Of a DNA stretch of 64,000 bases, positions 1 to 64,000 are shown piece by piece. Origin of the DNA: Blastopirellula marina DSM 3645 (GTDB lineage: Bacteria > Planctomycetota > Planctomycetia > Pirellulales > Pirellulaceae); contig NZ_CH672376.1 in NCBI RefSeq assembly GCF_000153105.1, forward strand, positions 392,711 through 456,710. Reading direction: 5' to 3'. Numbering within the stretch: the stretch's first letter is position 1; the number at the start of each line of letters is the position of its first letter. The translations under genes were made by a program, and so were the position numbers. Under the pieces are notes generated by a model that saw only the letters and a program-made list of their open reading frames with translations, ran no database searches and was not told the origin of the DNA.

Positions 1-10
1 ACGCGCTGCT

Positions 11-46
11 GTCAGAAACCGCGGCTAACGCCGTGCGGCTGATGTT
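11..46 (+). repeat. REP-like extragenic repeat, left copy
   Basis: About 36 bases containing the core CCGCGGCTAACGCC followed by GCGGCTGATGTT. The same unit recurs in direct orientation at 1848-1880 and inverted at 1782-1816, so the ATPase gene at 212-1738 lies between copies. It looks like a short dispersed extragenic element; no transposase is present. Confidence 0.7.
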
Positions 47-211
47 GGGGGAGTCGGCAGCTCCGTTTTCAGCCCATCGTCGCGTGCCCCAAAAATTGTC
101 TCTTGACGAAGCGCACGGAATTGGCGTCGACTACACGAACTGTCGATTTCGCGGCGTTTTCGTCAACACGCGGCGACAATTTGGGGCTTTTTGAAGCGGG
201 GCGAAAATCTT

Positions 212-1738
212 ATGCAAACTGCCAAACGTCGTCGGGCCGCGGCCCAATTGAAGCGAGCCAAACAGCGGCGGAAACGATCTTCCGCGGTCCAACTGTCGCC
301 GACCGAAATCGCCGCCGCGCAGTGGCTCGGCTGCGTGCTGCAATCGTCTCCGCTGTTGTATGACGAAGAAATGACGGTCGACCATTTCACCGTCAAGGCG
401 CATCGCGATCTCTACTCGGCACTCTTGCAGATCGGCCCCGAAGATGATCTCGACAAGGACCTGCCGCGGCTGCGCGATCAGTTGCAATCCGTCGGCTACA
501 GCGTCTCTGAAGCGGCGGATTTGATGTGCGCAGTCTTGGATCACGGCTGCCAACTCGCCCACTTTGCCGACTACGCCGCGATCTTGCACAAGTCGCGAGC
601 AGAGCAGCGCGATTGCGACGATCCTTCGAGCCGAGTTCGCAAAAATGGTCGACAAGAGCCGAGCGGCGACAGTTCGTTTCTCGAGTTCACGACGGAACAG
701 CTGCTCGAGCAGCAAGAGCCGCTGCGGTGGTTGTTGCCTGGCATGCTGACGCAAAACGAACCGGCGGTGATCGTCGGGCCGAGCAAAAGCCTGAAGACCT
801 CGATCGCCGTCGATCTGTGTGCGGCGCTGGCGAGCGGCGAGAAGTTTTTGGGGCAGTTCGCCGCCGCGCGCGCCTTTCGCGTCGGGCTTGTCAGCAGCAC
901 CACCGATCAGCATGCACTGACCGATCTAGCGCGTCGTTGGAGCGCCGCCAGCAGCAGCCGGTCGAAACGTCTCCCCAATCTAACCTGGGCGTTGTCGAGC
1001 GACGGTTCGACGAATCTCGAAAACCTGCGCGATTGGATCGCCAAGCATCAGTTGGAAGTGGTGGTGATCGATCCGCTGCGTCTGACCTCGACCGGAAAGA
1101 GCACGCAGGCAGCGGAGCTGTGCGACTTGGTGCGCTGCTGTTTAGAGAATGGCGCGACGCCGATCTTGTGTTGCCAGTCTCGCAAAGCGATCAAGTCGGA
1201 TGCTTCCGATATTCCTCGTGAACTCGGTTTCGCGCGGCAATGGTTGCTCGTGCGGCATCGGCAAAATTATCTGCCCGGCAGCGGCCAGCATCGGTTGCAA
1301 CTGACTCTCGGCGGCTACGCCGGCCAAGGGGGAGAGTGGGGCGTTGATATTGACGAAGGAAGCTTGCAAGATCCAACCGGCCGCCGCTGGGACGTGACGC
1401 TGCGCGAACCGCAGTCGATCGCGGACGAAACTGCCGCCTGCGAAGCCGAAGCCCATGCGCAGCGCTTGCGGGCCAAGATTCGCGTGGCGATCCAGAGCGT
1501 CGCCGAGAACGATGCGTTCAAGTCCCGAATCCGTGAACGAAGCGGAATCAGCGGCGCCAGGTTCGAGCCTGTCTGGAGCCAAATGCTCACCGCCGGAGAG
1601 GTCGAACCGAACCCGAACTTCGACAGAAAAACGCACGTCCATCCAACCTATCGCTTGGCCGAGCGCGGGAGTCCGCCCGAAAAAAAAGAAGCGGTCCGGT
1701 CCAACCCCGAAGCAGCCCAACGGGCTGTCCCAACCTAG
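212..1738 (+). CDS. DnaB-N/RepA-like AAA (RecA-fold) ATPase
   Basis: Putative DNA-replication or plasmid/phage-type ATPase of 508 aa. Residues about 20-130 resemble the helical N-terminal domain of DnaB helicases. A RecA-like core follows, with Walker A GPSKSLKTS, which lacks the usual second glycine as in RepA-type ATPases, and a Walker B-like strand ending VVVIDPLRL. The last 100 residues look like a winged-helix DNA-binding tail. A TTG 21 bases upstream is in frame, but the ATG at 212 is the more natural start. The gene stands alone between REP-like repeats. No primase, integrase or replication origin was seen beside it, so a mobile-element origin is inference. Substrate and partners are unknown. 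Confidence 0.75.
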   Translation: MQTAKRRRAAAQLKRAKQRRKRSSAVQLSPTEIAAAQWLGCVLQSSPLLYDEEMTVDHFTVKAHRDLYSALLQIGPEDDLDKDLPRLRDQLQSVGYSVSEAADLMCAVLDHGCQLAHFADYAAILHKSRAEQRDCDDPSSRVRKNGRQEPSGDSSFLEFTTEQLLEQQEPLRWLLPGMLTQNEPAVIVGPSKSLKTSIAVDLCAALASGEKFLGQFAAARAFRVGLVSSTTDQHALTDLARRWSAASSSRSKRLPNLTWALSSDGSTNLENLRDWIAKHQLEVVVIDPLRLTSTGKSTQAAELCDLVRCCLENGATPILCCQSRKAIKSDASDIPRELGFARQWLLVRHRQNYLPGSGQHRLQLTLGGYAGQGGEWGVDIDEGSLQDPTGRRWDVTLREPQSIADETAACEAEAHAQRLRAKIRVAIQSVAENDAFKSRIRERSGISGARFEPVWSQMLTAGEVEPNPNFDRKTHVHPTYRLAERGSPPEKKEAVRSNPEAAQRAVPT

Positions 1739-1781
1739 ATCGCTTTTCAGCGAGCGGAACTAGTCGTCTTCTTCTCTCTCG

Positions 1782-1880
1782 ACATCAGCCGCGCGGCGTT
1801 AGCCGCGGTTTCTGACAGGAACTGATGGACGACGGAAAATGAAGACAAGAAACCGCGGCTAACGCCGAGCGGCTGATGTT
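1782..1880. repeat. Inverted REP-like pair
   Basis: Two arms of about 32 bases (1782-1813 and 1848-1880) are reverse complements with one mismatch, separated by about 34 bases. Each arm carries the unit seen at 11-46. The pair could fold into a long stem-loop in RNA downstream of the ATPase gene. A 22-base sequence just after it (1891-1912) recurs at 63163-63184 with one difference. Confidence 0.75.
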
Positions 1881-2198
1881 GATAACGGGACGCCATGTCT
1901 CACCGTCTTCGCTTTCGATTGTGGGAAAAGAAAAAACGGGTCAGCTCGGAGGAAATCGCATTCGCCCAGACGCGAATTGCGCAGCAACGTAACCCCGGGG
2001 CTATGCTATTTTAGGCTGGCCGCTGCAGGCCCAAGAGGTGGCGATTTGCCGGACAATCCTGTCCGTGCTGATCCGCGCTTTATCCGTGGCTTCGCCGTGT
2101 TCCATTCCTCTCCAGCTGACCAAGCACGGTAGAACGCCGCGTTGGGTTTGAGTAATCTGGGGTGTAGCAACCTTCCCGCCGATCGAAAGCCTGCCGAC

Positions 2199-3620
2199 AT
2201 GCGATTCCGTGTTCTGTTTACCTGCCTGGCTGTTTTTTCCTGTTTTGCCTCTTGGTCGTTGGCCGGGGATCGCCCTAACGTGATCCTCGTAATGGCGGAC
2301 GATCAAGGTTGGGGAGACGTCGGCTACAACCACGCGGCGCCGATTCACACGCCCAATCTGGACCAAGCGGCTGCCGAAGGAGTTCGCTTTACCCGTTTTT
2401 ACGCCGCGGCGCCGGTTTGCTCGCCGACGCGCTGCAGCGTGTTGACCGGTCGCAATCCAAACCGTTCGGCCGTCTATGCGTGGGGTTGGCCGATTCGACC
2501 GCAGGAGATCACCTTGGCCGAGCGCCTGCAAGCCGCTGGTTATGCGACTTCGCACTTCGGCAAATGGCATCTCGGATCGGTACGCAAGGACAGCCCGGTT
2601 AGCCCTGGCAAATGCGGGTTTGATGACTGGATCAGCGCACCTAATTTTTATGACAACGATCCGATCATGTCGGATCAGGGCCGCGCGGTTCAGTATCACG
2701 GCGAAAGCTCGGACGTGACCGCCGACTTGGCCATCGATTGGATTCGCGCGCAGGCGAAAGAGGAAAAGCCGTTCTTTTCAGTCGTGTGGTTTGGTTCGCC
2801 GCATAGCCCGCATATCGCCGCGGATGCTGATCGTGAACTGTACAAGGATGAGCCTGCCAAGTTTCGCGATTACTACGGCGAAGTAACCGGTATCGACCGC
2901 GCGTACGGCAAGATTCGCAGCACGCTGAAAGAGCTGGGAATCTCTGACAACACGATTCTGTGGTACTGCAGCGACAACGGCGCCGATAAGGCGAAAGGCT
3001 CGGCCGGGCCATTTCGTGAGAAGAAAGGTTCGATCTACGAAGGGGGTCTGCTCGTGCCGGGCATTCTCGATTGGCCTGCTCGTTTTCCGGCGCCGCAGAC
3101 GACTTCGCTGCGAGCGACCACCTGCGATATCTTTCCGACGGTGCTTGCCGCGGCGGGATTGTCGCCGGACAAGCAGCGTCCGCTGGATGGGATCAACCTG
3201 CTGCCGCTGCTGACGGCGAAGACCGACATGCGGCCGCAACCGATCGGCTTTTGGCAGACGGCCAACGGGGGAAAGCCGGTTCGTTCCGATGCGATGATGG
3301 AAGAGCTTTTGAATCAACAAGCGACTGGCGGCGACTTGCCTGCGGACGAAGTGAGCCTGCATGCGGCGGACCTGCCGAAACCGCCGGTCTCGATCGATAC
3401 CCTAGCAGGGCATGCGTCGCTGACCAGCGGCGATTGGAAATTGCATCGGATTGAGAACAAGAAAGGAGCGGTTCGCTTCGAGTTGTACGATCTGGCCGCC
3501 GATCCGTACGAAAAAGAAAATGTGCTGAAGCAGTATCCTGAGATCGCCGAGAAGCTGACGAAGCTGCAGCGCGATTGGCGACTTTCGGTCGTCAACAGCT
3601 TGAACGGCGCTGATTATTAA
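2199..3620 (+). CDS. Secreted type I sulfatase (arylsulfatase family)
   Basis: Exported sulfatase of 473 aa that would remove sulfate esters, probably from a sulfated polysaccharide. The ATG at 2199 gives a clean signal peptide ending near WSLAG; the in-frame TTG at 2142 would spoil it. The active-site signature CSPTR is at residues 74-78, where Cys74 would become formylglycine, and metal-binding ADDQGWGD lies just after the signal peptide. Later motifs GKWHLG and SDNG also fit the alkaline phosphatase-like sulfatase fold. Length is normal for the family. It is a single gene with a hairpin after the stop; activation needs a formylglycine-generating enzyme encoded elsewhere. The sulfated substrate cannot be told from sequence. 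Confidence 0.95.
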   Translation: MRFRVLFTCLAVFSCFASWSLAGDRPNVILVMADDQGWGDVGYNHAAPIHTPNLDQAAAEGVRFTRFYAAAPVCSPTRCSVLTGRNPNRSAVYAWGWPIRPQEITLAERLQAAGYATSHFGKWHLGSVRKDSPVSPGKCGFDDWISAPNFYDNDPIMSDQGRAVQYHGESSDVTADLAIDWIRAQAKEEKPFFSVVWFGSPHSPHIAADADRELYKDEPAKFRDYYGEVTGIDRAYGKIRSTLKELGISDNTILWYCSDNGADKAKGSAGPFREKKGSIYEGGLLVPGILDWPARFPAPQTTSLRATTCDIFPTVLAAAGLSPDKQRPLDGINLLPLLTAKTDMRPQPIGFWQTANGGKPVRSDAMMEELLNQQATGGDLPADEVSLHAADLPKPPVSIDTLAGHASLTSGDWKLHRIENKKGAVRFELYDLAADPYEKENVLKQYPEIAEKLTKLQRDWRLSVVNSLNGADY

Positions 3621-3665
3621 TAGCCTAAGGGGCCAACTGTCCAGCCGCGATTCAGCCTCTATGAG

Positions 3666-3687
3666 GGCCAAATGCTTCCATTTGGCC
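3666..3687 (+). terminator. Hairpin after sulfatase
   Basis: Perfect 9-bp stem GGCCAAATG/CATTTGGCC with a CTTC tetraloop, 45 bases after the sulfatase stop. There is no T-tract, so it may be a 3'-end stabiliser or a factor-dependent terminator. Confidence 0.5.
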
Positions 3688-3795
3688 GGGTGATCCTCTG
3701 TGCGCCTACAATTGCATTAGCGGGCGAACGGATTGCGACGCAGCCAACGTTTGCGTCGCGATTGAAGTAACCCTACGTTCTTAAGGAGAGGCGCC

Positions 3796-4107
3796 ATGAA
3801 CGACGTACAAATGACCAAAGAGTGGCGACATGTTTGCGATCGAGTGGAAGCAGCCGCCGATCGTCACGTCGCTCATTATCCCGATATGGAAGATGCGGTT
3901 CGGCGGCAAACGGCGCACTTTTGCGCCCAGGCGCCGCCAGCCGAAACGGAAGAACTGCTCGACCGAATTCTCGCAGCGAATGATCTGACTGCTTCGTGGA
4001 CCCGTGATGAAGAAGCGGCCGAAGTGCCGAAGGATCGGGTCGATGAATCAAGCATCGAGTCGTTCCCGGCCAGCGATCCGCCCAATTGGTCGCCGACCAT
4101 TATTTAA
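3796..4107 (+). CDS. Small protein with ESFPASDPP tail
   Basis: A 103-aa acidic, cytoplasmic-looking protein with no signal peptide or membrane segment. An AAGGAG ribosome-binding site sits 8 bases before the ATG, so it is very likely translated. Its C-terminal motif DESSIESFPASDPP recurs in many small uncharacterised bacterial proteins (family knowledge). The first 75 residues look helical and contain several His residues. It lies just upstream of the DUF2905 gene in the same direction, and the two may be co-transcribed. Function unknown. Confidence 0.8.
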   Translation: MNDVQMTKEWRHVCDRVEAAADRHVAHYPDMEDAVRRQTAHFCAQAPPAETEELLDRILAANDLTASWTRDEEAAEVPKDRVDESSIESFPASDPPNWSPTII

Positions 4108-4122
4108 GCGTAGTTGGACGTG

Positions 4123-4344
4123 ATGCAAAATTGGGGATGGATACTATTGGCGAGCGGCGGCCTGATCTGCACGGTGGGAATCGGGCTGCTGATCGCCTCT
4201 CGGTTTTCTTGGCTTGGCCGCCTGCCAGGCGATATTCGGATCGAAGAGGGCGGGGTTCGTTTCTACTTTCCCCTGGTTACCTGCATCGTGCTCAGCGTTC
4301 TCTTGAGCGCCATCCTGTCGATCGCGCGACTGTGGTGGCGATAG
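4123..4344 (+). CDS. DUF2905 membrane protein
   Basis: Small inner-membrane protein of 73 aa with two transmembrane helices flanking the family signature LPGDIRIEEGGVRFYFP, diagnostic for DUF2905. The second helix carries CIVLSVLLSAIL. I chose the ATG at 4123; in-frame TTG (4114) and GTG (4120) codons are just upstream. It follows the ESFPASDPP gene by only 15 bases, which suggests one transcript. Function is unknown for the whole family. Confidence 0.85.
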   Translation: MQNWGWILLASGGLICTVGIGLLIASRFSWLGRLPGDIRIEEGGVRFYFPLVTCIVLSVLLSAILSIARLWWR

Positions 4345-4579
4345 CGCGATAGAGCGCGGGGACTCCTATTCTCGGCGATTTCCCTAGAAGTCTGGGTAGT
4401 GACGACTTGCCGGCCGTTAATCGCGTGGAACCGCCAAGCTTCTCAATTCGGCATTTTCTAAAACCGGGACTTGGTTCTGCGCGACTTCGCAGATCTGCCA
4501 TAAAACGTTGAAGAACCGAGAGATCTCGTTGATAATAGGGTCTCGCCGTTCACCATGCTGATCTACAGAACAAGACGTC

Positions 4580-5530
4580 ATGAGTTCTCTGGACGCTATC
4601 CTATCTCAACGCGATTCCCTTTCGATGGGGGTCGATTCGTGGGAAATGTATTGCCAGACGCCCAATTGGCAGCGTGAGCGGATGATGGCCGTGAATCACT
4701 TTCATGACCCCGGCGGGCAATTTGAAATTGCCGAAGTGTTGTTGTCCGAAGCGATCGACGATGGCGACCCCGGCGGGATGAAGCTTTTGTCGTTGTTGTT
4801 AAATAGCGGCGCAAAGCATCCCCTGGAACTGGACATGGGGTTGGGCAAATATCATCGTCCCAACCGACCAGGCAGCATCGTTTTCGTGAGTGATCAACTC
4901 CCCTCCGAGATTCAAGGAGTTGGTCCTTTTCACTCGATCGCCTGGTATATTCGGCCCGATGTCTTGCAGCAGCGGGCCAGCCGTATCTTGGGACGCGAAG
5001 CCCCTGCGATGGACGTTTTGCACTCTAAATCGTTCCGAGACGATGCGATCGAAGTACTGCTCAAGCGACTACTTCACCAGTTCGAGAGTCAGCCTGCGGC
5101 CGGCGCCAGAATGACCGCCGATGATCTGGTTGACGATCTCATTCGCCGCTTGTTGGCGCTTACCGAAAATCAGGCGCCGGCGCCGCTCGGACCGAGAGAT
5201 CGCCTGCGGCCAGCGTCGATCCAGCGCACGTTGGAATATCTGCACGCGAATTTTTCGCAAGACGTTTCGCGCGACGACCTTGCCCAAGCGGCCGGAGTTG
5301 ACCCCTGTCACTTCACGCGTCTGTTTCGTCAAACCATGGGTCAGACCCCTTCGCGCTATCTCTCGCAGGTCCGCATTGAGCATGCGAAGCATTTGCTGCG
5401 TTACGGCTCATCCGAGTTGACGCTCAACGAAATCTCGGCGCGCTGCGGCTTCTACAACCAGTCGCACATGGGGCGAGAATTCCGTCGTCAGGTCGGCACG
5501 ACGCCTAACCTGTACCGGGTTTATTCTTAG
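4580..5530 (+). CDS. AraC-family transcriptional regulator
   Basis: DNA-binding regulator of 316 aa. The C-terminal 100 residues (about 212-314) form the two-helix-turn-helix AraC domain, with helices around 230-250 (DDLAQAAGVDPCHFTRLFR) and 283-304 (ISARCGFYNQSHMGREFRR). The N-terminal 200 residues do not show a clear cupin and are an atypical sensor domain, so no ligand can be named. It lies about 300 bases upstream of the pseudopilin/lipoprotein/thioredoxin genes on the same strand, so it may control them; that is inference. No operator is evident. Confidence 0.9.
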   Translation: MSSLDAILSQRDSLSMGVDSWEMYCQTPNWQRERMMAVNHFHDPGGQFEIAEVLLSEAIDDGDPGGMKLLSLLLNSGAKHPLELDMGLGKYHRPNRPGSIVFVSDQLPSEIQGVGPFHSIAWYIRPDVLQQRASRILGREAPAMDVLHSKSFRDDAIEVLLKRLLHQFESQPAAGARMTADDLVDDLIRRLLALTENQAPAPLGPRDRLRPASIQRTLEYLHANFSQDVSRDDLAQAAGVDPCHFTRLFRQTMGQTPSRYLSQVRIEHAKHLLRYGSSELTLNEISARCGFYNQSHMGREFRRQVGTTPNLYRVYS

Positions 5531-5832
5531 TTTTCGCCTCAGCCGACTGCTGAAACGTCCCTCACGGCTGCATGTTTTTTGCGCAAGTTTCGTCCTGTGC
5601 TCCGCGGTCGCTGGACGACTGGATTTCACGCGCGCATTTTCTGTGTCATGAAAAGGAAAGGGAGGTCGCTAGCGACGTAGCGGCATGCCGCGAGCATGGC
5701 TGCAAGTTCTTTGAGAGAAAAGGGTTGCGTTGATTTGTCGTCTCTGTCGGCGGATGTCTAGAAGGAATCGGTATAGCGTTTGCTAATTTTGACCACGCAA
5801 ATATCCCGCATTCCTTTTTGGGTGACGAATCG
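5531..5832. other. Intergenic region before pseudopilin 1
   Basis: About 300 bases without a supported gene. It presumably holds the promoter of the pseudopilin at 5833. I saw no strong hairpin or clear operator. Confidence 0.4.
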
Positions 5833-6777
5833 ATGAACAAGCGTGGTTTTACTTTGGTTGAGTTGTTGGTCGTGATCGCGATCATCGGCGTTCTGATTGG
5901 GCTTTTGCTCCCCGCGGTGCAACAGGCGAGAGAAGCGGCGCGGCGGATGAGCTGCACGAACAATATGAAGCAGATGGGTTTGGCGTTGCATAGCTACCAT
6001 GACGCCAACGGGGTTTTGCCGCGTTGCTATTTGAATACGGTGAGTGCGTTTACGAGTCCCAACGTGGCGATCCTGCCGTTTATGGAGCAGGCCAATATAG
6101 AGGACCAATACGACCACTCCGCTTGGTTCCACGACGCTCCCAATACCGCGATCAAGGACCAGATGCCGCAAACGTACATTTGCCCCACTACGCCGAACGG
6201 CGGCGAGCCGCTTGAATCCAGCGGATTCCAGACCTCCGATTACGCTTACGTGGCCGCGACTTGGAACACGCACGCTTCCAATGCGTATTCCGCCGGCAGC
6301 TCTCCCACCAAAGGGACGTTCGGCAACAAAGAATGGACGCCGTTTTCTGAGGTTCTCGACGGCCTAACCAATACGCTGTTCATGTACGAAAGCGCCGGTC
6401 GGTCACGCTGGTACATCCACGGCACGGTGCAAGCACAAAGCTGGCATGACGCCGTGCACTGGGGCGACCTCGAACACTCCGGCGCCTATATCAGCTACGG
6501 TTCGGTGCAATGGACCGGGATGAAGAACGGCAACTATCTCTGCGCTTACACCTGGCTGCAGGGAGAGGACAAAACGAACCTCTACACCGGCGTGGTGGCC
6601 ACCGGCAATTTGAGCTCGGCGAACCATTTCGCCTATCCGTACTCGTTTCATGCTGGAGGCATGAACGGCCTGTTAGGAGATGGATCGGTTCGCTTTTTGC
6701 CGGACTACTTGGACATGGACAATGTCGCTCGACAACTTAATGATCCGCAAGACGGCTTGGTAATGGGGAGTTTCTAA
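5833..6777 (+). CDS. DUF1559 pseudopilin-like protein 1
   Basis: Surface or periplasmic protein of 314 aa with a type IV prepilin/type II secretion leader. A short basic MNKRG is followed by [16 protein letters not shown], with the prepilin-peptidase cut expected after Gly5 and Glu at mature position 5. The C-terminus carries the H-X9-DG motif (H, nine residues, then DGSVRF) that defines the planctomycete DUF1559 group. I chose the ATG at 5833 over a TTG 15 bases upstream because it gives the short leader. The stop overlaps the next ATG by one base (TAATG), implying coupled translation with the lipoprotein gene. The role of these families is unknown; a cell-envelope structure is inferred. Confidence 0.93.
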
Positions 6778-7262
6778 TGCCCAGCAAAAACCTTGTTCGC
6801 CGGTGGCGCTTCCTCTTGGCGATCGCCGCTTGCGGCCTGACGTTTGGATGCGGCAAGCGAGAACACTGGATGACCGATACCTACCCGGCGTCGGGCGTTG
6901 TCACAGTGAATGGAGAAAAAGCGGAGGGCGCGATTGTCATGCTTTTTCCGACTAGCAGTCCCGTCGATCTGCGGAACTCCAAACCTTGGGGGGTGGTAGG
7001 AGTCGACGGCGTCTACCAGTTAGGAACCTATGAGCAACGAGATGGAGCGCCATCCGGCGAGTATGACGTAACGCTCGTTTGGTCGACCGGGCTTACTCCC
7101 GACCGACTCAAGGGCGCCTACAGCAATCCCTCGAGAGCCGTCATGCAGGTCACGATCAATTCAGAAACGAACGAGCTTCCTCCGATTGAACTCAGCGGCG
7201 TTTCCGTTTTGGCGAAACCAACCGGCGATTCTTCACTGCGTTCCATCGGCGTTAATAACTAA
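6777..7262 (+). CDS. Small transthyretin-like lipoprotein, pseudopilin partner
   Basis: Predicted 161-aa lipoprotein. A basic start and hydrophobic stretch end in LTFGC, so Cys25 would be lipidated. The rest resembles the carboxypeptidase-regulatory/transthyretin-like beta-sandwich seen in similar proteins here: ASGVVTVNGEKAEGAIVMLFP near the start, then a GEYDVTLVW strand. It overlaps the stop of pseudopilin 1 by one base and precedes a TlpA-like thioredoxin by 35 bases, so all three are probably one operon. It differs from its paralogues in being longer at the C-terminus. Function unknown. Confidence 0.88.
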   Translation: MPSKNLVRRWRFLLAIAACGLTFGCGKREHWMTDTYPASGVVTVNGEKAEGAIVMLFPTSSPVDLRNSKPWGVVGVDGVYQLGTYEQRDGAPSGEYDVTLVWSTGLTPDRLKGAYSNPSRAVMQVTINSETNELPPIELSGVSVLAKPTGDSSLRSIGVNN

Positions 7263-7297
7263 CCCTTTCCCTTGATTTCAATCGAGTTAACTCACTT

Positions 7298-8440
7298 ATG
7301 AAACGTATGCCATGCTGTTTGGTTCTGGCGGTCGTTATTTTTGTCGGACGGTCGGCTCCTGTCTGGAGCGAAGAGCCGCAGACGCCGGCCGCTGAGCAGG
7401 CGGAATCCGCTCCCATCACGCTCGATCGTCAACTGTTAAAACTTCGCGTTAACTTATTTGAAGTCGAAGGAGCGACCCTGGAGGAACGTCAAACCGCGTT
7501 TCGCAAGAAGCTGAGCGATGCGATGGAAACGGTGAACCCACTGCTGGCCGAAGACCAAGACAAGGCCGATCAGGCGAAGCTTTACCGATTCAAGACAGAG
7601 TTGCTGCGATATGGCGTTCGGGTTGATGTCACCGGGGCGAAGGAAGAGCTTGAGTCGCTGCTGAGCCAGTTGGATCAGGCCGATTCGCCGACCTTGCAGA
7701 GCGTCGCCGAGCGCGAAGGACTACTCTATCACTTTGATTCCTTCTCGACGCTCGAAGTCGAAGAGCAGCGCGAGTTGATGCGCAAAGCGACCGCTTATCT
7801 CATGCGGCAAGCGCCTGAATCGGATAGTCGTTCCTTCGCACATTTGGTCGCCAAGACGGTCGCGGCCGCCAAGGATTCGCACGCGGCGGCCGAGGTGCAT
7901 GAGCACTTCGCTGAGTTCTTCCGCAAGATGACGGACCCGCAATCGCAAGATACGGCCGAACGGTTTTTGGCCTCCGCCAGGCGTTTACATCTGCCCGGTT
8001 CGCCGATGGAACTGACCGGCACGACCATGGACGGCAAGCCGCTCGCTTTGTCGGATCTGAAGCAGAAAGTCGTGTTGGTGGATTTCTGGGCGACTTGGTG
8101 CGGCCCCTGCGTCGCCGAGTTTCCGAAGTTGAGAGAACACTACGCGAAGTATGGTCCCCATGGTTTTGAGATCGTCGGCGTCAGCTTGGACGAAAACCAC
8201 GAGTACTTGAAACAGTACGTCGAGAAGAACGAGATCCCTTGGATCGTCCTGCATGAGGAAGGAACGAAAGAGACGCGGGGTTGGAATCACCCGACCGCCA
8301 AGCTTTACGGCATCAATTCGATTCCCTGCATGATCTTGATCGGCGCCGATGGTAACGTGATTACGACCTACGCCCGCGGCGAAGAACTGGAGCGTCAGTT
8401 GAAATCGTTGTTTCCCGACGTTGAATCAACCGAGTCCTAA
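7298..8440 (+). CDS. TlpA-like exported thioredoxin with helical N-terminal domain
   Basis: Exported thiol-disulfide protein of 380 aa. A signal peptide ends near SAPVWS. Residues 40-230 form an alpha-helical domain of unknown role, and residues 235-375 are a TlpA/AhpC-type thioredoxin fold with active site WCGPC at 267-271 and a cis-proline region SIPCMI. That cis-Pro is followed by an extra Cys, which is uncommon. It sits 35 bases after the lipoprotein gene. A disulfide-handling role for the neighbouring surface proteins is possible but not shown. Confidence 0.9.
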   Translation: MKRMPCCLVLAVVIFVGRSAPVWSEEPQTPAAEQAESAPITLDRQLLKLRVNLFEVEGATLEERQTAFRKKLSDAMETVNPLLAEDQDKADQAKLYRFKTELLRYGVRVDVTGAKEELESLLSQLDQADSPTLQSVAEREGLLYHFDSFSTLEVEEQRELMRKATAYLMRQAPESDSRSFAHLVAKTVAAAKDSHAAAEVHEHFAEFFRKMTDPQSQDTAERFLASARRLHLPGSPMELTGTTMDGKPLALSDLKQKVVLVDFWATWCGPCVAEFPKLREHYAKYGPHGFEIVGVSLDENHEYLKQYVEKNEIPWIVLHEEGTKETRGWNHPTAKLYGINSIPCMILIGADGNVITTYARGEELERQLKSLFPDVESTES

Positions 8441-8531
8441 CGTTAAGCTCCCCAGAGAAGCGGTCGAGTGACGGATTGCATTCTCGGTCACTCGGCCCTC
8501 TTTGTCTGGGGAAGCAAGCGGATCGCGTTTC

Positions 8532-8888
8532 TTAAGCGCGCCAGTAGTAGGGCGGCGGCTCTTTCGCCGCGACATCCAGATACTCGGACCCATTGGTTGG
8601 CTGCGATTCGGTCGTGGCGCAATCCGCCGCGGTTAATGGTCGCCATTCGGCGCAGCGTTGATAGGTCTCGACCGTTTGCTGCTCGAGCGGAAACTTCTGC
8701 AGCACCGCTTCTTGCCAGAGCCAAAGCGAGCCTTCGTTCGATCCGTACGGCAATCGAGGAAACCGCAATTGCACCGCATCATCTTCCCAGCCGCAGACAG
8801 CACAGATTTCGTAGCTGCCGGCTGGCTCGTCAAACACTTCAAAACCGCAAGCAGGGCAGGGGTGAGGCATCGTAATCGGCTTATCCAA
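8532..8888 (-). CDS. CPCC-type cysteine-rich zinc protein
   Basis: A 118-aa cytoplasmic protein with an N-terminal zinc-ribbon-like domain: Cys11, Cys14, Cys29 and Cys32 in CPACGF and CAVCGWEDD. This is the signature of the bacterial CPCC cysteine-rich family. The tail ends PPPYYW. An alternative ATG gives a start six residues later. It is convergent with the TlpA gene and divergent from the exporter at 9192. Function of the family is unknown. Confidence 0.85.
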   Translation of the reverse strand: MDKPITMPHPCPACGFEVFDEPAGSYEICAVCGWEDDAVQLRFPRLPYGSNEGSLWLWQEAVLQKFPLEQQTVETYQRCAEWRPLTAADCATTESQPTNGSEYLDVAAKEPPPYYWRA

Positions 8889-9191
8889 TTCTGGTTCGCG
8901 GTGACATCAAAACGCATCCAAGCATTCGATTTTCCCCTCCTGGCGGCGCTCCGCGAAACTGGCGATTGCTTGCGTCTAGGCGCCCTATTCTTCCACGGTT
9001 TCTCTATTGTCGCGCAACCATAGAACTCCAGCAAGGGAGAAGCCGACAATCACGCGCCCCGCTTCCTCGGTTGTCTACCAATTGCTTGGTCCTTGCTTAT
9101 CACCGATTTGTCGGAGCCCCGAGGAAATGCTACAAACGTGAATCCTCTTCGAGGGGTGTCGATAAGAGACGACTCTCCTACAACGGCCAAC
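8889..9191. other. Divergent intergenic region
   Basis: About 300 bases between the CPCC gene and the RND exporter. It should hold both promoters. No recognisable gene, and no strong hairpin or clear operator seen. Confidence 0.35.
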
Positions 9192-11405
9192 ATGCCTCCC
9201 AAAGACGCTAGCATGCGAAGTTCGGCCATGATCGCGGTGGTGCTTGTTCAATTTCTGATCGGCGCCTTGATCTGCATCGTCGGCATCTTGCGGATCGACA
9301 CGAACATCGAAGATGTCATGCAATGGCTCCCCGACCATTCGGACGAGCGTGCGTTGTATGAGTCACTCGTATCGCGGTTTGGCGTCGATGACTTTCTGCT
9401 GGTAACGTGGGACGGCTGTATGGCCGGCGACCCGCGCCGGCAACGGGTCGAAGATCGGTTGCAGCAAGACGATGTGAACGGGCTGGTCGCGAAGACGATC
9501 TCCGGCGCCGACTTACTGGAGACCAACGGCGCGGCCTATGAGACGCCGGCTGCGATCATCGAGCGGTTTCGCGGGTTTTTCTTTGGTCAGAACGACCAGA
9601 CTTGCATCGCGATCATTCTGACCCAATCAGGCATGACCAATCGCTTGGAGTCGATGGAGTTTGTCGAAACGGTCGTGCGCGATAGCGTGGGCGCCGATCA
9701 ACCGGGGTTGCTGATCGTCGGTTATCCGGCGATCTCGGCGGAAGGGGATAAGCTGATCCGCCAAAACCTGACCAACGCGTTGTTGCCGTGTTGCCTGTTG
9801 GCGACGGGGGTGGCTTGGTTCTTTCTCCGAGATCTGCGGCTGGTTCTGGTGGTCTTCCTCACCAGCGGCGTCGCCAGCGGCACGAGCATCGCCATGGTGA
9901 CCTTGAGCGGTTACAAATGGGGCGGACTCACATCGGCGATTCCTGCGCTCACGTTTATCCTGTCGGTCTCCGGTACGCTGCACCTGATCAATTATGCACG
10001 CGGCGCCGAACATGATTCGATCGCGGCAACGGCGCTGCGGCTTGGTTGGAAGCCGTGTCTATTTTCCGCATTGACGACGGCGGTCAGCATGCTGTCGCTT
10101 AGTCATAGCGAATATCAAGCGATCCGCGAGTTCGGGTTCTTCTGCGCTGTGGGCGTCGTGAATTCGGTCTTTTGGCAATTGGCGTTCGCGCCTTGGGCGC
10201 TGCAGTTGATCGCAGGAAAAATCGAGACCGGTCGCGCTGGCGCTTCGCTGGTGCGGATGCATGATTGGACAGCGGCGCATTCCCTGTTTGTCTTTGGCGT
10301 GTTCACCGTGACGCTCGTAGTGACCGCTAGTGGATTGCCGCTGCTCCAGAGCGGGCTCGAGGTCGAAGAGATGTTTGGATCTGAGATCGCGACGATTCGC
10401 GACGTCGCCCGCTTTGAGGCGAAGATCGGTCCGATCGATCAAACCGAACTGCTGATCGAGTTTTTTGACGCGGATCCGGCCCAGGTCGCGGATCGAGCGG
10501 CCGCGATTCGCCAACTGCAAACAGCACTGGTAGAGACCCCGGAAGTTGACGCAACTTTGTCCGCGACCGCTTGGCTGCCGCCGGAATCGGAGCAGCGCGG
10601 GATCGCCGGCGTGAGCGCGCGCGTCTTGTACCGCAAGAAACTGGCCGGCTTACGTGAGCAATTGACCGAGACCTCTTATTTGTCGCTCCAGTCGTCTCCC
10701 GCTGGCGAAGCAACCGAAACTTGGCGAATCAGTCTACGTTTTCCCTTTTCCAAAAGCGTTGATTTTGAGCAGCTGCGCGATTCGGTGGCGATTGTCGCCC
10801 AGCAGGAACTAGTGAAACGCTATTCGCCTGACCAGATCCAGATTCAACAGACCGGCGTCGGTCTGCTGTACCACGTCGCGCAAAACAAGTTAATGGCCGA
10901 TCTCTTTTTTAACTATCTGCTGGCGTTCGCCGTCATCTGCCCGTTGATGATGCTGGCCCTTTGGTCGGTTCCGTTGGGGCTGTTGTCGATGATCCCCAAC
11001 TGCTTTCCGGCGATCTGCTTGTACGGAGCGATCGGGCTGTGGGGGCAACCAATCGATATCGGGATCGCGATCGCCGGTTGTATCGCGCTAGGAATCGCGG
11101 TCGACGATACGACCCATTTCATGATGCGGGCCAAAGAAATTGCATTCCGCGAGGGGGGATCGACCAGAATCACTCGCAGCGCGATCCGCACCGCCTATTC
11201 GCAATGTTCCCGCGCCATGTTGGCGACCACGTTGATCGCATCGGTGGGACTGGCCGCTTTCTTAAACCAGACGTTGTTGGTGATGTCTCGCTTCTCGCTG
11301 GTCTTGATACTCTCGCTGCTGATCGCACTGGTGTGCGATCTGTTGCTGCTGCCGGCGCTGCTTTATACGTTTCGCGTGACGGATCAAGTGGATGTAGACG
11401 CGTAA
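9192..11405 (+). CDS. RND/MMPL-family exporter
   Basis: Inner-membrane transporter of about 737 aa with the RND superfamily layout: one N-terminal helix, a large periplasmic loop (about 35-185), a five-helix block, then a second loop and block. The second block contains GIAVDDTTHFMM, matching the proton-relay region of MMPL/HpnN-type lipid exporters, and the first block has a sterol-sensing-like fold. The size suits a standalone bacterial lipid exporter rather than a tripartite drug pump. I took the ATG at 9192; an ATG at 9213 and a TTG at 9093 are alternatives. It converges on the acyl-ligase fusion gene with only 34 bases between them, so its cargo may be that enzyme's lipid product (inference). 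Confidence 0.88.
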   Translation: MPPKDASMRSSAMIAVVLVQFLIGALICIVGILRIDTNIEDVMQWLPDHSDERALYESLVSRFGVDDFLLVTWDGCMAGDPRRQRVEDRLQQDDVNGLVAKTISGADLLETNGAAYETPAAIIERFRGFFFGQNDQTCIAIILTQSGMTNRLESMEFVETVVRDSVGADQPGLLIVGYPAISAEGDKLIRQNLTNALLPCCLLATGVAWFFLRDLRLVLVVFLTSGVASGTSIAMVTLSGYKWGGLTSAIPALTFILSVSGTLHLINYARGAEHDSIAATALRLGWKPCLFSALTTAVSMLSLSHSEYQAIREFGFFCAVGVVNSVFWQLAFAPWALQLIAGKIETGRAGASLVRMHDWTAAHSLFVFGVFTVTLVVTASGLPLLQSGLEVEEMFGSEIATIRDVARFEAKIGPIDQTELLIEFFDADPAQVADRAAAIRQLQTALVETPEVDATLSATAWLPPESEQRGIAGVSARVLYRKKLAGLREQLTETSYLSLQSSPAGEATETWRISLRFPFSKSVDFEQLRDSVAIVAQQELVKRYSPDQIQIQQTGVGLLYHVAQNKLMADLFFNYLLAFAVICPLMMLALWSVPLGLLSMIPNCFPAICLYGAIGLWGQPIDIGIAIAGCIALGIAVDDTTHFMMRAKEIAFREGGSTRITRSAIRTAYSQCSRAMLATTLIASVGLAAFLNQTLLVMSRFSLVLILSLLIALVCDLLLLPALLYTFRVTDQVDVDA

Positions 11406-11439
11406 TCGCGAAAGTTCGCCGCCGCTATCCCCCACAAAT

Positions 11440-14400
11440 TCACGACGTAGAGAGTGAGGAGTTCGAGCGAGAAACGGTGATGGTTCGCTTTTCCACTCCT
11501 TTTGCCGCCAACACTCGTTCCATGTGGCTTTGGGATTGCGTCGTCGACAACGCTTGGAAGACGCTGAGCGCACTGTCGATCTCATCTTCGGTCAACGACG
11601 CAGTCACGGTCGCGCGGATTCTTGGCTTGTCCATCGGCACGGCTGGATAGAAGACCGGCACGACAAAGAGCCCGTGATCGCGACAGAAACCGACGGCTTC
11701 CAGCGTTTCTTGCTCGGTCGAGAAGATGATCGGAACGACCGCCGATTCGGTCGGCGGCACTTCAAAACCAAGTTGCCGCAGCCCGTTCACAAATTGGTCG
11801 CACAACCCTCGCAGGCGATCGGCCAAATGGGTCTCGCGTTGAATGATCTCCAAGCATTTGCGAGCCGCGCCGACTTGGGCCGCCGGCAAGGCCGCCGAGA
11901 AGACGAAGCCTCGGGCGGTATGCTTGAGAAAGTCGATGATCTCTTGGCGAGCCGCGATAAAGCCGCCGCAGCTGGCGATCGACTTCGAGAGCGTGCCCAT
12001 CTTGATGTCGATCGCGTCGTCCGGCAGGTCGAAGTGTTCTTGAATTCCCTTGCCGGTTTTGCCGATCACGCCCAAGCTGTGCGCTTCGTCCACCATCAAC
12101 ATCGCGCCGTACTCGCGACATAGTTCGATGATGCGTGGGAGCGGAGCGATATCGCCTTCCATCGAATAGACGGCGTCGACGATGACAAGCATGCGTCGTC
12201 CACGGTGTTCTTTGAGAAGCTGTTCCAGCTCTTCCATGTTGTTGTGAGAGAACATCAGGAAGGTCGCCGCCGAGAACTGGCAGCCGTCGACGATGCTCGC
12301 ATGGTTCAGCTCGTCGCCGATGACGAAGTCCCCTTTGCCGACCAGAGCGGCGACCGTCGCCAGATTCGTCATGAAGCCGCTGCTATAGACGATCGCGTCG
12401 TCGGAATGGAAGAACTTGGCTATCTCCTGCTCAAGTTGTCGATGCGCGTCAAAGGTGCCGGCCAGCAGACGCACGCCGTGGGCGCCTGTCCCGTACAAGG
12501 CGATCGCTTCTTCAGCAGCCTGGTTGATCTCGGGTCGATTGATCAGGCCCAGATAGCTGTACGACGCCATCATCAGCATCTTTCGGCCGTCGACCCAGAC
12601 ATGACTGCCTTCTTGTCTTTCGATCACGGTGCCGAAGTAGTCGTGCCCTGCATCGCGAAATTGATGAAAGCGTTGGAGGCCTTCTTGGAAGAAGCCGAGA
12701 TAGTCGGCCTGCGTCAGCGCCGCACGCCCATTGCCGCCGGCCAACGAATTGGAAGGTACGCGACGACCGAGGAACTGACTCAGCTCGTCGATGGTATGTT
12801 GCTGATAAAGCGTGTCGGCTTCGACGCTGAAGCCCAACTTCTTCTCGAGCCGAGCGCCGATGTCGGCGGCCGCCAGCGAGTCGACGCCGAGCGACGTGAA
12901 CGTCGTGTGTCCATCTAGCGGCGGGAGCTGTTGCTCTTCGTCGCTGGCCCACGCTTGCAAAATGTCGCAGATGATCGTGGTCAGTTCGGCCGAACCAGAG
13001 AGAGAAGTCTCGACCGTTTCCGGCGTGCGGACCGCCGATTCAAAGACGATTTCAAAATCGCCGCTTTCAAAGCGTTTTTTGGCGAGTTGCCGCTGTACTT
13101 TTCCGCTAGAAGTAGTCGGAAAGGTCGTGGGGCGCACGAACATCAAATCGGTCAGCGCCACTTCAAACTGATTGAGGATCGCCGAGCGAAGCGTGTCGAT
13201 CTTGTGGTGAAGATCGACCACCTCGCCGTTGCCGCCGCCGTTGTTGGACCAGCGAACCATCTCGCGCGTTCCTGCGGCGATTACCAGCAGTTTTTCTTCG
13301 CCATTGCTCTCGACCGAAAATGCGGCGCAACTGTTCGGTTCGATCACTTCGAAGTGCTGCTCAACCAACTCCTCAATATCTTGCGGATAGATATTTCGAC
13401 CGCGAATGATGATCAGGTCTTTCAGGCGACCGGTGACATACAATTGTCCGTCGCGGAGAAAACCATAGTCGCCGGTACGGAGCCAGTTGCGATCGTCTCC
13501 CGCTAACTTGGCTTGGAACGCTTCGACGGTCTCGTTGGTCCGATGCCAGTATCCCTGAGCGACGCTGTCGCCGTTGAGCCAGATTTCTCCAACCTCTTGG
13601 GCTTTGCGCTCGACAAAAGTCTGGGGATCGACGATCCGAACTTCCAGGTCAGAGCCGACCTGGCCGCAACTGACAAGCGGTTGCCCCTGATCCGAATCGA
13701 CAATCCGATGCTGGACGAGTTGGGCGGAGTCGACCCTGGCAATTTCGGTGTGCGCAAGCGGCGGACCGCCAGAAACGAGGAGCGTCGTTTCGGCCATGCC
13801 GTAGCAAGGGAAGAAGGCCTCCGAACGGAAGCCGCAGTCGGCGAACGCTGCACTGAACCGCTGCAGAGTCTCGGCACGGACTGGCTCGGATCCGTTGAAG
13901 GTGATATTCAAGGTCGAGAGGTCGAGGCTTTTCTTCTGCTCGGAAGTGATTTTTTTCGCGCACAGATCGAAGGCGAAATTGGGAGCGCCGGTCGCTGTCG
14001 CGCCGAAGTCCGTCACCGTTTGCAGCCACTTGATCGGTTCGCGCAGGAAGGTGTTGGGCGCCATCAGCACCGACGGGGCTCCGACAAACAGCGGCGCCAG
14101 AATGCCGCCGATCAGACCCATGTCGTGGAACATCGGCAACCAAGAGACGACCAACGAATCTTGGGTGAATTGAAAATACTTCTGGATCAGACGCTCGTTG
14201 GCGACGATGTTTCCATGCGTCACCATCACTCCCTTGGGAACTGCGGTCGAGCCCGACGTGTATTGCAGGAACGCCAATTGGTCGCTGCGAAGTTGCGGCA
14301 ACGATCCGCAGCGCGATGTGCTCAGTTCATTGGTCGCAAGGACCGCAGATCGCGGCATCGCACGCGCGATTTCCGCTTCGACATTCCGCTTGGTCTCGGA

Positions 14401-14748
14401 AGCGCAGAGCAACAAACGCGGAGAACAGTCCTCGGCGATGGTGAGGATACGTTCCGCGTTGCGATTCTTCTTGGGGGGATAGGCGGGGACTGCGACGATC
14501 CCGGCGTACAGACAGCCGAGAAAAGCTTCAATGAAATCAAGACCGGCGGGGTACATCAGCAACGCTCGATCGCCAGGTTCAACAACCTGCAGTAAGCGGT
14601 GAGCTATTTCCTGAGCACGTGAATCGAGATCTCGGTAGTTGACCGAGATCTGCTCGTCGTCCGATTTCAGAAAGGTAAATGCGGCATTGTCCCCCTGCGA
14701 TTCCACATGGGAACGCAAGGAATCAAGGAGGGTCTCGGGCTTCTTCAT
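11440..14748 (-). CDS. Fusion: fatty-acyl-AMP ligase / ACP / alpha-oxoamine synthase
   Basis: A 1102-aa three-domain enzyme. Residues 1-570 are a fatty-acyl-AMP ligase: YTSGST at 163-168, YGMAE at 316-320, the FAAL-type GRLKDLIIIRGRNIYPQDIE at 440-459, and SGK with the catalytic lysine at 550. Residues about 590-662 are an acyl carrier protein with GVDSL, Ser624 being the phosphopantetheine site. Residues 704-1080 are a PLP-dependent alpha-oxoamine synthase (serine palmitoyltransferase/BioF/KBL family) with DEAH at 887-890 and the PLP lysine in GTLSKS, Lys922. The expected chemistry is to activate a fatty acid as acyl-AMP, load it on the ACP and condense it with an amino acid, losing CO2, to give a 3-ketosphinganine-like amino ketone. 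The amino acid (Ser, Ala or Gly) cannot be read from sequence. Monocistronic. Confidence 0.93.
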   Translation of the reverse strand: MKKPETLLDSLRSHVESQGDNAAFTFLKSDDEQISVNYRDLDSRAQEIAHRLLQVVEPGDRALLMYPAGLDFIEAFLGCLYAGIVAVPAYPPKKNRNAERILTIAEDCSPRLLLCASETKRNVEAEIARAMPRSAVLATNELSTSRCGSLPQLRSDQLAFLQYTSGSTAVPKGVMVTHGNIVANERLIQKYFQFTQDSLVVSWLPMFHDMGLIGGILAPLFVGAPSVLMAPNTFLREPIKWLQTVTDFGATATGAPNFAFDLCAKKITSEQKKSLDLSTLNITFNGSEPVRAETLQRFSAAFADCGFRSEAFFPCYGMAETTLLVSGGPPLAHTEIARVDSAQLVQHRIVDSDQGQPLVSCGQVGSDLEVRIVDPQTFVERKAQEVGEIWLNGDSVAQGYWHRTNETVEAFQAKLAGDDRNWLRTGDYGFLRDGQLYVTGRLKDLIIIRGRNIYPQDIEELVEQHFEVIEPNSCAAFSVESNGEEKLLVIAAGTREMVRWSNNGGGNGEVVDLHHKIDTLRSAILNQFEVALTDLMFVRPTTFPTTSSGKVQRQLAKKRFESGDFEIVFESAVRTPETVETSLSGSAELTTIICDILQAWASDEEQQLPPLDGHTTFTSLGVDSLAAADIGARLEKKLGFSVEADTLYQQHTIDELSQFLGRRVPSNSLAGGNGRAALTQADYLGFFQEGLQRFHQFRDAGHDYFGTVIERQEGSHVWVDGRKMLMMASYSYLGLINRPEINQAAEEAIALYGTGAHGVRLLAGTFDAHRQLEQEIAKFFHSDDAIVYSSGFMTNLATVAALVGKGDFVIGDELNHASIVDGCQFSAATFLMFSHNNMEELEQLLKEHRGRRMLVIVDAVYSMEGDIAPLPRIIELCREYGAMLMVDEAHSLGVIGKTGKGIQEHFDLPDDAIDIKMGTLSKSIASCGGFIAARQEIIDFLKHTARGFVFSAALPAAQVGAARKCLEIIQRETHLADRLRGLCDQFVNGLRQLGFEVPPTESAVVPIIFSTEQETLEAVGFCRDHGLFVVPVFYPAVPMDKPRIRATVTASLTEDEIDSALSVFQALSTTQSQSHMERVLAAKGVEKRTITVSRSNSSLSTS

Positions 14749-14804
14749 CTGTTACCCTCATCGCATCAGAGCGTTTGAACATTATCGAACAATTGCAGGG
14801 ACGT

Positions 14805-14880
14805 CGAGTTGTCCACGAAATTCACATTTCCCAATGTGTCCACAATGTCCAATGCAACTACAATACCCAATGTAATTGCA
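14805..14880 (-). promoter_or_regulatory. Short repeat cluster upstream of the fusion enzyme
   Basis: Upstream of the FAAL fusion, read on its strand, the words ACATTGGG, GCATTGGA, ACATTGTGGA and ACACATTGGG recur within about 45 bases (AATGT/AATGC on the plus strand at 14833, 14844, 14851 and 14869). TGTCCA also repeats three times. This could be an operator array for a lipid-responsive regulator. Nothing else recognisable lies between 14749 and 15231. Confidence 0.35.
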
Positions 14881-15444
14881 TAAGCAATCCTTTGCCGGAT
14901 CGAAAATGGCTCGATTGGTTTTTATTCAAAACCGAAACGGAGGGGGCGACTTTTCTGCCTGCGGGGTTTTTGCCGCCTCTAGCGTCTTGTCTAGCCCGTT
15001 CAAAGGTGATGGCTCGCGATCTCTCAAGGTTCCGAACGGAGAATCGTGGCTTGCGAATCACCGCCAGGTGCGTCATGGATCTCGCCATCAGAGCTCTCTG
15101 GCGGTCAAAGCGATCCAGATGGCCGTAAGTTGTTTCATGTCAAGCAATATCGATCTCGAACGATCGCGTTCTAGTCCTTGCTTACATCCGGTCAAGATCT
15201 CGGCCGCTCGTGGTCTTACATCGCGGATCGCTCAACGTAAATGCCCCCAGAGCCAGGGGACGTGCCCGTAATCTGAATCGCCTAATGATCGCATGGCGCC
15301 ATCCGACGCAGGTGGTGAATTTGGCGCGGGTTGTTCGGCGTTGTCTTCGCCAGGGCGGTTGTGCGGGTAGTCATGCTCGATCGGATCGCCAGAGGCCCAT
15401 AAATCGAACAATCGTGCGGAATCAGGATCTCCCCCAAGCGATCG

Positions 15445-15666
15445 CTATAGGTCGCAATCTTGCTCTCTCAATTTCTGTTCCAGCCATGCGATTCCTCGTT
15501 CTGTTCCCCTTTCCCAATCGCTCAACAGGTGATCTGTATTCGCCAATGCCCCGGGATTGATTCCAGTCAATTTGAGGATCAACGCTTCCACTTGCTCAGG
15601 AAACGGGTGCATTTTGTGAACCAACAGATCCGTCAGTGGGTGGTCGTGTGGTCGTCCATTTCCCAT
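15445..15666 (-). CDS. Small conserved-looking protein, possibly truncated
   Basis: A 73-aa cytoplasmic protein starting MGNGRPHDHPLTDLLVHKMH. A GGGGAG ribosome-binding site overlaps the end of the YjbQ gene, only 3 bases away, so it is co-transcribed with it. Its TAG stop (15445-15447) is followed in the same frame by 70 open codons to a TGA at 15232, including the motif HNRPGEDNAE, which resembles [10 protein letters not shown] in YjbQ. The protein may therefore be a truncated form of a longer ancestor. Function unknown. Confidence 0.65.
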   Translation of the reverse strand: MGNGRPHDHPLTDLLVHKMHPFPEQVEALILKLTGINPGALANTDHLLSDWERGTERGIAWLEQKLREQDCDL

Positions 15667-15669
15667 TGG

Positions 15670-16104
15670 TCACTCCCCAATCACCTTCACCAAAATCCGC
15701 TTCCGCCGCTTCCCATCAAACTCGTAATAAAAAATATGCTCCCACGGCCCCAGATGCAGCTTCCCCTTGGTGATCGCGACCACCACTTCGCGTCCCATGA
15801 TCTGGCGTTTGTGATGCGCATCGGCGTTGTCTTCGCCGGTGCGGTTGTGCAGATAGCCTCCTTGGGCAGGATCGCTGCCGGGGTTGAAGGGAACGAGTTG
15901 TTCGAGCCAACGATCATAGTCGGCGTGCAGGCCTGACTCGTTGTCATTGATAAAGACAGACGCGGTGATGTGCATCGCATTCACTAGCACCATCCCTTCT
16001 TGCACGCCGCTGTCGGCGACCGCTTGCTCGATGTCGCGGTGGATCGAGATGATTTGCCGCCGTTGCGGCACGTCCATCCAAAGTTCTTGGGTGTGCGATT
16101 TCAT
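15670..16104 (-). CDS. yjbQ: YjbQ/UPF0047 family protein
   Basis: A 144-aa single-domain protein, full length for UPF0047 (YjbQ). Family members show weak secondary thiamine-phosphate synthase activity, but their true role is unclear. Diagnostic motifs are [12 protein letters not shown] near residue 45, [19 protein letters not shown] at 86-104 with the conserved metal-site histidines, and [14 protein letters not shown] near the end. It is the first gene of a two-gene unit with the 73-aa protein. Confidence 0.93.
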
Positions 16105-16172
16105 GAAAAGCGGGCCTTCGAGTGAATACGGTTCGAGCGGTGACTTAGCGCCAGTTTAGACGACTAGATCTG

Positions 16173-16600
16173 GTCGGTCATTCGCTGGGGACGTGAAGCT
16201 TCGGTAAGGGATCCGGCCGGAACCCTCGGTTGAAGAATCTCAGCCAGGGGTGGGCAAGTCGCCCATTGCTCCCCAAAGACAGCAGCAATCAATCTCGGTA
16301 GGCGGTCTCGGCGGGACCGTCTCCGATGGTCTTAGGCTCGTTGGCACCGGCAAACTGGGGAAAATGGTTGATGCATCAGCGACCTTTTATGGTGGAGTGA
16401 CGTCCATTATCCGGCGATTGGAAGGTAAAGAGGAGTGTTATCGCATCGTAACTGCAATGGCTGCGACGAGGGAAAAAATGTGCAAAAAAACCAAGCTCCA
16501 TTGCGATCCGACAACAGGGCGATAAAGTAGAGCATTCCCCCCCCGGCAATCCGGGGGTAACCTGATTTTGTTATCTATTTCATTTTTTTGGGGAACATGC
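16173..16600 (+). promoter_or_regulatory. Leader A of pseudopilin 2 (duplicated upstream region)
   Basis: This intergenic stretch aligns in patches with 18084-18511, upstream of the next pseudopilin. The shared core has A-rich runs, ATTGCGATCC, and GCGATAAAGTAGAG at 16519-16532. Seven bases on is a perfect 7-bp hairpin, CCCCCGG-CAAT-CCGGGGG (16540-16557), 43 bases before the ATG. The GATAAAGT word may be a -10 element, in which case the hairpin is near the 5' end of the mRNA. Confidence 0.6.
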
Positions 16601-17569
16601 ATGTTTCGTTCCTATCATCGAGCTCGATCAGGGTTCACGCTGGTTGAGTTATTAGTAGTCATCGCCATCATCGGCGTCTTGATCGCTTTGTTGCTGCCGG
16701 CGGTGCAGCAAGCACGGGAAGCGGCGCGGCGGATGCAATGTTCCAACAATTTGAAACAGTTGGGAATTGTGATGCATAACTATCACGATACGTTCGGGCG
16801 TTTCACGCCGGGCGTTGTCGGACTTGTTAACTTTGACGGCGGTCGCGGCACCGGCAGCTTTGACGGCAATCCGCCGACGTGGATGCTCATGATCTTGCCG
16901 TTTATCGAACAGGCGGCGCTCTACGACGGCATGAAATCGCACTTGGACGGCGGCGGCAATCCAGCCACGGCGCCGGGACGATTTACGGTGATCGATGGTT
17001 TGACCTGCCCGAGCGATCCGAACGGTCGGAAGATCACCAATATCGAACCGTCCGTCTGGTCGGGTAATTTTGGGTTCGCCGGCAATTATGTTAGTTGCAG
17101 CGGATCGGAAGTTTTTACCCCGACCGCTGACGCCAATATGCGGAATCGTAACGGCATCTTCTATGCGAACTCGCGGACCGATTTGGCCGACGTTACCGAT
17201 GGAACGACCAACACGCTGCTAATGGGAGAGATCCTGGTCGTGCCGGACGTTGCTCCCCGCAACTCGACCAATCAAGATCTGCGCGGATCGTATTACTTTG
17301 GGCGTCGTGCGAGCGGTTCTTTCAGTACGTTGGAGCCGCCGAACACGATCGTCGGTGATCGCTCAAGCAGTTGTCGCAACTTCATGCGGGCGCCCTGTAA
17401 CGGGGCTGGCACGGACAACATGGTGATCTACAGTCGCAGCTTTCATCCAGGCGGCGCCGAATTTGGATTGGCGGACGGCTCGGTGCGGTTCATTTCGGAA
17501 ACGGTCGATCGCTCCGTCTATCAAGCGTATGGAACCCGCGGTGGTAACGAAACGCCTGGCGAACTTTGA
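16601..17569 (+). CDS. DUF1559 pseudopilin-like protein 2
   Basis: A 322-aa envelope protein. Leader MFRSYHRARSG is followed by [16 protein letters not shown], and the C-terminus has SFHPGG with the full H-X9-DG motif (DGSVRFI). The ATG at 16601 is preferred over a TTG at 16568. The mid-region TDGTTNTLLMGE is the usual DUF1559 core. A lipoprotein gene follows 102 bases downstream. This gene, its leader and its lipoprotein are duplicated in the next unit (18084-19886), suggesting an old tandem duplication. Confidence 0.92.
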   Translation: MFRSYHRARSGFTLVELLVVIAIIGVLIALLLPAVQQAREAARRMQCSNNLKQLGIVMHNYHDTFGRFTPGVVGLVNFDGGRGTGSFDGNPPTWMLMILPFIEQAALYDGMKSHLDGGGNPATAPGRFTVIDGLTCPSDPNGRKITNIEPSVWSGNFGFAGNYVSCSGSEVFTPTADANMRNRNGIFYANSRTDLADVTDGTTNTLLMGEILVVPDVAPRNSTNQDLRGSYYFGRRASGSFSTLEPPNTIVGDRSSSCRNFMRAPCNGAGTDNMVIYSRSFHPGGAEFGLADGSVRFISETVDRSVYQAYGTRGGNETPGEL

Positions 17570-17671
17570 GGATCGCCGGTCCTTGGTTGGCAAGTTGACG
17601 CTGGCGCCTTCCAGGTGCAGCGGCGTCTCGTTACCTGATTCATCCACCCTTCGCCCGCTCAGGTTTGACTC

Positions 17672-18082
17672 ATGTCATTTCGTTCCCCTCTCGCCAGCGT
17701 TGCGTTCGTCGCGTTTTGTTCGATCGCTTTATCCGGATGCTATGACCGCGGGCCGAAGTTACCTCCGACGGTTCCGGTCTCGGGTAACGTCACGCTGAAC
17801 GGGCAGCCGCTGACCAGGGGAATCATCACCTTTTCGCCAGTCGAGCCCGGTCCGGCGTCGAGCGGGCAAGTGATTGACGGTCAGATTGTCGAGTTGCGAA
17901 GCAACGGCATCAAGAGCGGCGTGGTCGTCGGTGAACATCGCGTGACCATCTATGACGAAGACGTCGAGTCTGGCTCGGTCGACATTGTGCCGAACCGGTA
18001 CGGCAGTCTTGATACGGCGCTTCAGGCGAGCGTTACCGAAACGGGACCAAACGCGTTTACGTTTGAATTGAAGCAAAACTAG
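17672..18082 (+). CDS. Transthyretin-like lipoprotein, partner of pseudopilin 2
   Basis: A 136-aa predicted lipoprotein with lipobox LSGC (Cys at 23) after a short hydrophobic signal. The mature part has VSGNVTLNGQPLTRGIITF, the first strands of a carboxypeptidase-regulatory-like beta sandwich, then a central GEHRVTIYDED strand. It follows pseudopilin 2 on the same strand. Role unknown; a periplasmic partner or scaffold for the pseudopilin is inferred from repeated pairing in this window. Confidence 0.87.
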   Translation: MSFRSPLASVAFVAFCSIALSGCYDRGPKLPPTVPVSGNVTLNGQPLTRGIITFSPVEPGPASSGQVIDGQIVELRSNGIKSGVVVGEHRVTIYDEDVESGSVDIVPNRYGSLDTALQASVTETGPNAFTFELKQN

Positions 18083-18083
18083 C

Positions 18084-18511
18084 CGTCGGTCATTCGCTTT
18101 GGAGGTCAAGCTGCGGTGAAGCAGCGGGGCCGATTCCTCCGTCGTAAGACGCTCCGTCCGGGGATGGCGAATCCTCCATTCTTCTAACGGTTCGCAGTAA
18201 CCAATCTCGGCAAAAAATCTCTCTCGGGTTGTGCCCTGTTGTCACTGGAACGCTTGCAGGAGCAAATTGTGTAAAAAGCTGATTGGGGAAAAACACCATT
18301 ATGGAAAATTTGATCCCGCTATTTAGAACTTAGAATGCGAAAGCGAGTGTTGATGCTTTGCCTTGGGATGGTGGTAAAGAGGGAAAAAACTGCGCAAAAA
18401 AACTAAAATCTATTGCGATCCCGCGATGGAGCGATAAAGTAGAGATTCCCGCCCGTTGAAATGGGGGTAGCTTGGGATTCCTTATCTATTCCCCTTTTTT
18501 GGGAAACGCGC
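18084..18511 (+). promoter_or_regulatory. Leader B of pseudopilin 3 (duplicate of leader A)
   Basis: Matches leader A in several blocks, including GTCGGTCATTCGCT at the start and GCGATAAAGTAGAG at 18431-18444. A hairpin at 18452-18465 (CCCGT-TGAA-ATGGG) starts at the same 7-base distance as in leader A, but its stem sequence differs. Pairing is kept although the bases changed, which suggests the RNA structure matters. The gap to the ATG is 46 bases. Confidence 0.6.
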
Positions 18512-19417
18512 ATGTTCTATTCGTCTCATCGAGCCCGCTCTGGGTTCACGCTGGTTGAGTTATTGGTCGTGATTGCGATCATCGGCGTCTTGATCGCTTT
18601 GTTGTTGCCGGCCGTTCAGCAGGCCCGCGAAGCGGCTCGCCGGACGCAGTGCCTGAACAATCTGAAGCAGGTTGGATTGTCGCTGCATAACTTTCACGAC
18701 ACCTACCAAGAGCTTCCCCCGACTCGCATTGTCATCAACTATCTCGGTTGGTCCGCGATGTTGTTGCCGTTCATGGAACAGACCGCGCTCTACGATTCGC
18801 TCGACATGACGAAGTCTTACAAAAATCAATTGGCTGCGGCGCAGCAGACGCCGGTCGCCGGCTACGTTTGTCCCAGTCGACATAGCGTGGGCGACTTGGC
18901 CACCGACATAGAAACGAGCACCGGCACGATCCCCGACGACCAAGGCGCCGTCGGCGACTATGCGACGTGCGATGGTCATTCTGGCGACGACGCCTATTAC
19001 CGTCAGTCGACCGCGACCGGGATGATGATCATCGCCGAGGGAAATTCGACCAAATGGAAGTCCAGGACGCGGCTCGCGTCGGTCACCGACGGCTTGAGCA
19101 ACACGATTGCGATGGGCGAGAAACATATTCGCGAAGTGAACTTGTTGAGTGAGCCGGCCGGCGGCGATGGTCCCGTCTTCAGCGGTTGGGCCTACTCGAT
19201 CACGCGCGCCGCTGGTCCTGGTTATCCTTTGGCCAAGAACCCGAAGGATACGGTTTCTGGAGCCCAGAAATTGGTCTTCGGCAGTTTTCATCCCGGCGTG
19301 GTGAATTTTGTCCTCGGGGACGCCAGCGTGCGCTCGATCGCCGTGACGGTGGATACGACGAATCTCGGCTATCTGGCGAATCGCAATGACAATGAGGTCA
19401 TCAGCGTCGATTTCTAG
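18512..19417 (+). CDS. DUF1559 pseudopilin-like protein 3 (H-X9-DA variant)
   Basis: A 301-aa paralogue of pseudopilin 2 with a nearly identical leader, [11 protein letters not shown] then [16 protein letters not shown]. The C-terminal motif reads [14 protein letters not shown], so the usual H-X9-DG has become H-X9-DA. ATG 18512 was chosen by analogy with its neighbour; an in-frame ATG at 18461 lies inside the leader hairpin and is rejected. A lipoprotein gene follows after 37 bases. Confidence 0.91.
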
Positions 19418-19454
19418 ATCGCTTCGTATTTTGCTCGAATCCCCGTTGGTATAG

Positions 19455-19886
19455 ATGCCTCTTATGTTTTTGAAATCGAATCGAACGCTTCAGCTCTGCT
19501 TGTTGGCCTGCGGCTTGGTCACTGCGGTCGGCTGCACCTCCGAAGTGAAAACGCATCCGGTAATCGGCAAAGTCTTGCTGCCCAGCGGTACGCCGGCCCA
19601 ACGCGGGTTGGTGGAGTTTCGTACGACCACCGCAGAGGGCGAGGTCGTCAACGCTCACGGCAAGATCGAGCCGGATGGATCGTTTCGGCTGAGCACTTTC
19701 GCCGAGCATGACGGCGCGTTGGCCGGCGAGCATCAGGCCATCGTGCTCAACCCTGCGACGGACGACGGTGGGCCGGCGCACCGCGCTGTTTATCCCGAAC
19801 GATATAGCGCCTACGAATCGTCGGACTTGAAGTTCGAAATTCAGCCGGGTCCGAATGAGATCGTCGTTCAGCTGAAAGCCAAATAG
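19455..19886 (+). CDS. Transthyretin-like lipoprotein, partner of pseudopilin 3
   Basis: A 143-aa predicted lipoprotein. Hydrophobic stretch LQLCLLACGLVTAVGC gives a lipobox ending at Cys27. The mature part begins with VIGKVLLPSGTPAQRGLVEF and later has the DGSFRLSTF and AGEHQAIV strands of the same beta-sandwich type as its paralogues. A second ATG (19464) would shorten the signal by three residues. It ends the unit 40 bases before a strong hairpin. Confidence 0.86.
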   Translation: MPLMFLKSNRTLQLCLLACGLVTAVGCTSEVKTHPVIGKVLLPSGTPAQRGLVEFRTTTAEGEVVNAHGKIEPDGSFRLSTFAEHDGALAGEHQAIVLNPATDDGGPAHRAVYPERYSAYESSDLKFEIQPGPNEIVVQLKAK

Positions 19887-19926
19887 CGTCGCAGCTGGAA
19901 ATTGGCGTTCCGCATCACGCAACCCA

Positions 19927-19951
19927 AAGGGACCGCATTATGCGGTCCCTT
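19927..19951. terminator. Strong hairpin between convergent genes
   Basis: Perfect 11-bp stem AAGGGACCGCA/TGCGGTCCCTT with a TTA loop, midway between the lipoprotein stop and the aldehyde dehydrogenase stop. It can act in both directions. Only a weak T-rich stretch follows. Confidence 0.65.
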
Positions 19952-19982
19952 CGTCGTTTCTGGTAGAAATTCATCGCCGCGC

Positions 19983-21569
19983 TTAAGAAGCGACATCCCC
20001 CGTGGTCCAGGTCCCATCGACCAAGCGCCACGTCTTGCCGGTGGGGTTCTTGTCTTGCAGTTCGGCCGGCAGTCGCGCGGCGCGGACGTTGTCAAAACAT
20101 TGCAGCACGGCGAAGCGGATCAGGGACGCCGGAATGCCGACGGCCGTGAACGCCGGATGTCCCGTCGCGGGGAAGGGGCCGCCGTGGTTCATCGCCGGGC
20201 TGACCGCGACGCCGGTCGGCATCTTGTCGTTCAGGAGGCGCCCAACTTTCACGCGCAGATGCGGTTCCAGCTGGGCGTAGGCGGCGTCGTCCGAGCCTTG
20301 CGTGTCGCTGTAAACGCAGCCGGTCAGGTTGCCTTCCAACGAATCGATGACGGCGATCACCTCGGACAGATCTTGGGCGACGACGATCAGCGAGCCGTTG
20401 CCAAACGCCTCGGTTTGGAAGACCAGGGGATCGGTTAAGAACTTGGCCGCGTCGACCTTCAGCAGCGTATTGGCATGGCTATAGCCGGTTCCGGCGCCAG
20501 CTGCTCCGCCGGCAAGTTCTTCAGCGCCTGCTTCTTTCAACGTTTGCAATGCGACGGTCAGGCCGGTTTCGACGGCCTTGGTCAGCAGCGTGCCGACCGG
20601 AGCCGCGGCGAACTTGGCGGCCGTGTCGCTCACGAACGCTTGGCTCTCGGCGTTGTCGATCACCAGCACCAGGCCGGGGTTGGTGCAGAACTGACCGGCG
20701 CCCATCAGGCAACTGCCGGTGAACTCGTCGACCAGCTTGTCGCCGCGCTCTTTTAGTGCGCCCGGCAGGATCACCACCGGATTCACGCTCGACAATTCCA
20801 GGTAGATTGGTTTGCCATGTTTGTCGGCCGCTTCTTTCAGCACCAATCCGGCGCGGCGGCTGCCGGTATAGGCGGTCGCACCGATGCGCGGATCAGCAAC
20901 CAGCTTGGCGCCGTCGTCGTAGTTGCAGTGATAAAAGAGCTGAATCGTCGCCGGGGGGAGATCGGTTTCTTGCACCGCTTGGAAGGCGAGCTTCGCCAGG
21001 GCGAGCGTCGTGCCGGGACAGGAGGGATTCGCTTTGGCGATCACCGGATTGCCGGACGCGATCGCGGCGGCGAAGTCTCCGCCTGAGGCTCCGCCGAACG
21101 CAAACGGAAAGTTGTTGGGACCGAAGACGCAGACCGGTCCGAGCGGCGCGAAGTAAGCGCGAATGTTGCTTTTGGTGTCGATGGTCGCTTGCTTCCACGA
21201 TCGTTCGACCGCGGCGGCGGCCGCTGTGCGTAACTGATTGGAAGTGCGCGGCAGCTCGACATCTTTCAGCCGGGGCGAGACCGGCAAGCCGCTTTCGGCG
21301 TTGGCGATTGCGCACAGCTCGTCGGCGTTGGCGTCGATCAATTCGGCGTAGCGCGTCAGGAACGCGGCGATTCGTTCTGGCGGCAATTGAGACAGCGTTT
21401 GAAACGCTTCGTCGGCGGCGTCCAGCGCGGCGTCGCAATCTTGCCAGGCGCTAATCGGATACTGGGCCGGTAGAGGTTGTTTGGTCGCAGGATTATCGAC
21501 TTGGAACGTGTCGGCGGCGGCAGCCGCTTTCCATTGGCCGGCGATCAGAACAGGCTGGAGATCAGACAT
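19983..21569 (-). CDS. Alpha-ketoglutarate semialdehyde dehydrogenase
   Basis: A 528-aa cytoplasmic NAD(P)-dependent aldehyde dehydrogenase. The subgroup is recognised from FGPNNFPFAFG (cofactor strand), LELSSVNPV (general-base glutamate), GAGQFCTNPG (catalytic cysteine) and the C-terminal GPFPATGHPAFTAVG, all typical of 2,5-dioxopentanoate (ketoglutarate semialdehyde) dehydrogenases. It would oxidise ketoglutarate semialdehyde to 2-oxoglutarate, the last step of non-phosphorylating pentose or hexarate breakdown. ATG 21569 is preferred over an upstream codon at 21620. It lies 172 bases downstream of an FAH-family gene that could make its substrate. Confidence 0.9.
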   Translation of the reverse strand: MSDLQPVLIAGQWKAAAAADTFQVDNPATKQPLPAQYPISAWQDCDAALDAADEAFQTLSQLPPERIAAFLTRYAELIDANADELCAIANAESGLPVSPRLKDVELPRTSNQLRTAAAAAVERSWKQATIDTKSNIRAYFAPLGPVCVFGPNNFPFAFGGASGGDFAAAIASGNPVIAKANPSCPGTTLALAKLAFQAVQETDLPPATIQLFYHCNYDDGAKLVADPRIGATAYTGSRRAGLVLKEAADKHGKPIYLELSSVNPVVILPGALKERGDKLVDEFTGSCLMGAGQFCTNPGLVLVIDNAESQAFVSDTAAKFAAAPVGTLLTKAVETGLTVALQTLKEAGAEELAGGAAGAGTGYSHANTLLKVDAAKFLTDPLVFQTEAFGNGSLIVVAQDLSEVIAVIDSLEGNLTGCVYSDTQGSDDAAYAQLEPHLRVKVGRLLNDKMPTGVAVSPAMNHGGPFPATGHPAFTAVGIPASLIRFAVLQCFDNVRAARLPAELQDKNPTGKTWRLVDGTWTTGDVAS

Positions 21570-21741
21570 AGTAAGAGGCTCAACAGGTTTAGACGGAAAT
21601 GGGCGAACGGTGGGGAGCATTCAGCTTAATGCTTTCGCGCAATCGCGACTGCGGCGCCTAAGGGCGAACGTCCGTGATTTTGCCGAAAGTATAAATCACC
21701 GAAAATCCGAAGTTCCGCCGCTTGGTGCGCCGCACGACGTG

Positions 21742-22596
<855 letters not shown>

Positions 22597-23199
22597 AAAA
22601 GAATGAGATCACGCTGTGGGGGAGTGCAGATGGGGAACGGTCTCATCTTAACGTACGGTGATGCCTGCAAAAACCTTCTACACCGGTTTGCGAGCGATTT
22701 GGGCAAACCAAGCCGCATCCCAGGCAGCCAGGGGAAGCAGCGCCGCCGTTTCGATCCGAGCCGGTAGAAGCAAGCGACGTTAACCCCCGCCTGTTGCGCG
22801 TGTTAGGCGAGCGGTCATAAAATGGCCACCTCTCACCAGGTCCCTGGGCATAAGTTTTGCTGCAATCAGGTTTGGACCGACTGCGGTCTCTTCATTGCAA
22901 ACTATATGGTGTGGCAACCAATCGTGGCTGACGTGCGCACCGTTGCCGTCCGGTAGTTCGGTTGTCGGGAGAGGGCGCTGGATTGCCGGCACGGCGCGGT
23001 GCGACGCCGCCCGTTTTAAATCGGTCGACGATACAAGATCGGCCTGGATGATAACTTGGGTCTTCACGGACTAGGTCTGTCTGCATACGATATGACAGAG
23101 AGAACGTGCGGTTTTTAGGCCGTCACTTCCTCGGTCATTTTCTGTTAATGCCTCGCTGCCGACGCTTAGGCTAACTTCAAATTCGTCGGCCCCTCTGTG
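22597..23199. other. Intergenic region without recognised gene
   Basis: About 600 bases between divergent genes. Short open frames on the minus strand show no family features, signal peptide or ribosome-binding site. No repeat shared with the other intergenic elements was found. Confidence 0.4.
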
Positions 23200-24309
23200 A
23201 TGGATGCTTCTAAGCTACGGCGTCAAATCGCCAGTCAAGCGGCGCGCTTGATGTATGAACGGCAAGAATCAGAATATTATCGCGCCAAAATGAAAGCGGC
23301 TCGGCGACTCTGCCGAGGCTGGGTCAAGCCGGCCGATCTCCCCAGTAACGCCGAGATCCGAGACGAAGTGCAGTCGCTCGCGCGGATGTTTGAAGGGGAT
23401 GCTCGGCTCGACAATCTGCGCGAGATGCGGTTCGCCGCGCTCCATACGATGAAGCTGTTGGCCAACTTTCGCCCCCGTTTGATCGGCAGCGTTTTGACAG
23501 GGCATGTGCGGCGAGGATCGGATATCGATATCCACCTTTTTTCCGATAGCGTCGAACCGATCGCGGCGACGCTCGAGCGCGAAGGGATGTTCTTTGACAT
23601 CGAGCGGAAAGAGGTTCGCAAGCAAGGGGAAAATCTGGTCTACATTCACGTTCATATTCGTGACGTCTATCCGATCGAATTGACGGTCTATCCCAGCGAC
23701 AAGGCGCACTTCATCTCCAAGAGTTCGATCACCGGCAAAGCGATCGAACGCATGAGTATTCGCGAGTTAGAGATCTTCTTAGAGGCCGAATATCCCGACG
23801 CTGACGCCGACGAAGAGTTGGCCGCGGCCGAGAATCGCGTCGATCGCTTTTTGCACTACGAGATGTTGCTGCTGCCGCTGGAGCATGTGAAGCAGAACCC
23901 CCGCTACCATCCTGAAGGGGACGCGCTTTATCACAGCTTGCAGGTGTTTGAGCTAGCGCGACGCGAGTCTCCGTATGACGAAGAGCTGTTGCTGGCGGCG
24001 CTGCTGCACGATGTGGGGAAGGGGATCGATTTTCCCGATCATGTTGCGGCGGGGCTCGAGGCGCTCGGCGAGACGATCACCGAGCGGACCTATTGGTTGA
24101 TTGAGCATCACATGGAAGCGCACGCACTGCTGGACGGATCGATTGGGGCGAGGGCCAAGCGGCGCTTGCAGCAGTCGGAGAACTTTGAAGACTTGCTGCT
24201 GTTGGGCAAATGTGACGAAGGTGGTCGCCAAATCGGCATGCAGGTCTTGGAAGTGGACGAAGCGATCGATTATTTACGCGATCTGGCCCGCGAATGCGGC
24301 GAATGGTGA
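23200..24309 (+). CDS. Nucleotidyltransferase-HD domain protein
   Basis: A 369-aa cytoplasmic protein. Residues 90-165 carry a polymerase-beta-like nucleotidyltransferase core, GSVLTGHVRRGSDIDIHLF, with Asp108 and Asp110 as metal ligands and a third acidic strand PIELTVYP. Residues 240-340 are an HD phosphohydrolase domain: YHSLQVFE (His245), LLHDVGKG (His270-Asp271) and EHHMEAH. The order resembles CCA-adding enzymes, but their flanking motifs are absent, so the substrate is open. The ATG at 23200 is used; the GTG directly before it is an alternative. It converges on spoVG 17 bases away. Confidence 0.87.
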   Translation: MDASKLRRQIASQAARLMYERQESEYYRAKMKAARRLCRGWVKPADLPSNAEIRDEVQSLARMFEGDARLDNLREMRFAALHTMKLLANFRPRLIGSVLTGHVRRGSDIDIHLFSDSVEPIAATLEREGMFFDIERKEVRKQGENLVYIHVHIRDVYPIELTVYPSDKAHFISKSSITGKAIERMSIRELEIFLEAEYPDADADEELAAAENRVDRFLHYEMLLLPLEHVKQNPRYHPEGDALYHSLQVFELARRESPYDEELLLAALLHDVGKGIDFPDHVAAGLEALGETITERTYWLIEHHMEAHALLDGSIGARAKRRLQQSENFEDLLLLGKCDEGGRQIGMQVLEVDEAIDYLRDLARECGEW

Positions 24310-24326
24310 ACAGGCGAACTCACCGG

Positions 24327-24932
24327 TTATTCTTCGAAGATGCCTTGTCCGAACTTCCGTTTGCGCTGCGGTTGTGACGAACCGGCGGTCGGTTGATGCG
24401 GACCAGACGGGTTGGGCTGCGGAGGATGCGTTTGTCCTGTCGATTCGCTCGCCGATTTTTGAGAAGAGCGGTTCCCATCGTCAAACGAATCTTCTTCAAA
24501 GAATTCTTCGCCGGCGTCTCCATAGAAGTCGTCGTAGCGCGAACGATAGCCTGGTTGTTTGGCGGTTTCGACCTCTTTTTCGTATTCCTCGATGACGCGG
24601 TTTTGGATCATCTCGCGACACTCCGAGTTGATCGGGTGGGCGATATCGGCGTACAGTTTGGCGCGCCCATCGGCCGTTCGTTCGGCCGGCGGCAAGCGCA
24701 GACGAAAACCGCAGTTGTTGCAGTAGCCGGCGCGCAGATGATTTTTGCCGCCGCATTGCGGACAGTGGGCGGTCAGTTTACGACTGGGCATCGCAACAAA
24801 CGGACCGCTGGCGCCTTCGATGATCTTGAGATCGCGCACGACGAACGAGTCGTCAAATGTGATCGAACAAAATCCACGTAGACGATCGCTGGCGTCTTCC
24901 ATGAGTTTGATACGAACTTCGGTGATGTTCAC
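24327..24932 (-). CDS. spoVG: SpoVG-family protein with inserted zinc ribbon
   Basis: A 201-aa DNA/RNA-binding regulator of the SpoVG family. The SpoVG core is clear: ITEVRIKL at the start, FVVRDLKIIEG, FVAMPSRK at 45-52, and YADIAHPINSECR at 94-106. Between those last two lies an insertion with Cys57, Cys60, Cys71 and Cys74 (CPQCGG, CNNCG), a zinc ribbon absent from the Bacillus-type protein of about 95 aa. A long acidic then Gln/Pro/Ser-rich tail extends from 125 and ends KRKFGQGIFEE. It lies directly downstream of ispE, close to the order in Bacillus (ispE-purR-yabJ-spoVG). Confidence 0.92.
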   Translation of the reverse strand: MNITEVRIKLMEDASDRLRGFCSITFDDSFVVRDLKIIEGASGPFVAMPSRKLTAHCPQCGGKNHLRAGYCNNCGFRLRLPPAERTADGRAKLYADIAHPINSECREMIQNRVIEEYEKEVETAKQPGYRSRYDDFYGDAGEEFFEEDSFDDGNRSSQKSASESTGQTHPPQPNPSGPHQPTAGSSQPQRKRKFGQGIFEE

Positions 24933-25108
24933 AGCGTATCTCTCCCTGTTGGCAGTCGCGCTGAACGCAGATTCGCACCCGAAGTAGATAAAAAATCTTC
25001 GCTACGAACGCTGCGTCGGCTCGAAATGCCGTTAGTTCCAGTTGGATCGTCGTAATGTCGCGTTGCCTGGTAGGTCCTTCCGCCGTCCGCCTTCCTCAAG
25101 TTGTTCGT

Positions 25109-26059
25109 CTAATTCCAATGTACGCCGCAGTTGCTGGCGGTAAACACAACGCCCACGCGCTGGTTCTTTAGTTTCGCCGCGACGCCGCGGGCGTGCCGTG
25201 CATCTTTGCAGAGGGCGAAACAAGCGCTGCCGCTCCCCGACATTTGGCTGGAAATCGCTCCAGCTCGCATCATGCAACGCGTCAACCGATCAATCTCGGT
25301 TGATAGTTGCCGCGATGGTTCGGTCAGCCGGTTATGCATTCGGTGACCGATCTCCATCATCGATCGCGATTTCAACGAATCGCTTAAATCATGAGCCTCC
25401 AGCGGCTGAGAAGGAATGGTGCAGCGACGAAACACGTCGGCCGTCGACAACCCGCCGGGGGGGCGCACGACGACAAAATGCATTCGCCGTGGGATGGCCA
25501 GCGGAGTGATGATTTCACCGCGTCCGCGGCACAGGGCCAGTCCGCTGCCAAACAGACCGGCGTGCAAAAAGAAAGGGATATCGCTGCCGAGTTGGGCGGC
25601 GAGTTCCGTCAACTTATCGCGCGACCAGCCGAGCTTCCAGACAATATCGGCCGCCAACAGCGCCGCGGCCGCGTCGCTAGAAGCGCCCCCCAGACCGGAA
25701 GCGGAAGGGATCCGTTTCACCAACTCAATCTTTGCGCCGCGCTCGATTCCCGCGGTGCGGCGAACCAAGTCGACCGCTCGATAAACCAGATTCGACGGGC
25801 CAGAGGGCAAATCGCCCAACAGCGCATCGGCGTCTTGCCGAGCCGCCGATGCGACGGTTCCGGCGGCAAATCGGCAGTGAAGCGAGAGTTGCGAGTCCTC
25901 AGTCGCCGTAAAGCGAAGCGTATCAAAGACGTTGATCGCAGTCATGATAGTTTCCAATTCATGAAAACCATCGCTCCGTTTGCCCAGCAATTCGAGAAAC
26001 AAATTCAGTTTCGCTGGCGCATGGACGGTAACCGAGTCTGCCGATCGCTCGAGAAACAT
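25109..26059 (-). CDS. ispE: 4-diphosphocytidyl-2-C-methyl-D-erythritol kinase
   Basis: GHMP-family kinase of 316 aa that phosphorylates CDP-methylerythritol in the MEP isoprenoid pathway. Motifs are PAKLNLFLELLGKRSDGFHE (substrate-binding start), the ATP loop PSASGLGGASSDAAA near 125-139, GSDIPFF, and the C-terminal MSGSGSACFAL. Length is slightly above the usual 290 aa because of a small internal insertion. It sits upstream of spoVG with a gap of 176 bases and is divergent from the DUF368 gene, which handles a later isoprenoid carrier. Confidence 0.95.
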   Translation of the reverse strand: MFLERSADSVTVHAPAKLNLFLELLGKRSDGFHELETIMTAINVFDTLRFTATEDSQLSLHCRFAAGTVASAARQDADALLGDLPSGPSNLVYRAVDLVRRTAGIERGAKIELVKRIPSASGLGGASSDAAAALLAADIVWKLGWSRDKLTELAAQLGSDIPFFLHAGLFGSGLALCRGRGEIITPLAIPRRMHFVVVRPPGGLSTADVFRRCTIPSQPLEAHDLSDSLKSRSMMEIGHRMHNRLTEPSRQLSTEIDRLTRCMMRAGAISSQMSGSGSACFALCKDARHARGVAAKLKNQRVGVVFTASNCGVHWN

Positions 26060-26348
26060 CCCTGTTGTCCTTGCCGGGACATCACCGGCAAGGCCTTTAT
26101 CTGGTATCTGGTGGAATAGATGGTGCTACGGGACAAGCGAAAAATAACGACGCTATCGTGACGGCGGCGAGCCGTTTGCTTGGGATCGGATTCCAGCAAT
26201 GTAAGGCTCTAAAATCCGCCGGTCAAGCGAATTCGCTCTGGTGCGGAGCGGACTCGCCTATGGAGGAAGGGGATAGTTTTCTACAATCCTCTCTGACCTT
26301 ACCTCGTTTCCGCGAAACTCGCACTTTCAAGCGATAAGACTCTCGCAT

Positions 26349-27335
26349 ATGAACCACAAGACGCCCGATCTGACGACTCCTTCCCCAGCGGCGCTGCGCG
26401 ATGCGGCTCGACATGCCGGTTGCGGTCTGCTGATGGGCGCTGCGGATGCGATCCCCGGCGTCTCGGGCGGAACCGTTGCGCTGGTGTTGGGCATCTATCG
26501 CCGCCTGGTCGCGGCGATCAGTCATTTTGACGCAATTTCGGTCAAGCTGCTGCTCCAACGAGAATGGCGCGCAGCGGCGCAGCGGATCGACCTTTTCTTT
26601 CTGCTGGCGCTAGGCGGCGGGGTTGTGATTGGATTAGGAACATTCATTCTGCTCATTCACGAATTGATTGAACCTCACAATCCGGCGCGACCTTATACCT
26701 ATGCGGTCTTCCTGGGCGCGATCGCCGCGTCGAGTTGGTTGGTGATGAAATTAATCCGCGCCGCGACGACCGATCAGTTATCGATCTGCTGGGCATTGGG
26801 GATCCTCGGCGCCGCGATCGCGTTTCTGCTGACGGGACCGCGCGTTTTTCCCGATGTGCAGCAATCGCCGCATCTCTTGTTTACGTTCTGCTGCGGCATG
26901 GTGGCGATCTGCGCCATGATCCTGCCGGGAATCAGCGGTTCGTATATTCTGTTGATTTTGGGGATGTATAGCTATCTCAGCGGGATCCCCAAGGCGCTCC
27001 TCAAAGGAGAAGCGATCGGCGGCGATTTGCTGCAATTTGTCGTTTTCGCCGTCGGCTGCGCCGTTGGCTTGATTGCGTTCAGCAAGTTTCTACGTTGGCT
27101 GCTGCATCGCTACGAGCCGCAGACGATGGCGCTGATGTGCGGGTTCATGATCGGCGCGATGCGTGCGTTATGGCCGTGGCGCGATGGTGACGCTTATATT
27201 GCGCCCCCGTCGACCGGCGAATTGATCGGCTGCACCGCGCTAGCGATCATCGCCGCACTGGTCGTCTGCGGCGCCGACTATTTTACCAGTGCGAATAAGA
27301 AGATCGACCAAGTGGTGCATGAACCGGTGGAATAG
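26349..27335 (+). CDS. DUF368 undecaprenyl-phosphate translocase (PopT-like)
   Basis: Polytopic inner-membrane protein of 328 aa with about eight to nine helices. The family signature ADAIPGVSGGTVALVLGIY (residues about 34-52) and a second, inverted copy ILPGISGSYILLILGMYS mark DUF368. Family members were shown in other bacteria to return undecaprenyl phosphate across the membrane for cell-wall and surface-polymer synthesis. Length and topology are normal. It diverges from ispE across a 289-base gap and is followed by a dispersed repeat. Confidence 0.92.
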   Translation: MNHKTPDLTTPSPAALRDAARHAGCGLLMGAADAIPGVSGGTVALVLGIYRRLVAAISHFDAISVKLLLQREWRAAAQRIDLFFLLALGGGVVIGLGTFILLIHELIEPHNPARPYTYAVFLGAIAASSWLVMKLIRAATTDQLSICWALGILGAAIAFLLTGPRVFPDVQQSPHLLFTFCCGMVAICAMILPGISGSYILLILGMYSYLSGIPKALLKGEAIGGDLLQFVVFAVGCAVGLIAFSKFLRWLLHRYEPQTMALMCGFMIGAMRALWPWRDGDAYIAPPSTGELIGCTALAIIAALVVCGADYFTSANKKIDQVVHEPVE

Positions 27336-27544
27336 CGAGCTACGAAAAGCTGCCTGAAGCAGGGGCGGAATCCAATCGAATACCGTAACACTTACCCTCC
27401 GCATCAGGCGCCGCCATCGGATCTGGATGCCTCCAGAGCAGGTTCCGAAGCTGGCGAATCCTGAGCACTGCAGCACTGCTGGATGTGCCAGACAGCGGCA
27501 CACGGCGGACCAGACCGGACCACGATGATTTTTTCTGGATGACC

Positions 27545-27683
27545 AAGCGGACCGGACCGCTACGATGTTTTAAAACGCGAATTGTCATGGGTGGCCGTGT
27601 GCCGTTGTCTGGCTCACTGGCGCCGCACGCCGCTTTTCTTTTCGCCGCACGGCAATCGACCATGACTGCGTGCGCTTTGTCAA
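27545..27683 (-). repeat. Dispersed intergenic repeat, copy at 27.5 kb
   Basis: On the minus strand it reads TTGACAAAGCGCACG, then CATGGTCGATTGCCGTGC, and about 100 bases later CGTAGCGGTCCGGTCC. The same three blocks in the same order occur at 63043-63235. The first block also appears in shortened form at 103-118, and GCGGTCCGGTCC at 1691-1702. The whole 27336-27716 gap holds no supported gene; small open frames inside it share residues with those in the other copy because the DNA is repeated. Confidence 0.65.
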
Positions 27684-27716
27684 CCAACATTGGTTGACCG
27701 CGCCGCGCGGCCTTCT

Positions 27717-28973
27717 TTAGAAGCGAACGCGGAAGTCGGTGCGGAAGAGATAGTCGGCCCAATGGTCTTCGGTGACGCCGGTCGAACACGAAGCGCCCAC
27801 ATCGTAGCTCTTGCAGATAAACCAGCGGATGCCGGCCGAGCTTTGCACAAAGGTGGCGCCGCTGGCGCTGGTCGCGACGCCCAACGAGTTGGTGTAGGCG
27901 CCGGCTTGAAACGACCAGGCTTCTAGTTCAAGCGTGCCGATCAACGGCGAGCTAGGCGCCGGGTAGGCGAGCGTATGATTAATGCTGGTCGCCATGTGTA
28001 ACAGCGATCCGCCATAGGTTGGATCGGCTGCGATGGGGATCCATTCGCCAACTTCCATCTGCATGTAGGTTTCGGAAGCCAAGTTGACGCCGACAACGAC
28101 CGACGGTTCGAGCGAGACGTGCCCAGTGCCGAGTCCGCGCGAGACGCGTCCGGCAGGCATGTGCGTTTTCATCAAAAACGCGACCTGGAAAAGTCCGTTG
28201 TCGAAGAGCAGCGTTTTGGTGCCGATGGTCATGTCGCCGAAACCGGCGCCGTGCGGCGCTCCTTCGGGATCGACTTCCATATAGCGATATTCAAACGTCG
28301 CCGAGAACTTTTTGCCGCCGGTTTCGGTGTATTGGTAAAGCGTCATGTAGTCGACATCGGGAACGTAGGTCCCGGTCGGAGTGGGACCGGTCCCTGCTTT
28401 CGCCCAAAAGTATTCGGCGCGATCCGGGTGCGATAATCCAAAGCCGGAGTCGAAGCGAAACCGCATGGTCCCTTGCGGTCGCGGCGAAGCGACGAAAAAT
28501 GCGGAATCCTCCAGCGGTTTCCAGGCCGGTTCGTAACAGGGATCGACGCAGCACACCGCATGCTGCACAAGCCACATGAAACGTCCTGCTCGAGTCGTCG
28601 CCGTGCAAGGTTCGCAGCGACATTCGCCGCAAGTGCTGCACCCGTTCAATGGAATTTGATAAGAGCCCCAGTCTTCGCCGAGTTGTTCATTCTGCAGCGG
28701 AGCGACCTGTACCGGAGGGCCGATCGGAACCACTTCCGGAGACTCGGGAGGAGTCGGCAGCGCCGATTGCGACTCGAAACTAATCGGAGCCGAGTTGAAA
28801 TGAAACACGCGATCCGATGGCGAGTTGAAGATCGCTTGTTGCCCAGGCGGCTGCGGATCAACCGGCGGCAAGCGAAAGATTTCTTGGGCGTCGGCTTCTG
28901 CGCAAACGCCTGCTGCGATCCACAGTAGGATCACCGTGAATGAGCGGATCGGATTGAGAGAAGATTTGCCCAC
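27717..28973 (-). CDS. Exported beta-barrel-like protein, Cys-rich N-terminus
   Basis: A 418-aa exported protein, taking a GTG start at 28973 that gives a signal peptide cut near AEADA. A Pro-rich linker is followed by a Cys cluster (GCSTCGECRCEPC, then CCVDPC), then about 270 residues of alternating strands with aromatic girdles and a final FRTDFRVRF, as in outer-membrane beta barrels. The pattern recalls the MetA-pathway phenol-degradation outer-membrane family, but I cannot confirm membership. The open frame extends upstream to 29243 without a better start. It shares a 181-base divergent promoter region with another exported Cys-containing protein. Confidence 0.75.
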   Translation of the reverse strand: MGKSSLNPIRSFTVILLWIAAGVCAEADAQEIFRLPPVDPQPPGQQAIFNSPSDRVFHFNSAPISFESQSALPTPPESPEVVPIGPPVQVAPLQNEQLGEDWGSYQIPLNGCSTCGECRCEPCTATTRAGRFMWLVQHAVCCVDPCYEPAWKPLEDSAFFVASPRPQGTMRFRFDSGFGLSHPDRAEYFWAKAGTGPTPTGTYVPDVDYMTLYQYTETGGKKFSATFEYRYMEVDPEGAPHGAGFGDMTIGTKTLLFDNGLFQVAFLMKTHMPAGRVSRGLGTGHVSLEPSVVVGVNLASETYMQMEVGEWIPIAADPTYGGSLLHMATSINHTLAYPAPSSPLIGTLELEAWSFQAGAYTNSLGVATSASGATFVQSSAGIRWFICKSYDVGASCSTGVTEDHWADYLFRTDFRVRF

Positions 28974-29154
28974 GCGGTGTAAATCGATGCTGTTAAGGAT
29001 TCGGATGATGCCGCGGCGGGGGTTGTAGGGAATTATGGAGCGGCCATCAAGGCGAATCTCAAATCTCTTCTCGAATCGCGACTGACCTTGACGCGGACGC
29101 GCGTCGGCGAGTACATGCTGTAACGCTTTATTGCTCGTTTGAAGGTAGGAAATT

Positions 29155-30297
29155 ATGCGACTGTTGCTAGCTGCCGTATCACCGGCCCTATTGCTTGGGG
29201 CGAGCGTTTGCTGGGGGCAAGACATCCCTGGGGTAGGAACCACCGCCGCTGCGTCCGCTTATCCTACGGCCCCGTTAGCGCCGATTCCCTCGGCTGCGTC
29301 GGGAGGCTTCTTCAGCGAGATCTGCTCTTGCTTGCACGCGTCGCACGCCAATTGTTGTAACTCGACTTTCGGACACTTCCTGCATGACTCATTTGCACCG
29401 GTCAGCATGATGACCGGCGGATTACTTCCGCCTCCGTGCAATAGCGTTTACAACCAAGTGAAAAATGGTATCGCCAACGGCGTTGGTCCCAACGGCCAAC
29501 CGGTCTCTCCTGCCCAAGCCGCGGCGGCCAAAATTGCCGCCGATCAGGCGCAAGTGCCGGCCCGCGTCGCGGCGGTGAAAGCATTAGCTTGCGTCGACTG
29601 GCATTGGTACCCTGAAGCGGAAGCCGCGTTGATCTCGAGCCTGCGGTCGGATCGCAGCGAATGCGTCCGCTTTCAAGCGGCGATCGCATTCGCCGAAGCG
29701 CGAACCATGACGAAGGCGGCTTGCGAAGCGCTGCGGATTTGTGCCGAAGGGAGCGACAAAGATGGAAACCCATCAGAGAACTCTCCCCGCGTTCGCATCA
29801 TGGCGGTCGAAGCGCTCACCCACTGTATTGACTGCGGTCAGTTGTTTGAACGCCCTGAAGACAACTACGATCGCCCCGAATTTCCCGAAGGAGCGTTGCC
29901 GGTCAACAAAGTAGCTCTGACCGGCTACTATCTAAAAGCTTCGCAGCGATCTTCGGACGAGCTGCTGGCGGCCGCCCGAAAAACAGTCTCTTCGTTCCGC
30001 GCGGTGGCGCAGCAACCGGCGCCGACTTTGGCCGGAGGAGCTCCTCGCACGATCTTCGGCCTCTGGAAGCAATCGGGCGTCGAACCGATTCCTGCTGGTC
30101 AGCCGCCGATACCGACGCCGGCCGAAGCGATGGCCGAAGCGCCGTCGTTCGATTCCCCGACCTATGTCGCCGAGCAAGCAGGACAAACGCAGCCGCCCCC
30201 GAACGAATGGATGCTCGAACCGGCCAACGCCAACCCCGTCCGCTATAGCCCGCCGCGAACTTCGCTGGCCCCCGGACAGTCGATCCTCCAGCGGTAG
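29155..30297 (+). CDS. Exported HEAT-like repeat protein with Cys motif
   Basis: A 380-aa secreted protein. Signal peptide MRLLLAAVSPALLLGASVCW is cut near Gly21/Gln22, and a GGTAGG ribosome-binding site supports the ATG. A Cys/His segment (EICSCLHASHANCC) follows, then FGHFLHDSF. Residues 140-250 contain HEAT/PBS-like helical pairs (VAAVKALACVDWHWYPEAE, VRFQAAIAFAEA). The last 110 residues are Pro/Ala-rich and low complexity. It is divergent from the beta-barrel-like gene, and both carry N-terminal cysteine clusters. Function unknown. Confidence 0.82.
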   Translation: MRLLLAAVSPALLLGASVCWGQDIPGVGTTAAASAYPTAPLAPIPSAASGGFFSEICSCLHASHANCCNSTFGHFLHDSFAPVSMMTGGLLPPPCNSVYNQVKNGIANGVGPNGQPVSPAQAAAAKIAADQAQVPARVAAVKALACVDWHWYPEAEAALISSLRSDRSECVRFQAAIAFAEARTMTKAACEALRICAEGSDKDGNPSENSPRVRIMAVEALTHCIDCGQLFERPEDNYDRPEFPEGALPVNKVALTGYYLKASQRSSDELLAAARKTVSSFRAVAQQPAPTLAGGAPRTIFGLWKQSGVEPIPAGQPPIPTPAEAMAEAPSFDSPTYVAEQAGQTQPPPNEWMLEPANANPVRYSPPRTSLAPGQSILQR

Positions 30298-30320
30298 CCG
30301 AAGAGCGGACGCGGATGGAG

Positions 30321-30661
30321 GTCAGGCCTCAGCCTGACGCCGCGCCGCTTGGGTTTGGGCGCCATCGCCACGGCCGTGCGTGGCGATGATTACGCGTAAA
30401 ACGAATGTTTGAGTTGGCGCTGCCCACCAGAATTTGCCTACATGAATACCACCAATCGACCGCCACGGATTGGATAACTTATTCATTGCCACGCAAGGTC
30501 GTAGCAATGGCGTCCAATGATTCTGCCGCACATCATCGGCCTTGGCCTAACGCCGCGCCTTAGAATTGCCGAGCGATATTCGTTCGCTGGGGCTGGCCGG
30601 CAATCAAGAGGAAATGCCCGGCCCGTGACTTCCACTCGCGCAGCTTCCCTGCGCGCGAGTG
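30321..30661. other. Intergenic region with three hairpins
   Basis: The 30298-30684 gap holds no supported gene but has three strong stems: GTCAGGC-CTCA-GCCTGAC (30321-30338), a perfect 10-bp stem CATCGCCACG/CGTGGCGATG (30363-30388), and CACTCGCGC/GCGCGAGTG (30633-30661). The first two follow the HEAT gene and the last follows the minus-strand gene ending at 30685, so they may mark the two 3' ends. Confidence 0.5.
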
Positions 30662-30684
30662 AGAAAATGCGGCTGCAATCTCTT

Positions 30685-31533
30685 TTACTTCGTCGCCGCC
30701 TTCAGTCCTAGCAAACGGCATACGTAGATCGGCGAGAGTCCGTCTCGCGGCGCCGGCGATGAGAACGATTCGTCAGTGACACGCGCGAAATGAGGCTTCT
30801 CAGCGGGCGGCTCCAGGGGCGCTTCGGCAGGATTCGCCAGTTCAGTACTGACGGCGTAACGAGGAGTTATTTTCGGCGCCGCAACTTTGACTTCCGGCGC
30901 GGTCGCCGGCGAGTATCGGGACGCAACGACGGGGGTCGACGGCGCCGGTTCCACTTCGACCGGGCTCGGATCGGTTTGGGTCGCGCCATTTTCGGGAGTC
31001 GTGTGCGCCGGCATGATTTCGGCGACGTCACGCGGCGATTTTTTTGGCGACGCTTTCGCTTGTTGCGCCGCAGGCGCCGGCGTCACGGCGGCGGTATCGC
31101 TGATTAGTCGAACTTGCGATTGATGCGGCGTCGCTTCGCCTGGAAGCGGCCCCATCACCATCGCGGGACGGCGCCAATCGATCGGATCCGCAGGTGGAAT
31201 GCGAATCGGCGTCGTCGTAGCGGTGACGCTCTGGGGCGCTGACTCGGGGGTGACCGGGGGTAATCGTCGCAGACCCGGCGCCGGCGGCAAATCGCGCGCC
31301 GTCTCCGCTTTTGGGGCGGGCGCAGCAGTGGTTGCAGGTGCGGTGTTCGCTAGGGGAGGCGCAGTCGTGTCGGGCGCCGCAGTTTCGGCGGCTGTTTGCG
31401 GAGCCGAATCAGACCAGCGCGAAGCGTTGGCGCTGGTTGGCTGCAGCGACAAAGGAACGATGATCGTCAATCCGTAGGCGCAAACCGAAGCGAGAAATCG
31501 CCGCTTTCGGTCGTTCGCTTGCGTCCTGTCCAT
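30685..31533 (-). CDS. Exported Ala/Pro/Thr-rich protein
   Basis: A 282-aa low-complexity protein. A basic start (DRKRR) and hydrophobic stretch (LASVCAYGLTIIVPLSL) form a signal peptide or anchor. The body is rich in Ala, Pro and Thr with no fold visible, ending in a short ordered segment, GLSPIYVCRLLGLK. It may be a periplasmic spacer or wall-associated protein. The codon pattern is steady to the end, so I treat it as real. Unknown function. Confidence 0.65.
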   Translation of the reverse strand: MDRTQANDRKRRFLASVCAYGLTIIVPLSLQPTSANASRWSDSAPQTAAETAAPDTTAPPLANTAPATTAAPAPKAETARDLPPAPGLRRLPPVTPESAPQSVTATTTPIRIPPADPIDWRRPAMVMGPLPGEATPHQSQVRLISDTAAVTPAPAAQQAKASPKKSPRDVAEIMPAHTTPENGATQTDPSPVEVEPAPSTPVVASRYSPATAPEVKVAAPKITPRYAVSTELANPAEAPLEPPAEKPHFARVTDESFSSPAPRDGLSPIYVCRLLGLKAATK

Positions 31534-31803
31534 ATTTTTACCCCCCTAACAGATGTGCGGCTATATTGCGCCGCGCAGCGAATCAGACATCTTCTTGATC
31601 GGGGCGAGGACGGAATCGAGTTGAATGATTATGCGGTTTTTGTGCGACAGGAGTACTTTGTGGAAAGTTTGGCTAGCGTCGCAAGCAGGCCTATCGCGGC
31701 GATAGCGTCGGGTTCCCGCTGGCGGAAACAGGTTTCCCTCTCGCTAAGCCCCCCCGTTTTCCGTTACTATAATTAGGTTTGGGACCAAGGATGGGAGCCC
31801 GGT

Positions 31804-32037
31804 ATGTCAAAGTGGGAATGGATTTTGTATGCGGCGGCGGCGTATATCGCCGTGATGACGCTTGTCCGTTTTATGCGACAGCGTCGGAATGCGTTGACGA
31901 CCCAACTGCGTAAAGCCTTTGACGAAGAACATCAGCGTGCGCTCGAAGCGAAGAAGAAACAAAAGCGCCGCGACGAAGAATTGAAGCGTCAGACGGTATT
32001 TGAGCAGATGCTCGAGAAATCACGTGACGCCGCCTAG
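31804..32037 (+). CDS. Small single-pass membrane protein
   Basis: A 77-aa protein with one N-terminal transmembrane helix (WILYAAAAYIAVMTLVRFM) and a highly charged coiled-coil-like tail rich in Lys, Arg and Glu (EAKKKQKRRDEELKRQ). It lies 76 bases upstream of miaB on the same strand and may be on the same transcript. No family recognised. Confidence 0.7.
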   Translation: MSKWEWILYAAAAYIAVMTLVRFMRQRRNALTTQLRKAFDEEHQRALEAKKKQKRRDEELKRQTVFEQMLEKSRDAA

Positions 32038-32113
32038 CTAGTTACCGATCCAAATTTCGCCTGCGGTCGCCGCTTCCCGCGGACGTGCGATCCGCCTCCC
32101 CACGATTTGATCC

Positions 32114-33541
32114 ATGCCCAAACGTCTTTATATCGATACCGTCGGCTGCCAGATGAACATGCTCGACAGCGAACTGGTTGTCGCCAGCTTGCGTCAGCAA
32201 GGTTACGAACTGACGACTAAGCCGGAAGAAGCCGATACGCTGTTGTTCAATACTTGCAGCGTACGCGAGCAGGCCGAAAACAAAACATACAGCCACTTAG
32301 GCGTCTTGCGCGACTTGAAGGCGAGCCATCCGGAGAAAATCATCGGCGTGATGGGCTGCATGGCGCAAAACCATCAGAAGAAGATCTTTCAGCGCGCCCC
32401 TTACGTCGATCTGGTCGTTGGACCTGGACAGTTGCATCAAATTCCGTCATTGATCGACAAGGTCGCCGCCGGCGAAGGACGGCAGATCGAAGTTAGTCTC
32501 GGTCGACGTGACGGCTCACGCGTGGAGATCGCGCGGAGTCACGAAAGCTTCGATCCGTTGCGTGATCCCGAAATGCGCCCGACGCCGTTTCAGGCTTACG
32601 TCCGCATTCAGATCGGCTGCGACAAATTTTGCACCTACTGCATCGTGCCAAGCGTCCGCGGCCCCGAACAGGGACGCCGCCCTGAGGATATCTTGGCCGA
32701 GACGCGACATCTGGCCGATCAAGGAACGGTCGAAATCACGCTAGTCGGCCAAACGGTCAACAGCTATCGCGGGCAAGATGCGGCCGGCAAGAGCTGGAAC
32801 CTGGCCGATCTGCTGGCCGCGATCCACGAAATCGACGGCATTCGCCGCATCAAGTTCGTCACGAACTATCCCAAAGATATGACCGACGAGTTGTTGACCG
32901 CCGTGCGCGAGCTCGACAAGGTTTCGCCTTACTTGCACGTGCCGGCGCAAAGCGGTTCGAACGACATGCTGAAGCGGATGAAACGCGGCTACACGGTCGA
33001 GCAGTATCGGGACATGATGCGCCGAATTCGTGAAGGTGTCCCCGGCGCTGCGGTCAGCAGCGACTTCATCGTCGGTTTCTGCGGTGAGACCGAAGCCGAA
33101 TTTCAGATGACGGTCGATCTGGTCGAAGAGTGCCGTTTCAAGAACAGCTTTATCTTCAAATACAGCGAGCGTGAAGGAACCCGCGGCGCCGAGCTCTTTT
33201 TAGACGACGTGCCGTTTACGGTCAAGCAAGAGCGAAATAACACGCTGCTCGAGATCCAAAATCGGATCAGTCTAGAAGACAACCAAAAGCAGATCGGCAA
33301 TACGCTCAACGTGTTGGTCGAAGGGATCAGCAAAGCGGCCGCCAAAAAAGAGGATGCGGACGACTCGCCGGTTGTGCAATTGACGGGACGAACCCACTGC
33401 GATCGGATCGTCGTGTTTGACGGAAATCGCCGTCAAATCGGCCAGATCTTGCCGGTCGCAATCTACGATTCGGCGTCGCACACGCTCTTCGGCGAAGTCA
33501 TCACCGAAGAGTGCGGGTCCGAATTGTTCATGCTGAGCTAG
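32114..33541 (+). CDS. miaB: tRNA-2-methylthio-N6-dimethylallyladenosine synthase
   Basis: Radical-SAM methylthiotransferase of 475 aa acting on i6A37 of tRNAs. The N-terminal UPF0004 domain has the three cluster cysteines Cys12, Cys48 and Cys82 (VGCQMN, NTCSVRE, GCMAQ). The radical-SAM motif CDKFCTYC gives Cys169, Cys173 and Cys176, followed by VPSVRGPEQGR. A C-terminal TRAM-like domain spans about 375-470. The GCQMN start and the overall layout favour MiaB over RimO or MtaB. Convergent with the sigma factor gene, 53 bases apart. Confidence 0.96.
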   Translation: MPKRLYIDTVGCQMNMLDSELVVASLRQQGYELTTKPEEADTLLFNTCSVREQAENKTYSHLGVLRDLKASHPEKIIGVMGCMAQNHQKKIFQRAPYVDLVVGPGQLHQIPSLIDKVAAGEGRQIEVSLGRRDGSRVEIARSHESFDPLRDPEMRPTPFQAYVRIQIGCDKFCTYCIVPSVRGPEQGRRPEDILAETRHLADQGTVEITLVGQTVNSYRGQDAAGKSWNLADLLAAIHEIDGIRRIKFVTNYPKDMTDELLTAVRELDKVSPYLHVPAQSGSNDMLKRMKRGYTVEQYRDMMRRIREGVPGAAVSSDFIVGFCGETEAEFQMTVDLVEECRFKNSFIFKYSEREGTRGAELFLDDVPFTVKQERNNTLLEIQNRISLEDNQKQIGNTLNVLVEGISKAAAKKEDADDSPVVQLTGRTHCDRIVVFDGNRRQIGQILPVAIYDSASHTLFGEVITEECGSELFMLS

Positions 33542-33594
33542 AGCGTTCTGCGACTATTCTCTTCGGGCTACGAAGAAGCATTGGCTTGGCCGTA

Positions 33595-35151
33595 CTAACG
33601 CGGCTTGGTCGCGGCGGCGCGGAGGTCGCGAGCCTCCAAAAAGTCGTCGAGCTTGCGGATCAAGTGCGGTTGTCGCAGTTTGCGGATTGCAGCTGATTCG
33701 ATCTGGCGAATTCGTTCCCGCGTTACCGAAAACGCCTGGCTGACTTCTTCGAGCGTTTGCACGCGGCCGTCAAACATGCCAAAGCGTCGCCGTACGATCT
33801 CTTGTTCACGACTGGTCAATTCCTGCAGCAATTGATTGATCGCTAGCGGTAGTCGTTGTTCATCGGCGGACGACTGTTCGGCGTCACCGGACGCAAGAGT
33901 ATCGCCAAACGAGTCATCATCATTGTTCGAAACGTCCAGCGACATGATCGTGCGACCCAACCGATCGGCGGCGACCACTTCTCGTTCGGTCAGTTCCGCC
34001 TGCTTCGCGGTCAATTCGATCGGCGGTTCGCTCCGGTGTTCTTGTGACAAAATCGCTTTGGCGACGTTGATTTTTTGGATGCGATCCTGCATTCGTGCAG
34101 GCAGACGAATGGTTCTTCCTTGATCGGCGAGCCCCTTCATGACCGCCTGACGAATCCACCACGTCGCGTACGTGGCGAACTTATAGCCCAGCGAAGGATC
34201 GAACTTTTCGACCGCTCGCATCAAGCCCAGGTTCCCTTCCTGAATCAGGTCTAGATAGCTGAGTCCACGACCGCGAAACGACTTGGCGATCGATACGACC
34301 AGACGCAAGTTCGCGGACGTAATCGCGCGTTGGGCGCGGCAAAGCCCTTCGTGCGCTTGCATGATGCGGGGATATTGCCAAACGAGCGTTTCGGGAAACT
34401 CTTGGTACTTGTCGACCCAGACTTCGGCGCCCGCGCCTTGGCGGGGGAGTTGAAAATTGGTCCGACTATTCAAATCGCTGCGCTGGTTGCATAACTCTTG
34501 GACGAGTTTCCCCAGACGGGACAGGATGTCAGGCAAGAACTTGATCCGCAGAGTGAGACCTTCGATCAGAATCGCGGTTTGATAGCGACGACGAATGAGC
34601 CGTTCGATCGCTTGATTGCGCCGCTCGATTGGCTCGGGCGAGAGGAGGATTTGCAGATCGTCGGCGTTGCGCTGTTTCGCGTTGCGGAGATTCGCCAGGG
34701 CTTGCTGCAACTTCAGCATTTCGGCTTGCTTGCGAGCGGCGGATGTAACGGTGATCTCGAACGTGCGATCCAAGCGGCGCGATCCGTCCAGCGTTTCGAC
34801 GATCAGCTTTTCCACTTGCTTGACAGCGACTCCACAGCCGAACAATCGCCGCTGAAATCTTTTGCGTGCAGTGATCACGCGCTCGGTGGCCAGGCGTTCT
34901 TCGTTCGCCGATAGCAACGGCGAACGTGACATTTCGTTGAGATAACGCCGTAATGCGTCATCATCCCAAGCGTCGCTGGGCGTCGTATCTTTGCTAGGCG
35001 GCGCCGCGTCTTCGTCGCCAACTTCCTCACGCGGGGGCGTGGTGGAATTGCCGGTTAATGTCGATAAGCTTTCGGTCGCTTGACCAGCGAGCCATCCTAG
35101 GTCGCTTGAATCATGAGGCTCAACGCCTTTGGCTGCCTGCAACATTCGCAC
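33595..35151 (-). CDS. Sigma-70 factor, RpoD-like
   Basis: RNA polymerase sigma factor of 518 aa. Region 1.2 is at about 66-92 ([19 protein letters not shown]), a variable non-conserved domain spans 95-270, and region 2 is at 277-347 with [20 protein letters not shown] and [13 protein letters not shown]. Region 3 follows, then region 4 with [15 protein letters not shown] and the helix-turn-helix [18 protein letters not shown]. Region 2.4 reads [15 protein letters not shown], slightly off the RpoD consensus, so it could be a group 2 (RpoD-like, non-essential) factor. The gene follows a membrane protein with an anti-sigma-like N-terminus by 90 bases on the same strand. Confidence 0.93.
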
Positions 35152-35241
35152 TCGCTCCTTCTTGCGTCGCAGCGCCGCCCAAGCTGGCTAGCGGACCAGC
35201 ACTGCGATTGATTTTGAGGGGCGGCTCGATGAATTCGCGGC

Positions 35242-36696
35242 TTAGAGTCCGAGCGCGATCGTTTCCAGATGCAGGTATAGCTCGTGCAGCGACAAGGTCT
35301 TGCGACCAGCGGCTGCAGCGGCAATCTCGGGCGTATCCAGGGCTCGGGTCAGTTCACGACCAGAGAGGGAGCCGTCGCCGCTTCGATCCAGCGAAGCGAA
35401 CAAGCGTTGGGCCTGGGCCAGAATTTGCGAATCGTAAAGCTTGCCTTCAATCAATTGGAACTCACGCTGCAGCGCCGAAGCGCCAAACTCCGCCTCCACG
35501 AAATTCACCACGCCGTCGTGGTTCTGATCCCATAAGCGAATCTTTCGCGTGAATTCTTGGTCCAAACCCCCGGCAAGGCGAACGTTCTTCGTCACCTCTT
35601 CGTTGGTCCATACGCCATCATGATTGTCGTCGATTCGGAAAAATAGGCGAGCAACCTGACGCCCTGTTTCCGTTTCACGAAAACGTGCGTCCGCCAGGCA
35701 ACTGGCCAGTTCGCGATCGTCGATCTGATTGTTATCATCCAAATCGAGTTTGGAAATCAATTCAACCAGATCTTCGTCAGTCGACGTCAAGATTTTGGGC
35801 AACTTTCGTAAACCCGCAAGCATCTCGATGTCGGAAACTTCTTTCGCCGTATCCGTCTTCTCGGTAGCGAGCAGCGAGAGCAATTGTCTCCTGTCTTCCG
35901 CCGCGAAGTCGGTTGGCTTTACATAACGATCAAACGCCGCATCCGCTTTCTCCGTGAGGTTGGGCGTCGCGCGAGCAATCGCTCCCGTCCCCATCGGCTT
36001 GGTTTCCATCTTGTCAGGCGATGGAACCTCCGTAGCTGGGTTCGATGTAATCTTAATACGCATCCCAGGCGGTTTGCGATCGGGCAAAGTTGCCGGAGCG
36101 GTCGGAATTTCAGATTTCACGCGATTGTCGCCCGTTCCCATCAGTTCGGTAAAGTTGGGCGCGTGAACTTCGGGCTGCGGAACCGCCGCTTCTGGTGGGT
36201 TGGCGTCCGGCTTCTCTTCGACCGTGGTCGGAGAGACGGTGACGGGAACATCGTTGTTCAGATCGACGTTCGCCACGTCGTTATGGGGGATATCGCCGTT
36301 GTCACCCAGCCAAGCGGGGACCGCTAGCAGGCCAGCAACCAGCGCTGCAGCGGCGGCGCCGACGCCGATCCATCGCCACGATCGATTCGGGTTACGGCGA
36401 TGTCGGTCGGTCACGCGACCAGCAGGCGTCGGACGAAGTTCGACTGCGACCTCAGGCGCGACAGTAGTCGTCGCACTACGACGCGTGATTTCGGCAAAGA
36501 TATCGGCCGTCAGATCACGTCCAACCGTCGCGGCAGGTAAGCTGTGAACGGCATTGCGGGTCGTCGCCAGGCTTTTCAGCTGATTCTGCAGAGTCGGACT
36601 CTCAGCCAGCGCAGCTTCAACGCGCTGTAGCTCGACCGGGCCAAGTTGGCCGTCGAGATAAGCCGATAGCAGTTCTTCTGGAATCCCGGCGTTCAT
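35242..36696 (-). CDS. Membrane EF-hand protein with anti-sigma-like N-terminus
   Basis: A 484-aa single-pass protein. Residues 5-45 (ELLSAYLDGQLGPVELQRVE) resemble the cytoplasmic domain of ECF anti-sigma factors but lack the zinc His/Cys set. A transmembrane helix at 107-130 is followed by a Pro-rich periplasmic linker. Four canonical 12-residue EF-hand loops lie in the C-terminal half: 318-329 (DLDDNNQIDDRE), 356-367, 390-401 and 437-448, each ending in Glu. Calcium outside the membrane could thus be sensed and passed to a sigma factor inside, but that is inference. ATG 36696 gives the best domain start. The RpoD-like gene is next downstream. Confidence 0.88.
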   Translation of the reverse strand: MNAGIPEELLSAYLDGQLGPVELQRVEAALAESPTLQNQLKSLATTRNAVHSLPAATVGRDLTADIFAEITRRSATTTVAPEVAVELRPTPAGRVTDRHRRNPNRSWRWIGVGAAAAALVAGLLAVPAWLGDNGDIPHNDVANVDLNNDVPVTVSPTTVEEKPDANPPEAAVPQPEVHAPNFTELMGTGDNRVKSEIPTAPATLPDRKPPGMRIKITSNPATEVPSPDKMETKPMGTGAIARATPNLTEKADAAFDRYVKPTDFAAEDRRQLLSLLATEKTDTAKEVSDIEMLAGLRKLPKILTSTDEDLVELISKLDLDDNNQIDDRELASCLADARFRETETGRQVARLFFRIDDNHDGVWTNEEVTKNVRLAGGLDQEFTRKIRLWDQNHDGVVNFVEAEFGASALQREFQLIEGKLYDSQILAQAQRLFASLDRSGDGSLSGRELTRALDTPEIAAAAAGRKTLSLHELYLHLETIALGL

Positions 36697-36751
36697 AATA
36701 CTAGTTCGAGTGCAAAATCTTTCCGCCAAGAATGTTACCGCGCATGATTCG

Positions 36752-36802
36752 CAGGCCCCAGGCGGATCAGGCCGCGCGACTCAAAACTTAAGACGGGGCC
36801 TG
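36752..36802. promoter_or_regulatory. Inverted repeat in divergent promoter region
   Basis: Perfect 8-base inverted repeat CAGGCCCC/GGGGCCTG separated by 35 bases, inside the 383-base gap between the EF-hand gene and the secretin-like gene. It may be an operator or part of a leader RNA. Nothing else recognised in the gap. Confidence 0.3.
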
Positions 36803-37079
36803 TCACGTAAAAGTTCCTTCTCCCCAAAACGAAGCTCAGACATCGTGGGAGTGGAAGAACTAAGTGTAACGCAAATAACGAGTTAACGCAGGAATGCGGT
36901 TTTCTTTTTTTGTAAAACGATTCGCTAGCGGGAATCGTCTTCCTGGTTGAAATAGTCTCCCCAATTCCTACAAAGATGGTGATTAGGGCCCTCCATCGTG
37001 GTAGAGTGGGAGGAATCTTTGAGCTTCGTTGGACCCTGCGCTCAATTTTCCCATCATGCATCAGCCTGCGCTTTTCCCC

Positions 37080-39992
37080 ATGATTAGGTATCTAACTACC
37101 TTACTGCTAATGCTATGCGCTGCTTCCGTTTTTGCTCAAGAAGCAAAGCCCGAAGCGGTTCAGGCGACTCCCAGCGGTGCTGTGGAGGCCCGTTCGCGTC
37201 AATCTGGTCCCAGCGCCAAGCCGACTACAAGTACGCCGGCAGACGCCGCCGCCAAGCCGGGTGAAACCAAGCCCGGTGAAGCGAAGTCGGACGAGAAGTC
37301 GCCGATGGGAGAGAAACCGGCCGCAGGCCAGCCGAAACCAGGCGAGCCGATCAAACGTCCTGATACGCCGCCGGACGAGGCCGATCCAAAAGAGCTGAAA
37401 GTTCGCCCTGACCTGCAAGGGAAAGTTGAATTCAGTTTTCGCGGTCAGTCGTGGAAAGCGGTGCTCGATTGGTTGGCTGAGATTTCCGGCACGAGTCTCG
37501 ACTGGCAAGAGTTGCCAGGGGATTATCTGAATCTAACGACGCAACGTCCCTACAAGATTGACGAAGTGCGCGATCTGCTGAACGAACGTCTGATGATGCG
37601 CGGCTACACCATCCTGCGTCAGCAAGATGGATTGGTCGTCACGAAACTCGACAAGCTCGATCCCGCTTCGGTGCCGCGGGTTCATCCCGAGGATCTTCGC
37701 TATCGCGATCCGCACGAGTTCGTCAAAGTTTCGTTTCCGCTCAGTTGGTTGATCGCTGAAACGGCCGTCGAAGAATTGAAGCCGATGCTGAGCCCGCATG
37801 GCAAGATGACGGCCCTCACAACATCCAATCGGTTAGAGTCGCTGGACGCGGTCGCCAACTTGATCGACATCTATCACATGCTGCAAGAAGAGCAATCAGG
37901 CTCGGCCCAGTCGACCCGGATGATGCCGTTTCAATTGCGATATACTCGCGCCGCCGACATCAAAACCCAGATTGAATCGCTGCTGGGAATGTCGAAATCG
38001 TCGGGTCCCGCGATGCCGATGGATCGAAATCAGATGCAGCAAATGCAACAGATGCAGCAGCAAATGCAGCAGCAGATGCAACAAATGCAGCAGGGAAAAG
38101 GGGGCGCCAAAAAGCCCAGCAGCCGCGATGACGAAGAACTGCAGTTGATCGTCAATCCCCGGAACAACAGTCTGGTCGCGTATGGTCCGCCGGATCGGAT
38201 TTCGCTGGTTTCTCAAGCGGTGCGAATGCTGGACGTGCCCAAGGATAGCCAGTACGCGGCTTCTGAAAGCTTTGAAGAGATGAAAATTCATCGCTTGGAT
38301 CAATTGGACCCCAAGACGGTGATCAAAGTGATGGAAGAGACCGGCGGTCTCAATCCAGCGACGATCCTGTACGCGGACGAAAAGAACAAAGCGGTGGTCG
38401 TGATTTCCAATGATCTGAAAGATCATCAGCAAGTCGACATGTTGATCAAGAAGCTGGATGGGTCTGGGCGACAGTTCAAAGTGATTCCTTTGCGGCGCTT
38501 AAAAGCGGATTATGTCGCCGGTACGATCCGTTTCATGATGGGCAAGGAAGAGCAAAAAGAAGAGCCGCGTCGCAACAGCTATTCCTATTACGGTTATGGA
38601 TACGGCGGCCGCAATCAGGAAGAAGAAAAAGAGGACGACTCGTTTCGCGTCGACGCCGACGTGATCAGCAATCGCTTGTTGCTGTGGGCGAACGAACTTG
38701 AGCTGGAAGAGATCAACAAGTTGCTGACGCAATTGGGCGAGATTCCGCTGGAAGGGACGCCTGGCGATTTGGTGCGGCGAGTCGATGTGGGAGACGCCGA
38801 GACGGCTCGCAAGTTGATGGATCGCGTCCAAAAGCTTTGGCCCGGCGCCGGCGCCAATCCGCTGCAGATTGACTTGCCTGCCGCTGAGCCGGCGGCCGAC
38901 GAAAACCAAGAGACGCCGTCTGCGGCCCAGACCGATGACAAAGCGACCAGCTTGCCGGTCGGCAAGTTTCACTTTGCCCAAGAGCGAATGACCGTTGCCG
39001 TTGAAGAGCCGGTTGTTGAAGCCGAGAAACAAGCGACGGCGGTCGCCGCAGCCGCGCCGCCGATTCAGATCGGGCTCGATTCGCAAGGACATTTGACGAT
39101 CAGTTCGGCCGATGCCGACGCGCTGAATCGCATCGAAGATTTGATCCGCGAACTCGCGCCGCCTCCTAAGGATTGGCACGTATTCACGTTGAAATACGCT
39201 TCCGCTTCGTTAGTGATTCTCAATCTGGAGGAGTTCTTCGAAGAGAAAAAAGAGGATGATTCGGATGACTCATTCCGTCGCTGGTGGTATGGAATGCCGG
39301 AAGATTCAAAGCAGGAAGATCCGCTCCGGTTGTCCAATCGCCGCCCGTTGAAGTTTATCTATGATATCGACACCAACACGATCGTCGTGCAAGGCGCCGA
39401 CAATGACCAACTGAAGACGATCGCCGATCTGATTGAACTTTATGACAGACAAGAGCCGGTCACTTCACAGACGGCGCGGATCAATTCGATCTACCAGGTT
39501 CGCTATTCCAAAGCCGAAGTCGTGGCCGACGCGGTCAAAGACGTCTTCCGGGATTTGTTGTCTTCCAACGATAAAGCGCTCCAGCAAAATCAGCAGGGAG
39601 GCGAACAGCGCCAAGGTTCGAGCCGCGGGCGATCTTCGTTCTTCGGTGACGACAGCAACTCGGCCGCTCCCACTCGGATCACCTTTCAAGGAAAACTCTC
39701 GATCGGCATCGACAACGTCTCGAACACGCTGTTGATTTCGACCGAAGGGGAGAGCCTGATGACGCTGGTGACCGACATGATCAAGCGCGTCGACGAATTG
39801 GCCAAGCCGGTCTCCACCATGCGTGTGATCACGCTCAATGGAAGCGGAAACCCCGTGAAGATTCGGGACGCGCTCGACAAATTGCTACGCGAGCAGAAAG
39901 CGAACAACCCGCAGCCGAATCAACGCGGCCCGCAAAATGGTCAACCGCAGGTGCAGCCAGGGATGAACGGCGGCGCCGAAGTCGCGCAGTAA
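37080..39992 (+). CDS. Secretin N-domain-repeat protein (no barrel domain)
   Basis: Exported protein of about 970 aa. Signal peptide MIRYLTTLLLMLCAASVFA; an upstream ATG (37056) and a TTG (37029) are alternatives. A Lys/Pro-rich linker is followed by an STN-like domain (KVEFSFRGQSWKAVLDWLAE), then at least four secretin N1-type modules, with phrases such as HRLDQLDPKTVIKVMEE and TFQGKLSIGIDNVSNTLLIS. A Met/Gln-rich tract (38031-38093) interrupts one module. The C-terminal secretin barrel of GspD/PilQ is not visible. It may form a periplasmic ring or vestibule used with the pseudopilins; that is inference. Confidence 0.82.
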   Translation: MIRYLTTLLLMLCAASVFAQEAKPEAVQATPSGAVEARSRQSGPSAKPTTSTPADAAAKPGETKPGEAKSDEKSPMGEKPAAGQPKPGEPIKRPDTPPDEADPKELKVRPDLQGKVEFSFRGQSWKAVLDWLAEISGTSLDWQELPGDYLNLTTQRPYKIDEVRDLLNERLMMRGYTILRQQDGLVVTKLDKLDPASVPRVHPEDLRYRDPHEFVKVSFPLSWLIAETAVEELKPMLSPHGKMTALTTSNRLESLDAVANLIDIYHMLQEEQSGSAQSTRMMPFQLRYTRAADIKTQIESLLGMSKSSGPAMPMDRNQMQQMQQMQQQMQQQMQQMQQGKGGAKKPSSRDDEELQLIVNPRNNSLVAYGPPDRISLVSQAVRMLDVPKDSQYAASESFEEMKIHRLDQLDPKTVIKVMEETGGLNPATILYADEKNKAVVVISNDLKDHQQVDMLIKKLDGSGRQFKVIPLRRLKADYVAGTIRFMMGKEEQKEEPRRNSYSYYGYGYGGRNQEEEKEDDSFRVDADVISNRLLLWANELELEEINKLLTQLGEIPLEGTPGDLVRRVDVGDAETARKLMDRVQKLWPGAGANPLQIDLPAAEPAADENQETPSAAQTDDKATSLPVGKFHFAQERMTVAVEEPVVEAEKQATAVAAAAPPIQIGLDSQGHLTISSADADALNRIEDLIRELAPPPKDWHVFTLKYASASLVILNLEEFFEEKKEDDSDDSFRRWWYGMPEDSKQEDPLRLSNRRPLKFIYDIDTNTIVVQGADNDQLKTIADLIELYDRQEPVTSQTARINSIYQVRYSKAEVVADAVKDVFRDLLSSNDKALQQNQQGGEQRQGSSRGRSSFFGDDSNSAAPTRITFQGKLSIGIDNVSNTLLISTEGESLMTLVTDMIKRVDELAKPVSTMRVITLNGSGNPVKIRDALDKLLREQKANNPQPNQRGPQNGQPQVQPGMNGGAEVAQ

Positions 39993-40043
39993 GGCGGTTG
40001 AGGATGCTACTACTCTTCGTAGCCCGCAGCGCGAGCGAAGAGA

Positions 40044-41885
40044 TTACGGGCTCTTTGGTTCCGCCGGCGTCTCGGTTTCGCTCTCGGGGGCGGCGGCTTC
40101 TTCTGGGGGCGCCTGTTCACTTTCGGGCGCCGGCTGCTCTTCGACGGGGACGCTCGCGGGAGTTTCGCTCAGCGCTTGTTGCGCCTGTTCCATTTGTTCC
40201 CACGCCCAAGGTTTGTCTCCATACAGGTCGATCAGCCCTTGGTAAATTTGCCGCGCCTTGTTCGGCTCGTCGGCAGCCATCTGGTTGGCGGCCGCCATGC
40301 GAGCGCCGATTTCGGCAAGTTGCTTGCTGCTGGTCTCGGCCAGTTGCTTGTCAAGTTGCACGAGTCGACGTGCGGCGAGAGTCAGACAGCGACTTGCATC
40401 GCCGGTGATCCGATCCGGCGGACCGTAGACGGCCAGCAAGGCCCGCATCTTGGCGGCAGCTTCTTCCGGCGCCGAGTCGATCTGACGCAGCGCGTCGATA
40501 TAGGCGATCTCAATCGCATCAAACGTCTCGGTCTTTTGCCGTAACTGCATGGTTAGGCGATAACGGCGTTCGCGACGATCCAGGCTGAGTTCTTCTTTCC
40601 ACGATTTGACTTCTTCAACGCGCGGGTCGTCGGGATAGATGGCGATAAACTGATCGAGTTCATCACCGGCTTCGTCTAATTGACCATTGTCGACGGACGC
40701 TGCAAGCTGCTCATACATCGCATCGGCGGAAGGGGCGCGCGGGAGCCAGAAGATCAGGACCACGATCACGACCAGGGCCAGCGCGATCAGGCCGGTTTGA
40801 ATATGATTTCGCCAAGACGAAACTGGTTCGACGTTGTGCGTAAAGTAACGTCCTGACTTGCTATCTTGAGCGACCGTCGTGAAATGTTTGGTTTGCCCGA
40901 TCGGGGGCGGCGGTTCCGGAGCGGCGGACTCGGGGGCGATGCGCGTTTCGTCATCGGCAATGATCTGAGCCGATTCGCTGGCGTCTCTTTTCAGGCGATA
41001 ATCGTCCAGCAAGTCGGGAGTCTGCGTTTCGATCACGGCCGATTCGATGCGAAAGGCCGCTTCGTCAGGAATCTCGGACTCCAACAGCGCTTCGATCCGG
41101 CGAATCACGGTCGTCGCGGTGGGAAAGCGATCGCGGGGATGCTTTTCCAGCAGACGATGGATGATGTCAGCCGCTTCTTCGGGAACTCCATCGCACAAGC
41201 GATCAATCGGCGGCGGCTCGGAGTTTCGCAGCTTGTCGAGCGCCTCGGTGACTGTTTTCGCGCGAAACGGCGGCTGCTTGGCCAGCATCGCGTAAATGAC
41301 GGCGCCCAGACTATAGAGATCGCTGCGTGGGCTGACCGGTTCGCCAAAGGCTTGTTCGGGGGCCATGAAGTCGGCGGTGCCGATGATTCCTCCGTCGGCC
41401 GTCACCCCGGTTGCGCCAAAGAGCCGAGCGATGCCAAAGTCGGAGATTTTGACGTTCCCCTCTTTGTCGATCAGAATGTTCGCCGGCTTCACGTCGCGAT
41501 GAATGACGCCAAAGTCGTGCGCGTGCTTCAAGCCTTGGGCGATCGCTAAGCCGATTTCGAACGCTTCTCGCCAAGTGTAGTCGCGCTTTCGCTGGATCAA
41601 TTCTGACAGACTGTTCCCATCGACCAACTCCATCGCGTAGAACATGCCGGCCGGTTCTTCTCCATAGCCGAACAAGCGAACGATGTGCGGATGCTTCAGC
41701 GTTTTGAGCGTTTCGATCTCGCGTTCAAAACGCTCGCGGGCTCCTCCGCGACCAGCTCCGCCGTGCAATACCTTGATCGCGGCCCGATCGCCGGTTCGCT
41801 CATCGACGCCGACATAAACGGTGCCCATGCCGCCGCGACCGAGCGTTTCGTGAATGACGTAAGGGCCGAATTTTTCGTGGGTCAT
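40044..41885 (-). CDS. Membrane Ser/Thr protein kinase
   Basis: Eukaryotic-type kinase of 613 aa. Residues 8-270 form the kinase domain: glycine loop GRGGMG (16-21), Lys38, catalytic HRDVKPAN with Asp131, DFG at 149-151, and the APE motif in MAPEQ. A transmembrane helix spans about 363-381. The periplasmic part (385-570) is helical and TPR-like rather than PASTA repeats, with a Pro/Glu-rich tail. All catalytic residues are present. It is the last of four same-strand genes starting with an ABC ATPase, so it may respond to or control that exporter. Confidence 0.94.
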   Translation of the reverse strand: MTHEKFGPYVIHETLGRGGMGTVYVGVDERTGDRAAIKVLHGGAGRGGARERFEREIETLKTLKHPHIVRLFGYGEEPAGMFYAMELVDGNSLSELIQRKRDYTWREAFEIGLAIAQGLKHAHDFGVIHRDVKPANILIDKEGNVKISDFGIARLFGATGVTADGGIIGTADFMAPEQAFGEPVSPRSDLYSLGAVIYAMLAKQPPFRAKTVTEALDKLRNSEPPPIDRLCDGVPEEAADIIHRLLEKHPRDRFPTATTVIRRIEALLESEIPDEAAFRIESAVIETQTPDLLDDYRLKRDASESAQIIADDETRIAPESAAPEPPPPIGQTKHFTTVAQDSKSGRYFTHNVEPVSSWRNHIQTGLIALALVVIVVLIFWLPRAPSADAMYEQLAASVDNGQLDEAGDELDQFIAIYPDDPRVEEVKSWKEELSLDRRERRYRLTMQLRQKTETFDAIEIAYIDALRQIDSAPEEAAAKMRALLAVYGPPDRITGDASRCLTLAARRLVQLDKQLAETSSKQLAEIGARMAAANQMAADEPNKARQIYQGLIDLYGDKPWAWEQMEQAQQALSETPASVPVEEQPAPESEQAPPEEAAAPESETETPAEPKSP

Positions 41886-42000
41886 GAGCGCGTGCGAAAT
41901 CGAGAGGAGCGGAGAAGAAGAGATGCAAAGTGCGCAAGCAAAAGCGGCGAAGTTGAAATGCTCCGCCGCTCTTTAGAATACGCGTTTTTGCAGTGCGAGG

Positions 42001-43794
42001 CTATTCCGCGGCTGGTGTCGCGGCTTCCGGCGTCGCTTCTGCGGCCGGTTCCTCGGTTGCGGGCTTCTCTGCGGAGGGCGTTTCTGGCGTTTTGTCCGCC
42101 ATCGGCGCTTCCGTCTCCGGAGCGTCGCTCGTCGGCGCCGGCTTCTTCATCTCCGGCTCTGTCGCCGGAGTTTCGTCCATCGGCTCGTCCGCTTTCTGCT
42201 CTTCCTCAGTCTCGTCCTTTGCCGAAGTCGCGGGAGGGGCGGGACGCTGGAAACCGTTAATGTGAATTTCCATCAGGTCCATCAGGGGGAAGTCGGCCGG
42301 CAACGTTTCGCCCAATTGTTCCAGCAATTGTGCGTACGTTTTCAGCTCTTCCGACAAGTCGCCGCTGGCCGCGTCATCTTTCAATTCGGGATGTTCAGCG
42401 TAAATCTCCGCCCATAGATCCCAGGCTTGGTTGTAAAGGTCACGCGATTCGACCAAGTTGGCGTTCTCGAACGCCTGATTCGCTTGATAGACAAGGCTGC
42501 GCGCCTTGATCGCACGATTGGTCATTTCGGTCGAAGAGCGAGTTTCCCAGTAATCGTAATGAACGACGCTCTTTTGTTTGTCGATGATTCCTTGCAGGAA
42601 CTCCAGATCGGCGATGTCACGATACAAGCGACGAATCTCGATCGCTTTTTTCGGGTCGTCGATGCGTTTGATGAGATCCGCCGGTTTCGGCGTCATCGCT
42701 TCTTGGGCTTTGCGTGCGGCGAGACGTTGTTCGCCGGTCTGCTCCGCTTCGGGAACTTCGAGCGCCGCGAGTTGATCTTCCGGCAGTTCCTTCTTTTTCT
42801 CTGCGCGAATCTCGGCGTCAATCGGTCCGATCAACGCATTCGCTTTCGCACGCAGTTCTTTCAGTTGTTCCGTGTAACGCTTGTAGTCATTCAGTTTGAC
42901 CGGAATGCCCCAGCTGGTCGGCAAGTCGCGATCGCCGTAATCGTTGGTCCATTCTTCATTCCCTTTCGCCCAAGCCGTTTGGGCCGTATCGCCGATGGCG
43001 CCTTCTTTTTCGATAAACTCGGCGAAGCTCATCATTCGCTTCGGAGCGTTCGAGAAGAAGATCGCCGGCGATGCGTTGCCGATCTTGCCGGCGCCGGTAT
43101 CGACCACTCGGTCAGACCACTGATTCCAGAGTCGAGCGACGAGCCAGTTGTCGGGCTTGTTGCCGACGCCGGCGGCGTCTTGCTCAACGTTGGAGCCGGC
43201 TTTGCTGAGGTAGTCATTGATTTCAGCATGAAATTCGGTGTCGTCCGGGAAGATCTGCCGGTACTGCGTTTTTTCGTCGGCATAGCCAAATTTGATGCCG
43301 AAGAAGTGCGCGACCGCGTTCATCAGTTTCGGTTCGTCATAGTTGTAACGCGTGCCGGCCATCTGATATTCCAGGCCTTTTTTGACCCACAGATAACGAT
43401 GGCGATAGTTATCGAACTCGCGCGAAATGTTGTACGACAAGTTCCAAGCCTGATATTCCCACACGCTTAGGAAGTGAGGATTCAGGTGAGTGATCTGTTC
43501 GCAGATCGCATTGACGTGATCGTACTGCTCGGTCTTTTGGTATTCGTTCAGCTGATTCCAGAGGATCAGCGTCGCGATCCCATCCATGCCGAGCATGCTC
43601 AGACGCATCGCTTCGCTGGTCGGATCGATTTCGCCCAATTCGGCTTTGGCGATGCGGTACTCGGTCCGTTTTTGGGCAAGCAATCCGCCGGCGCTATTGG
43701 ACGTTCTTGGTTGACTTAGGAACGAGTTCAAGATCAACAGAACGACAATGCAGCCGCCATAGATAATCTTGCGAATAAATGATCCGTTGTTCAT
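42001..43794 (-). CDS. Membrane-anchored helical protein linked to ABC exporter
   Basis: A 597-aa protein with an N-terminal signal anchor (IIYGGCIVVLLILNSFL), then a large helical periplasmic domain with TPR-like pairs (EQITHLNPHFLSVWEYQAW). The last 70 residues are Pro/Glu/Ala-rich. Its start overlaps the permease stop by four bases (ATGA), so translation is coupled and a role in the same complex is likely. I do not recognise a named family. Confidence 0.85.
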   Translation of the reverse strand: MNNGSFIRKIIYGGCIVVLLILNSFLSQPRTSNSAGGLLAQKRTEYRIAKAELGEIDPTSEAMRLSMLGMDGIATLILWNQLNEYQKTEQYDHVNAICEQITHLNPHFLSVWEYQAWNLSYNISREFDNYRHRYLWVKKGLEYQMAGTRYNYDEPKLMNAVAHFFGIKFGYADEKTQYRQIFPDDTEFHAEINDYLSKAGSNVEQDAAGVGNKPDNWLVARLWNQWSDRVVDTGAGKIGNASPAIFFSNAPKRMMSFAEFIEKEGAIGDTAQTAWAKGNEEWTNDYGDRDLPTSWGIPVKLNDYKRYTEQLKELRAKANALIGPIDAEIRAEKKKELPEDQLAALEVPEAEQTGEQRLAARKAQEAMTPKPADLIKRIDDPKKAIEIRRLYRDIADLEFLQGIIDKQKSVVHYDYWETRSSTEMTNRAIKARSLVYQANQAFENANLVESRDLYNQAWDLWAEIYAEHPELKDDAASGDLSEELKTYAQLLEQLGETLPADFPLMDLMEIHINGFQRPAPPATSAKDETEEEQKADEPMDETPATEPEMKKPAPTSDAPETEAPMADKTPETPSAEKPATEEPAAEATPEAATPAAE

Positions 43795-45623
43795 CCCGCG
43801 ATCTCCCGCGTTTTCAGGAAGAAGTAGCCGGTCGTGACAAGGCAGACGAAAAACGCGCCGACGATCAACAATTGTTGAATCATCACCACGCCCGGAATGT
43901 TATAGCCGTCCACGACAAAGCTGTGAGTATCAAGCTGGTTGTAGTCAGGCAGCATGTTGACAAACACGCGTAGCCCGTCGAAGAAGCGTGCGTCGATGAA
44001 CTTGACGATGTTCACATAAACGCCTTCGTCGAGATCAACCATCACGTTTTTCTGATTGAAAAGACGAATCGACGATTCGACCGGCCCGCCGCCGTACCAC
44101 TCGCCGTTGGCCAACTCGCGGACGCTCTCGGCGAAGAAGCCGTAGCCCAATGCGATCAACGACGCCAACGCGGCGACCGGACCATTGAGGAACGTGCTGA
44201 AGACCAGGCCGAAAGTGACGACCATCACCACTTGGAACCACATGCTGATATAGCATTTGACGAAGTTCCAGAAGAACGAACCGTTGCTCTTCAAGATGAA
44301 AACCGAGTTTTGGGCGACGCCGTAGTATTGGCCCCGTTCCGAGCATTGAATCCAGAGTTCAATCTTGCCGTCGGCGTTGGTCAGGTTTTCGACCAGATCA
44401 AGATTCGGCGCGGTCGGGTCAATGTCCGAGTTCTCTTGCGATCGCGAGACGAGCACGGTTTCCGCTTCTTCCTTGGCCGTGAAGGGGATGGAACGCGAGC
44501 GGATGTCGAGGTCAGGATGCTTGAAATAGTACGAACCGCGAATGCCGCTGACGATGTCGCCTTTGTAGGTGCGGAAGACGCGCAGATTGAACTCCATCGG
44601 CAGCTGATTTTCTTCGTTCAGCAAAGCGTCGGACATGTCGAACGTAAAGACGGCGGCCGAGAGGGTTCCCCCTTCGATGTGGCCGTAATAGTCCCATTCG
44701 TTACCGACGTTGATCCCTTTGTTGGTCGGTTCGCCGCCGCGATCCAGGAAGCGAATCTTGCCCAGATGACGGACGCGGGCTTGCAGCATCTCTTTGGGCC
44801 CAGACACGGTGAACGTGCCATCTTCGTTGCGCGTCACTTGGTGCGTATGTTGCCGTTCGCGAGCGGCCAGTCCGTCTCCGTCGGCGTCTAGCGAGAAGGG
44901 GTGACTATGGCCGACGTTGAAGGTCGTTTCCCCTTCCCAGCCGATGACTTTGGTCTCGCCGGTATCATCATCGGTATCGGTCAGCTCGGTGACCGATTGC
45001 GGATCGATCTGATGCGTGTGATCGAGACCGCGATAGAGGAAGACATACGAGCAAACGCCCATCGCGACCAGCATCATCGAGCCGACGCCGATATAGCCGA
45101 ACAATCGCCCTAGGAAGATTTCCCAGTGCAGAACCGGCTTGGTGTAGATCGTATAGATCGTTTTGTTTTGAATGTCGGCCGGCAAGCTGAAGACGCTGAG
45201 CAAAATGCACATCAACAGCAGCAGCCAGTTTTGGAACGTCAGCACGAAGCTCAAATAGAGCCGCACCGGAGATTCCGAGTTGGGGGTGATGTACCAACCA
45301 GAGAAGAGGAGCACCACCATGAACAACGCGAACGCGACCAGCGCTCGTTTGCGGATCGCCTCTTGAAAGGCGAGCCAGGTCATCGCACCGACGCGACGCG
45401 GCGAGATCGACAAGAGTTCCGGCACGGACTCGACCGCAATTCGGCCGACGGCGTAGAACGCTTCGAACGGGCCGTTGCGAATGGAGGAGACGATGAACCC
45501 AATCAGCGCTCCGGCCACCGCCAAAATTGCGATTGCCGAGATGAACACGACCAGACCGCCCAGGTGATCGGCGCCGGGCAGCAGCCAGTCGTTCATCGAA
45601 TAAATATCGTTCTCGATTCCCAT
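43791..45623 (-). CDS. ABC-2-type exporter permease with large outer loop
   Basis: Membrane subunit of an ABC exporter, 610 aa. It has N-terminal helices, a core block (LYLSFVLTFQNWLLLLMCIL and following), a periplasmic domain of about 250 residues, and C-terminal helices ending near VCLVTTGYFFL. The periplasmic part contains a His-rich, acidic segment (GHSHPFSLDADGDG and later RQHTHQV) that could bind metal. An alternative start is at 45599. The ATPase gene lies 75 bases upstream, and the downstream gene overlaps by four bases. Substrate unknown. Confidence 0.87.
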   Translation of the reverse strand: MGIENDIYSMNDWLLPGADHLGGLVVFISAIAILAVAGALIGFIVSSIRNGPFEAFYAVGRIAVESVPELLSISPRRVGAMTWLAFQEAIRKRALVAFALFMVVLLFSGWYITPNSESPVRLYLSFVLTFQNWLLLLMCILLSVFSLPADIQNKTIYTIYTKPVLHWEIFLGRLFGYIGVGSMMLVAMGVCSYVFLYRGLDHTHQIDPQSVTELTDTDDDTGETKVIGWEGETTFNVGHSHPFSLDADGDGLAARERQHTHQVTRNEDGTFTVSGPKEMLQARVRHLGKIRFLDRGGEPTNKGINVGNEWDYYGHIEGGTLSAAVFTFDMSDALLNEENQLPMEFNLRVFRTYKGDIVSGIRGSYYFKHPDLDIRSRSIPFTAKEEAETVLVSRSQENSDIDPTAPNLDLVENLTNADGKIELWIQCSERGQYYGVAQNSVFILKSNGSFFWNFVKCYISMWFQVVMVVTFGLVFSTFLNGPVAALASLIALGYGFFAESVRELANGEWYGGGPVESSIRLFNQKNVMVDLDEGVYVNIVKFIDARFFDGLRVFVNMLPDYNQLDTHSFVVDGYNIPGVVMIQQLLIVGAFFVCLVTTGYFFLKTREIAG

Positions 45624-45698
45624 TGAATCGCTTTACCTACGAAGCCAGAAAAGAAAGAAGCGGCGCCCCCGGTAGCGGCGTCCGACGCAGATCCAGAA

Positions 45699-46643
45699 TT
45701 AGTCGGCCGAATCGTCTCGGTCGACGCGAGCACGGCGACCCGGTCGGGCCTCGCTGTCGCGCACGATGCTGAGGAACAATTCTTCCAGGGTGGTGGTCGG
45801 ATTCTCGATGTCGATCAATTCGGCCTCGTGACGTTGAATCACCTGGCGAATCTCTTCTTTGGCGGCGTCCGACAGCCCGCGAGCGCGAATTTGCGTTTCA
45901 TCGCGCACTTTCAACAGAGCGTCCACACGCCCCATTTCTTTCAGCTCACCTTGATGCAAAATCGCGATCCGGTCGGCGACGTCTTGCAGGTCGGCCAATT
46001 GGTGACTGGTCACCAACACCGTCTTGCCTTCGTCCCGCAGACGCAAGATCAAGTCTTTCATCTCGCGGATACCGAGGGGATCAAGACCGGTGGTGGGTTC
46101 GTCCAGGAAGATCAGTTCGGGGTCGTTGATCAACGCCTGGGCTAAGCCGATGCGGCGCGTCATCCCCTTGGAGTATTCCTTCAACTGGCGTCGCTCGGCC
46201 CATTTCAGGCCGACCATCTCAATCAGCTTGTCGATGCGCTCGCGGCGAACCGAAGCCGGCATGTCGAACAAGCGGCCATAAAATTCGAGCGTTTCGCGGG
46301 CGCTTAAGAAGCGGTACAAGTACGATTCTTCCGGCAGATAGCCGATTCGTTCCTTGATGCTGACCTTCGACGGATCTTCGCCAAAGACGAGCGCCTGACC
46401 GCTGGTCGGGAAGAGAAGTCCCAACAGCAGCTTCATCGTGGTCGATTTACCGGAACCGTTGGGTCCCAGCAGGCCGAAGATTTCTCCGCGGCGCACCTCT
46501 AAGTCGAGCGCCTTTAAGGCGCGGACTTTTTGGCGTCCCCAGAAATCGCGGTAAACCTTGGTGAGATTACGAGTTTCAATAACGATTTCATTGGATGCCG
46601 ACGGCGTTTCCGCCGCTGAATCCATGGTCTCGGTCGTCGCCAT
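45699..46643 (-). CDS. ABC exporter ATP-binding subunit
   Basis: A 314-aa ATPase. Walker [10 protein letters not shown], signature [15 protein letters not shown] (a variant of LSGGQ, common in NatA/drrA-type exporters), Walker [14 protein letters not shown] and the switch histidine in VLVTSHQ. The C-terminal 60 residues are an accessory domain typical of ABC-2 exporters. I start it at the ATG 46643; the open frame extends to 46715. It powers the permease encoded next. Confidence 0.93.
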
Positions 46644-47086
46644 AGAGGAGCTAAACCTGCCAAATAAGTAGCGAGAAGGATAAGTAAGGAAATGAATGAC
46701 GCCGCGTGCAAGCAATAGAAGAGCTAGCTCTACCCATCATCTACGCACATCCATGGGCAATCGTTCGCCGAGCCGCGTCCATTTTTTTACCCCGTGTCAG
46801 GGGAGGATAAAGGACGATGGCGTAAAAGGTTGACTATAGATGCCAGCGGGGCGTATCGCAAGGAAACGAAGTTCTACGGAACGGAGGTTTCATCCGATCT
46901 TCTTTGATTTATCCCGGTTTGCCTACTCTTGCAGCTTATGCGGAATACCCTGTTTCTCTCACTCCGACGTACGGGGGGGATCCAGTCTGGTTGACCCCTG
47001 AATGAAGCGGAATCATAATTGCTGCTCAATTTTGATATAAAGTCTCAGCTTCAATAGCCTTTGGATGAATTGCGCGGGGAACTGGA
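46644..47086. other. Intergenic region before pseudopilin 4
   Basis: About 440 bases between divergent genes. It includes a short CCCC/GGGG stem at 46790-46803 and an AT-rich word TTTTGATATAAAGTCTC near 47030 that could be a promoter for the pseudopilin. No gene supported. Confidence 0.35.
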
Positions 47087-48112
47087 ATGAAGAGGTCGGA
47101 AACTCATGGATTTACGCTCGTTGAATTGCTGGTGGTGATCGCCATTATCGGGGTTTTGATCGCCTTGTTGTTGCCTGCGGTGCAGCAGGCCCGAGAAGCG
47201 GCGCGGCGGATGTCTTGCTCCAATAACATGAAGCAGCTCACTTTGGCTTCCCATAATTACCACGATACCTTTCTCCGTTTTCCGATGACTCGAGAAAACT
47301 CGGGCGGCTGGTCAATCCAGGCTCGACTCTTGCCGTTTATCGAACAGATCGCATTACAGAATGCGATCGAGTTTCACGTCCCCTACGGCGAGTACATCAT
47401 GGGCACCCATGATTCGATCCGATTTGGCTCGGATAGCCGCATTTTGCCGGCGCTGCGAGTCGACGCGCTCCTTTGTCCATCGGAAATCAAAGATCAGACT
47501 CGCTCGGATGGGAGCGGAAATCCCGAGCATTACCCGCTGAACTATGTCGTCAATCAGGGGCGCTGGGTGGTTTGGGATGGCGCCAACGGCGGCGAGGGAG
47601 GATTTACGGCTGAAAAATGCACAAATATGGCGGCCATTATCGACGGAACCAGCAACACGCTGGCCTTTAGCGAGGCCCGCGCATTTACGCTTTATGATCG
47701 CGATACCTCCACCTATAGCGACAAATCACTGCAGTCTAGCGCGACGGTGCAATCGTACATGGAGGGACTTGTGGGAAGCATTAGTCGTGATTCTGGGCAT
47801 ACGGAATGGGTCGACGGTCATGTCCATCACAGCGGATTCACCACGTTCTTCCCCCCCAATACCTTGTTCAAAGATGCCAATGGGAGAGGTCTGGCCATCG
47901 ATTTTACGAATAATCGAGAGAAGTACGTCACTTCTGCCTCCGATGCTCCGACCGTTGCGGCAGTCACGGCACGCAGCTTCCACCCCGGCATCGTCAATGT
48001 TTCTTTCATGGATGGCTCGGTCTCGCGCGTTTCCGAAACGGTGGACCTGAATGCCTGGCGCGCTATCTCAACCCGAGCGGGAAACGAAGTGATCGACCGC
48101 AGCAGCTTGTAG
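47087..48112 (+). CDS. DUF1559 pseudopilin-like protein 4 (solo)
   Basis: A 341-aa paralogue with the shortest basic leader MKRSETHG before [16 protein letters not shown], and the C-terminal [14 protein letters not shown] giving an intact H-X9-DG. Unlike the other four, no small lipoprotein gene follows; the next gene is folC, past a terminator. The central region is the most diverged of the set. Role unknown. Confidence 0.92.
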
Positions 48113-48354
48113 GGAATGCAACGATTACAAAGCTTGCCGCTACAGATCTGCAACTATTACAATCGATCCAGCGACAAAAGCGGACGAAATATCGCATTAA
48201 CCTATTGTCCTGTAATGAGATACAGCGATTTTTGTGATTATTAAGACGGTTTTGGCACGGGTTGTGCTTTAACAACCTCTCAGAATCCAAGACGTGAACT
48301 CTTCCCGAAGTAGCGTCTCTCCGCACTCTCCGACAGAACTCCGCTGAGATCCTC

Positions 48355-48392
48355 GCCGGTTTAGGCCTCCCGCAGCCAAGCCGGCTTTTTTT
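48355..48392 (+). terminator. Intrinsic terminator after pseudopilin 4
   Basis: Stem GCCGGTTT/AAGCCGGC (one G-T pair) followed by seven Ts. It lies about 240 bases after the pseudopilin stop and just before folC, ending the pseudopilin transcript. The 48113-48354 stretch holds no gene. Confidence 0.8.
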
Positions 48393-48462
48393 ATTTCTTG
48401 GCCCCCGCTTCCGTGGTCTTCTCCCAACGACATCTGCTGGTCAGGGTAGTAAACTCAAGCAA

Positions 48463-49875
48463 ATGGACGGAAAACCTGAAGCATCGCCCCCGAGCGTCGA
48501 ACTGGCGACTCCTGAGATTCGCTCGTACGACGAGGCGATCGATTTTCTACTAGGTCGGATCAATTACGAGCGAGCGGCGGTTATCCCGTATCGTTCCCCC
48601 CAGTTTCATCTGGCGCGAATGCGTCGGTTGGACCAACTGCTGGGAAATCTGGTCGACCAACTGAAGATCGTCCATATTGCCGGAACCAAAGGTAAGGGCT
48701 CAACCGCGACCACGCTCAGCGCCATTCTCGAAGCGGACGGGTATCAGGTCGGGCTGTTCAGTTCTCCTCATCTCGAGCGACTAGAAGAGCGGTTCGCGAT
48801 CAATCGAATCGCTTGTTCGGCCGACGAAGTGACGCAGCTGATTCACGATATCGCGCCGGTCGTGTTGCAGATTGACGCCGAACGAGACGGGGATGGTCCG
48901 ACCTATTTCGAGATCACCACCGCGATGGCGCTGATGCACTTCGTCCGCAAAGGGGTCGACGCGGCCATCCTGGAAGTCGGACTCGGCGGGCGACTTGATT
49001 CGACCAACATTTGCCGTCCGCTGGTCTCTGTCATCACCACCATCAGTCGCGATCACATGGCGCTGTTAGGTGACACGCTGGCCGAGATCGCCGCCGAGAA
49101 GGCCGGCGTCATCAAGACCGAAACGCCGATTATCTCCGGCGTCGACCAACCAGATCCGACCGCCGTGATCGAGCAGATCGCCGCCCAACACGCGGCCCAA
49201 CTGATTGAAGTCGGACGCGACTTCGTCGTCCAGTCGCATGGCGAGCGGACGTTTGATCTGACTTGGCGACAGGGAGAGAAAAGCGAAACGCTGACCGGAC
49301 TCATGTGCCGCATGGCGGGCAAGCATCAGATGCGCAACGCGGCGCTGGCGGTGATGGTCGCCAAATCGCTGCAGTCGTACGGCTTTACCGTCAGCGAAGC
49401 GGCGATTCGTCGCGGCGTCTCGGACGCTGAATTGCCGGGCCGAATTGAACGTTTGGCCGACTCGCCGGTCATCTATGTCGACGCGGCCCACAACGACGCT
49501 TCGATCACCGCACTGCTGGATGTGCTGAACGAACTGCCGGTGAACCGCCGGCGACTCGTGCTGGCTCTCTCCAGCGACAAAGAGCATCGCGAGATTCTGA
49601 AGTTGCTGCTCCCGCATTTTGATGAGATCTGGTTTACCCGCTATGCGACCAATCCCCGCGCGGTCGAGCCGGCGGAACTCGAAGCGTTGGCGGTCAAACT
49701 GCCCACCGGTCGCCGCACGGTGATCCGCCACATTGTCGAGGATCCGCAGCAAGCGTTCGCCGCCGCAATCGCCGCATCGGACGAAAACGATTTGCTGTGC
49801 GTGGCCGGGTCGTTCTTTATTGCGGGCGAGTTTCGGCGGTTCTTTCGCGAGCTTTCGCCTCCAGCCGCGTCCTAA
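48463..49875 (+). CDS. folC: Folylpolyglutamate/dihydrofolate synthase
   Basis: A 470-aa ATP-dependent ligase of folate metabolism that joins glutamate to dihydropteroate/tetrahydrofolate. Mur-ligase fold motifs: P-loop HIAGTKGKGSTATTLSAIL near residue 70-88, LFSSPHLERLEERF, ILEVGLGGRLDSTN, and VDAAHNDAS in the C-terminal domain. About 35 extra residues precede the usual start. It is a single gene after a terminator. Confidence 0.94.
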   Translation: MDGKPEASPPSVELATPEIRSYDEAIDFLLGRINYERAAVIPYRSPQFHLARMRRLDQLLGNLVDQLKIVHIAGTKGKGSTATTLSAILEADGYQVGLFSSPHLERLEERFAINRIACSADEVTQLIHDIAPVVLQIDAERDGDGPTYFEITTAMALMHFVRKGVDAAILEVGLGGRLDSTNICRPLVSVITTISRDHMALLGDTLAEIAAEKAGVIKTETPIISGVDQPDPTAVIEQIAAQHAAQLIEVGRDFVVQSHGERTFDLTWRQGEKSETLTGLMCRMAGKHQMRNAALAVMVAKSLQSYGFTVSEAAIRRGVSDAELPGRIERLADSPVIYVDAAHNDASITALLDVLNELPVNRRRLVLALSSDKEHREILKLLLPHFDEIWFTRYATNPRAVEPAELEALAVKLPTGRRTVIRHIVEDPQQAFAAAIAASDENDLLCVAGSFFIAGEFRRFFRELSPPAAS

Positions 49876-49921
49876 AGTACGCGTCGCGATCCAATCGGCG
49901 GGGCGCTGTAGTCTATATCTC

Positions 49922-49943
49922 CCCTCGAAGATAAGAGGGTTTT
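49922..49943 (+). terminator. Possible terminator after folC
   Basis: A short stem CCCTC/GAGGG with an 8-base loop, followed by TTTTGCCTTTT, 46 bases after the folC stop. The stem is weak. Confidence 0.45.
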
Positions 49944-50137
49944 GCCTTTTGGGCCCGCATTTCTTTTCGTTTCAAGCGGCGGGAATAAAAAAAGGACGAA
50001 AAAGGGCGATTCTCGTTTTTTTCGCGTTATGTCTGGGCGATTGCGTCAATTGCTTGATGTCGGCGCCGCTAGGGACAAGAACGGGTTGGTAGGACTGGTT
50101 TCGTTTCCGCAATCGCCGTCGATTTTTCGAGCACCCT

Positions 50138-50722
50138 ATGAATCGCAAGACGGATGACATGGCCGCAGAGGTGAGAGTGACGAATGGGACCCCTGGCCGA
50201 CGCGACTCATTCGTCGAGAGGGACGAATGGTTTCGCAAGGAATTGGATTCGATCCAGCGAGTTTTGTTTAGCTTCGTCGCCTCCTTGGTAAGAGATTCGC
50301 ACTTGGTGCGTGATGTCGTTCAAGAGACCAGCTTGGTGATTTGGAAGAAGCGGGACGAATTTACGCCGGGGACCAACTTTCGATCGTGGGCTTTGCGCAT
50401 CGCCTACTATCAGTCGTTGGCCGCGCTCAAAGCGTCGGACCGCAGTCGGCTCGTTTTTCGTCAGGACTTGGTCGATCAGCTATCAGAACAGGCCGGAACC
50501 TCCGAAGCGATTTTGACGGATGACATGTCGAACCGTCTCCGATCCTGTTTGCATCGACTTACGGCGCGGCAACGAGAGGTCATCGAGCTTCGTTATCATC
50601 AAGCGCGCTCGATCGAATTTATCGCGGAGAATTCAGATCGATCGCGGACTGCCGTCGGAATGCTATTAAGTCGCGCGCGAGCCGCTTTGTTGCAGTGCAT
50701 GAAGTCGGGAGTGAAACAATGA
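50138..50722 (+). CDS. ECF-type sigma factor
   Basis: A 194-aa sigma factor of the planctomycete ECF type. Region 2 spans about 40-105 (VRDVVQETSLVIWKKRDEF, FRSWALRIAYYQSLAALK) and region 4 about 135-185 (LTARQREVIELRYHQARSIE, then the helix-turn-helix AVGMLLSRARAALL). Its stop overlaps the next gene's start by four bases (ATGA), linking it to the FecR-like membrane regulator. It probably directs expression of the downstream pseudopilin locus. Confidence 0.93.
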   Translation: MNRKTDDMAAEVRVTNGTPGRRDSFVERDEWFRKELDSIQRVLFSFVASLVRDSHLVRDVVQETSLVIWKKRDEFTPGTNFRSWALRIAYYQSLAALKASDRSRLVFRQDLVDQLSEQAGTSEAILTDDMSNRLRSCLHRLTARQREVIELRYHQARSIEFIAENSDRSRTAVGMLLSRARAALLQCMKSGVKQ

Positions 50723-52131
50723 TTCGTGTTCGAAACGCTCATTACGGCTCGTGGGAAGACGACTTCTCCGATCGCGAATTCGAGCGATTGGTCGGCAAGC
50801 TGCTGGAAGGGGAGATCTCGGATCAAGAATTCGAGCGATTCCAATCGCAACTTGGCGAGAGCGAAACGTTGCGCAACACCTACATGCAGTTGGCCGAACT
50901 GCACGTTTCGCTGTCTGATGCGTTGGCCGAAGTTGGGCAACCTGTCGAACGCAGCGCCGCAGCAGACCGCAGCCTATCGCGGCGGCGCAAGCCGGTCGCC
51001 CTGTTGGCCGTGTGCTGTGCGATCTGCGCCATCGCCGCTTGCTGGCTCCTCTTTCCCACAGCGAAGTCGACGCCGATCGCTTGGACCGGCTACCAAACGT
51101 CCACGGACCGCGAACTACGGTCAGGCGAGCGAATTGTCGCGACCGAAAATGAGAGCTCGGTCGTCTTTCGCAACGGCGTCCGGGTTTCCTTGGCGAAAGG
51201 GGCGGATTTGGAACTGCTAACTCCCAAATTGGTTCGACTGCACGCAGGCCAGGTCTATGTCGACGTCGGGGAGCTAGGCAAAGGCTTTACCGTTTTGACC
51301 GAAGCGGTCGACGTTATCGATCTGGGGACGGTATTCGGCGTTAGCGCGAACGCTCTCGGCGAGACCGACGTCTTGGTGTTTGACGGAGTCGTCGATATTG
51401 CGAGCCACCAACTGCCGAAGTCAGCACGCGAAGTGCTTGTCTCGGGACAAGCGCAACGATACCGCAAGTCAGGCGGAGATGAGCGAATCTCAACCGTCTG
51501 GAGCTCGGCGTCACCGACAGATTGGTCGACCGTCTCGCGAAACGATAACTCACTAATCGCATCTGTCGCGGACAACGTATCCAGCGATTCGGACGCCAAG
51601 TTTTACGTTGTCGTTCCCGGCGGATTTGGGGAGGAGGCGAAAGTCTACTCGGATCGAAATCATGAATGGAACGGATTGGGCGAATCAGGAATTCCCCCAG
51701 AGTTGATTGGGGCCGACTACATTCGCACCTTTAACGACGATAAAAATCGGAAAGACATCCAGATCACTTTGACGTTGTCGCGACCGGCCGATGTCTATGT
51801 CTTGGTGGATCAGAGATACCTAATTCCTGACTGGCTCTCGGCCGATTTTGTCGACACCGGCTGGAAGCTTGGAATTGATATCGGCGATGCGCATCGCCGC
51901 GGCGAGAAACATGCGCCCGCTTTGGATCATGTCGGCAAGCGTTGGCTCGGAACCGGCGCCGGAAACTCCGTCGATGTGCCGGTGAATATCTGGAAACGGA
52001 AGGAGATCGCTGGTCCGATCGTCCAGTTGGGGGCCAACGGAGAAAAATCAGACCAATTTGACCGGGCTACCGAAATGGCCGGTTCGATGTATGGGATCGT
52101 CGTCGTCCCCAAGATGCAGCTTGACGATTGA
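50719..52131 (+). CDS. FecR-like membrane regulator
   Basis: A 470-aa single-pass protein. The cytoplasmic N-terminus (1-90; FERLVGKLLEGEISDQEFER) resembles anti-sigma domains, a helix spans 92-113, and the periplasmic FecR domain is about 150-260 (VVFRNGVRVSLAKGADLELL, GTVFGVSA). A unique C-terminal domain of about 190 residues follows and may sense a ligand. The ATG at 50719 overlaps the sigma stop; an in-frame GTG-type start at 50695 is less likely. It should hold the ECF factor inactive until signalled. Confidence 0.9.
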   Translation: MIRVRNAHYGSWEDDFSDREFERLVGKLLEGEISDQEFERFQSQLGESETLRNTYMQLAELHVSLSDALAEVGQPVERSAAADRSLSRRRKPVALLAVCCAICAIAACWLLFPTAKSTPIAWTGYQTSTDRELRSGERIVATENESSVVFRNGVRVSLAKGADLELLTPKLVRLHAGQVYVDVGELGKGFTVLTEAVDVIDLGTVFGVSANALGETDVLVFDGVVDIASHQLPKSAREVLVSGQAQRYRKSGGDERISTVWSSASPTDWSTVSRNDNSLIASVADNVSSDSDAKFYVVVPGGFGEEAKVYSDRNHEWNGLGESGIPPELIGADYIRTFNDDKNRKDIQITLTLSRPADVYVLVDQRYLIPDWLSADFVDTGWKLGIDIGDAHRRGEKHAPALDHVGKRWLGTGAGNSVDVPVNIWKRKEIAGPIVQLGANGEKSDQFDRATEMAGSMYGIVVVPKMQLDD

Positions 52132-52184
52132 AATCAATTCATCTTTCTCTTCATTCTAATGTGCTTATCGAAGGAGCTTGCCAT

Positions 52185-53156
52185 ATGACTAACGCCAGCG
52201 GCCCCAACCGAAGAGCGTTCACGCTTGTCGAACTATTGGTGGTTATCGCGATCATCGGCGTACTGATCGCATTGCTGCTGCCGGCGGTGCAACAAGCGCG
52301 CGAAGCGGCGCGACGGATGAGTTGCTCGAACAATCTGAAGCAGATCGGCCTAGCGATACACAACTATCATGATGTTCATCGAGCGCTGCCGCCTGGGCAT
52401 GTCGTGCAAGAAAACGATCCCGATTGGGGCGGAGCGACATCCGACTCGAACGTCGAATGTTGGGGCTGGGGCGCTTTTTTGCTGCCGTTCATCGAACAAT
52501 CGGCGCTCTATGACCAATCCGGTATTGGTCAGGGACAGTTGTTAGAGGACGTGATCAGCCCGGTCGCGATGACTCCGCTCGACGCTTACCGCTGTCCTTC
52601 TGACACGGGGCCGACCATCGGCGACGGACGGAAGTATTCGGAGTGGGCCCTGTCGAACTACAAAGCGAGCTACGGACATTGCGCTGGAGCATTGTCGATC
52701 TCCGCCGCGAATCCAGATAAGCAAACCGGCGTCTTTCAGCCCTTGGGAGGACCGGCGAGCGGTTCGGTCGGCTCTATTCGAATGCGCGACGTCACCGACG
52801 GCACGTCCAACACCATTGCAGTCGGGGAAGCGGCCTGGAAACGGGGAGACCTGTTCTACGAGGCGGGCGCCTGGGCCGGCGCGACCAAAGGCAAAGGGGG
52901 CAACGCCGCCGAAGATCTCTATTCAGGCGGCCGAGCGTCGATCAATCACGCGAATCCCGTCTCCAATGAGCTCTGCGAGAGCTATAGCAGTTTGCATCCC
53001 GGAGGCGCCCAATTTGTCTTCATGGATGGCTCGGTTCGGCTCATCGCCGAAACGATTGATTTCGTCACCAACGGCTCCAGCAATACAAGTGGAGTCGATA
53101 GCGCTTACGAACGCTTGTTAGCTCGCAATGACGGGCAGGTTCTTGGTGATTTTTAG
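52185..53156 (+). CDS. DUF1559 pseudopilin-like protein 5 (Ala at cleavage site)
   Basis: A 323-aa member in the ECF/FecR locus. AAGGAG at 52171-52176 fixes the ATG at 52185. The leader is MTNASGPNRRA before [16 protein letters not shown], so the residue before the cut is Ala rather than the Gly of the other four copies. The C-terminal HPGGAQFVFMDGSVRLI keeps the H-X9-DG motif. It lies 53 bases after the FecR gene, so it is probably in the same transcript, and a lipoprotein gene follows. Confidence 0.93.
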   Translation: MTNASGPNRRAFTLVELLVVIAIIGVLIALLLPAVQQAREAARRMSCSNNLKQIGLAIHNYHDVHRALPPGHVVQENDPDWGGATSDSNVECWGWGAFLLPFIEQSALYDQSGIGQGQLLEDVISPVAMTPLDAYRCPSDTGPTIGDGRKYSEWALSNYKASYGHCAGALSISAANPDKQTGVFQPLGGPASGSVGSIRMRDVTDGTSNTIAVGEAAWKRGDLFYEAGAWAGATKGKGGNAAEDLYSGGRASINHANPVSNELCESYSSLHPGGAQFVFMDGSVRLIAETIDFVTNGSSNTSGVDSAYERLLARNDGQVLGDF

Positions 53157-53354
53157 GCAGTAAAGTGTGAGCCGCTTGGTTTCGTATGCTCGCTCTGGGT
53201 GACCGCCCTCTAGTCGCGACCAACGCAGGCTCGTTTTTCACCAACTTGCATAAAGCTCCTGCGGGCCGAAAGAGTCTTGCCTGTGAAGGTTGTCCACAGA
53301 TGCGAAATGCGGTTCAACTTCTCTTTATTCCCCATTTAGACGATACGGTGCTTC

Positions 53355-53777
53355 ATGACGCAGGACTTCAATTCACGGTTCTTCCCACCGCCTTGGATGC
53401 TGATTGCAGCCTTTCTGTCGCCATGCCTAATCGGTTGCCAGCAACAGCAGGGACCCGATCTGGCGACGGTCACGGGGGCGGTCATGCTGGACGGCGAGCC
53501 GCTCGATGGCGCTACCGTGCAGTTTCAACCAAAGACCGGCCGGCCATCGTATGGCTCGACCGATCAGGCCGGTAAGTACTCGATGAAGTATACCTTGGAG
53601 CGAAGCGGAGTTTCGTTAGGCGAGACCGTTGTCACGATCCGTACGCGTATTGAAGACGAACATGGCAAGGTCATGCGAAAAGAAATGCTGCCGAAAAAAT
53701 ATCACGATCAAACCGTCTTAACTGCCGTTGTCGAAGACAAAGCGAACGTGATCGACTTCGATCTTCAATCAAAATAA
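53355..53777 (+). CDS. Transthyretin-like lipoprotein, partner of pseudopilin 5
   Basis: A 140-aa predicted lipoprotein. The hydrophobic segment ends in CLIGC, giving lipidation at Cys28, followed by a Gln run. The beta-sandwich phrase VTGAVMLDGEPLDGATVQF and later GETVVTIRTRIED match the other pseudopilin-linked lipoproteins. The 198-base gap before it holds no gene I can support. It is followed by the FAD oxidoreductase. Confidence 0.87.
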   Translation: MTQDFNSRFFPPPWMLIAAFLSPCLIGCQQQQGPDLATVTGAVMLDGEPLDGATVQFQPKTGRPSYGSTDQAGKYSMKYTLERSGVSLGETVVTIRTRIEDEHGKVMRKEMLPKKYHDQTVLTAVVEDKANVIDFDLQSK

Positions 53778-53853
53778 CGCAACGCGCAGACCAATGGCGA
53801 TCATTCGCTTCTGCAACGCCAGGCCTTGCTTTACTCGTATCAGAAAGTCACCG

Positions 53854-55356
53854 ATGAATCCAAACAAGTCTCAGATCAACCCAGGTCGACGCGCCTTCTT
53901 TCAAGCATCGGCCGTCGGCGCGATAGTCGGAGCGCAAACGTTGCTGCTCGGCGAAGCGCTGGGCGCCGAAAGTTCGGCCGCGCTGGACGGTGTTCTGAAA
54001 AAGCCGGACTTGCTGCATGGAGAAGTATTGCGCACGCAGGGCGAACTGATCGAAAGTCGGGCCGCCGTGGTCGAACGCGAGCGCGCCATACCCATCGCCG
54101 GTCATAGCGACGTGTTGGTTTGCGGCGGCGGACCCGCCGGCATTGGCGCAGCGCTGGCCGCAGCGCGGGCCGGAGCCAGCGTGCAATTGATTGAAGTCGC
54201 CGGCTGCTTGGGAGGCGTCTGGACCGCAGGCTTGTTGACCAAGATCATCGGCGGCGGGGACAAGACCGGCGTCATGCAAGAAGTGTTGACCGCGATGCAG
54301 CTGCGCGGCGGCGATGTCGCCAAATCGACGAGCGGCGCCGTCTATGATCCCGAACTTATGAAGCTGGTGTTAGAAGAAATGTGCGTCCAAGCCGGCGTTC
54401 GCATTCAGCTGCACACGCGCTTGGTCGGGACGGTCACCGACGAGCAGAAGCGAATCGTCGCGATTATTACCGAGTCAAAGTCGGGCCGCCAAGCGTGGGT
54501 CGCGAAGCGTTACGTCGACTGCAGCGGCGACGGCGATCTCGCGGCGCAAGTCGGTTGTCAGTTTGACGTCGGATACGACCGCAATTGCGAATGTCAGCCG
54601 ATGTCGATGATGGCCCTGCTGACAGGCTTGAATACGGCGGAAGTGTCTGAGTTTATTCGCGAGAACGGCGCCGAAGCGAAATCGCGATTCTACAAGTTTA
54701 TGAAAGAGGCCGGCATCGATCCCTCGTATCGCGCGCCGACCTTGCGTCACCTGCATAGCGGAATCTATTCGCTGATGACCAATCACGAATATGGCGTGTC
54801 GGCGTTCGACGCCGGCGCCATCACGGAGGCGACGATCCGATCCAGAGCGGAAGTGCATGCGATCGTGCAAGGATTGCGGAAATTGGGGAGCCCCTGGCAA
54901 GATCTCGCCGTCGTCGCGACGGCCGAGCAGATCGGAGTGCGCGAGGGGAGACGGATTCGGGGGCGCTACTACATCACGGCGGACGACTTGATCTCGGGAA
55001 TGCGGCATAAGGAAGCGGTTTGCAGCACCCGGTTTGGGTTCGACGTTCACAACGTCTTTCCGGACGGATCCAATCCGCCAGACGTGAAGCGATATCAAGC
55101 GGCCGGCGTCAAAAAGTACGACATCCCGTTGCCGGCCTTAGTCGCCGCCGATGTCGATGGGCTGATGATGGCCGGACGCTGCATCAGCGGCGACTTTCTC
55201 GCTCATTCCAGCTATCGCGTCACCGGCAACGCGGTGCCGATGGGAGAAGCGGCCGGTTTGACCTCGGCCGTCTCGATCCAAAAAGGGGTGATGCCGCACG
55301 AGTTGGCCTGGAATGAAGTTCAAAAGTTCGCCCAGACTAAGACCGTGGCCTCGTAA
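53854..55356 (+). CDS. Tat-exported FAD-dependent oxidoreductase
   Basis: A 500-aa exported flavoprotein. A twin-arginine-type signal (NPGRRAFFQASAVGAIVG) is followed, after about 75 residues, by the FAD Rossmann fold VLVCGGGPAGIGAALAAARA and CLGGVWTAGLLT, as in the FAD_oxidored (PF12831) family common in planctomycetes. The C-terminal FAD-contacting MMAGRCISGDFLAHSSYRVT is intact. An upstream open frame to 53794 is ignored because the Tat signal starts at 53854. As the last same-strand gene of the ECF/FecR locus it may modify an envelope substrate; the substrate is unknown. Confidence 0.9.
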   Translation: MNPNKSQINPGRRAFFQASAVGAIVGAQTLLLGEALGAESSAALDGVLKKPDLLHGEVLRTQGELIESRAAVVERERAIPIAGHSDVLVCGGGPAGIGAALAAARAGASVQLIEVAGCLGGVWTAGLLTKIIGGGDKTGVMQEVLTAMQLRGGDVAKSTSGAVYDPELMKLVLEEMCVQAGVRIQLHTRLVGTVTDEQKRIVAIITESKSGRQAWVAKRYVDCSGDGDLAAQVGCQFDVGYDRNCECQPMSMMALLTGLNTAEVSEFIRENGAEAKSRFYKFMKEAGIDPSYRAPTLRHLHSGIYSLMTNHEYGVSAFDAGAITEATIRSRAEVHAIVQGLRKLGSPWQDLAVVATAEQIGVREGRRIRGRYYITADDLISGMRHKEAVCSTRFGFDVHNVFPDGSNPPDVKRYQAAGVKKYDIPLPALVAADVDGLMMAGRCISGDFLAHSSYRVTGNAVPMGEAAGLTSAVSIQKGVMPHELAWNEVQKFAQTKTVAS

Positions 55357-55378
55357 CGGTCGCTTGATTTGTGAACGG

Positions 55379-55414
55379 CCTTCATTCGGCAGAAAACTGG
55401 TTGTCGAGTGAAGG
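55379..55414. terminator. Hairpin between convergent genes
   Basis: A 10-bp stem, CCTTCATTCG/CGAGTGAAGG with one G-T pair, between the FAD oxidoreductase stop and the stop of the convergent gene at 55437. Suits a two-way transcript end. Confidence 0.5.
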
Positions 55415-55436
55415 TCGAAGCATCGGCGGCAGCGCG

Positions 55437-56660
55437 TTAGGCGCTGATCCGCTGGTCATGTCCCAGCTTCTCCAACTGCTCGTCGCTGGGGAACTCGGTC
55501 ACGCGGAACCGCGGCGGGTAGGTCCCTAGATCTTCCAGCAAATCGCCGACGATCGACTCCATCTTGTCCCACGAAGCCGAGGCGACCGTTCCTAGGCGTC
55601 CGGGGTCGCCGAACAGCACATAGTCGGTCTTGGGCAACAGCGACGCGACATCACGCGTCCAGACGCTGTAAGTGAGGATCTCGTTCGACTCGTTCCGCTT
55701 AATCGCGGTGTAGGTCGCGACGAAGAGGTCGATTCCTTCTTCCTCGAAGACTCCTTCCAGCATCGCTTTCTGCTCTTCATACTCGCCGAGCAGGGATTGC
55801 ACCTCGAATTCGCGAAAGCGGGGATAGAGCGGATGCGCACGATTAGGGAGCCAGGTTTCCCACTCGCCGTCGAACAACCGAACCGGAATCGCGCTGATCG
55901 GGCGCGGGTCGGCGCTCGATTGCTCGATCAGATCGAGCATCATCGCCAGCCCCTCGTTGTCGTCGCTGCCGACGACAATCAGCGAATCGCGATTGGGTGC
56001 GACCGCGACCGGATCTCCTTCCAGCTTGAATTCCAAAATATGGTCGATCAGCAGCATCCGAGCGGCGTCATAACTATCGCCGCTCGCCAATGCGTACAGC
56101 TTTTCGCCGACCACGCCGACCACAAACTCCGAGTCTTCCAAGTTCTGTTTGGCGATCTCCATCAATTCATAGAGCGAGACCCCCCACGTATCGAGCAGCT
56201 CTTGATCAATCGCGCGGATCGATTCTGGCAGATCAAAGACCGGCGCTGCTAGCAGATGTCGGCCGATATCGACGTAGGGAAGTTCCAGCGGAGGGCCGCC
56301 GCGAAAGTACTGCTCGAGCCGGAGCATCTCGAAATAGGCGCGGCTCCGGACGACCGGGCGAACGTCATGCCGCGCGTCTTCAAAATCTTCGGGGACTTCT
56401 TTGCGATACGAGAGGAGCGCCCGGGTCGCTTGCGAGAGGAACTCGTCCCGATCGGCTTTGGCGATGCTGCAGTATTCGGCGTACAGATTGTTCAGGTTGG
56501 CGACGCCGGCCTCGTCGCCATCCTCATAAAAGCGAAGCTGGAACTCTTCTTTATGGAAGAGGATTTCTTTGGTTTCGCCCGCCAGACGAATCCGATCGAT
56601 CAGCAATTGGGCGAAACGTTCCTGCTTGGAGGGACCAAACAAAAAGTCAAACATACCCAT
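55437..56660 (-). CDS. Hypothetical protein, DUF1444-like
   Basis: A 407-aa cytoplasmic protein, acidic, with no signal peptide. An AGGAG site precedes the ATG. The C-terminal two thirds loosely resemble DUF1444 (YtpQ) proteins: VRSRAYFEMLR in the middle, VGVVGEKLYALASGDSYDAA, then a mixed alpha/beta region. Assignment is weak. It stands alone, convergent with the FAD oxidoreductase. Confidence 0.75.
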   Translation of the reverse strand: MGMFDFLFGPSKQERFAQLLIDRIRLAGETKEILFHKEEFQLRFYEDGDEAGVANLNNLYAEYCSIAKADRDEFLSQATRALLSYRKEVPEDFEDARHDVRPVVRSRAYFEMLRLEQYFRGGPPLELPYVDIGRHLLAAPVFDLPESIRAIDQELLDTWGVSLYELMEIAKQNLEDSEFVVGVVGEKLYALASGDSYDAARMLLIDHILEFKLEGDPVAVAPNRDSLIVVGSDDNEGLAMMLDLIEQSSADPRPISAIPVRLFDGEWETWLPNRAHPLYPRFREFEVQSLLGEYEEQKAMLEGVFEEEGIDLFVATYTAIKRNESNEILTYSVWTRDVASLLPKTDYVLFGDPGRLGTVASASWDKMESIVGDLLEDLGTYPPRFRVTEFPSDEQLEKLGHDQRISA

Positions 56661-56880
56661 GCCGAAAGCTCCTGCGCCAAGGTCAAGCCGCGCTCCTGCG
56701 CTTGCCTGTTCATCCCGATGTCATCGTAGTTTGGGCTTTGGCGCGGCCGTTTGCAAGAAACCTGGCTGCTACGTCACAGGGAAGACCGCGTGGGACGCCG
56801 CGAACTTTTTCCGCAGCGTCCTCGGTTGGAGGCTCGCTGAACGCCGCTAGAAGGTCAATAAGCGGCGTACGTCTATTTGG

Positions 56881-58167
56881 CTACAACGCTTTGCGGTATC
56901 GCTTGGCGCGGCTTTTCAGGCTTTTGGGAGGTTCCGCTTTCGGTTCTTCAGTCACCATGCCGACTTCTTTTTGGCCATCGGGACCAATCGCCGTCGCCGC
57001 CGGACCAGGCCCGGTGTCGACATCGGTTCGCTCATACGGAGCGAAGCCAGGCAACTCGTCGCGGATCAGCAGCTTGTCGATCCGAACTTCGATCCGCGTC
57101 AGCTCATTCCCCTCTTCCGGCGTGACAAAGGTGTACGCGATACCTTCTTTGCCCATGCGGCCGGTGCGGCCGACGCGGTGGACGTAATCGTCCGAGAATT
57201 CGGGAATGTCGTAGTTGATGATGTGCGACACGTCCGAGATATCAATACCGCGGCCAACGACGTCGGTCGCGACCAGCACCCGAAATTTGCTGGCTTTGAA
57301 ATCGGACAATGCCCGGTTGCGAGCGCCTTGCTGCATGTCGCCGTGGATGCAATGGACCAGCTTGGTCTTTTTCGACAACCGTTGCGTGATCCGTTCGGTC
57401 CCTCGCTTGGTCCGGCAAAAGACGATCGCCTTTTGCGGCTGTTCGCGTTTGAGCAGTTCGACCAGCATGTCGAACTTCTTCGAGTGGTCGACGGTAAAGT
57501 AGCGCTGCTCGATCGTCTCGGCCGAGATATTGGTCGGCGAAAAGTCGACCTTCTCGGGGTTGCGCATATAGCGCTGGGCCAGCTTTTCGATCGTCGGCGG
57601 CACCGTGGCGCTCAACAACAACGTTTGGCGTTCTTCGGGGCAGCGACGCAAGATTTTTTCGATATCAGGGCGAAAGCCGATGTCGAGCATCCGGTCCGCT
57701 TCGTCCAGGACGACGGTCCGCAGCATCTCCAACTGAAGCGCCCGGCGGGTCATCAGGTCGATCACGCGGCCGGGAGTGCCGACCACAATGTGGGGAGCCC
57801 GCTTCAGCTTTTCCATTTGCGAACGGAGCGGTTTGCCGCCGTAGACGGCGACCACGTTGATCCGTTGCCCGTGGGTCAGCTTGGCGATTTCGTCACGAAC
57901 TTGAACGGCTAACTCGCGGGTCGGCGTCAGGATCAACGCTTGGGGGTTGCGAGAATTGGGGCCGTGCTCAAGTCGTTCGATAATCGGAATGCCGAACGCG
58001 GCGGTCTTTCCGGTGCCGGTGCGAGCCTGACCCAGCACATCTCTTCCCTCGAGAGCCAAAGGAATGATTGCGGCCTGAATCGGCGAGGGTTGAATATAGC
58101 GAGCCGCTTCGAGCGCGGCCTTCATTTCCACCGACAGAGCCATGTCGGCGTAGTTGATATCAGCCAT
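56881..58167 (-). CDS. DEAD-box RNA helicase
   Basis: A 428-aa ATP-dependent RNA helicase of the RhlE/CshA type. The Q motif is near PSPIQ (27-31), Walker A ARTGTGKT at 48-55, PTRELA, TPGR, LDEADRML, SAT, then in the second RecA domain VFCRTKRG, ATDVVGRGID and HRVGRTGR. The short basic tail ends KSLKSRAKRYRKAL. A start three codons upstream (58176) is possible. Likely roles are ribosome assembly or mRNA turnover. Confidence 0.94.
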   Translation of the reverse strand: MADINYADMALSVEMKAALEAARYIQPSPIQAAIIPLALEGRDVLGQARTGTGKTAAFGIPIIERLEHGPNSRNPQALILTPTRELAVQVRDEIAKLTHGQRINVVAVYGGKPLRSQMEKLKRAPHIVVGTPGRVIDLMTRRALQLEMLRTVVLDEADRMLDIGFRPDIEKILRRCPEERQTLLLSATVPPTIEKLAQRYMRNPEKVDFSPTNISAETIEQRYFTVDHSKKFDMLVELLKREQPQKAIVFCRTKRGTERITQRLSKKTKLVHCIHGDMQQGARNRALSDFKASKFRVLVATDVVGRGIDISDVSHIINYDIPEFSDDYVHRVGRTGRMGKEGIAYTFVTPEEGNELTRIEVRIDKLLIRDELPGFAPYERTDVDTGPGPAATAIGPDGQKEVGMVTEEPKAEPPKSLKSRAKRYRKAL

Positions 58168-58296
58168 CTGGGACAAGGGAAGCTCTATTCAGTCAAGGGC
58201 TGCGTGCTAGAAATATAAGCCCTCTAAGATAATCGAGTAAGCCGCTAGCGACAATCGGCAAAATTCGGCCCATGGGGGCCTAAGTCGTTGAAGCGC

Positions 58297-58349
58297 AAAA
58301 AAATAGGCCGAGCCGTTATCTCGCAAATCGCGGGATAGCGGCCCGGCCT
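58297..58349 (-). terminator. Intrinsic terminator of histone-like gene
   Basis: Read on the minus strand, a long GC-rich stem (58305-58349, about 18 pairs with mismatches) runs into ATTTTTTT. It lies 69 bases past the stop of the histone-like gene. Confidence 0.85.
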
Positions 58350-58417
58350 GTCTCGTCGTAACGGGCAATTCCCGGGTGGGAATCAGCTAATCGGCTAGGC
58401 GGCTCGCCGCCGCAGCG

Positions 58418-58666
58418 TTAGCTAGGGGTCGCCGGGGTAGCCGGAGCTTTCGCCTTCTTTTTGGCGGCTTTCTTCGGCGACTTTTTGGCGACCTTTTTCG
58501 TGGCGGCCTTCTTCGGCGACTTTTTGACGACCTTTTTGGCCGGAGCCTTCTTGGGCGACTTCTTCACCGCTTTCTTGGCGACCTTTTTGGCGGGCGCTTT
58601 TTTCGGTGACTTCTTGGCGACCTTTTTGGCGGCCTTCTTCGGTGCAGCTTTCTTCTTGGTTGCCAT
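58418..58666 (-). CDS. Histone H1-like Lys/Ala/Pro-rich protein
   Basis: An 82-aa basic protein made of repeated KKSPKKAPAKK-type units, about half lysine, ending APATPATPS. It resembles the C-terminal tail of eukaryotic H1 and the bacterial AlgP/Hc-type nucleoid proteins and would bind DNA non-specifically, in line with the condensed nucleoid of planctomycetes. The repeats make the DNA itself internally repetitive. It has its own intrinsic terminator. Confidence 0.88.
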   Translation of the reverse strand: MATKKKAAPKKAAKKVAKKSPKKAPAKKVAKKAVKKSPKKAPAKKVVKKSPKKAATKKVAKKSPKKAAKKKAKAPATPATPS

Positions 58667-59171
58667 CTCCGTGGCTCCTCAAGTGGTAGCGCCCATCTTC
58701 TGTAGTGAACTGCTCCTTGGGCGCTAGGTAGGGGGAGCAATTCGAAGTTTCAAATAAACGAATCGAAGCGACCGGCAGTTGGCTTGGGCCGTCCGTCCCA
58801 CGGCGCCGCGATTCGATCAATCATCTTGAGGGGGGATTTTGCTCAGTGGTTCCGCGCTGAGCGTTTCTACTCGCTGACTTTTTGCGACGCGTTTCTGGTC
58901 GATCGCTTGTGCAGTTTGCGATCCTGAAAAATGCGTTACCTCAGCGTGTCCGCGCATTGAAGCAATTTCGCCTCTTTATCGTCAAGGTGAATTATCGTAC
59001 TTGGCTTACGAATTGTTCAGAAAATCCACTTCAACCGACGCCGAACGTGCAACTTTCAACAAAGAACATGCTTCGCGGTACTCGCATTCGGTGGTCGTAG
59101 CCCAGTCGAGATCGAACTACACTAAATAAATCGTTTCTTTCCACTCGCGTCGTTTTTCCCTCGCAGCATTC
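58667..59171. other. Intergenic region without recognised gene
   Basis: About 500 bases between the divergent histone-like gene and the 518-aa protein gene. It should contain both promoters. A 72-codon open frame on the plus strand has no supporting features. Confidence 0.4.
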
Positions 59172-60728
59172 ATGTCGGACCGGCTTAACGAATTCCTCTT
59201 ACAACTTTCCGGTGCGCTTCCCGACAACGGACCAAGTAGCGGAGATCCACATCGCTTTCATTGGATCGCGGCCGCGGACGAGCTCGAAATCAGCGCCATT
59301 TTGATGGCGCTGGAGCACCTGCCGGACGACTTCCCCCGCGAGCGCCGCACCTATCTCGACACCGCGCTCAACCTGGTTACGCTGCGGCTGCGCGAAGATC
59401 CCGATTTGCCGCTCGAGCTGATTCCGCGGATCGCCGCCCTTTATCGCCGCTGGGGCGCCGAACATCCGCTGCGGCATTTGTTGCTCCCCTGGCTTACCGC
59501 CAATGGGACGATTGAAGCGCTCACTCAGTTCGCCGACCTGATCGCCGACGATCCGCCCAATCGCACCGCCGCCGCCGCAGTCGGCTTTGCGCCGCTGATG
59601 CGACACGCCGATTTCAACGCCGAGGCCCTCTATCCGCGGTTGCTCGACTCGCTGCAGCATCTCAGCGTCGCCGCGTTGGTTTTGGACCTCTCCAACTTTT
59701 TGTTTCGCACCGGTCGCTTGGCGACGCACCCGGCGGCCGACGTCAGCGGTCAGCTGATCGAACTGCTGGGCGGCATCACGACGCGGCTCGGAAAAATGGA
59801 AGAAACGAGCGAGCTGACTCCCGAAAAACTCCAAGTGATGCGGGCCCAAGTCTCCGAAGGGGTCGCGATGGCGGTCGCTTTGTGCGACGCATTAGCCCTG
59901 ATCGATGACAAAAACGCGATCGGCAAGCTCAATCAGGTCCTGCAGTTGAGCCATCGGCAGTTGCAATGCGAAGCGGCCGCCGCATTGGCGCGCATGGGGG
60001 TCGAAGAGGGAACCAAGCATCTGGCCGAGATGGCCAAGCACCCGGTCGCGCGTCTGCGAGCGTTAAAATTTGCCGAAGAGATCGACCAACTGGAGTCGAT
60101 CGACGAAGAGTGGAAGTCTCCGGTCGCTCGCGCCGAGGGAGAATTGGCCCTCTGGCTGTCGCAAGAGACGCAATTTGGTCTGCCGCCGCATGAGCTCGAA
60201 CTGGTTGACCAACGCGAGCTGGCCTGGCCCGGCTTTGATGATCCGCAGACTTGCTATCTGTTCAAGTACGCGTTTCACATGCCGGCCGGCAGTTTCCGCT
60301 CGCTGGGAATGGTTGGCCCGCTGACGCACAGCTTCGCCGCCGATCTGACTCCTTGGAAGCCGGAAGACGCGTATGCGGCTTTCGCCGGTTGGCAGTCGGA
60401 GCATCAAGATATTTTTGAATCTGAACCCGCCGAATGGCAAGACGCCCAAAAGCAACTGGCCGATTCGCTGGCGGCCCGTTTGCAGTCGGAAGGGTACGAA
60501 ATCATCCAGATCATCAAGCTCGGCTACTTCTTCAGCGACGTTCGCCTGATCGCCGTCGTACGGCAAGTGGTCGGCGCCCTGCCAGGCGTCGCCGTCGCCG
60601 ATGTGCGAACGACGACGTTCTACAGTAGCGAAGGAACCGATCGCCCGATCGGCCCCCACGAAGCCTACATGATGCACAAAGGGCGAGAGCTGCTCGCGTC
60701 GTTTAACCCCAACACGTTTGGGATGTAA
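59172..60728 (+). CDS. Hypothetical HEAT-like helical protein
   Basis: A 518-aa cytoplasmic protein. The first 310 residues are helical and HEAT/ARM-like, with a clear pair around QLQCEAAAALARMGVEEG. The last 200 form a compact mixed domain (FKYAFHMPAGSFRSLGMVGP, then DVRLIAVVRQVVG). No signal peptide and no enzyme motif. It is a single gene. I do not recognise the family. Confidence 0.75.
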   Translation: MSDRLNEFLLQLSGALPDNGPSSGDPHRFHWIAAADELEISAILMALEHLPDDFPRERRTYLDTALNLVTLRLREDPDLPLELIPRIAALYRRWGAEHPLRHLLLPWLTANGTIEALTQFADLIADDPPNRTAAAAVGFAPLMRHADFNAEALYPRLLDSLQHLSVAALVLDLSNFLFRTGRLATHPAADVSGQLIELLGGITTRLGKMEETSELTPEKLQVMRAQVSEGVAMAVALCDALALIDDKNAIGKLNQVLQLSHRQLQCEAAAALARMGVEEGTKHLAEMAKHPVARLRALKFAEEIDQLESIDEEWKSPVARAEGELALWLSQETQFGLPPHELELVDQRELAWPGFDDPQTCYLFKYAFHMPAGSFRSLGMVGPLTHSFAADLTPWKPEDAYAAFAGWQSEHQDIFESEPAEWQDAQKQLADSLAARLQSEGYEIIQIIKLGYFFSDVRLIAVVRQVVGALPGVAVADVRTTTFYSSEGTDRPIGPHEAYMMHKGRELLASFNPNTFGM

Positions 60729-60899
60729 CCGTCACGTGGTTCGCTCAGAGCCGTAGGGTCTGCTGTGCGGACCAAGAGCGGGACGACGTTTCGTGCCGCA
60801 AAAAACTAGCGATCCCCATCCAAGAGCGGTACGCTAAAGGCAGGCCATTGGGCTCGGTTTCCTCTATGCTTCTCATCCTCACAATCGAGGAGAAGTCTC

Positions 60900-61445
60900 A
60901 TGACGATCTTTTTACGAATCGGCGTGGCATTGTTCGCAGCGCCAATCTTAATGGTGTTGGTTGGTTTGATATTGTCATCCAACGCCGCGCCATCCCTGGG
61001 CGATCCCCTTTCCGAATCGGAGGCGCAATACGCAACTTCCCGGGCGCTCATGGAAGTGGAGCGAAACGTCTATAGCCATCGCGACGCCGATGATCGCGTC
61101 CCCGGTGAGACGCTGGCCGAGATCGTCGCCAATCTCGAGAACTTTGGCGCCAAGTTTGAAGAAGATCAGGTCGACCTGTTGCATCAAGGGATCGACGGTT
61201 GGGGCCAACCGCTGATCTTGGAAAAGCAGAGCGAATCGAAATGGGTGCTGCGCAGCCGCGGCGCTAACGGCATCGACGACCAGGGCCAACTCGACGATAT
61301 CCAGCGCGAGTTCAATCTGGCGCCATATAGCGAATCAGAGACCGATCCAGGCCCCTGCGGTTGCCGCAGTCGTGAGCCAGAAGCGGTCTCGTCCGGCGAT
61401 CCCAATGGACCACAGCCAACGCCGGCGGTAAAAGCGGAAGCGTAG
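60900..61445 (+). CDS. Membrane-anchored protein with GspG-like C-terminus
   Basis: A 181-aa protein. A GAGGAG site 8 bases before the ATG supports the start. An N-terminal hydrophobic segment (ALFAAPILMVLVGLIL) anchors it. Residues 95-140 (GIDGWGQPLIL, WVLRSRGANGIDDQGQLDDI) look like the C-terminal loop of major pseudopilins of the GspG type, but the prepilin leader is missing. The tail has CGCRS and is Pro-rich. Function unknown. Confidence 0.75.
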   Translation: MTIFLRIGVALFAAPILMVLVGLILSSNAAPSLGDPLSESEAQYATSRALMEVERNVYSHRDADDRVPGETLAEIVANLENFGAKFEEDQVDLLHQGIDGWGQPLILEKQSESKWVLRSRGANGIDDQGQLDDIQREFNLAPYSESETDPGPCGCRSREPEAVSSGDPNGPQPTPAVKAEA

Positions 61446-61536
61446 TCGTCGCTCGGCTTGGCCGATCTCTACGGATGCATCTAGACGCACCCTGCGCCGC
61501 GAGATTCGCGCGTTGGGATGGTCCGCACGGCAGATC

Positions 61537-62076
61537 TTACGCCGGGGGCGGCGGCGTGGAGCGCCGATGAATGAAAACGGCGAATTTGGCGCCGGCGTAG
61601 CCGAGCGCTAGTGCGAATAACAGATGGCCGGTGGTCATGAACGTTTCGCGATCGATCGATTCCCGGGGAGCGCCTGGACTTACTCCAGCCCCCAGAAACC
61701 CGCCGCTCAACGCCGTCGGAGTTTTTGGCTTCGGTATCTCCTTCCCTGAAAATACATTGACCCAAGTGATTTTAACCATGGCTTGAAACAAAGGTTTGTG
61801 CAGATACGAAGAGGGCAGCCGACTTTCATAGGGATCCAACTCTCGTTCACCGCCAGACCAGACGAGGACTCCATAACAGATGGCTGGAATCACGACCCCA
61901 ATCGCATACGCGCGCTCGCTGCCGTCGCCAACAAAGGCGACGATCGCCAGCCCTATTAACAGCACCATGGCCAGAAACATCAAAGCCGACGCCAACCATC
62001 CGCCGGCGCTCAGCGCGACCAAGCCGAGTCCGGCGATGAATACCACCACCATCAGTTCACGCAGGGAATAGGACAT
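61537..62076 (-). CDS. Polytopic membrane protein
   Basis: A 179-aa protein with three to four hydrophobic N-terminal helices (MVVVFIAGLGLVALSAGGWL, FLAMVLLIGLAIVAFVG) and one near the C-terminus. It starts SYSLRELMVVV, like many small planctomycete membrane proteins. I chose the ATG at 62076; the open frame runs to 62115. It lies 54 bases downstream of the cupredoxin-like gene. Function unknown. Confidence 0.65.
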   Translation of the reverse strand: MSYSLRELMVVVFIAGLGLVALSAGGWLASALMFLAMVLLIGLAIVAFVGDGSERAYAIGVVIPAICYGVLVWSGGERELDPYESRLPSSYLHKPLFQAMVKITWVNVFSGKEIPKPKTPTALSGGFLGAGVSPGAPRESIDRETFMTTGHLLFALALGYAGAKFAVFIHRRSTPPPPA

Positions 62077-62130
62077 CGGTGATGCTTTGCGGTAGGAGAA
62101 GAGGAGGGCAGGCACGGCCCAACGCTCACG

Positions 62131-62886
62131 CTATTTCAAGTGTTTCGCTTGGACGAGGATCTCGCCCAGGTCGGTCACCTTGTCGGGCTCGATCGTGATC
62201 TGGCATTGTCCGCGGCGGTTGGTTGTTACTTCGCCGATTTTCAGGCCGGTTAGGTATCCGTTCGGTTCGTGCCAGAAAGCGAAAGTCCAAGTTCCGGCCG
62301 GCAGATTTTCGATCGTGAAGGTTCCATCGGCGGCGGTTGCCGCTGCGTAGGGGGAATCACGGATCAGCAGCCACGATCGCATCCAGGGATGAATCGAGCA
62401 TGAGACCGGCATCGGGACTGGTTCTTGGTCTTCAAACGTGTGGATTTGGACGACGCCGGGAGTAACCAGCGCGTTGATCGTCTTATTGAAGCCGTCGATT
62501 CGATAGTTGTGCGCGATCGGATCCCTATTGCGGAAATGAACCGGGCGTGCGGTCCAGATGACCTGCAGACGCGGCACAAAGACGCAGGCCAGATTGTCCA
62601 GAAAGATCGGCGCTCCGACCAGTTTCTGATAATCGGGATGCGGCAGCGGAGCGATCTCATCGCGATTGGGCGCGATCCAAATCGCGACGTTTTTCAATTC
62701 CCCCTTCGGGCCTACCAACAGCGTTTCGTCCAAGATGGGGCCGCCGCCGCAAACGCCAGCCGGAAACTGCACTGCCGGCGGAAGTACTTTGCCTTGAACC
62801 ACAAACTTGCCGGTCAGCGTCCCCCACTCAGCAGCTTGAGCTTGCGCCAGGGGAATCGCAGCGGCAGTCAACAGCAGGGCCAACAA
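62131..62886 (-). CDS. Exported cupredoxin-like/transthyretin-like protein
   Basis: A 251-aa exported protein. It seems to use a TTG start at 62886, since no ATG precedes the signal peptide (LALLLTAAAIPLAQAQAAEW). A cupredoxin-like fold is suggested by FRNRDPIAHNYRI (His ligand) and SCSIHPWM (Cys, His and Met in type 1 copper spacing). A short carboxypeptidase-regulatory-like beta domain follows (ADGTFTIENLPAGTWTFAFW). It could carry electrons or bind copper in the periplasm. No partner enzyme is adjacent. Confidence 0.8.
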   Translation of the reverse strand: MLALLLTAAAIPLAQAQAAEWGTLTGKFVVQGKVLPPAVQFPAGVCGGGPILDETLLVGPKGELKNVAIWIAPNRDEIAPLPHPDYQKLVGAPIFLDNLACVFVPRLQVIWTARPVHFRNRDPIAHNYRIDGFNKTINALVTPGVVQIHTFEDQEPVPMPVSCSIHPWMRSWLLIRDSPYAAATAADGTFTIENLPAGTWTFAFWHEPNGYLTGLKIGEVTTNRRGQCQITIEPDKVTDLGEILVQAKHLK

Positions 62887-63042
62887 TTTCGCGCAAGTAT
62901 CGATGGCAGTCTCCTTGATCGAAAACGAATCGCCAAGCGATGGCGAAGGGGTATCGTCAATCTAGTGGAGCGTCATGGCGGAGGCAATTTTTTGGGGAAT
63001 GCGCCTGTCCATGCGTCGCCCACAGCGGGCAAAGATTCTCCT

Positions 63043-63235
63043 TTGACAAAGCGCACGGATCCATGGTCGATTGCCGTGCAGCAAGATAGAGGGCAAACGA
63101 ACGTGCCGGGCTTGGAGCAGAACGCCAAGCGGGTTTGTGAGAATTCAGGTGGCTACAGGCCGCGCCATGTCTCACCGTCTCCGCATCCGCTCTGGCTGAG
63201 TCGTCTTGCAGAAAAAACTCGTAGCGGTCCGGTCC
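63043..63235 (+). repeat. Dispersed intergenic repeat, copy at 63 kb
   Basis: Blocks TTGACAAAGCGCACG, CATGGTCGATTGCCGTGC and CGTAGCGGTCCGGTCC occur in the same order and similar spacing as at 27545-27683 (opposite strand). It also carries CATGTCTCACCGTCT shared with 1891-1912. The 62887-63273 gap has no supported gene. Confidence 0.65.
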
Positions 63236-63273
63236 TACGTCCGTGATTTCCGTCGCCGAGCGGACGACCCCGC

Positions 63274-64000
63274 TTAGCGCGGGATCGTGTTCGCCTGGTT
63301 GTTGCGCGGGGCCCGGCCGATCGGGACGTTTTGGGCGCCGCCGCGTTGTTGCTGCATGCCGAATTGTTGTTGTCCCGGCGCGGTGGCGATCTCGGGTTTT
63401 TCGACCACTTTTTGCCAGCCGGAGGGGAGCGTCGGTTCGTAGAACGAGCGGCGGAACAGGTTCAGCTGCTGCACGTTGAGCGCGAAATCGCCTTGGGCGA
63501 AGGTTTTGCGGTCTTTGAACTCATACGCGGTGCGGGTATGGACCGGCGGCTGGGCGTAGGGGTTCCAGTTGCGATCGAAAACTTGGATCGCCAGCGGTAG
63601 GAACTCGGCCTGATCGATCACGATTTCGACATGGTGGAAGTTTTGCGAGTCTTCGAGATACTTCGGCCAAGCTTCGAGCCAGTATTGGGTTTCGTTGCCC
63701 GGCGGCGTGGTGACGCGGAGCCAGTAACGCGCGTTGATCTCGGCCTTGTTGGCGCCAAACATAAACGGCAGCGGACCATGCTTGATCGCTTTGCCTTGCT
63801 GTTCGGGGGGCAACTGACGTTCGATCAGTTGTTTCTTCGGCGCGTTGTACTCGAAGATCGATTTGCCGTCGCAGACCCAATGTTCCAGAAAGTCGCCGGG
63901 GACCGGTTGGTAGGTCGGCTGACCGCCGGGTTGCTGCGGCGCTCGATATTCGTCGAGCTTGGTCAGCTGAAAACTTCCCTTATCGGGATTTTCGTATTTT
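63274..64000 (-). CDS. TIGR03009-like exported protein (5' part beyond window)
   Basis: The frame is open from the stop at 63274 to the window end, so about 241 C-terminal residues are present and the start is missing. Motifs HWVCDGKSIFEYN, GPLPFMFGANKAEINARYWL and VQVFDRNWNPYA-like phrases resemble the planctomycete TIGR03009 family, which has a LolA-like, lipoprotein-carrier-type fold. The tail is Gln-rich and low complexity (GQQQFGMQQQRGG). Role unknown. Confidence 0.75.
   Translation of the reverse strand, partial: KYENPDKGSFQLTKLDEYRAPQQPGGQPTYQPVPGDFLEHWVCDGKSIFEYNAPKKQLIERQLPPEQQGKAIKHGPLPFMFGANKAEINARYWLRVTTPPGNETQYWLEAWPKYLEDSQNFHHVEIVIDQAEFLPLAIQVFDRNWNPYAQPPVHTRTAYEFKDRKTFAQGDFALNVQQLNLFRRSFYEPTLPSGWQKVVEKPEIATAPGQQQFGMQQQRGGAQNVPIGRAPRNNQANTIPR

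Follow-up and report, generated by a model that had tools for sequence, protein, structure and literature searches.

A single-chain FAAL-ACP-alpha-oxoamine synthase with an altered amino-acid pocket in Blastopirellula marina, a putative entry enzyme for long-chain amino lipids

P0001, a 1102-aa protein of Blastopirellula marina, carries a fatty-acyl-AMP ligase (FAAL), an ACP and a PLP alpha-oxoamine synthase (AOS) on one chain and, judging from its sequence, is quite likely a single-chain enzyme at the entry to a long-chain amino lipid, loading its own fatty acid and joining this to a small amino acid. What seems new is an independently arisen, pocket-altered case of a known layout, rather than the layout itself. 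The question of sphingolipid-like lipids in planctomycetes is reduced here to one testable protein, the only partner enzyme of which would be a phosphopantetheinyl transferase. The relevant features of the window (that is, the whole stretch of 64,000 nucleotides analysed) are as follows.

9093 to 11405, plus strand: MMPL-family transporter gene, convergent with the P0001 gene (Pfam/NCBIfam; neighbour in 4 of 4 congeneric genomes).
11440 to 14748, minus strand: P0001 gene, FAAL-ACP-AOS chain, 1102 aa (ORF, Pfam, frame conservation).
11533 to 12678, minus strand: PLP alpha-oxoamine synthase domain, residues 691-1072, with Lys922 at 11983-11985 (Pfam, PDB matches, alignments).
12472 to 12561, minus strand: span with the changed pocket positions Tyr730, His757 and Val759 (alignments).
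12679 to 12768, minus strand: ACP-AOS linker, residues 661-690 (pLDDT).
12769 to 12963, minus strand: ACP domain (PP-binding), residues 596-660, with the phosphopantetheine Ser624 at 12877-12879 (Pfam, motif).
13039 to 14748, minus strand: fatty-acyl-AMP ligase domain, residues 1-570 (Pfam, PDB sequence matches, fold).

The first-pass annotation had described one 1102-aa chain with FAAL (1-570), ACP (Ser624) and AOS (Lys922) in that order, which was confirmed by the open reading frame (minus strand, ATG at 14748, stop at 11440), by Pfam and by motifs. All four Pfam matches exceed their curated cut-offs: AMP-binding (residues 12-401, 237.8 bits), a DIP2-like AMP C-domain (444-566, 27.7 bits vs a cut-off of 27), PP-binding (596-660, 48.8 bits) and Aminotran_1_2 (723-1062, 175.7 bits). 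The order of AMP-binding, PP-binding and Aminotran_1_2 on one chain gives P0001 the layout termed A-CP-PLP2. The frame is kept in three congeneric genomes (93, 77 and 74% identity), where the differences at first, second and third codon positions number 61/30/230, 208/111/493 and 231/137/545; given this bias and the kept frame, P0001 is a real protein under selection and not a chance frame. Fold comparison of the whole-chain model predicts a FAAL-like first half and an SPT/KBL-type second half.

The top PDB sequence matches of the first domain are FAALs (7R7F, 494.7 bits; 3KXW, 417.9 bits), and the best 4-coumarate CoA ligase match reaches 104.1 bits vs the 494.7 bits of an olefin synthase FAAL; by sequence and modelled fold, the domain is nearer to FAALs than to acyl-CoA ligases. 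Ser624 lies in a GVDSL motif of the ACP, beyond which pLDDT stays below 50 across residues 664-712, so that the ACP-AOS linker is probably flexible. Compared with 14 other ACPs, that of P0001 has its nearest relative outside the genus in a didomain ACP (35% identity), although this kinship is weak, because most didomain ACPs score about the same as a stand-alone ACP encoded next to a FAAL. In the AOS domain, a GTLSKS motif holds Lys922, and the PLP-site His, Asp, His, Lys and Arg of alpha-oxoamine synthases are all found: His816, Asp887, His890, Lys922 and Arg1045 are invariant in all 44 rows of alignment A1, while two of the 21 type II rows in a larger tree set have Asn in place of Asp887. 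Together with Ser624, the catalytic residues are thus in place, as had been noted from the sequence. By the precedent of these families, the FAAL would convert free fatty acid and ATP to acyl-AMP, the acyl group would pass in cis to the phosphopantetheine on Ser624, and an AOS dimer with PLP on Lys922 would join it to a small amino acid, with loss of CO2, to give a long-chain alpha-aminoketone.

The best PDB match of the AOS domain is the Sphingobacterium SPT (3A2B/8GUH, 300.5 bits), with further matches to ThAOS (272.7), KBL (237.8), BioF (209.3) and ALAS (178 bits). A fused biotin or threonine-catabolism enzyme of BioF or KBL type might be read from Val759, which is common to KBL, and from the BioF model TIGR00858, the highest-scoring NCBIfam AOS model (385.7 bits), but that score falls below its cut-off of 426.45, the KBL models also remain below theirs (TIGR01822, 303.3 vs 493; NF005394, 364.2 vs 460), and a separate BioF above cut-off is encoded elsewhere in the genome. 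In an AOS tree of 71 rows, the bootstrap of which was not fully settled and the groups of which recurred on rebuilding, P0001 and its three orthologs (100/100) are joined by six ACP-AOS didomains (100/95), and BioF+KBL+ALAS (100/98) and the SPT clade (99/99) form groups of their own; planSolo_G053 was left out of this tree because its translated piece is not the AOS domain. Forcing the P0001 clade together with BioF gave p-AU 0.046 (just under 0.05), and with KBL 0.023. The scores, the tree and these tests rule out a BioF or KBL identity for the AOS, and we regard the biotin or threonine-catabolism reading of the whole protein as very improbable. Firm clustering with BioF or KBL, named in the first-pass annotation as speaking against its proposal, is absent, since the AOS of P0001 falls outside both.

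We consider it doubtful that P0001 is a true serine palmitoyltransferase (SPT) fused to its own FAAL and ACP and giving 3-ketosphinganine for canonical sphingolipids. Such an identity would fit the top PDB match, the similarity of GTLSKS to the SPT motif GTFSKS and the constrained tree, in which the P0001 and SPT clades as a single group are not rejected (p-AU 0.067). Furthermore, the related type II clade groups in a quick tree with AOS genes of SgaAB-like PKS clusters, and PfSgaB is described as almost exclusive for serine in the section cited (PMC12134224). The free AOS tree, however, places P0001 outside the SPT clade, whole P0001 scores below the cut-offs of three SPT NCBIfam models (378.5 vs 640, 328.7 vs 500 and 264.7 vs 670), and no reductase gene was recognised next to P0001 in a Pfam/NCBIfam scan of its neighbours.

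The amino-acid pocket also differs. Its positions in SPT, as given in the relevant part of PMC10196870, are Asn52, Ala79 and Ser81, all of which are changed in P0001, to Tyr730, His757 and Val759, respectively. The first position holds Tyr in all 38 rows taken from the P0001 set, the type II set and the other tri-domain sets, vs Asn in 30/30 rows of the SPT, cysteate, KBL+ThAOS, BioF and ALAS sets. His757 is found in 13/13 P0001-clade rows and in none of the remaining 55 grouped rows; the corresponding Ala79 position varies even inside the SPT clade (Thr in 7, Ala in 2 and Ser in 1 of 10 rows). The third position is Val in 11 of the 13 P0001-clade rows (Ala in the other two) and in 5/5 KBL+ThAOS rows, but Ser in all 10 SPT-clade rows and also in type II and SgaB-like rows. 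Loop 755-764, which carries His757 and Val759, has pLDDT below 50 in the model. Val759 is not decisive for the amino acid, because ThAOS has Val there and yet also turns over L-Ser, according to the passage cited (PMC11906848). Glycine or L-alanine as the amino acid used by P0001 has, in our estimate, a little under an even chance; L-serine is a possible substrate, not favoured over these two, and some other amino acid is slightly less probable still. The self-contained chain with its catalytic residues stands, whereas the sphingoid-like pathway first proposed for it is weakened by an AOS that the free tree places outside the SPT clade and by a pocket changed at Asn52, Ala79 and Ser81. The Tyr-His-Val triad may serve to mark an AOS subgroup at the sequence level, and it cautions against scoring each SPT-like match as a sphingolipid producer.

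The first-pass annotation had left open whether this fusion was already described. Novelty of the three-domain fusion is ruled out by a survey of 2013, in which A-CP-PLP2 proteins are tabulated with one entry from Blastopirellula marina (PMC3870968, Table 2), and in the same family a FAAL-ACP-AOS chain occurs in at least 68 of the 149 genomes (in one of these with stops). The genome of P0001 itself encodes a second such chain as well as a PKS with a C-terminal AOS; the type II paralog in this genome, of 1145 aa, is predicted to be serine-type. The lineage of P0001 is small (4/4 genomes of its genus) and apart from other chains in both halves, and a single clade with other planctomycete chains was rejected for the AOS (p-AU 3.7e-5) and for the FAAL (p-AU 3.9e-5). 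The other tri-domain groups triII and triIII form one mixed group in both trees. In the FAAL tree, P0001 groups with L073 (FAAL-ACP), L074 and L076 (100/100), and it did so again when the 61-row tree was repeated without six rows, four of which begin with a domain that is not a FAAL and two of which have long branches. These placements suggest that the same layout arose at least twice and, counting cyanobacterial chains, probably three times; the likeliest course is that, independently of the widespread chains, the genus fused an ACP-AOS didomain to a planctomycete FAAL from a family whose members mostly stand alone. Separate origins would suggest a repeated benefit of joining acyl activation to an AOS, perhaps that the activated fatty acid is kept off CoA metabolism.

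AU rejection of a single clade is, in itself, compatible with one old fusion followed by splits in relatives. A general AOS-BtaA link was rejected, an AOS-DUF3419 fusion being recognised in 1 of 392 genomes, a count that leaves aside other long DUF3419 frames (948, 701, 775 and 1184 aa, some shorter).

The MMPL protein encoded next to P0001 is a candidate exporter of its product, by association only. It is unlikely, in our judgement, that the aminoketone is a signal or secondary metabolite secreted through this neighbour instead of a membrane-lipid precursor. The P0001 gene is solitary, with the MMPL gene beside it throughout the genus; in 10 other genomes tested, no MMPL match spanning most of the protein exceeds 32% (shorter pieces up to 43%), and Streptomyces relatives of the AOS sit in PKS or fatty-acid-type clusters, all of which would suit such a role. 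On the other hand, the MMPL gene is convergent with P0001 and not co-transcribed, and synteny is general around the locus, since all 4/4 congeneric genomes also retain a sulfatase gene lying some 8 kb off in the window. Counting against the amino-lipid entry enzyme, no sphingolipid-pathway gene was recognised by Pfam or NCBIfam in the 19 neighbouring frames scanned. On the boldest reading of that enzyme, to which we give less than an even chance, the genus may have evolved, independently of the serine-type one-chain enzymes of its relatives, a second one-chain synthase whose remodelled Tyr-His-Val pocket takes an amino acid other than serine, founding an undescribed 1-deoxy or otherwise non-serine sphingoid-like lipid that is MMPL-exported. 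A literature search, with preprints and most subscription papers outside its scope and planctomycetes thinly covered, found no function or product of a FAAL-ACP-AOS chain.

Among related systems, the nearest kin of the AOS part of P0001 are the ACP-AOS didomain proteins of same-family genomes (L181-L186), which carry Tyr-His-Val or Tyr-His-Ala but lack a FAAL, and for which we know of no function. An E. coli operon (L265), which we take to be the spt genes, has FAAL, SDR, ACP and AOS as neighbouring separate genes. In Caulobacter and E. coli, a specialised acyl-ACP feeds the AOS, and AasR, AcpR and SPT supply the same three activities as P0001 but as separate proteins, in agreement with the first-pass annotation for Caulobacter (PMC9386255, in the portion consulted); that paper names E. 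coli BL21 as an spt carrier. Their FAAL and AOS lie on branches distant from P0001 in both trees, and the AOS has Asn at the Asn52 position, but the analogy supports the view that P0001 would work like these separate proteins. The A-CP-PLP2 proteins A1ZVW4 (Microscilla marina) and A3ZWL3 (Blastopirellula marina) unite an AMP-binding domain, a carrier protein and Aminotran_1_2 in a single chain, a likeness to P0001 in layout, and the same survey models a related domain of the Synechococcus AMP-binding enzyme B1XHP8 on SPT 3A2B (PMC3870968, sections cited). In our trees, both the AOS and the FAAL of the cyanobacterial chains and of the widespread planctomycete ones belong to lineages other than those of P0001. 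Like PfSgaAB, which yields sphinganines, P0001 would use an AOS to condense an acyl chain and an amino acid, but in PfSgaAB an iterative PKS makes the acyl chain and the AOS is a separate protein (PMC12134224, as excerpted); the SgaB-like rows of L282 and L283, through which this comparison was made rather than through the PfSgaB sequence, fall with the type II clade and not with P0001. Finally, BioWF makes its acyl-CoA from pimelate for biotin, with no ACP named in the excerpt of PMC9544090, but shares with P0001 the fusion of acyl activation to an AOS.

The gene for P0001, a single chain that joins a fatty-acyl-AMP ligase (FAAL), an ACP and a PLP-dependent alpha-oxoamine synthase (AOS), is laid out as follows, with Pfam domains in protein residues.

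14748 to 11440, minus strand, P0001 gene, 1102 aa
residues 12-401, AMP-binding
residues 444-566, DIP2-like AMP C-domain
residues 596-660, PP-binding
residues 723-1062, Aminotran_1_2

This order, the residues Ser624 (GVDSL), His816, Asp887, His890, Lys922 (GTLSKS) and Arg1045, and a frame kept whole in three congeneric genomes (93, 77 and 74% identity) bear out the first-pass annotation of one 1102-aa FAAL-ACP-AOS chain with its catalytic residues. Nucleotide differences from these genomes fall mostly in third codon positions, and the protein is real, complete and probably active. The N-terminal part is a FAAL on sequence, with best matches to the FAALs of Synechococcus olefin synthase (7R7F, 494.7 bits) and Legionella (3KXW, 417.9 bits), against 104.1 bits for the best 4-coumarate CoA ligase. 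The C-terminal part matches, in order, SPT (3A2B/8GUH, 300.5 bits), ThAOS (272.7), KBL (237.8), BioF (209.3) and ALAS (178). When a whole-chain model (mean pLDDT 71.4, pTM 0.44) was used as a search query, FAALs ranked first with a poor overall fit (rmsd ~16); its second half gave TM-scores of 0.89 with 8GUH (target length) and 0.85-0.88 with KBL and ThAOS, values so nearly equal that fold by itself cannot pick among AOS enzymes.

The layout itself is already known. The first-pass annotation had left it undecided whether the fusion was already described; the consulted part of a 2013 survey enters it in Table 2 as A-CP-PLP2, with examples from Microscilla marina and Blastopirellula marina, and there a Synechococcus domain is modelled on SPT 3A2B, with SPT named as closest relative (PMC3870968). 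Several FAAL fusions are named in another source, none with an AOS in the part consulted (PMC8460268), and a literature search, with preprints and most subscription journals outside its scope, found no function for a FAAL-ACP-AOS chain. Other proteins with the same domain order, which the annotation had suggested seeking, were found: one match spanning FAAL to AOS occurs in at least 68 of 149 same-family genomes, a lower bound among the matches listed, as chains matched in two pieces are uncounted. Four of these belong to the genus (the window's own genome and three at 75-93%); the other 64 (37-42%) come from different genera, and in one of them the match crosses two stops. The P0001 type (78-100%) occurs, among the matches listed best first, in 2 of 294 phylum-wide genomes, both of the genus. 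The window's genome also encodes a second chain (1145 aa; L009:7565-11002; G000:C2:2583627-2586899) of the widespread type II lineage with a Tyr-Ser-Ser pocket, a 2562-aa PKS (KS-AT-DH-ER-KR-ACP) with a terminal AOS (L010:331-8019, G000:C3), and a separate BioF above the curated cut-off. At four further loci (L058, L059, L060 and L061), AMP-binding-ACP-AOS chains have a non-FAAL first domain (Pfam on L059 and L061) and are another origin of the layout.

What is new in P0001, judged from its sequence, is a separate lineage with a distinct AOS subgroup. In an AOS tree of 71 rows, whose bootstrap values had not quite settled and whose groups came back in a rebuilt tree, P0001 and its three orthologs (100/100) have as next relatives six ACP-AOS didomains found in the family outside the genus (100/95), followed by an AOS borne on a Streptomyces PKS (98/86 and 99/86). 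The remaining planctomycete chains make up a clade of their own together with PKS-AOS domains, and two cyanobacterial chains lie inside the SPT clade. A single AOS clade was rejected both for the 25 planctomycete chains (p-AU 3.7e-5) and for all 27, the cyanobacterial ones included (p-AU 6.7e-4). The first domains of four of the 25 (G026, G051, G089 and G123) branch very far from FAALs; Pfam on two of them gives AMP-binding with a different C-domain. In the FAAL tree, P0001 groups with planctomycete FAALs from L073 (a FAAL-ACP), L074 and L076 (100/100), those belonging to the remaining planctomycete chains are set apart from it (99/98), and a single clade of 23 chain FAALs was rejected (p-AU 3.9e-5). 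The ACP gives a weak signal, its nearest relative outside the genus among 14 compared being a didomain ACP (35%). The simplest history would be that the P0001 layout arose separately from the other planctomycete chains, when one genus joined a planctomycete FAAL and an ACP-AOS didomain. A single older fusion that later split in the relatives of P0001 is less simple, because both halves would need to have split. The nearest planctomycete FAAL kin (L073:1384-4534, L076:8941-11814 and L187:902-4092) each adjoin a fatty-acid desaturase gene, and in two of the three an ACP is fused (L073) or adjacent (L187).

In the comparison with SPT, BioF, KBL and ALAS that the annotation had called for, the P0001 AOS falls outside the BioF+KBL+ALAS+ThAOS clade (100/98) and also outside the SPT clade (99/99). 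A BioF or KBL identity is rejected on this placement, on constraint tests that join the P0001 clade to BioF (p-AU 0.046) or KBL (p-AU 0.023), and on NCBIfam scores, which for SPT as well lie below cut-offs. Only a grouping with the SPT clade survives its test, narrowly (p-AU 0.067), and the domain is not clearly an SPT. In Sphingobacterium SPT, according to the consulted part of one study, water links Asn52 to the serine hydroxyl and Ala79 to the side chain, and Ser81 meets the carboxylate (PMC10196870). P0001 has Tyr730, His757 and Val759 there, the latter two in a poorly modelled loop (755-764, pLDDT <50). Tyr fills the first position throughout the P0001, type II and other tri-domain sets (38/38 rows), and Asn does so throughout the SPT, cysteate, KBL+ThAOS, BioF and ALAS sets (30/30); of three rows belonging to none of these sets, two have Tyr and one has Cys, and 122 distinct AOS sequences from the fetched loci have 68 Tyr, 51 Asn and three another letter or a gap. 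His757 occurs in 13/13 P0001-clade rows and 0/55 other grouped rows; a caution, along with the poorly modelled loop, is that the Ala79 position also varies within the SPT clade (Thr 7, Ala 2, Ser 1 in 10 rows). The third position, Val in 11 and Ala in 2 of the 13, is the V79 site of ThAOS, occupied by Val in KBL and by Ser in SPT and AONS, according to the part consulted of PMC11906848. The same part gives Gly, Ala, Aba and Ser as substrates of wild-type ThAOS, so that Val759 hints at a small amino acid, short of proof.

No sphingolipid-pathway gene was recognised by Pfam or NCBIfam in 19 neighbouring frames (191-29243; the two immediately upstream of P0001, 15210-15560 and 15460-15936, left out). 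One neighbour is the following.

9093-11405, convergent to P0001, MMPL gene

It adjoins P0001 in 4/4 congeneric genomes (73-100% identity). In ten other genomes no match covering most of the protein exceeds 32%, although shorter pieces reach 43%. For two of the four congeneric genomes, G370 and G121, one search met a TAG within the aligned stretch, and another gave frames that stay open for 751 and 747 aa. A nearby sulfatase gene is likewise kept in all four congeneric genomes, so the P0001-MMPL pairing is an association only. Farther along, a SpoVG-like protein (24327-24932, minus strand; 95.9 bits, just below the NCBIfam cut-off of 108) lies beside an ispE-like gene.

Other lipid loci carry related domains. 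In one of 392 genomes a P0001-subgroup AOS was recognised fused in frame to DUF3419 (PF11899), which we take to be BtaA of betaine-lipid synthesis (L062:6365-10000); the codon-position GC pattern runs on through the linker. In the window's genome, a DUF3419 gene followed by a gene called methyltransferase-like solely through likeness to the methyltransferase L183:241-981 (L274:6796-8813, G000:C1) resembles the BtaA/BtaB pair. A Legionella lytica plasmid (L264:7941-12812) carries an AOS that groups with a cysteate-transferase-like row, together with genes for a FAAL-ACP-ComA fusion and a 2-phosphosulfolactate phosphatase; this set looks like the entry to a sulfonolipid.

On Paraburkholderia and Pseudomonas plasmids (L282 and L283), iterative-type PKS genes have an AOS gene close behind, and in a quick tree these AOS domains, with Tyr-Ser-Ser, fall with the type II planctomycete clade. 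The gene pairs are similar to PfSgaAB, in which the AOS accepts almost only L-serine according to the part consulted of PMC12134224. By this link, drawn from kinship and gene order with the PfSgaB sequence itself outside the comparison, the 1145-aa paralog would be a better sphinganine-type candidate than P0001, the odd one.
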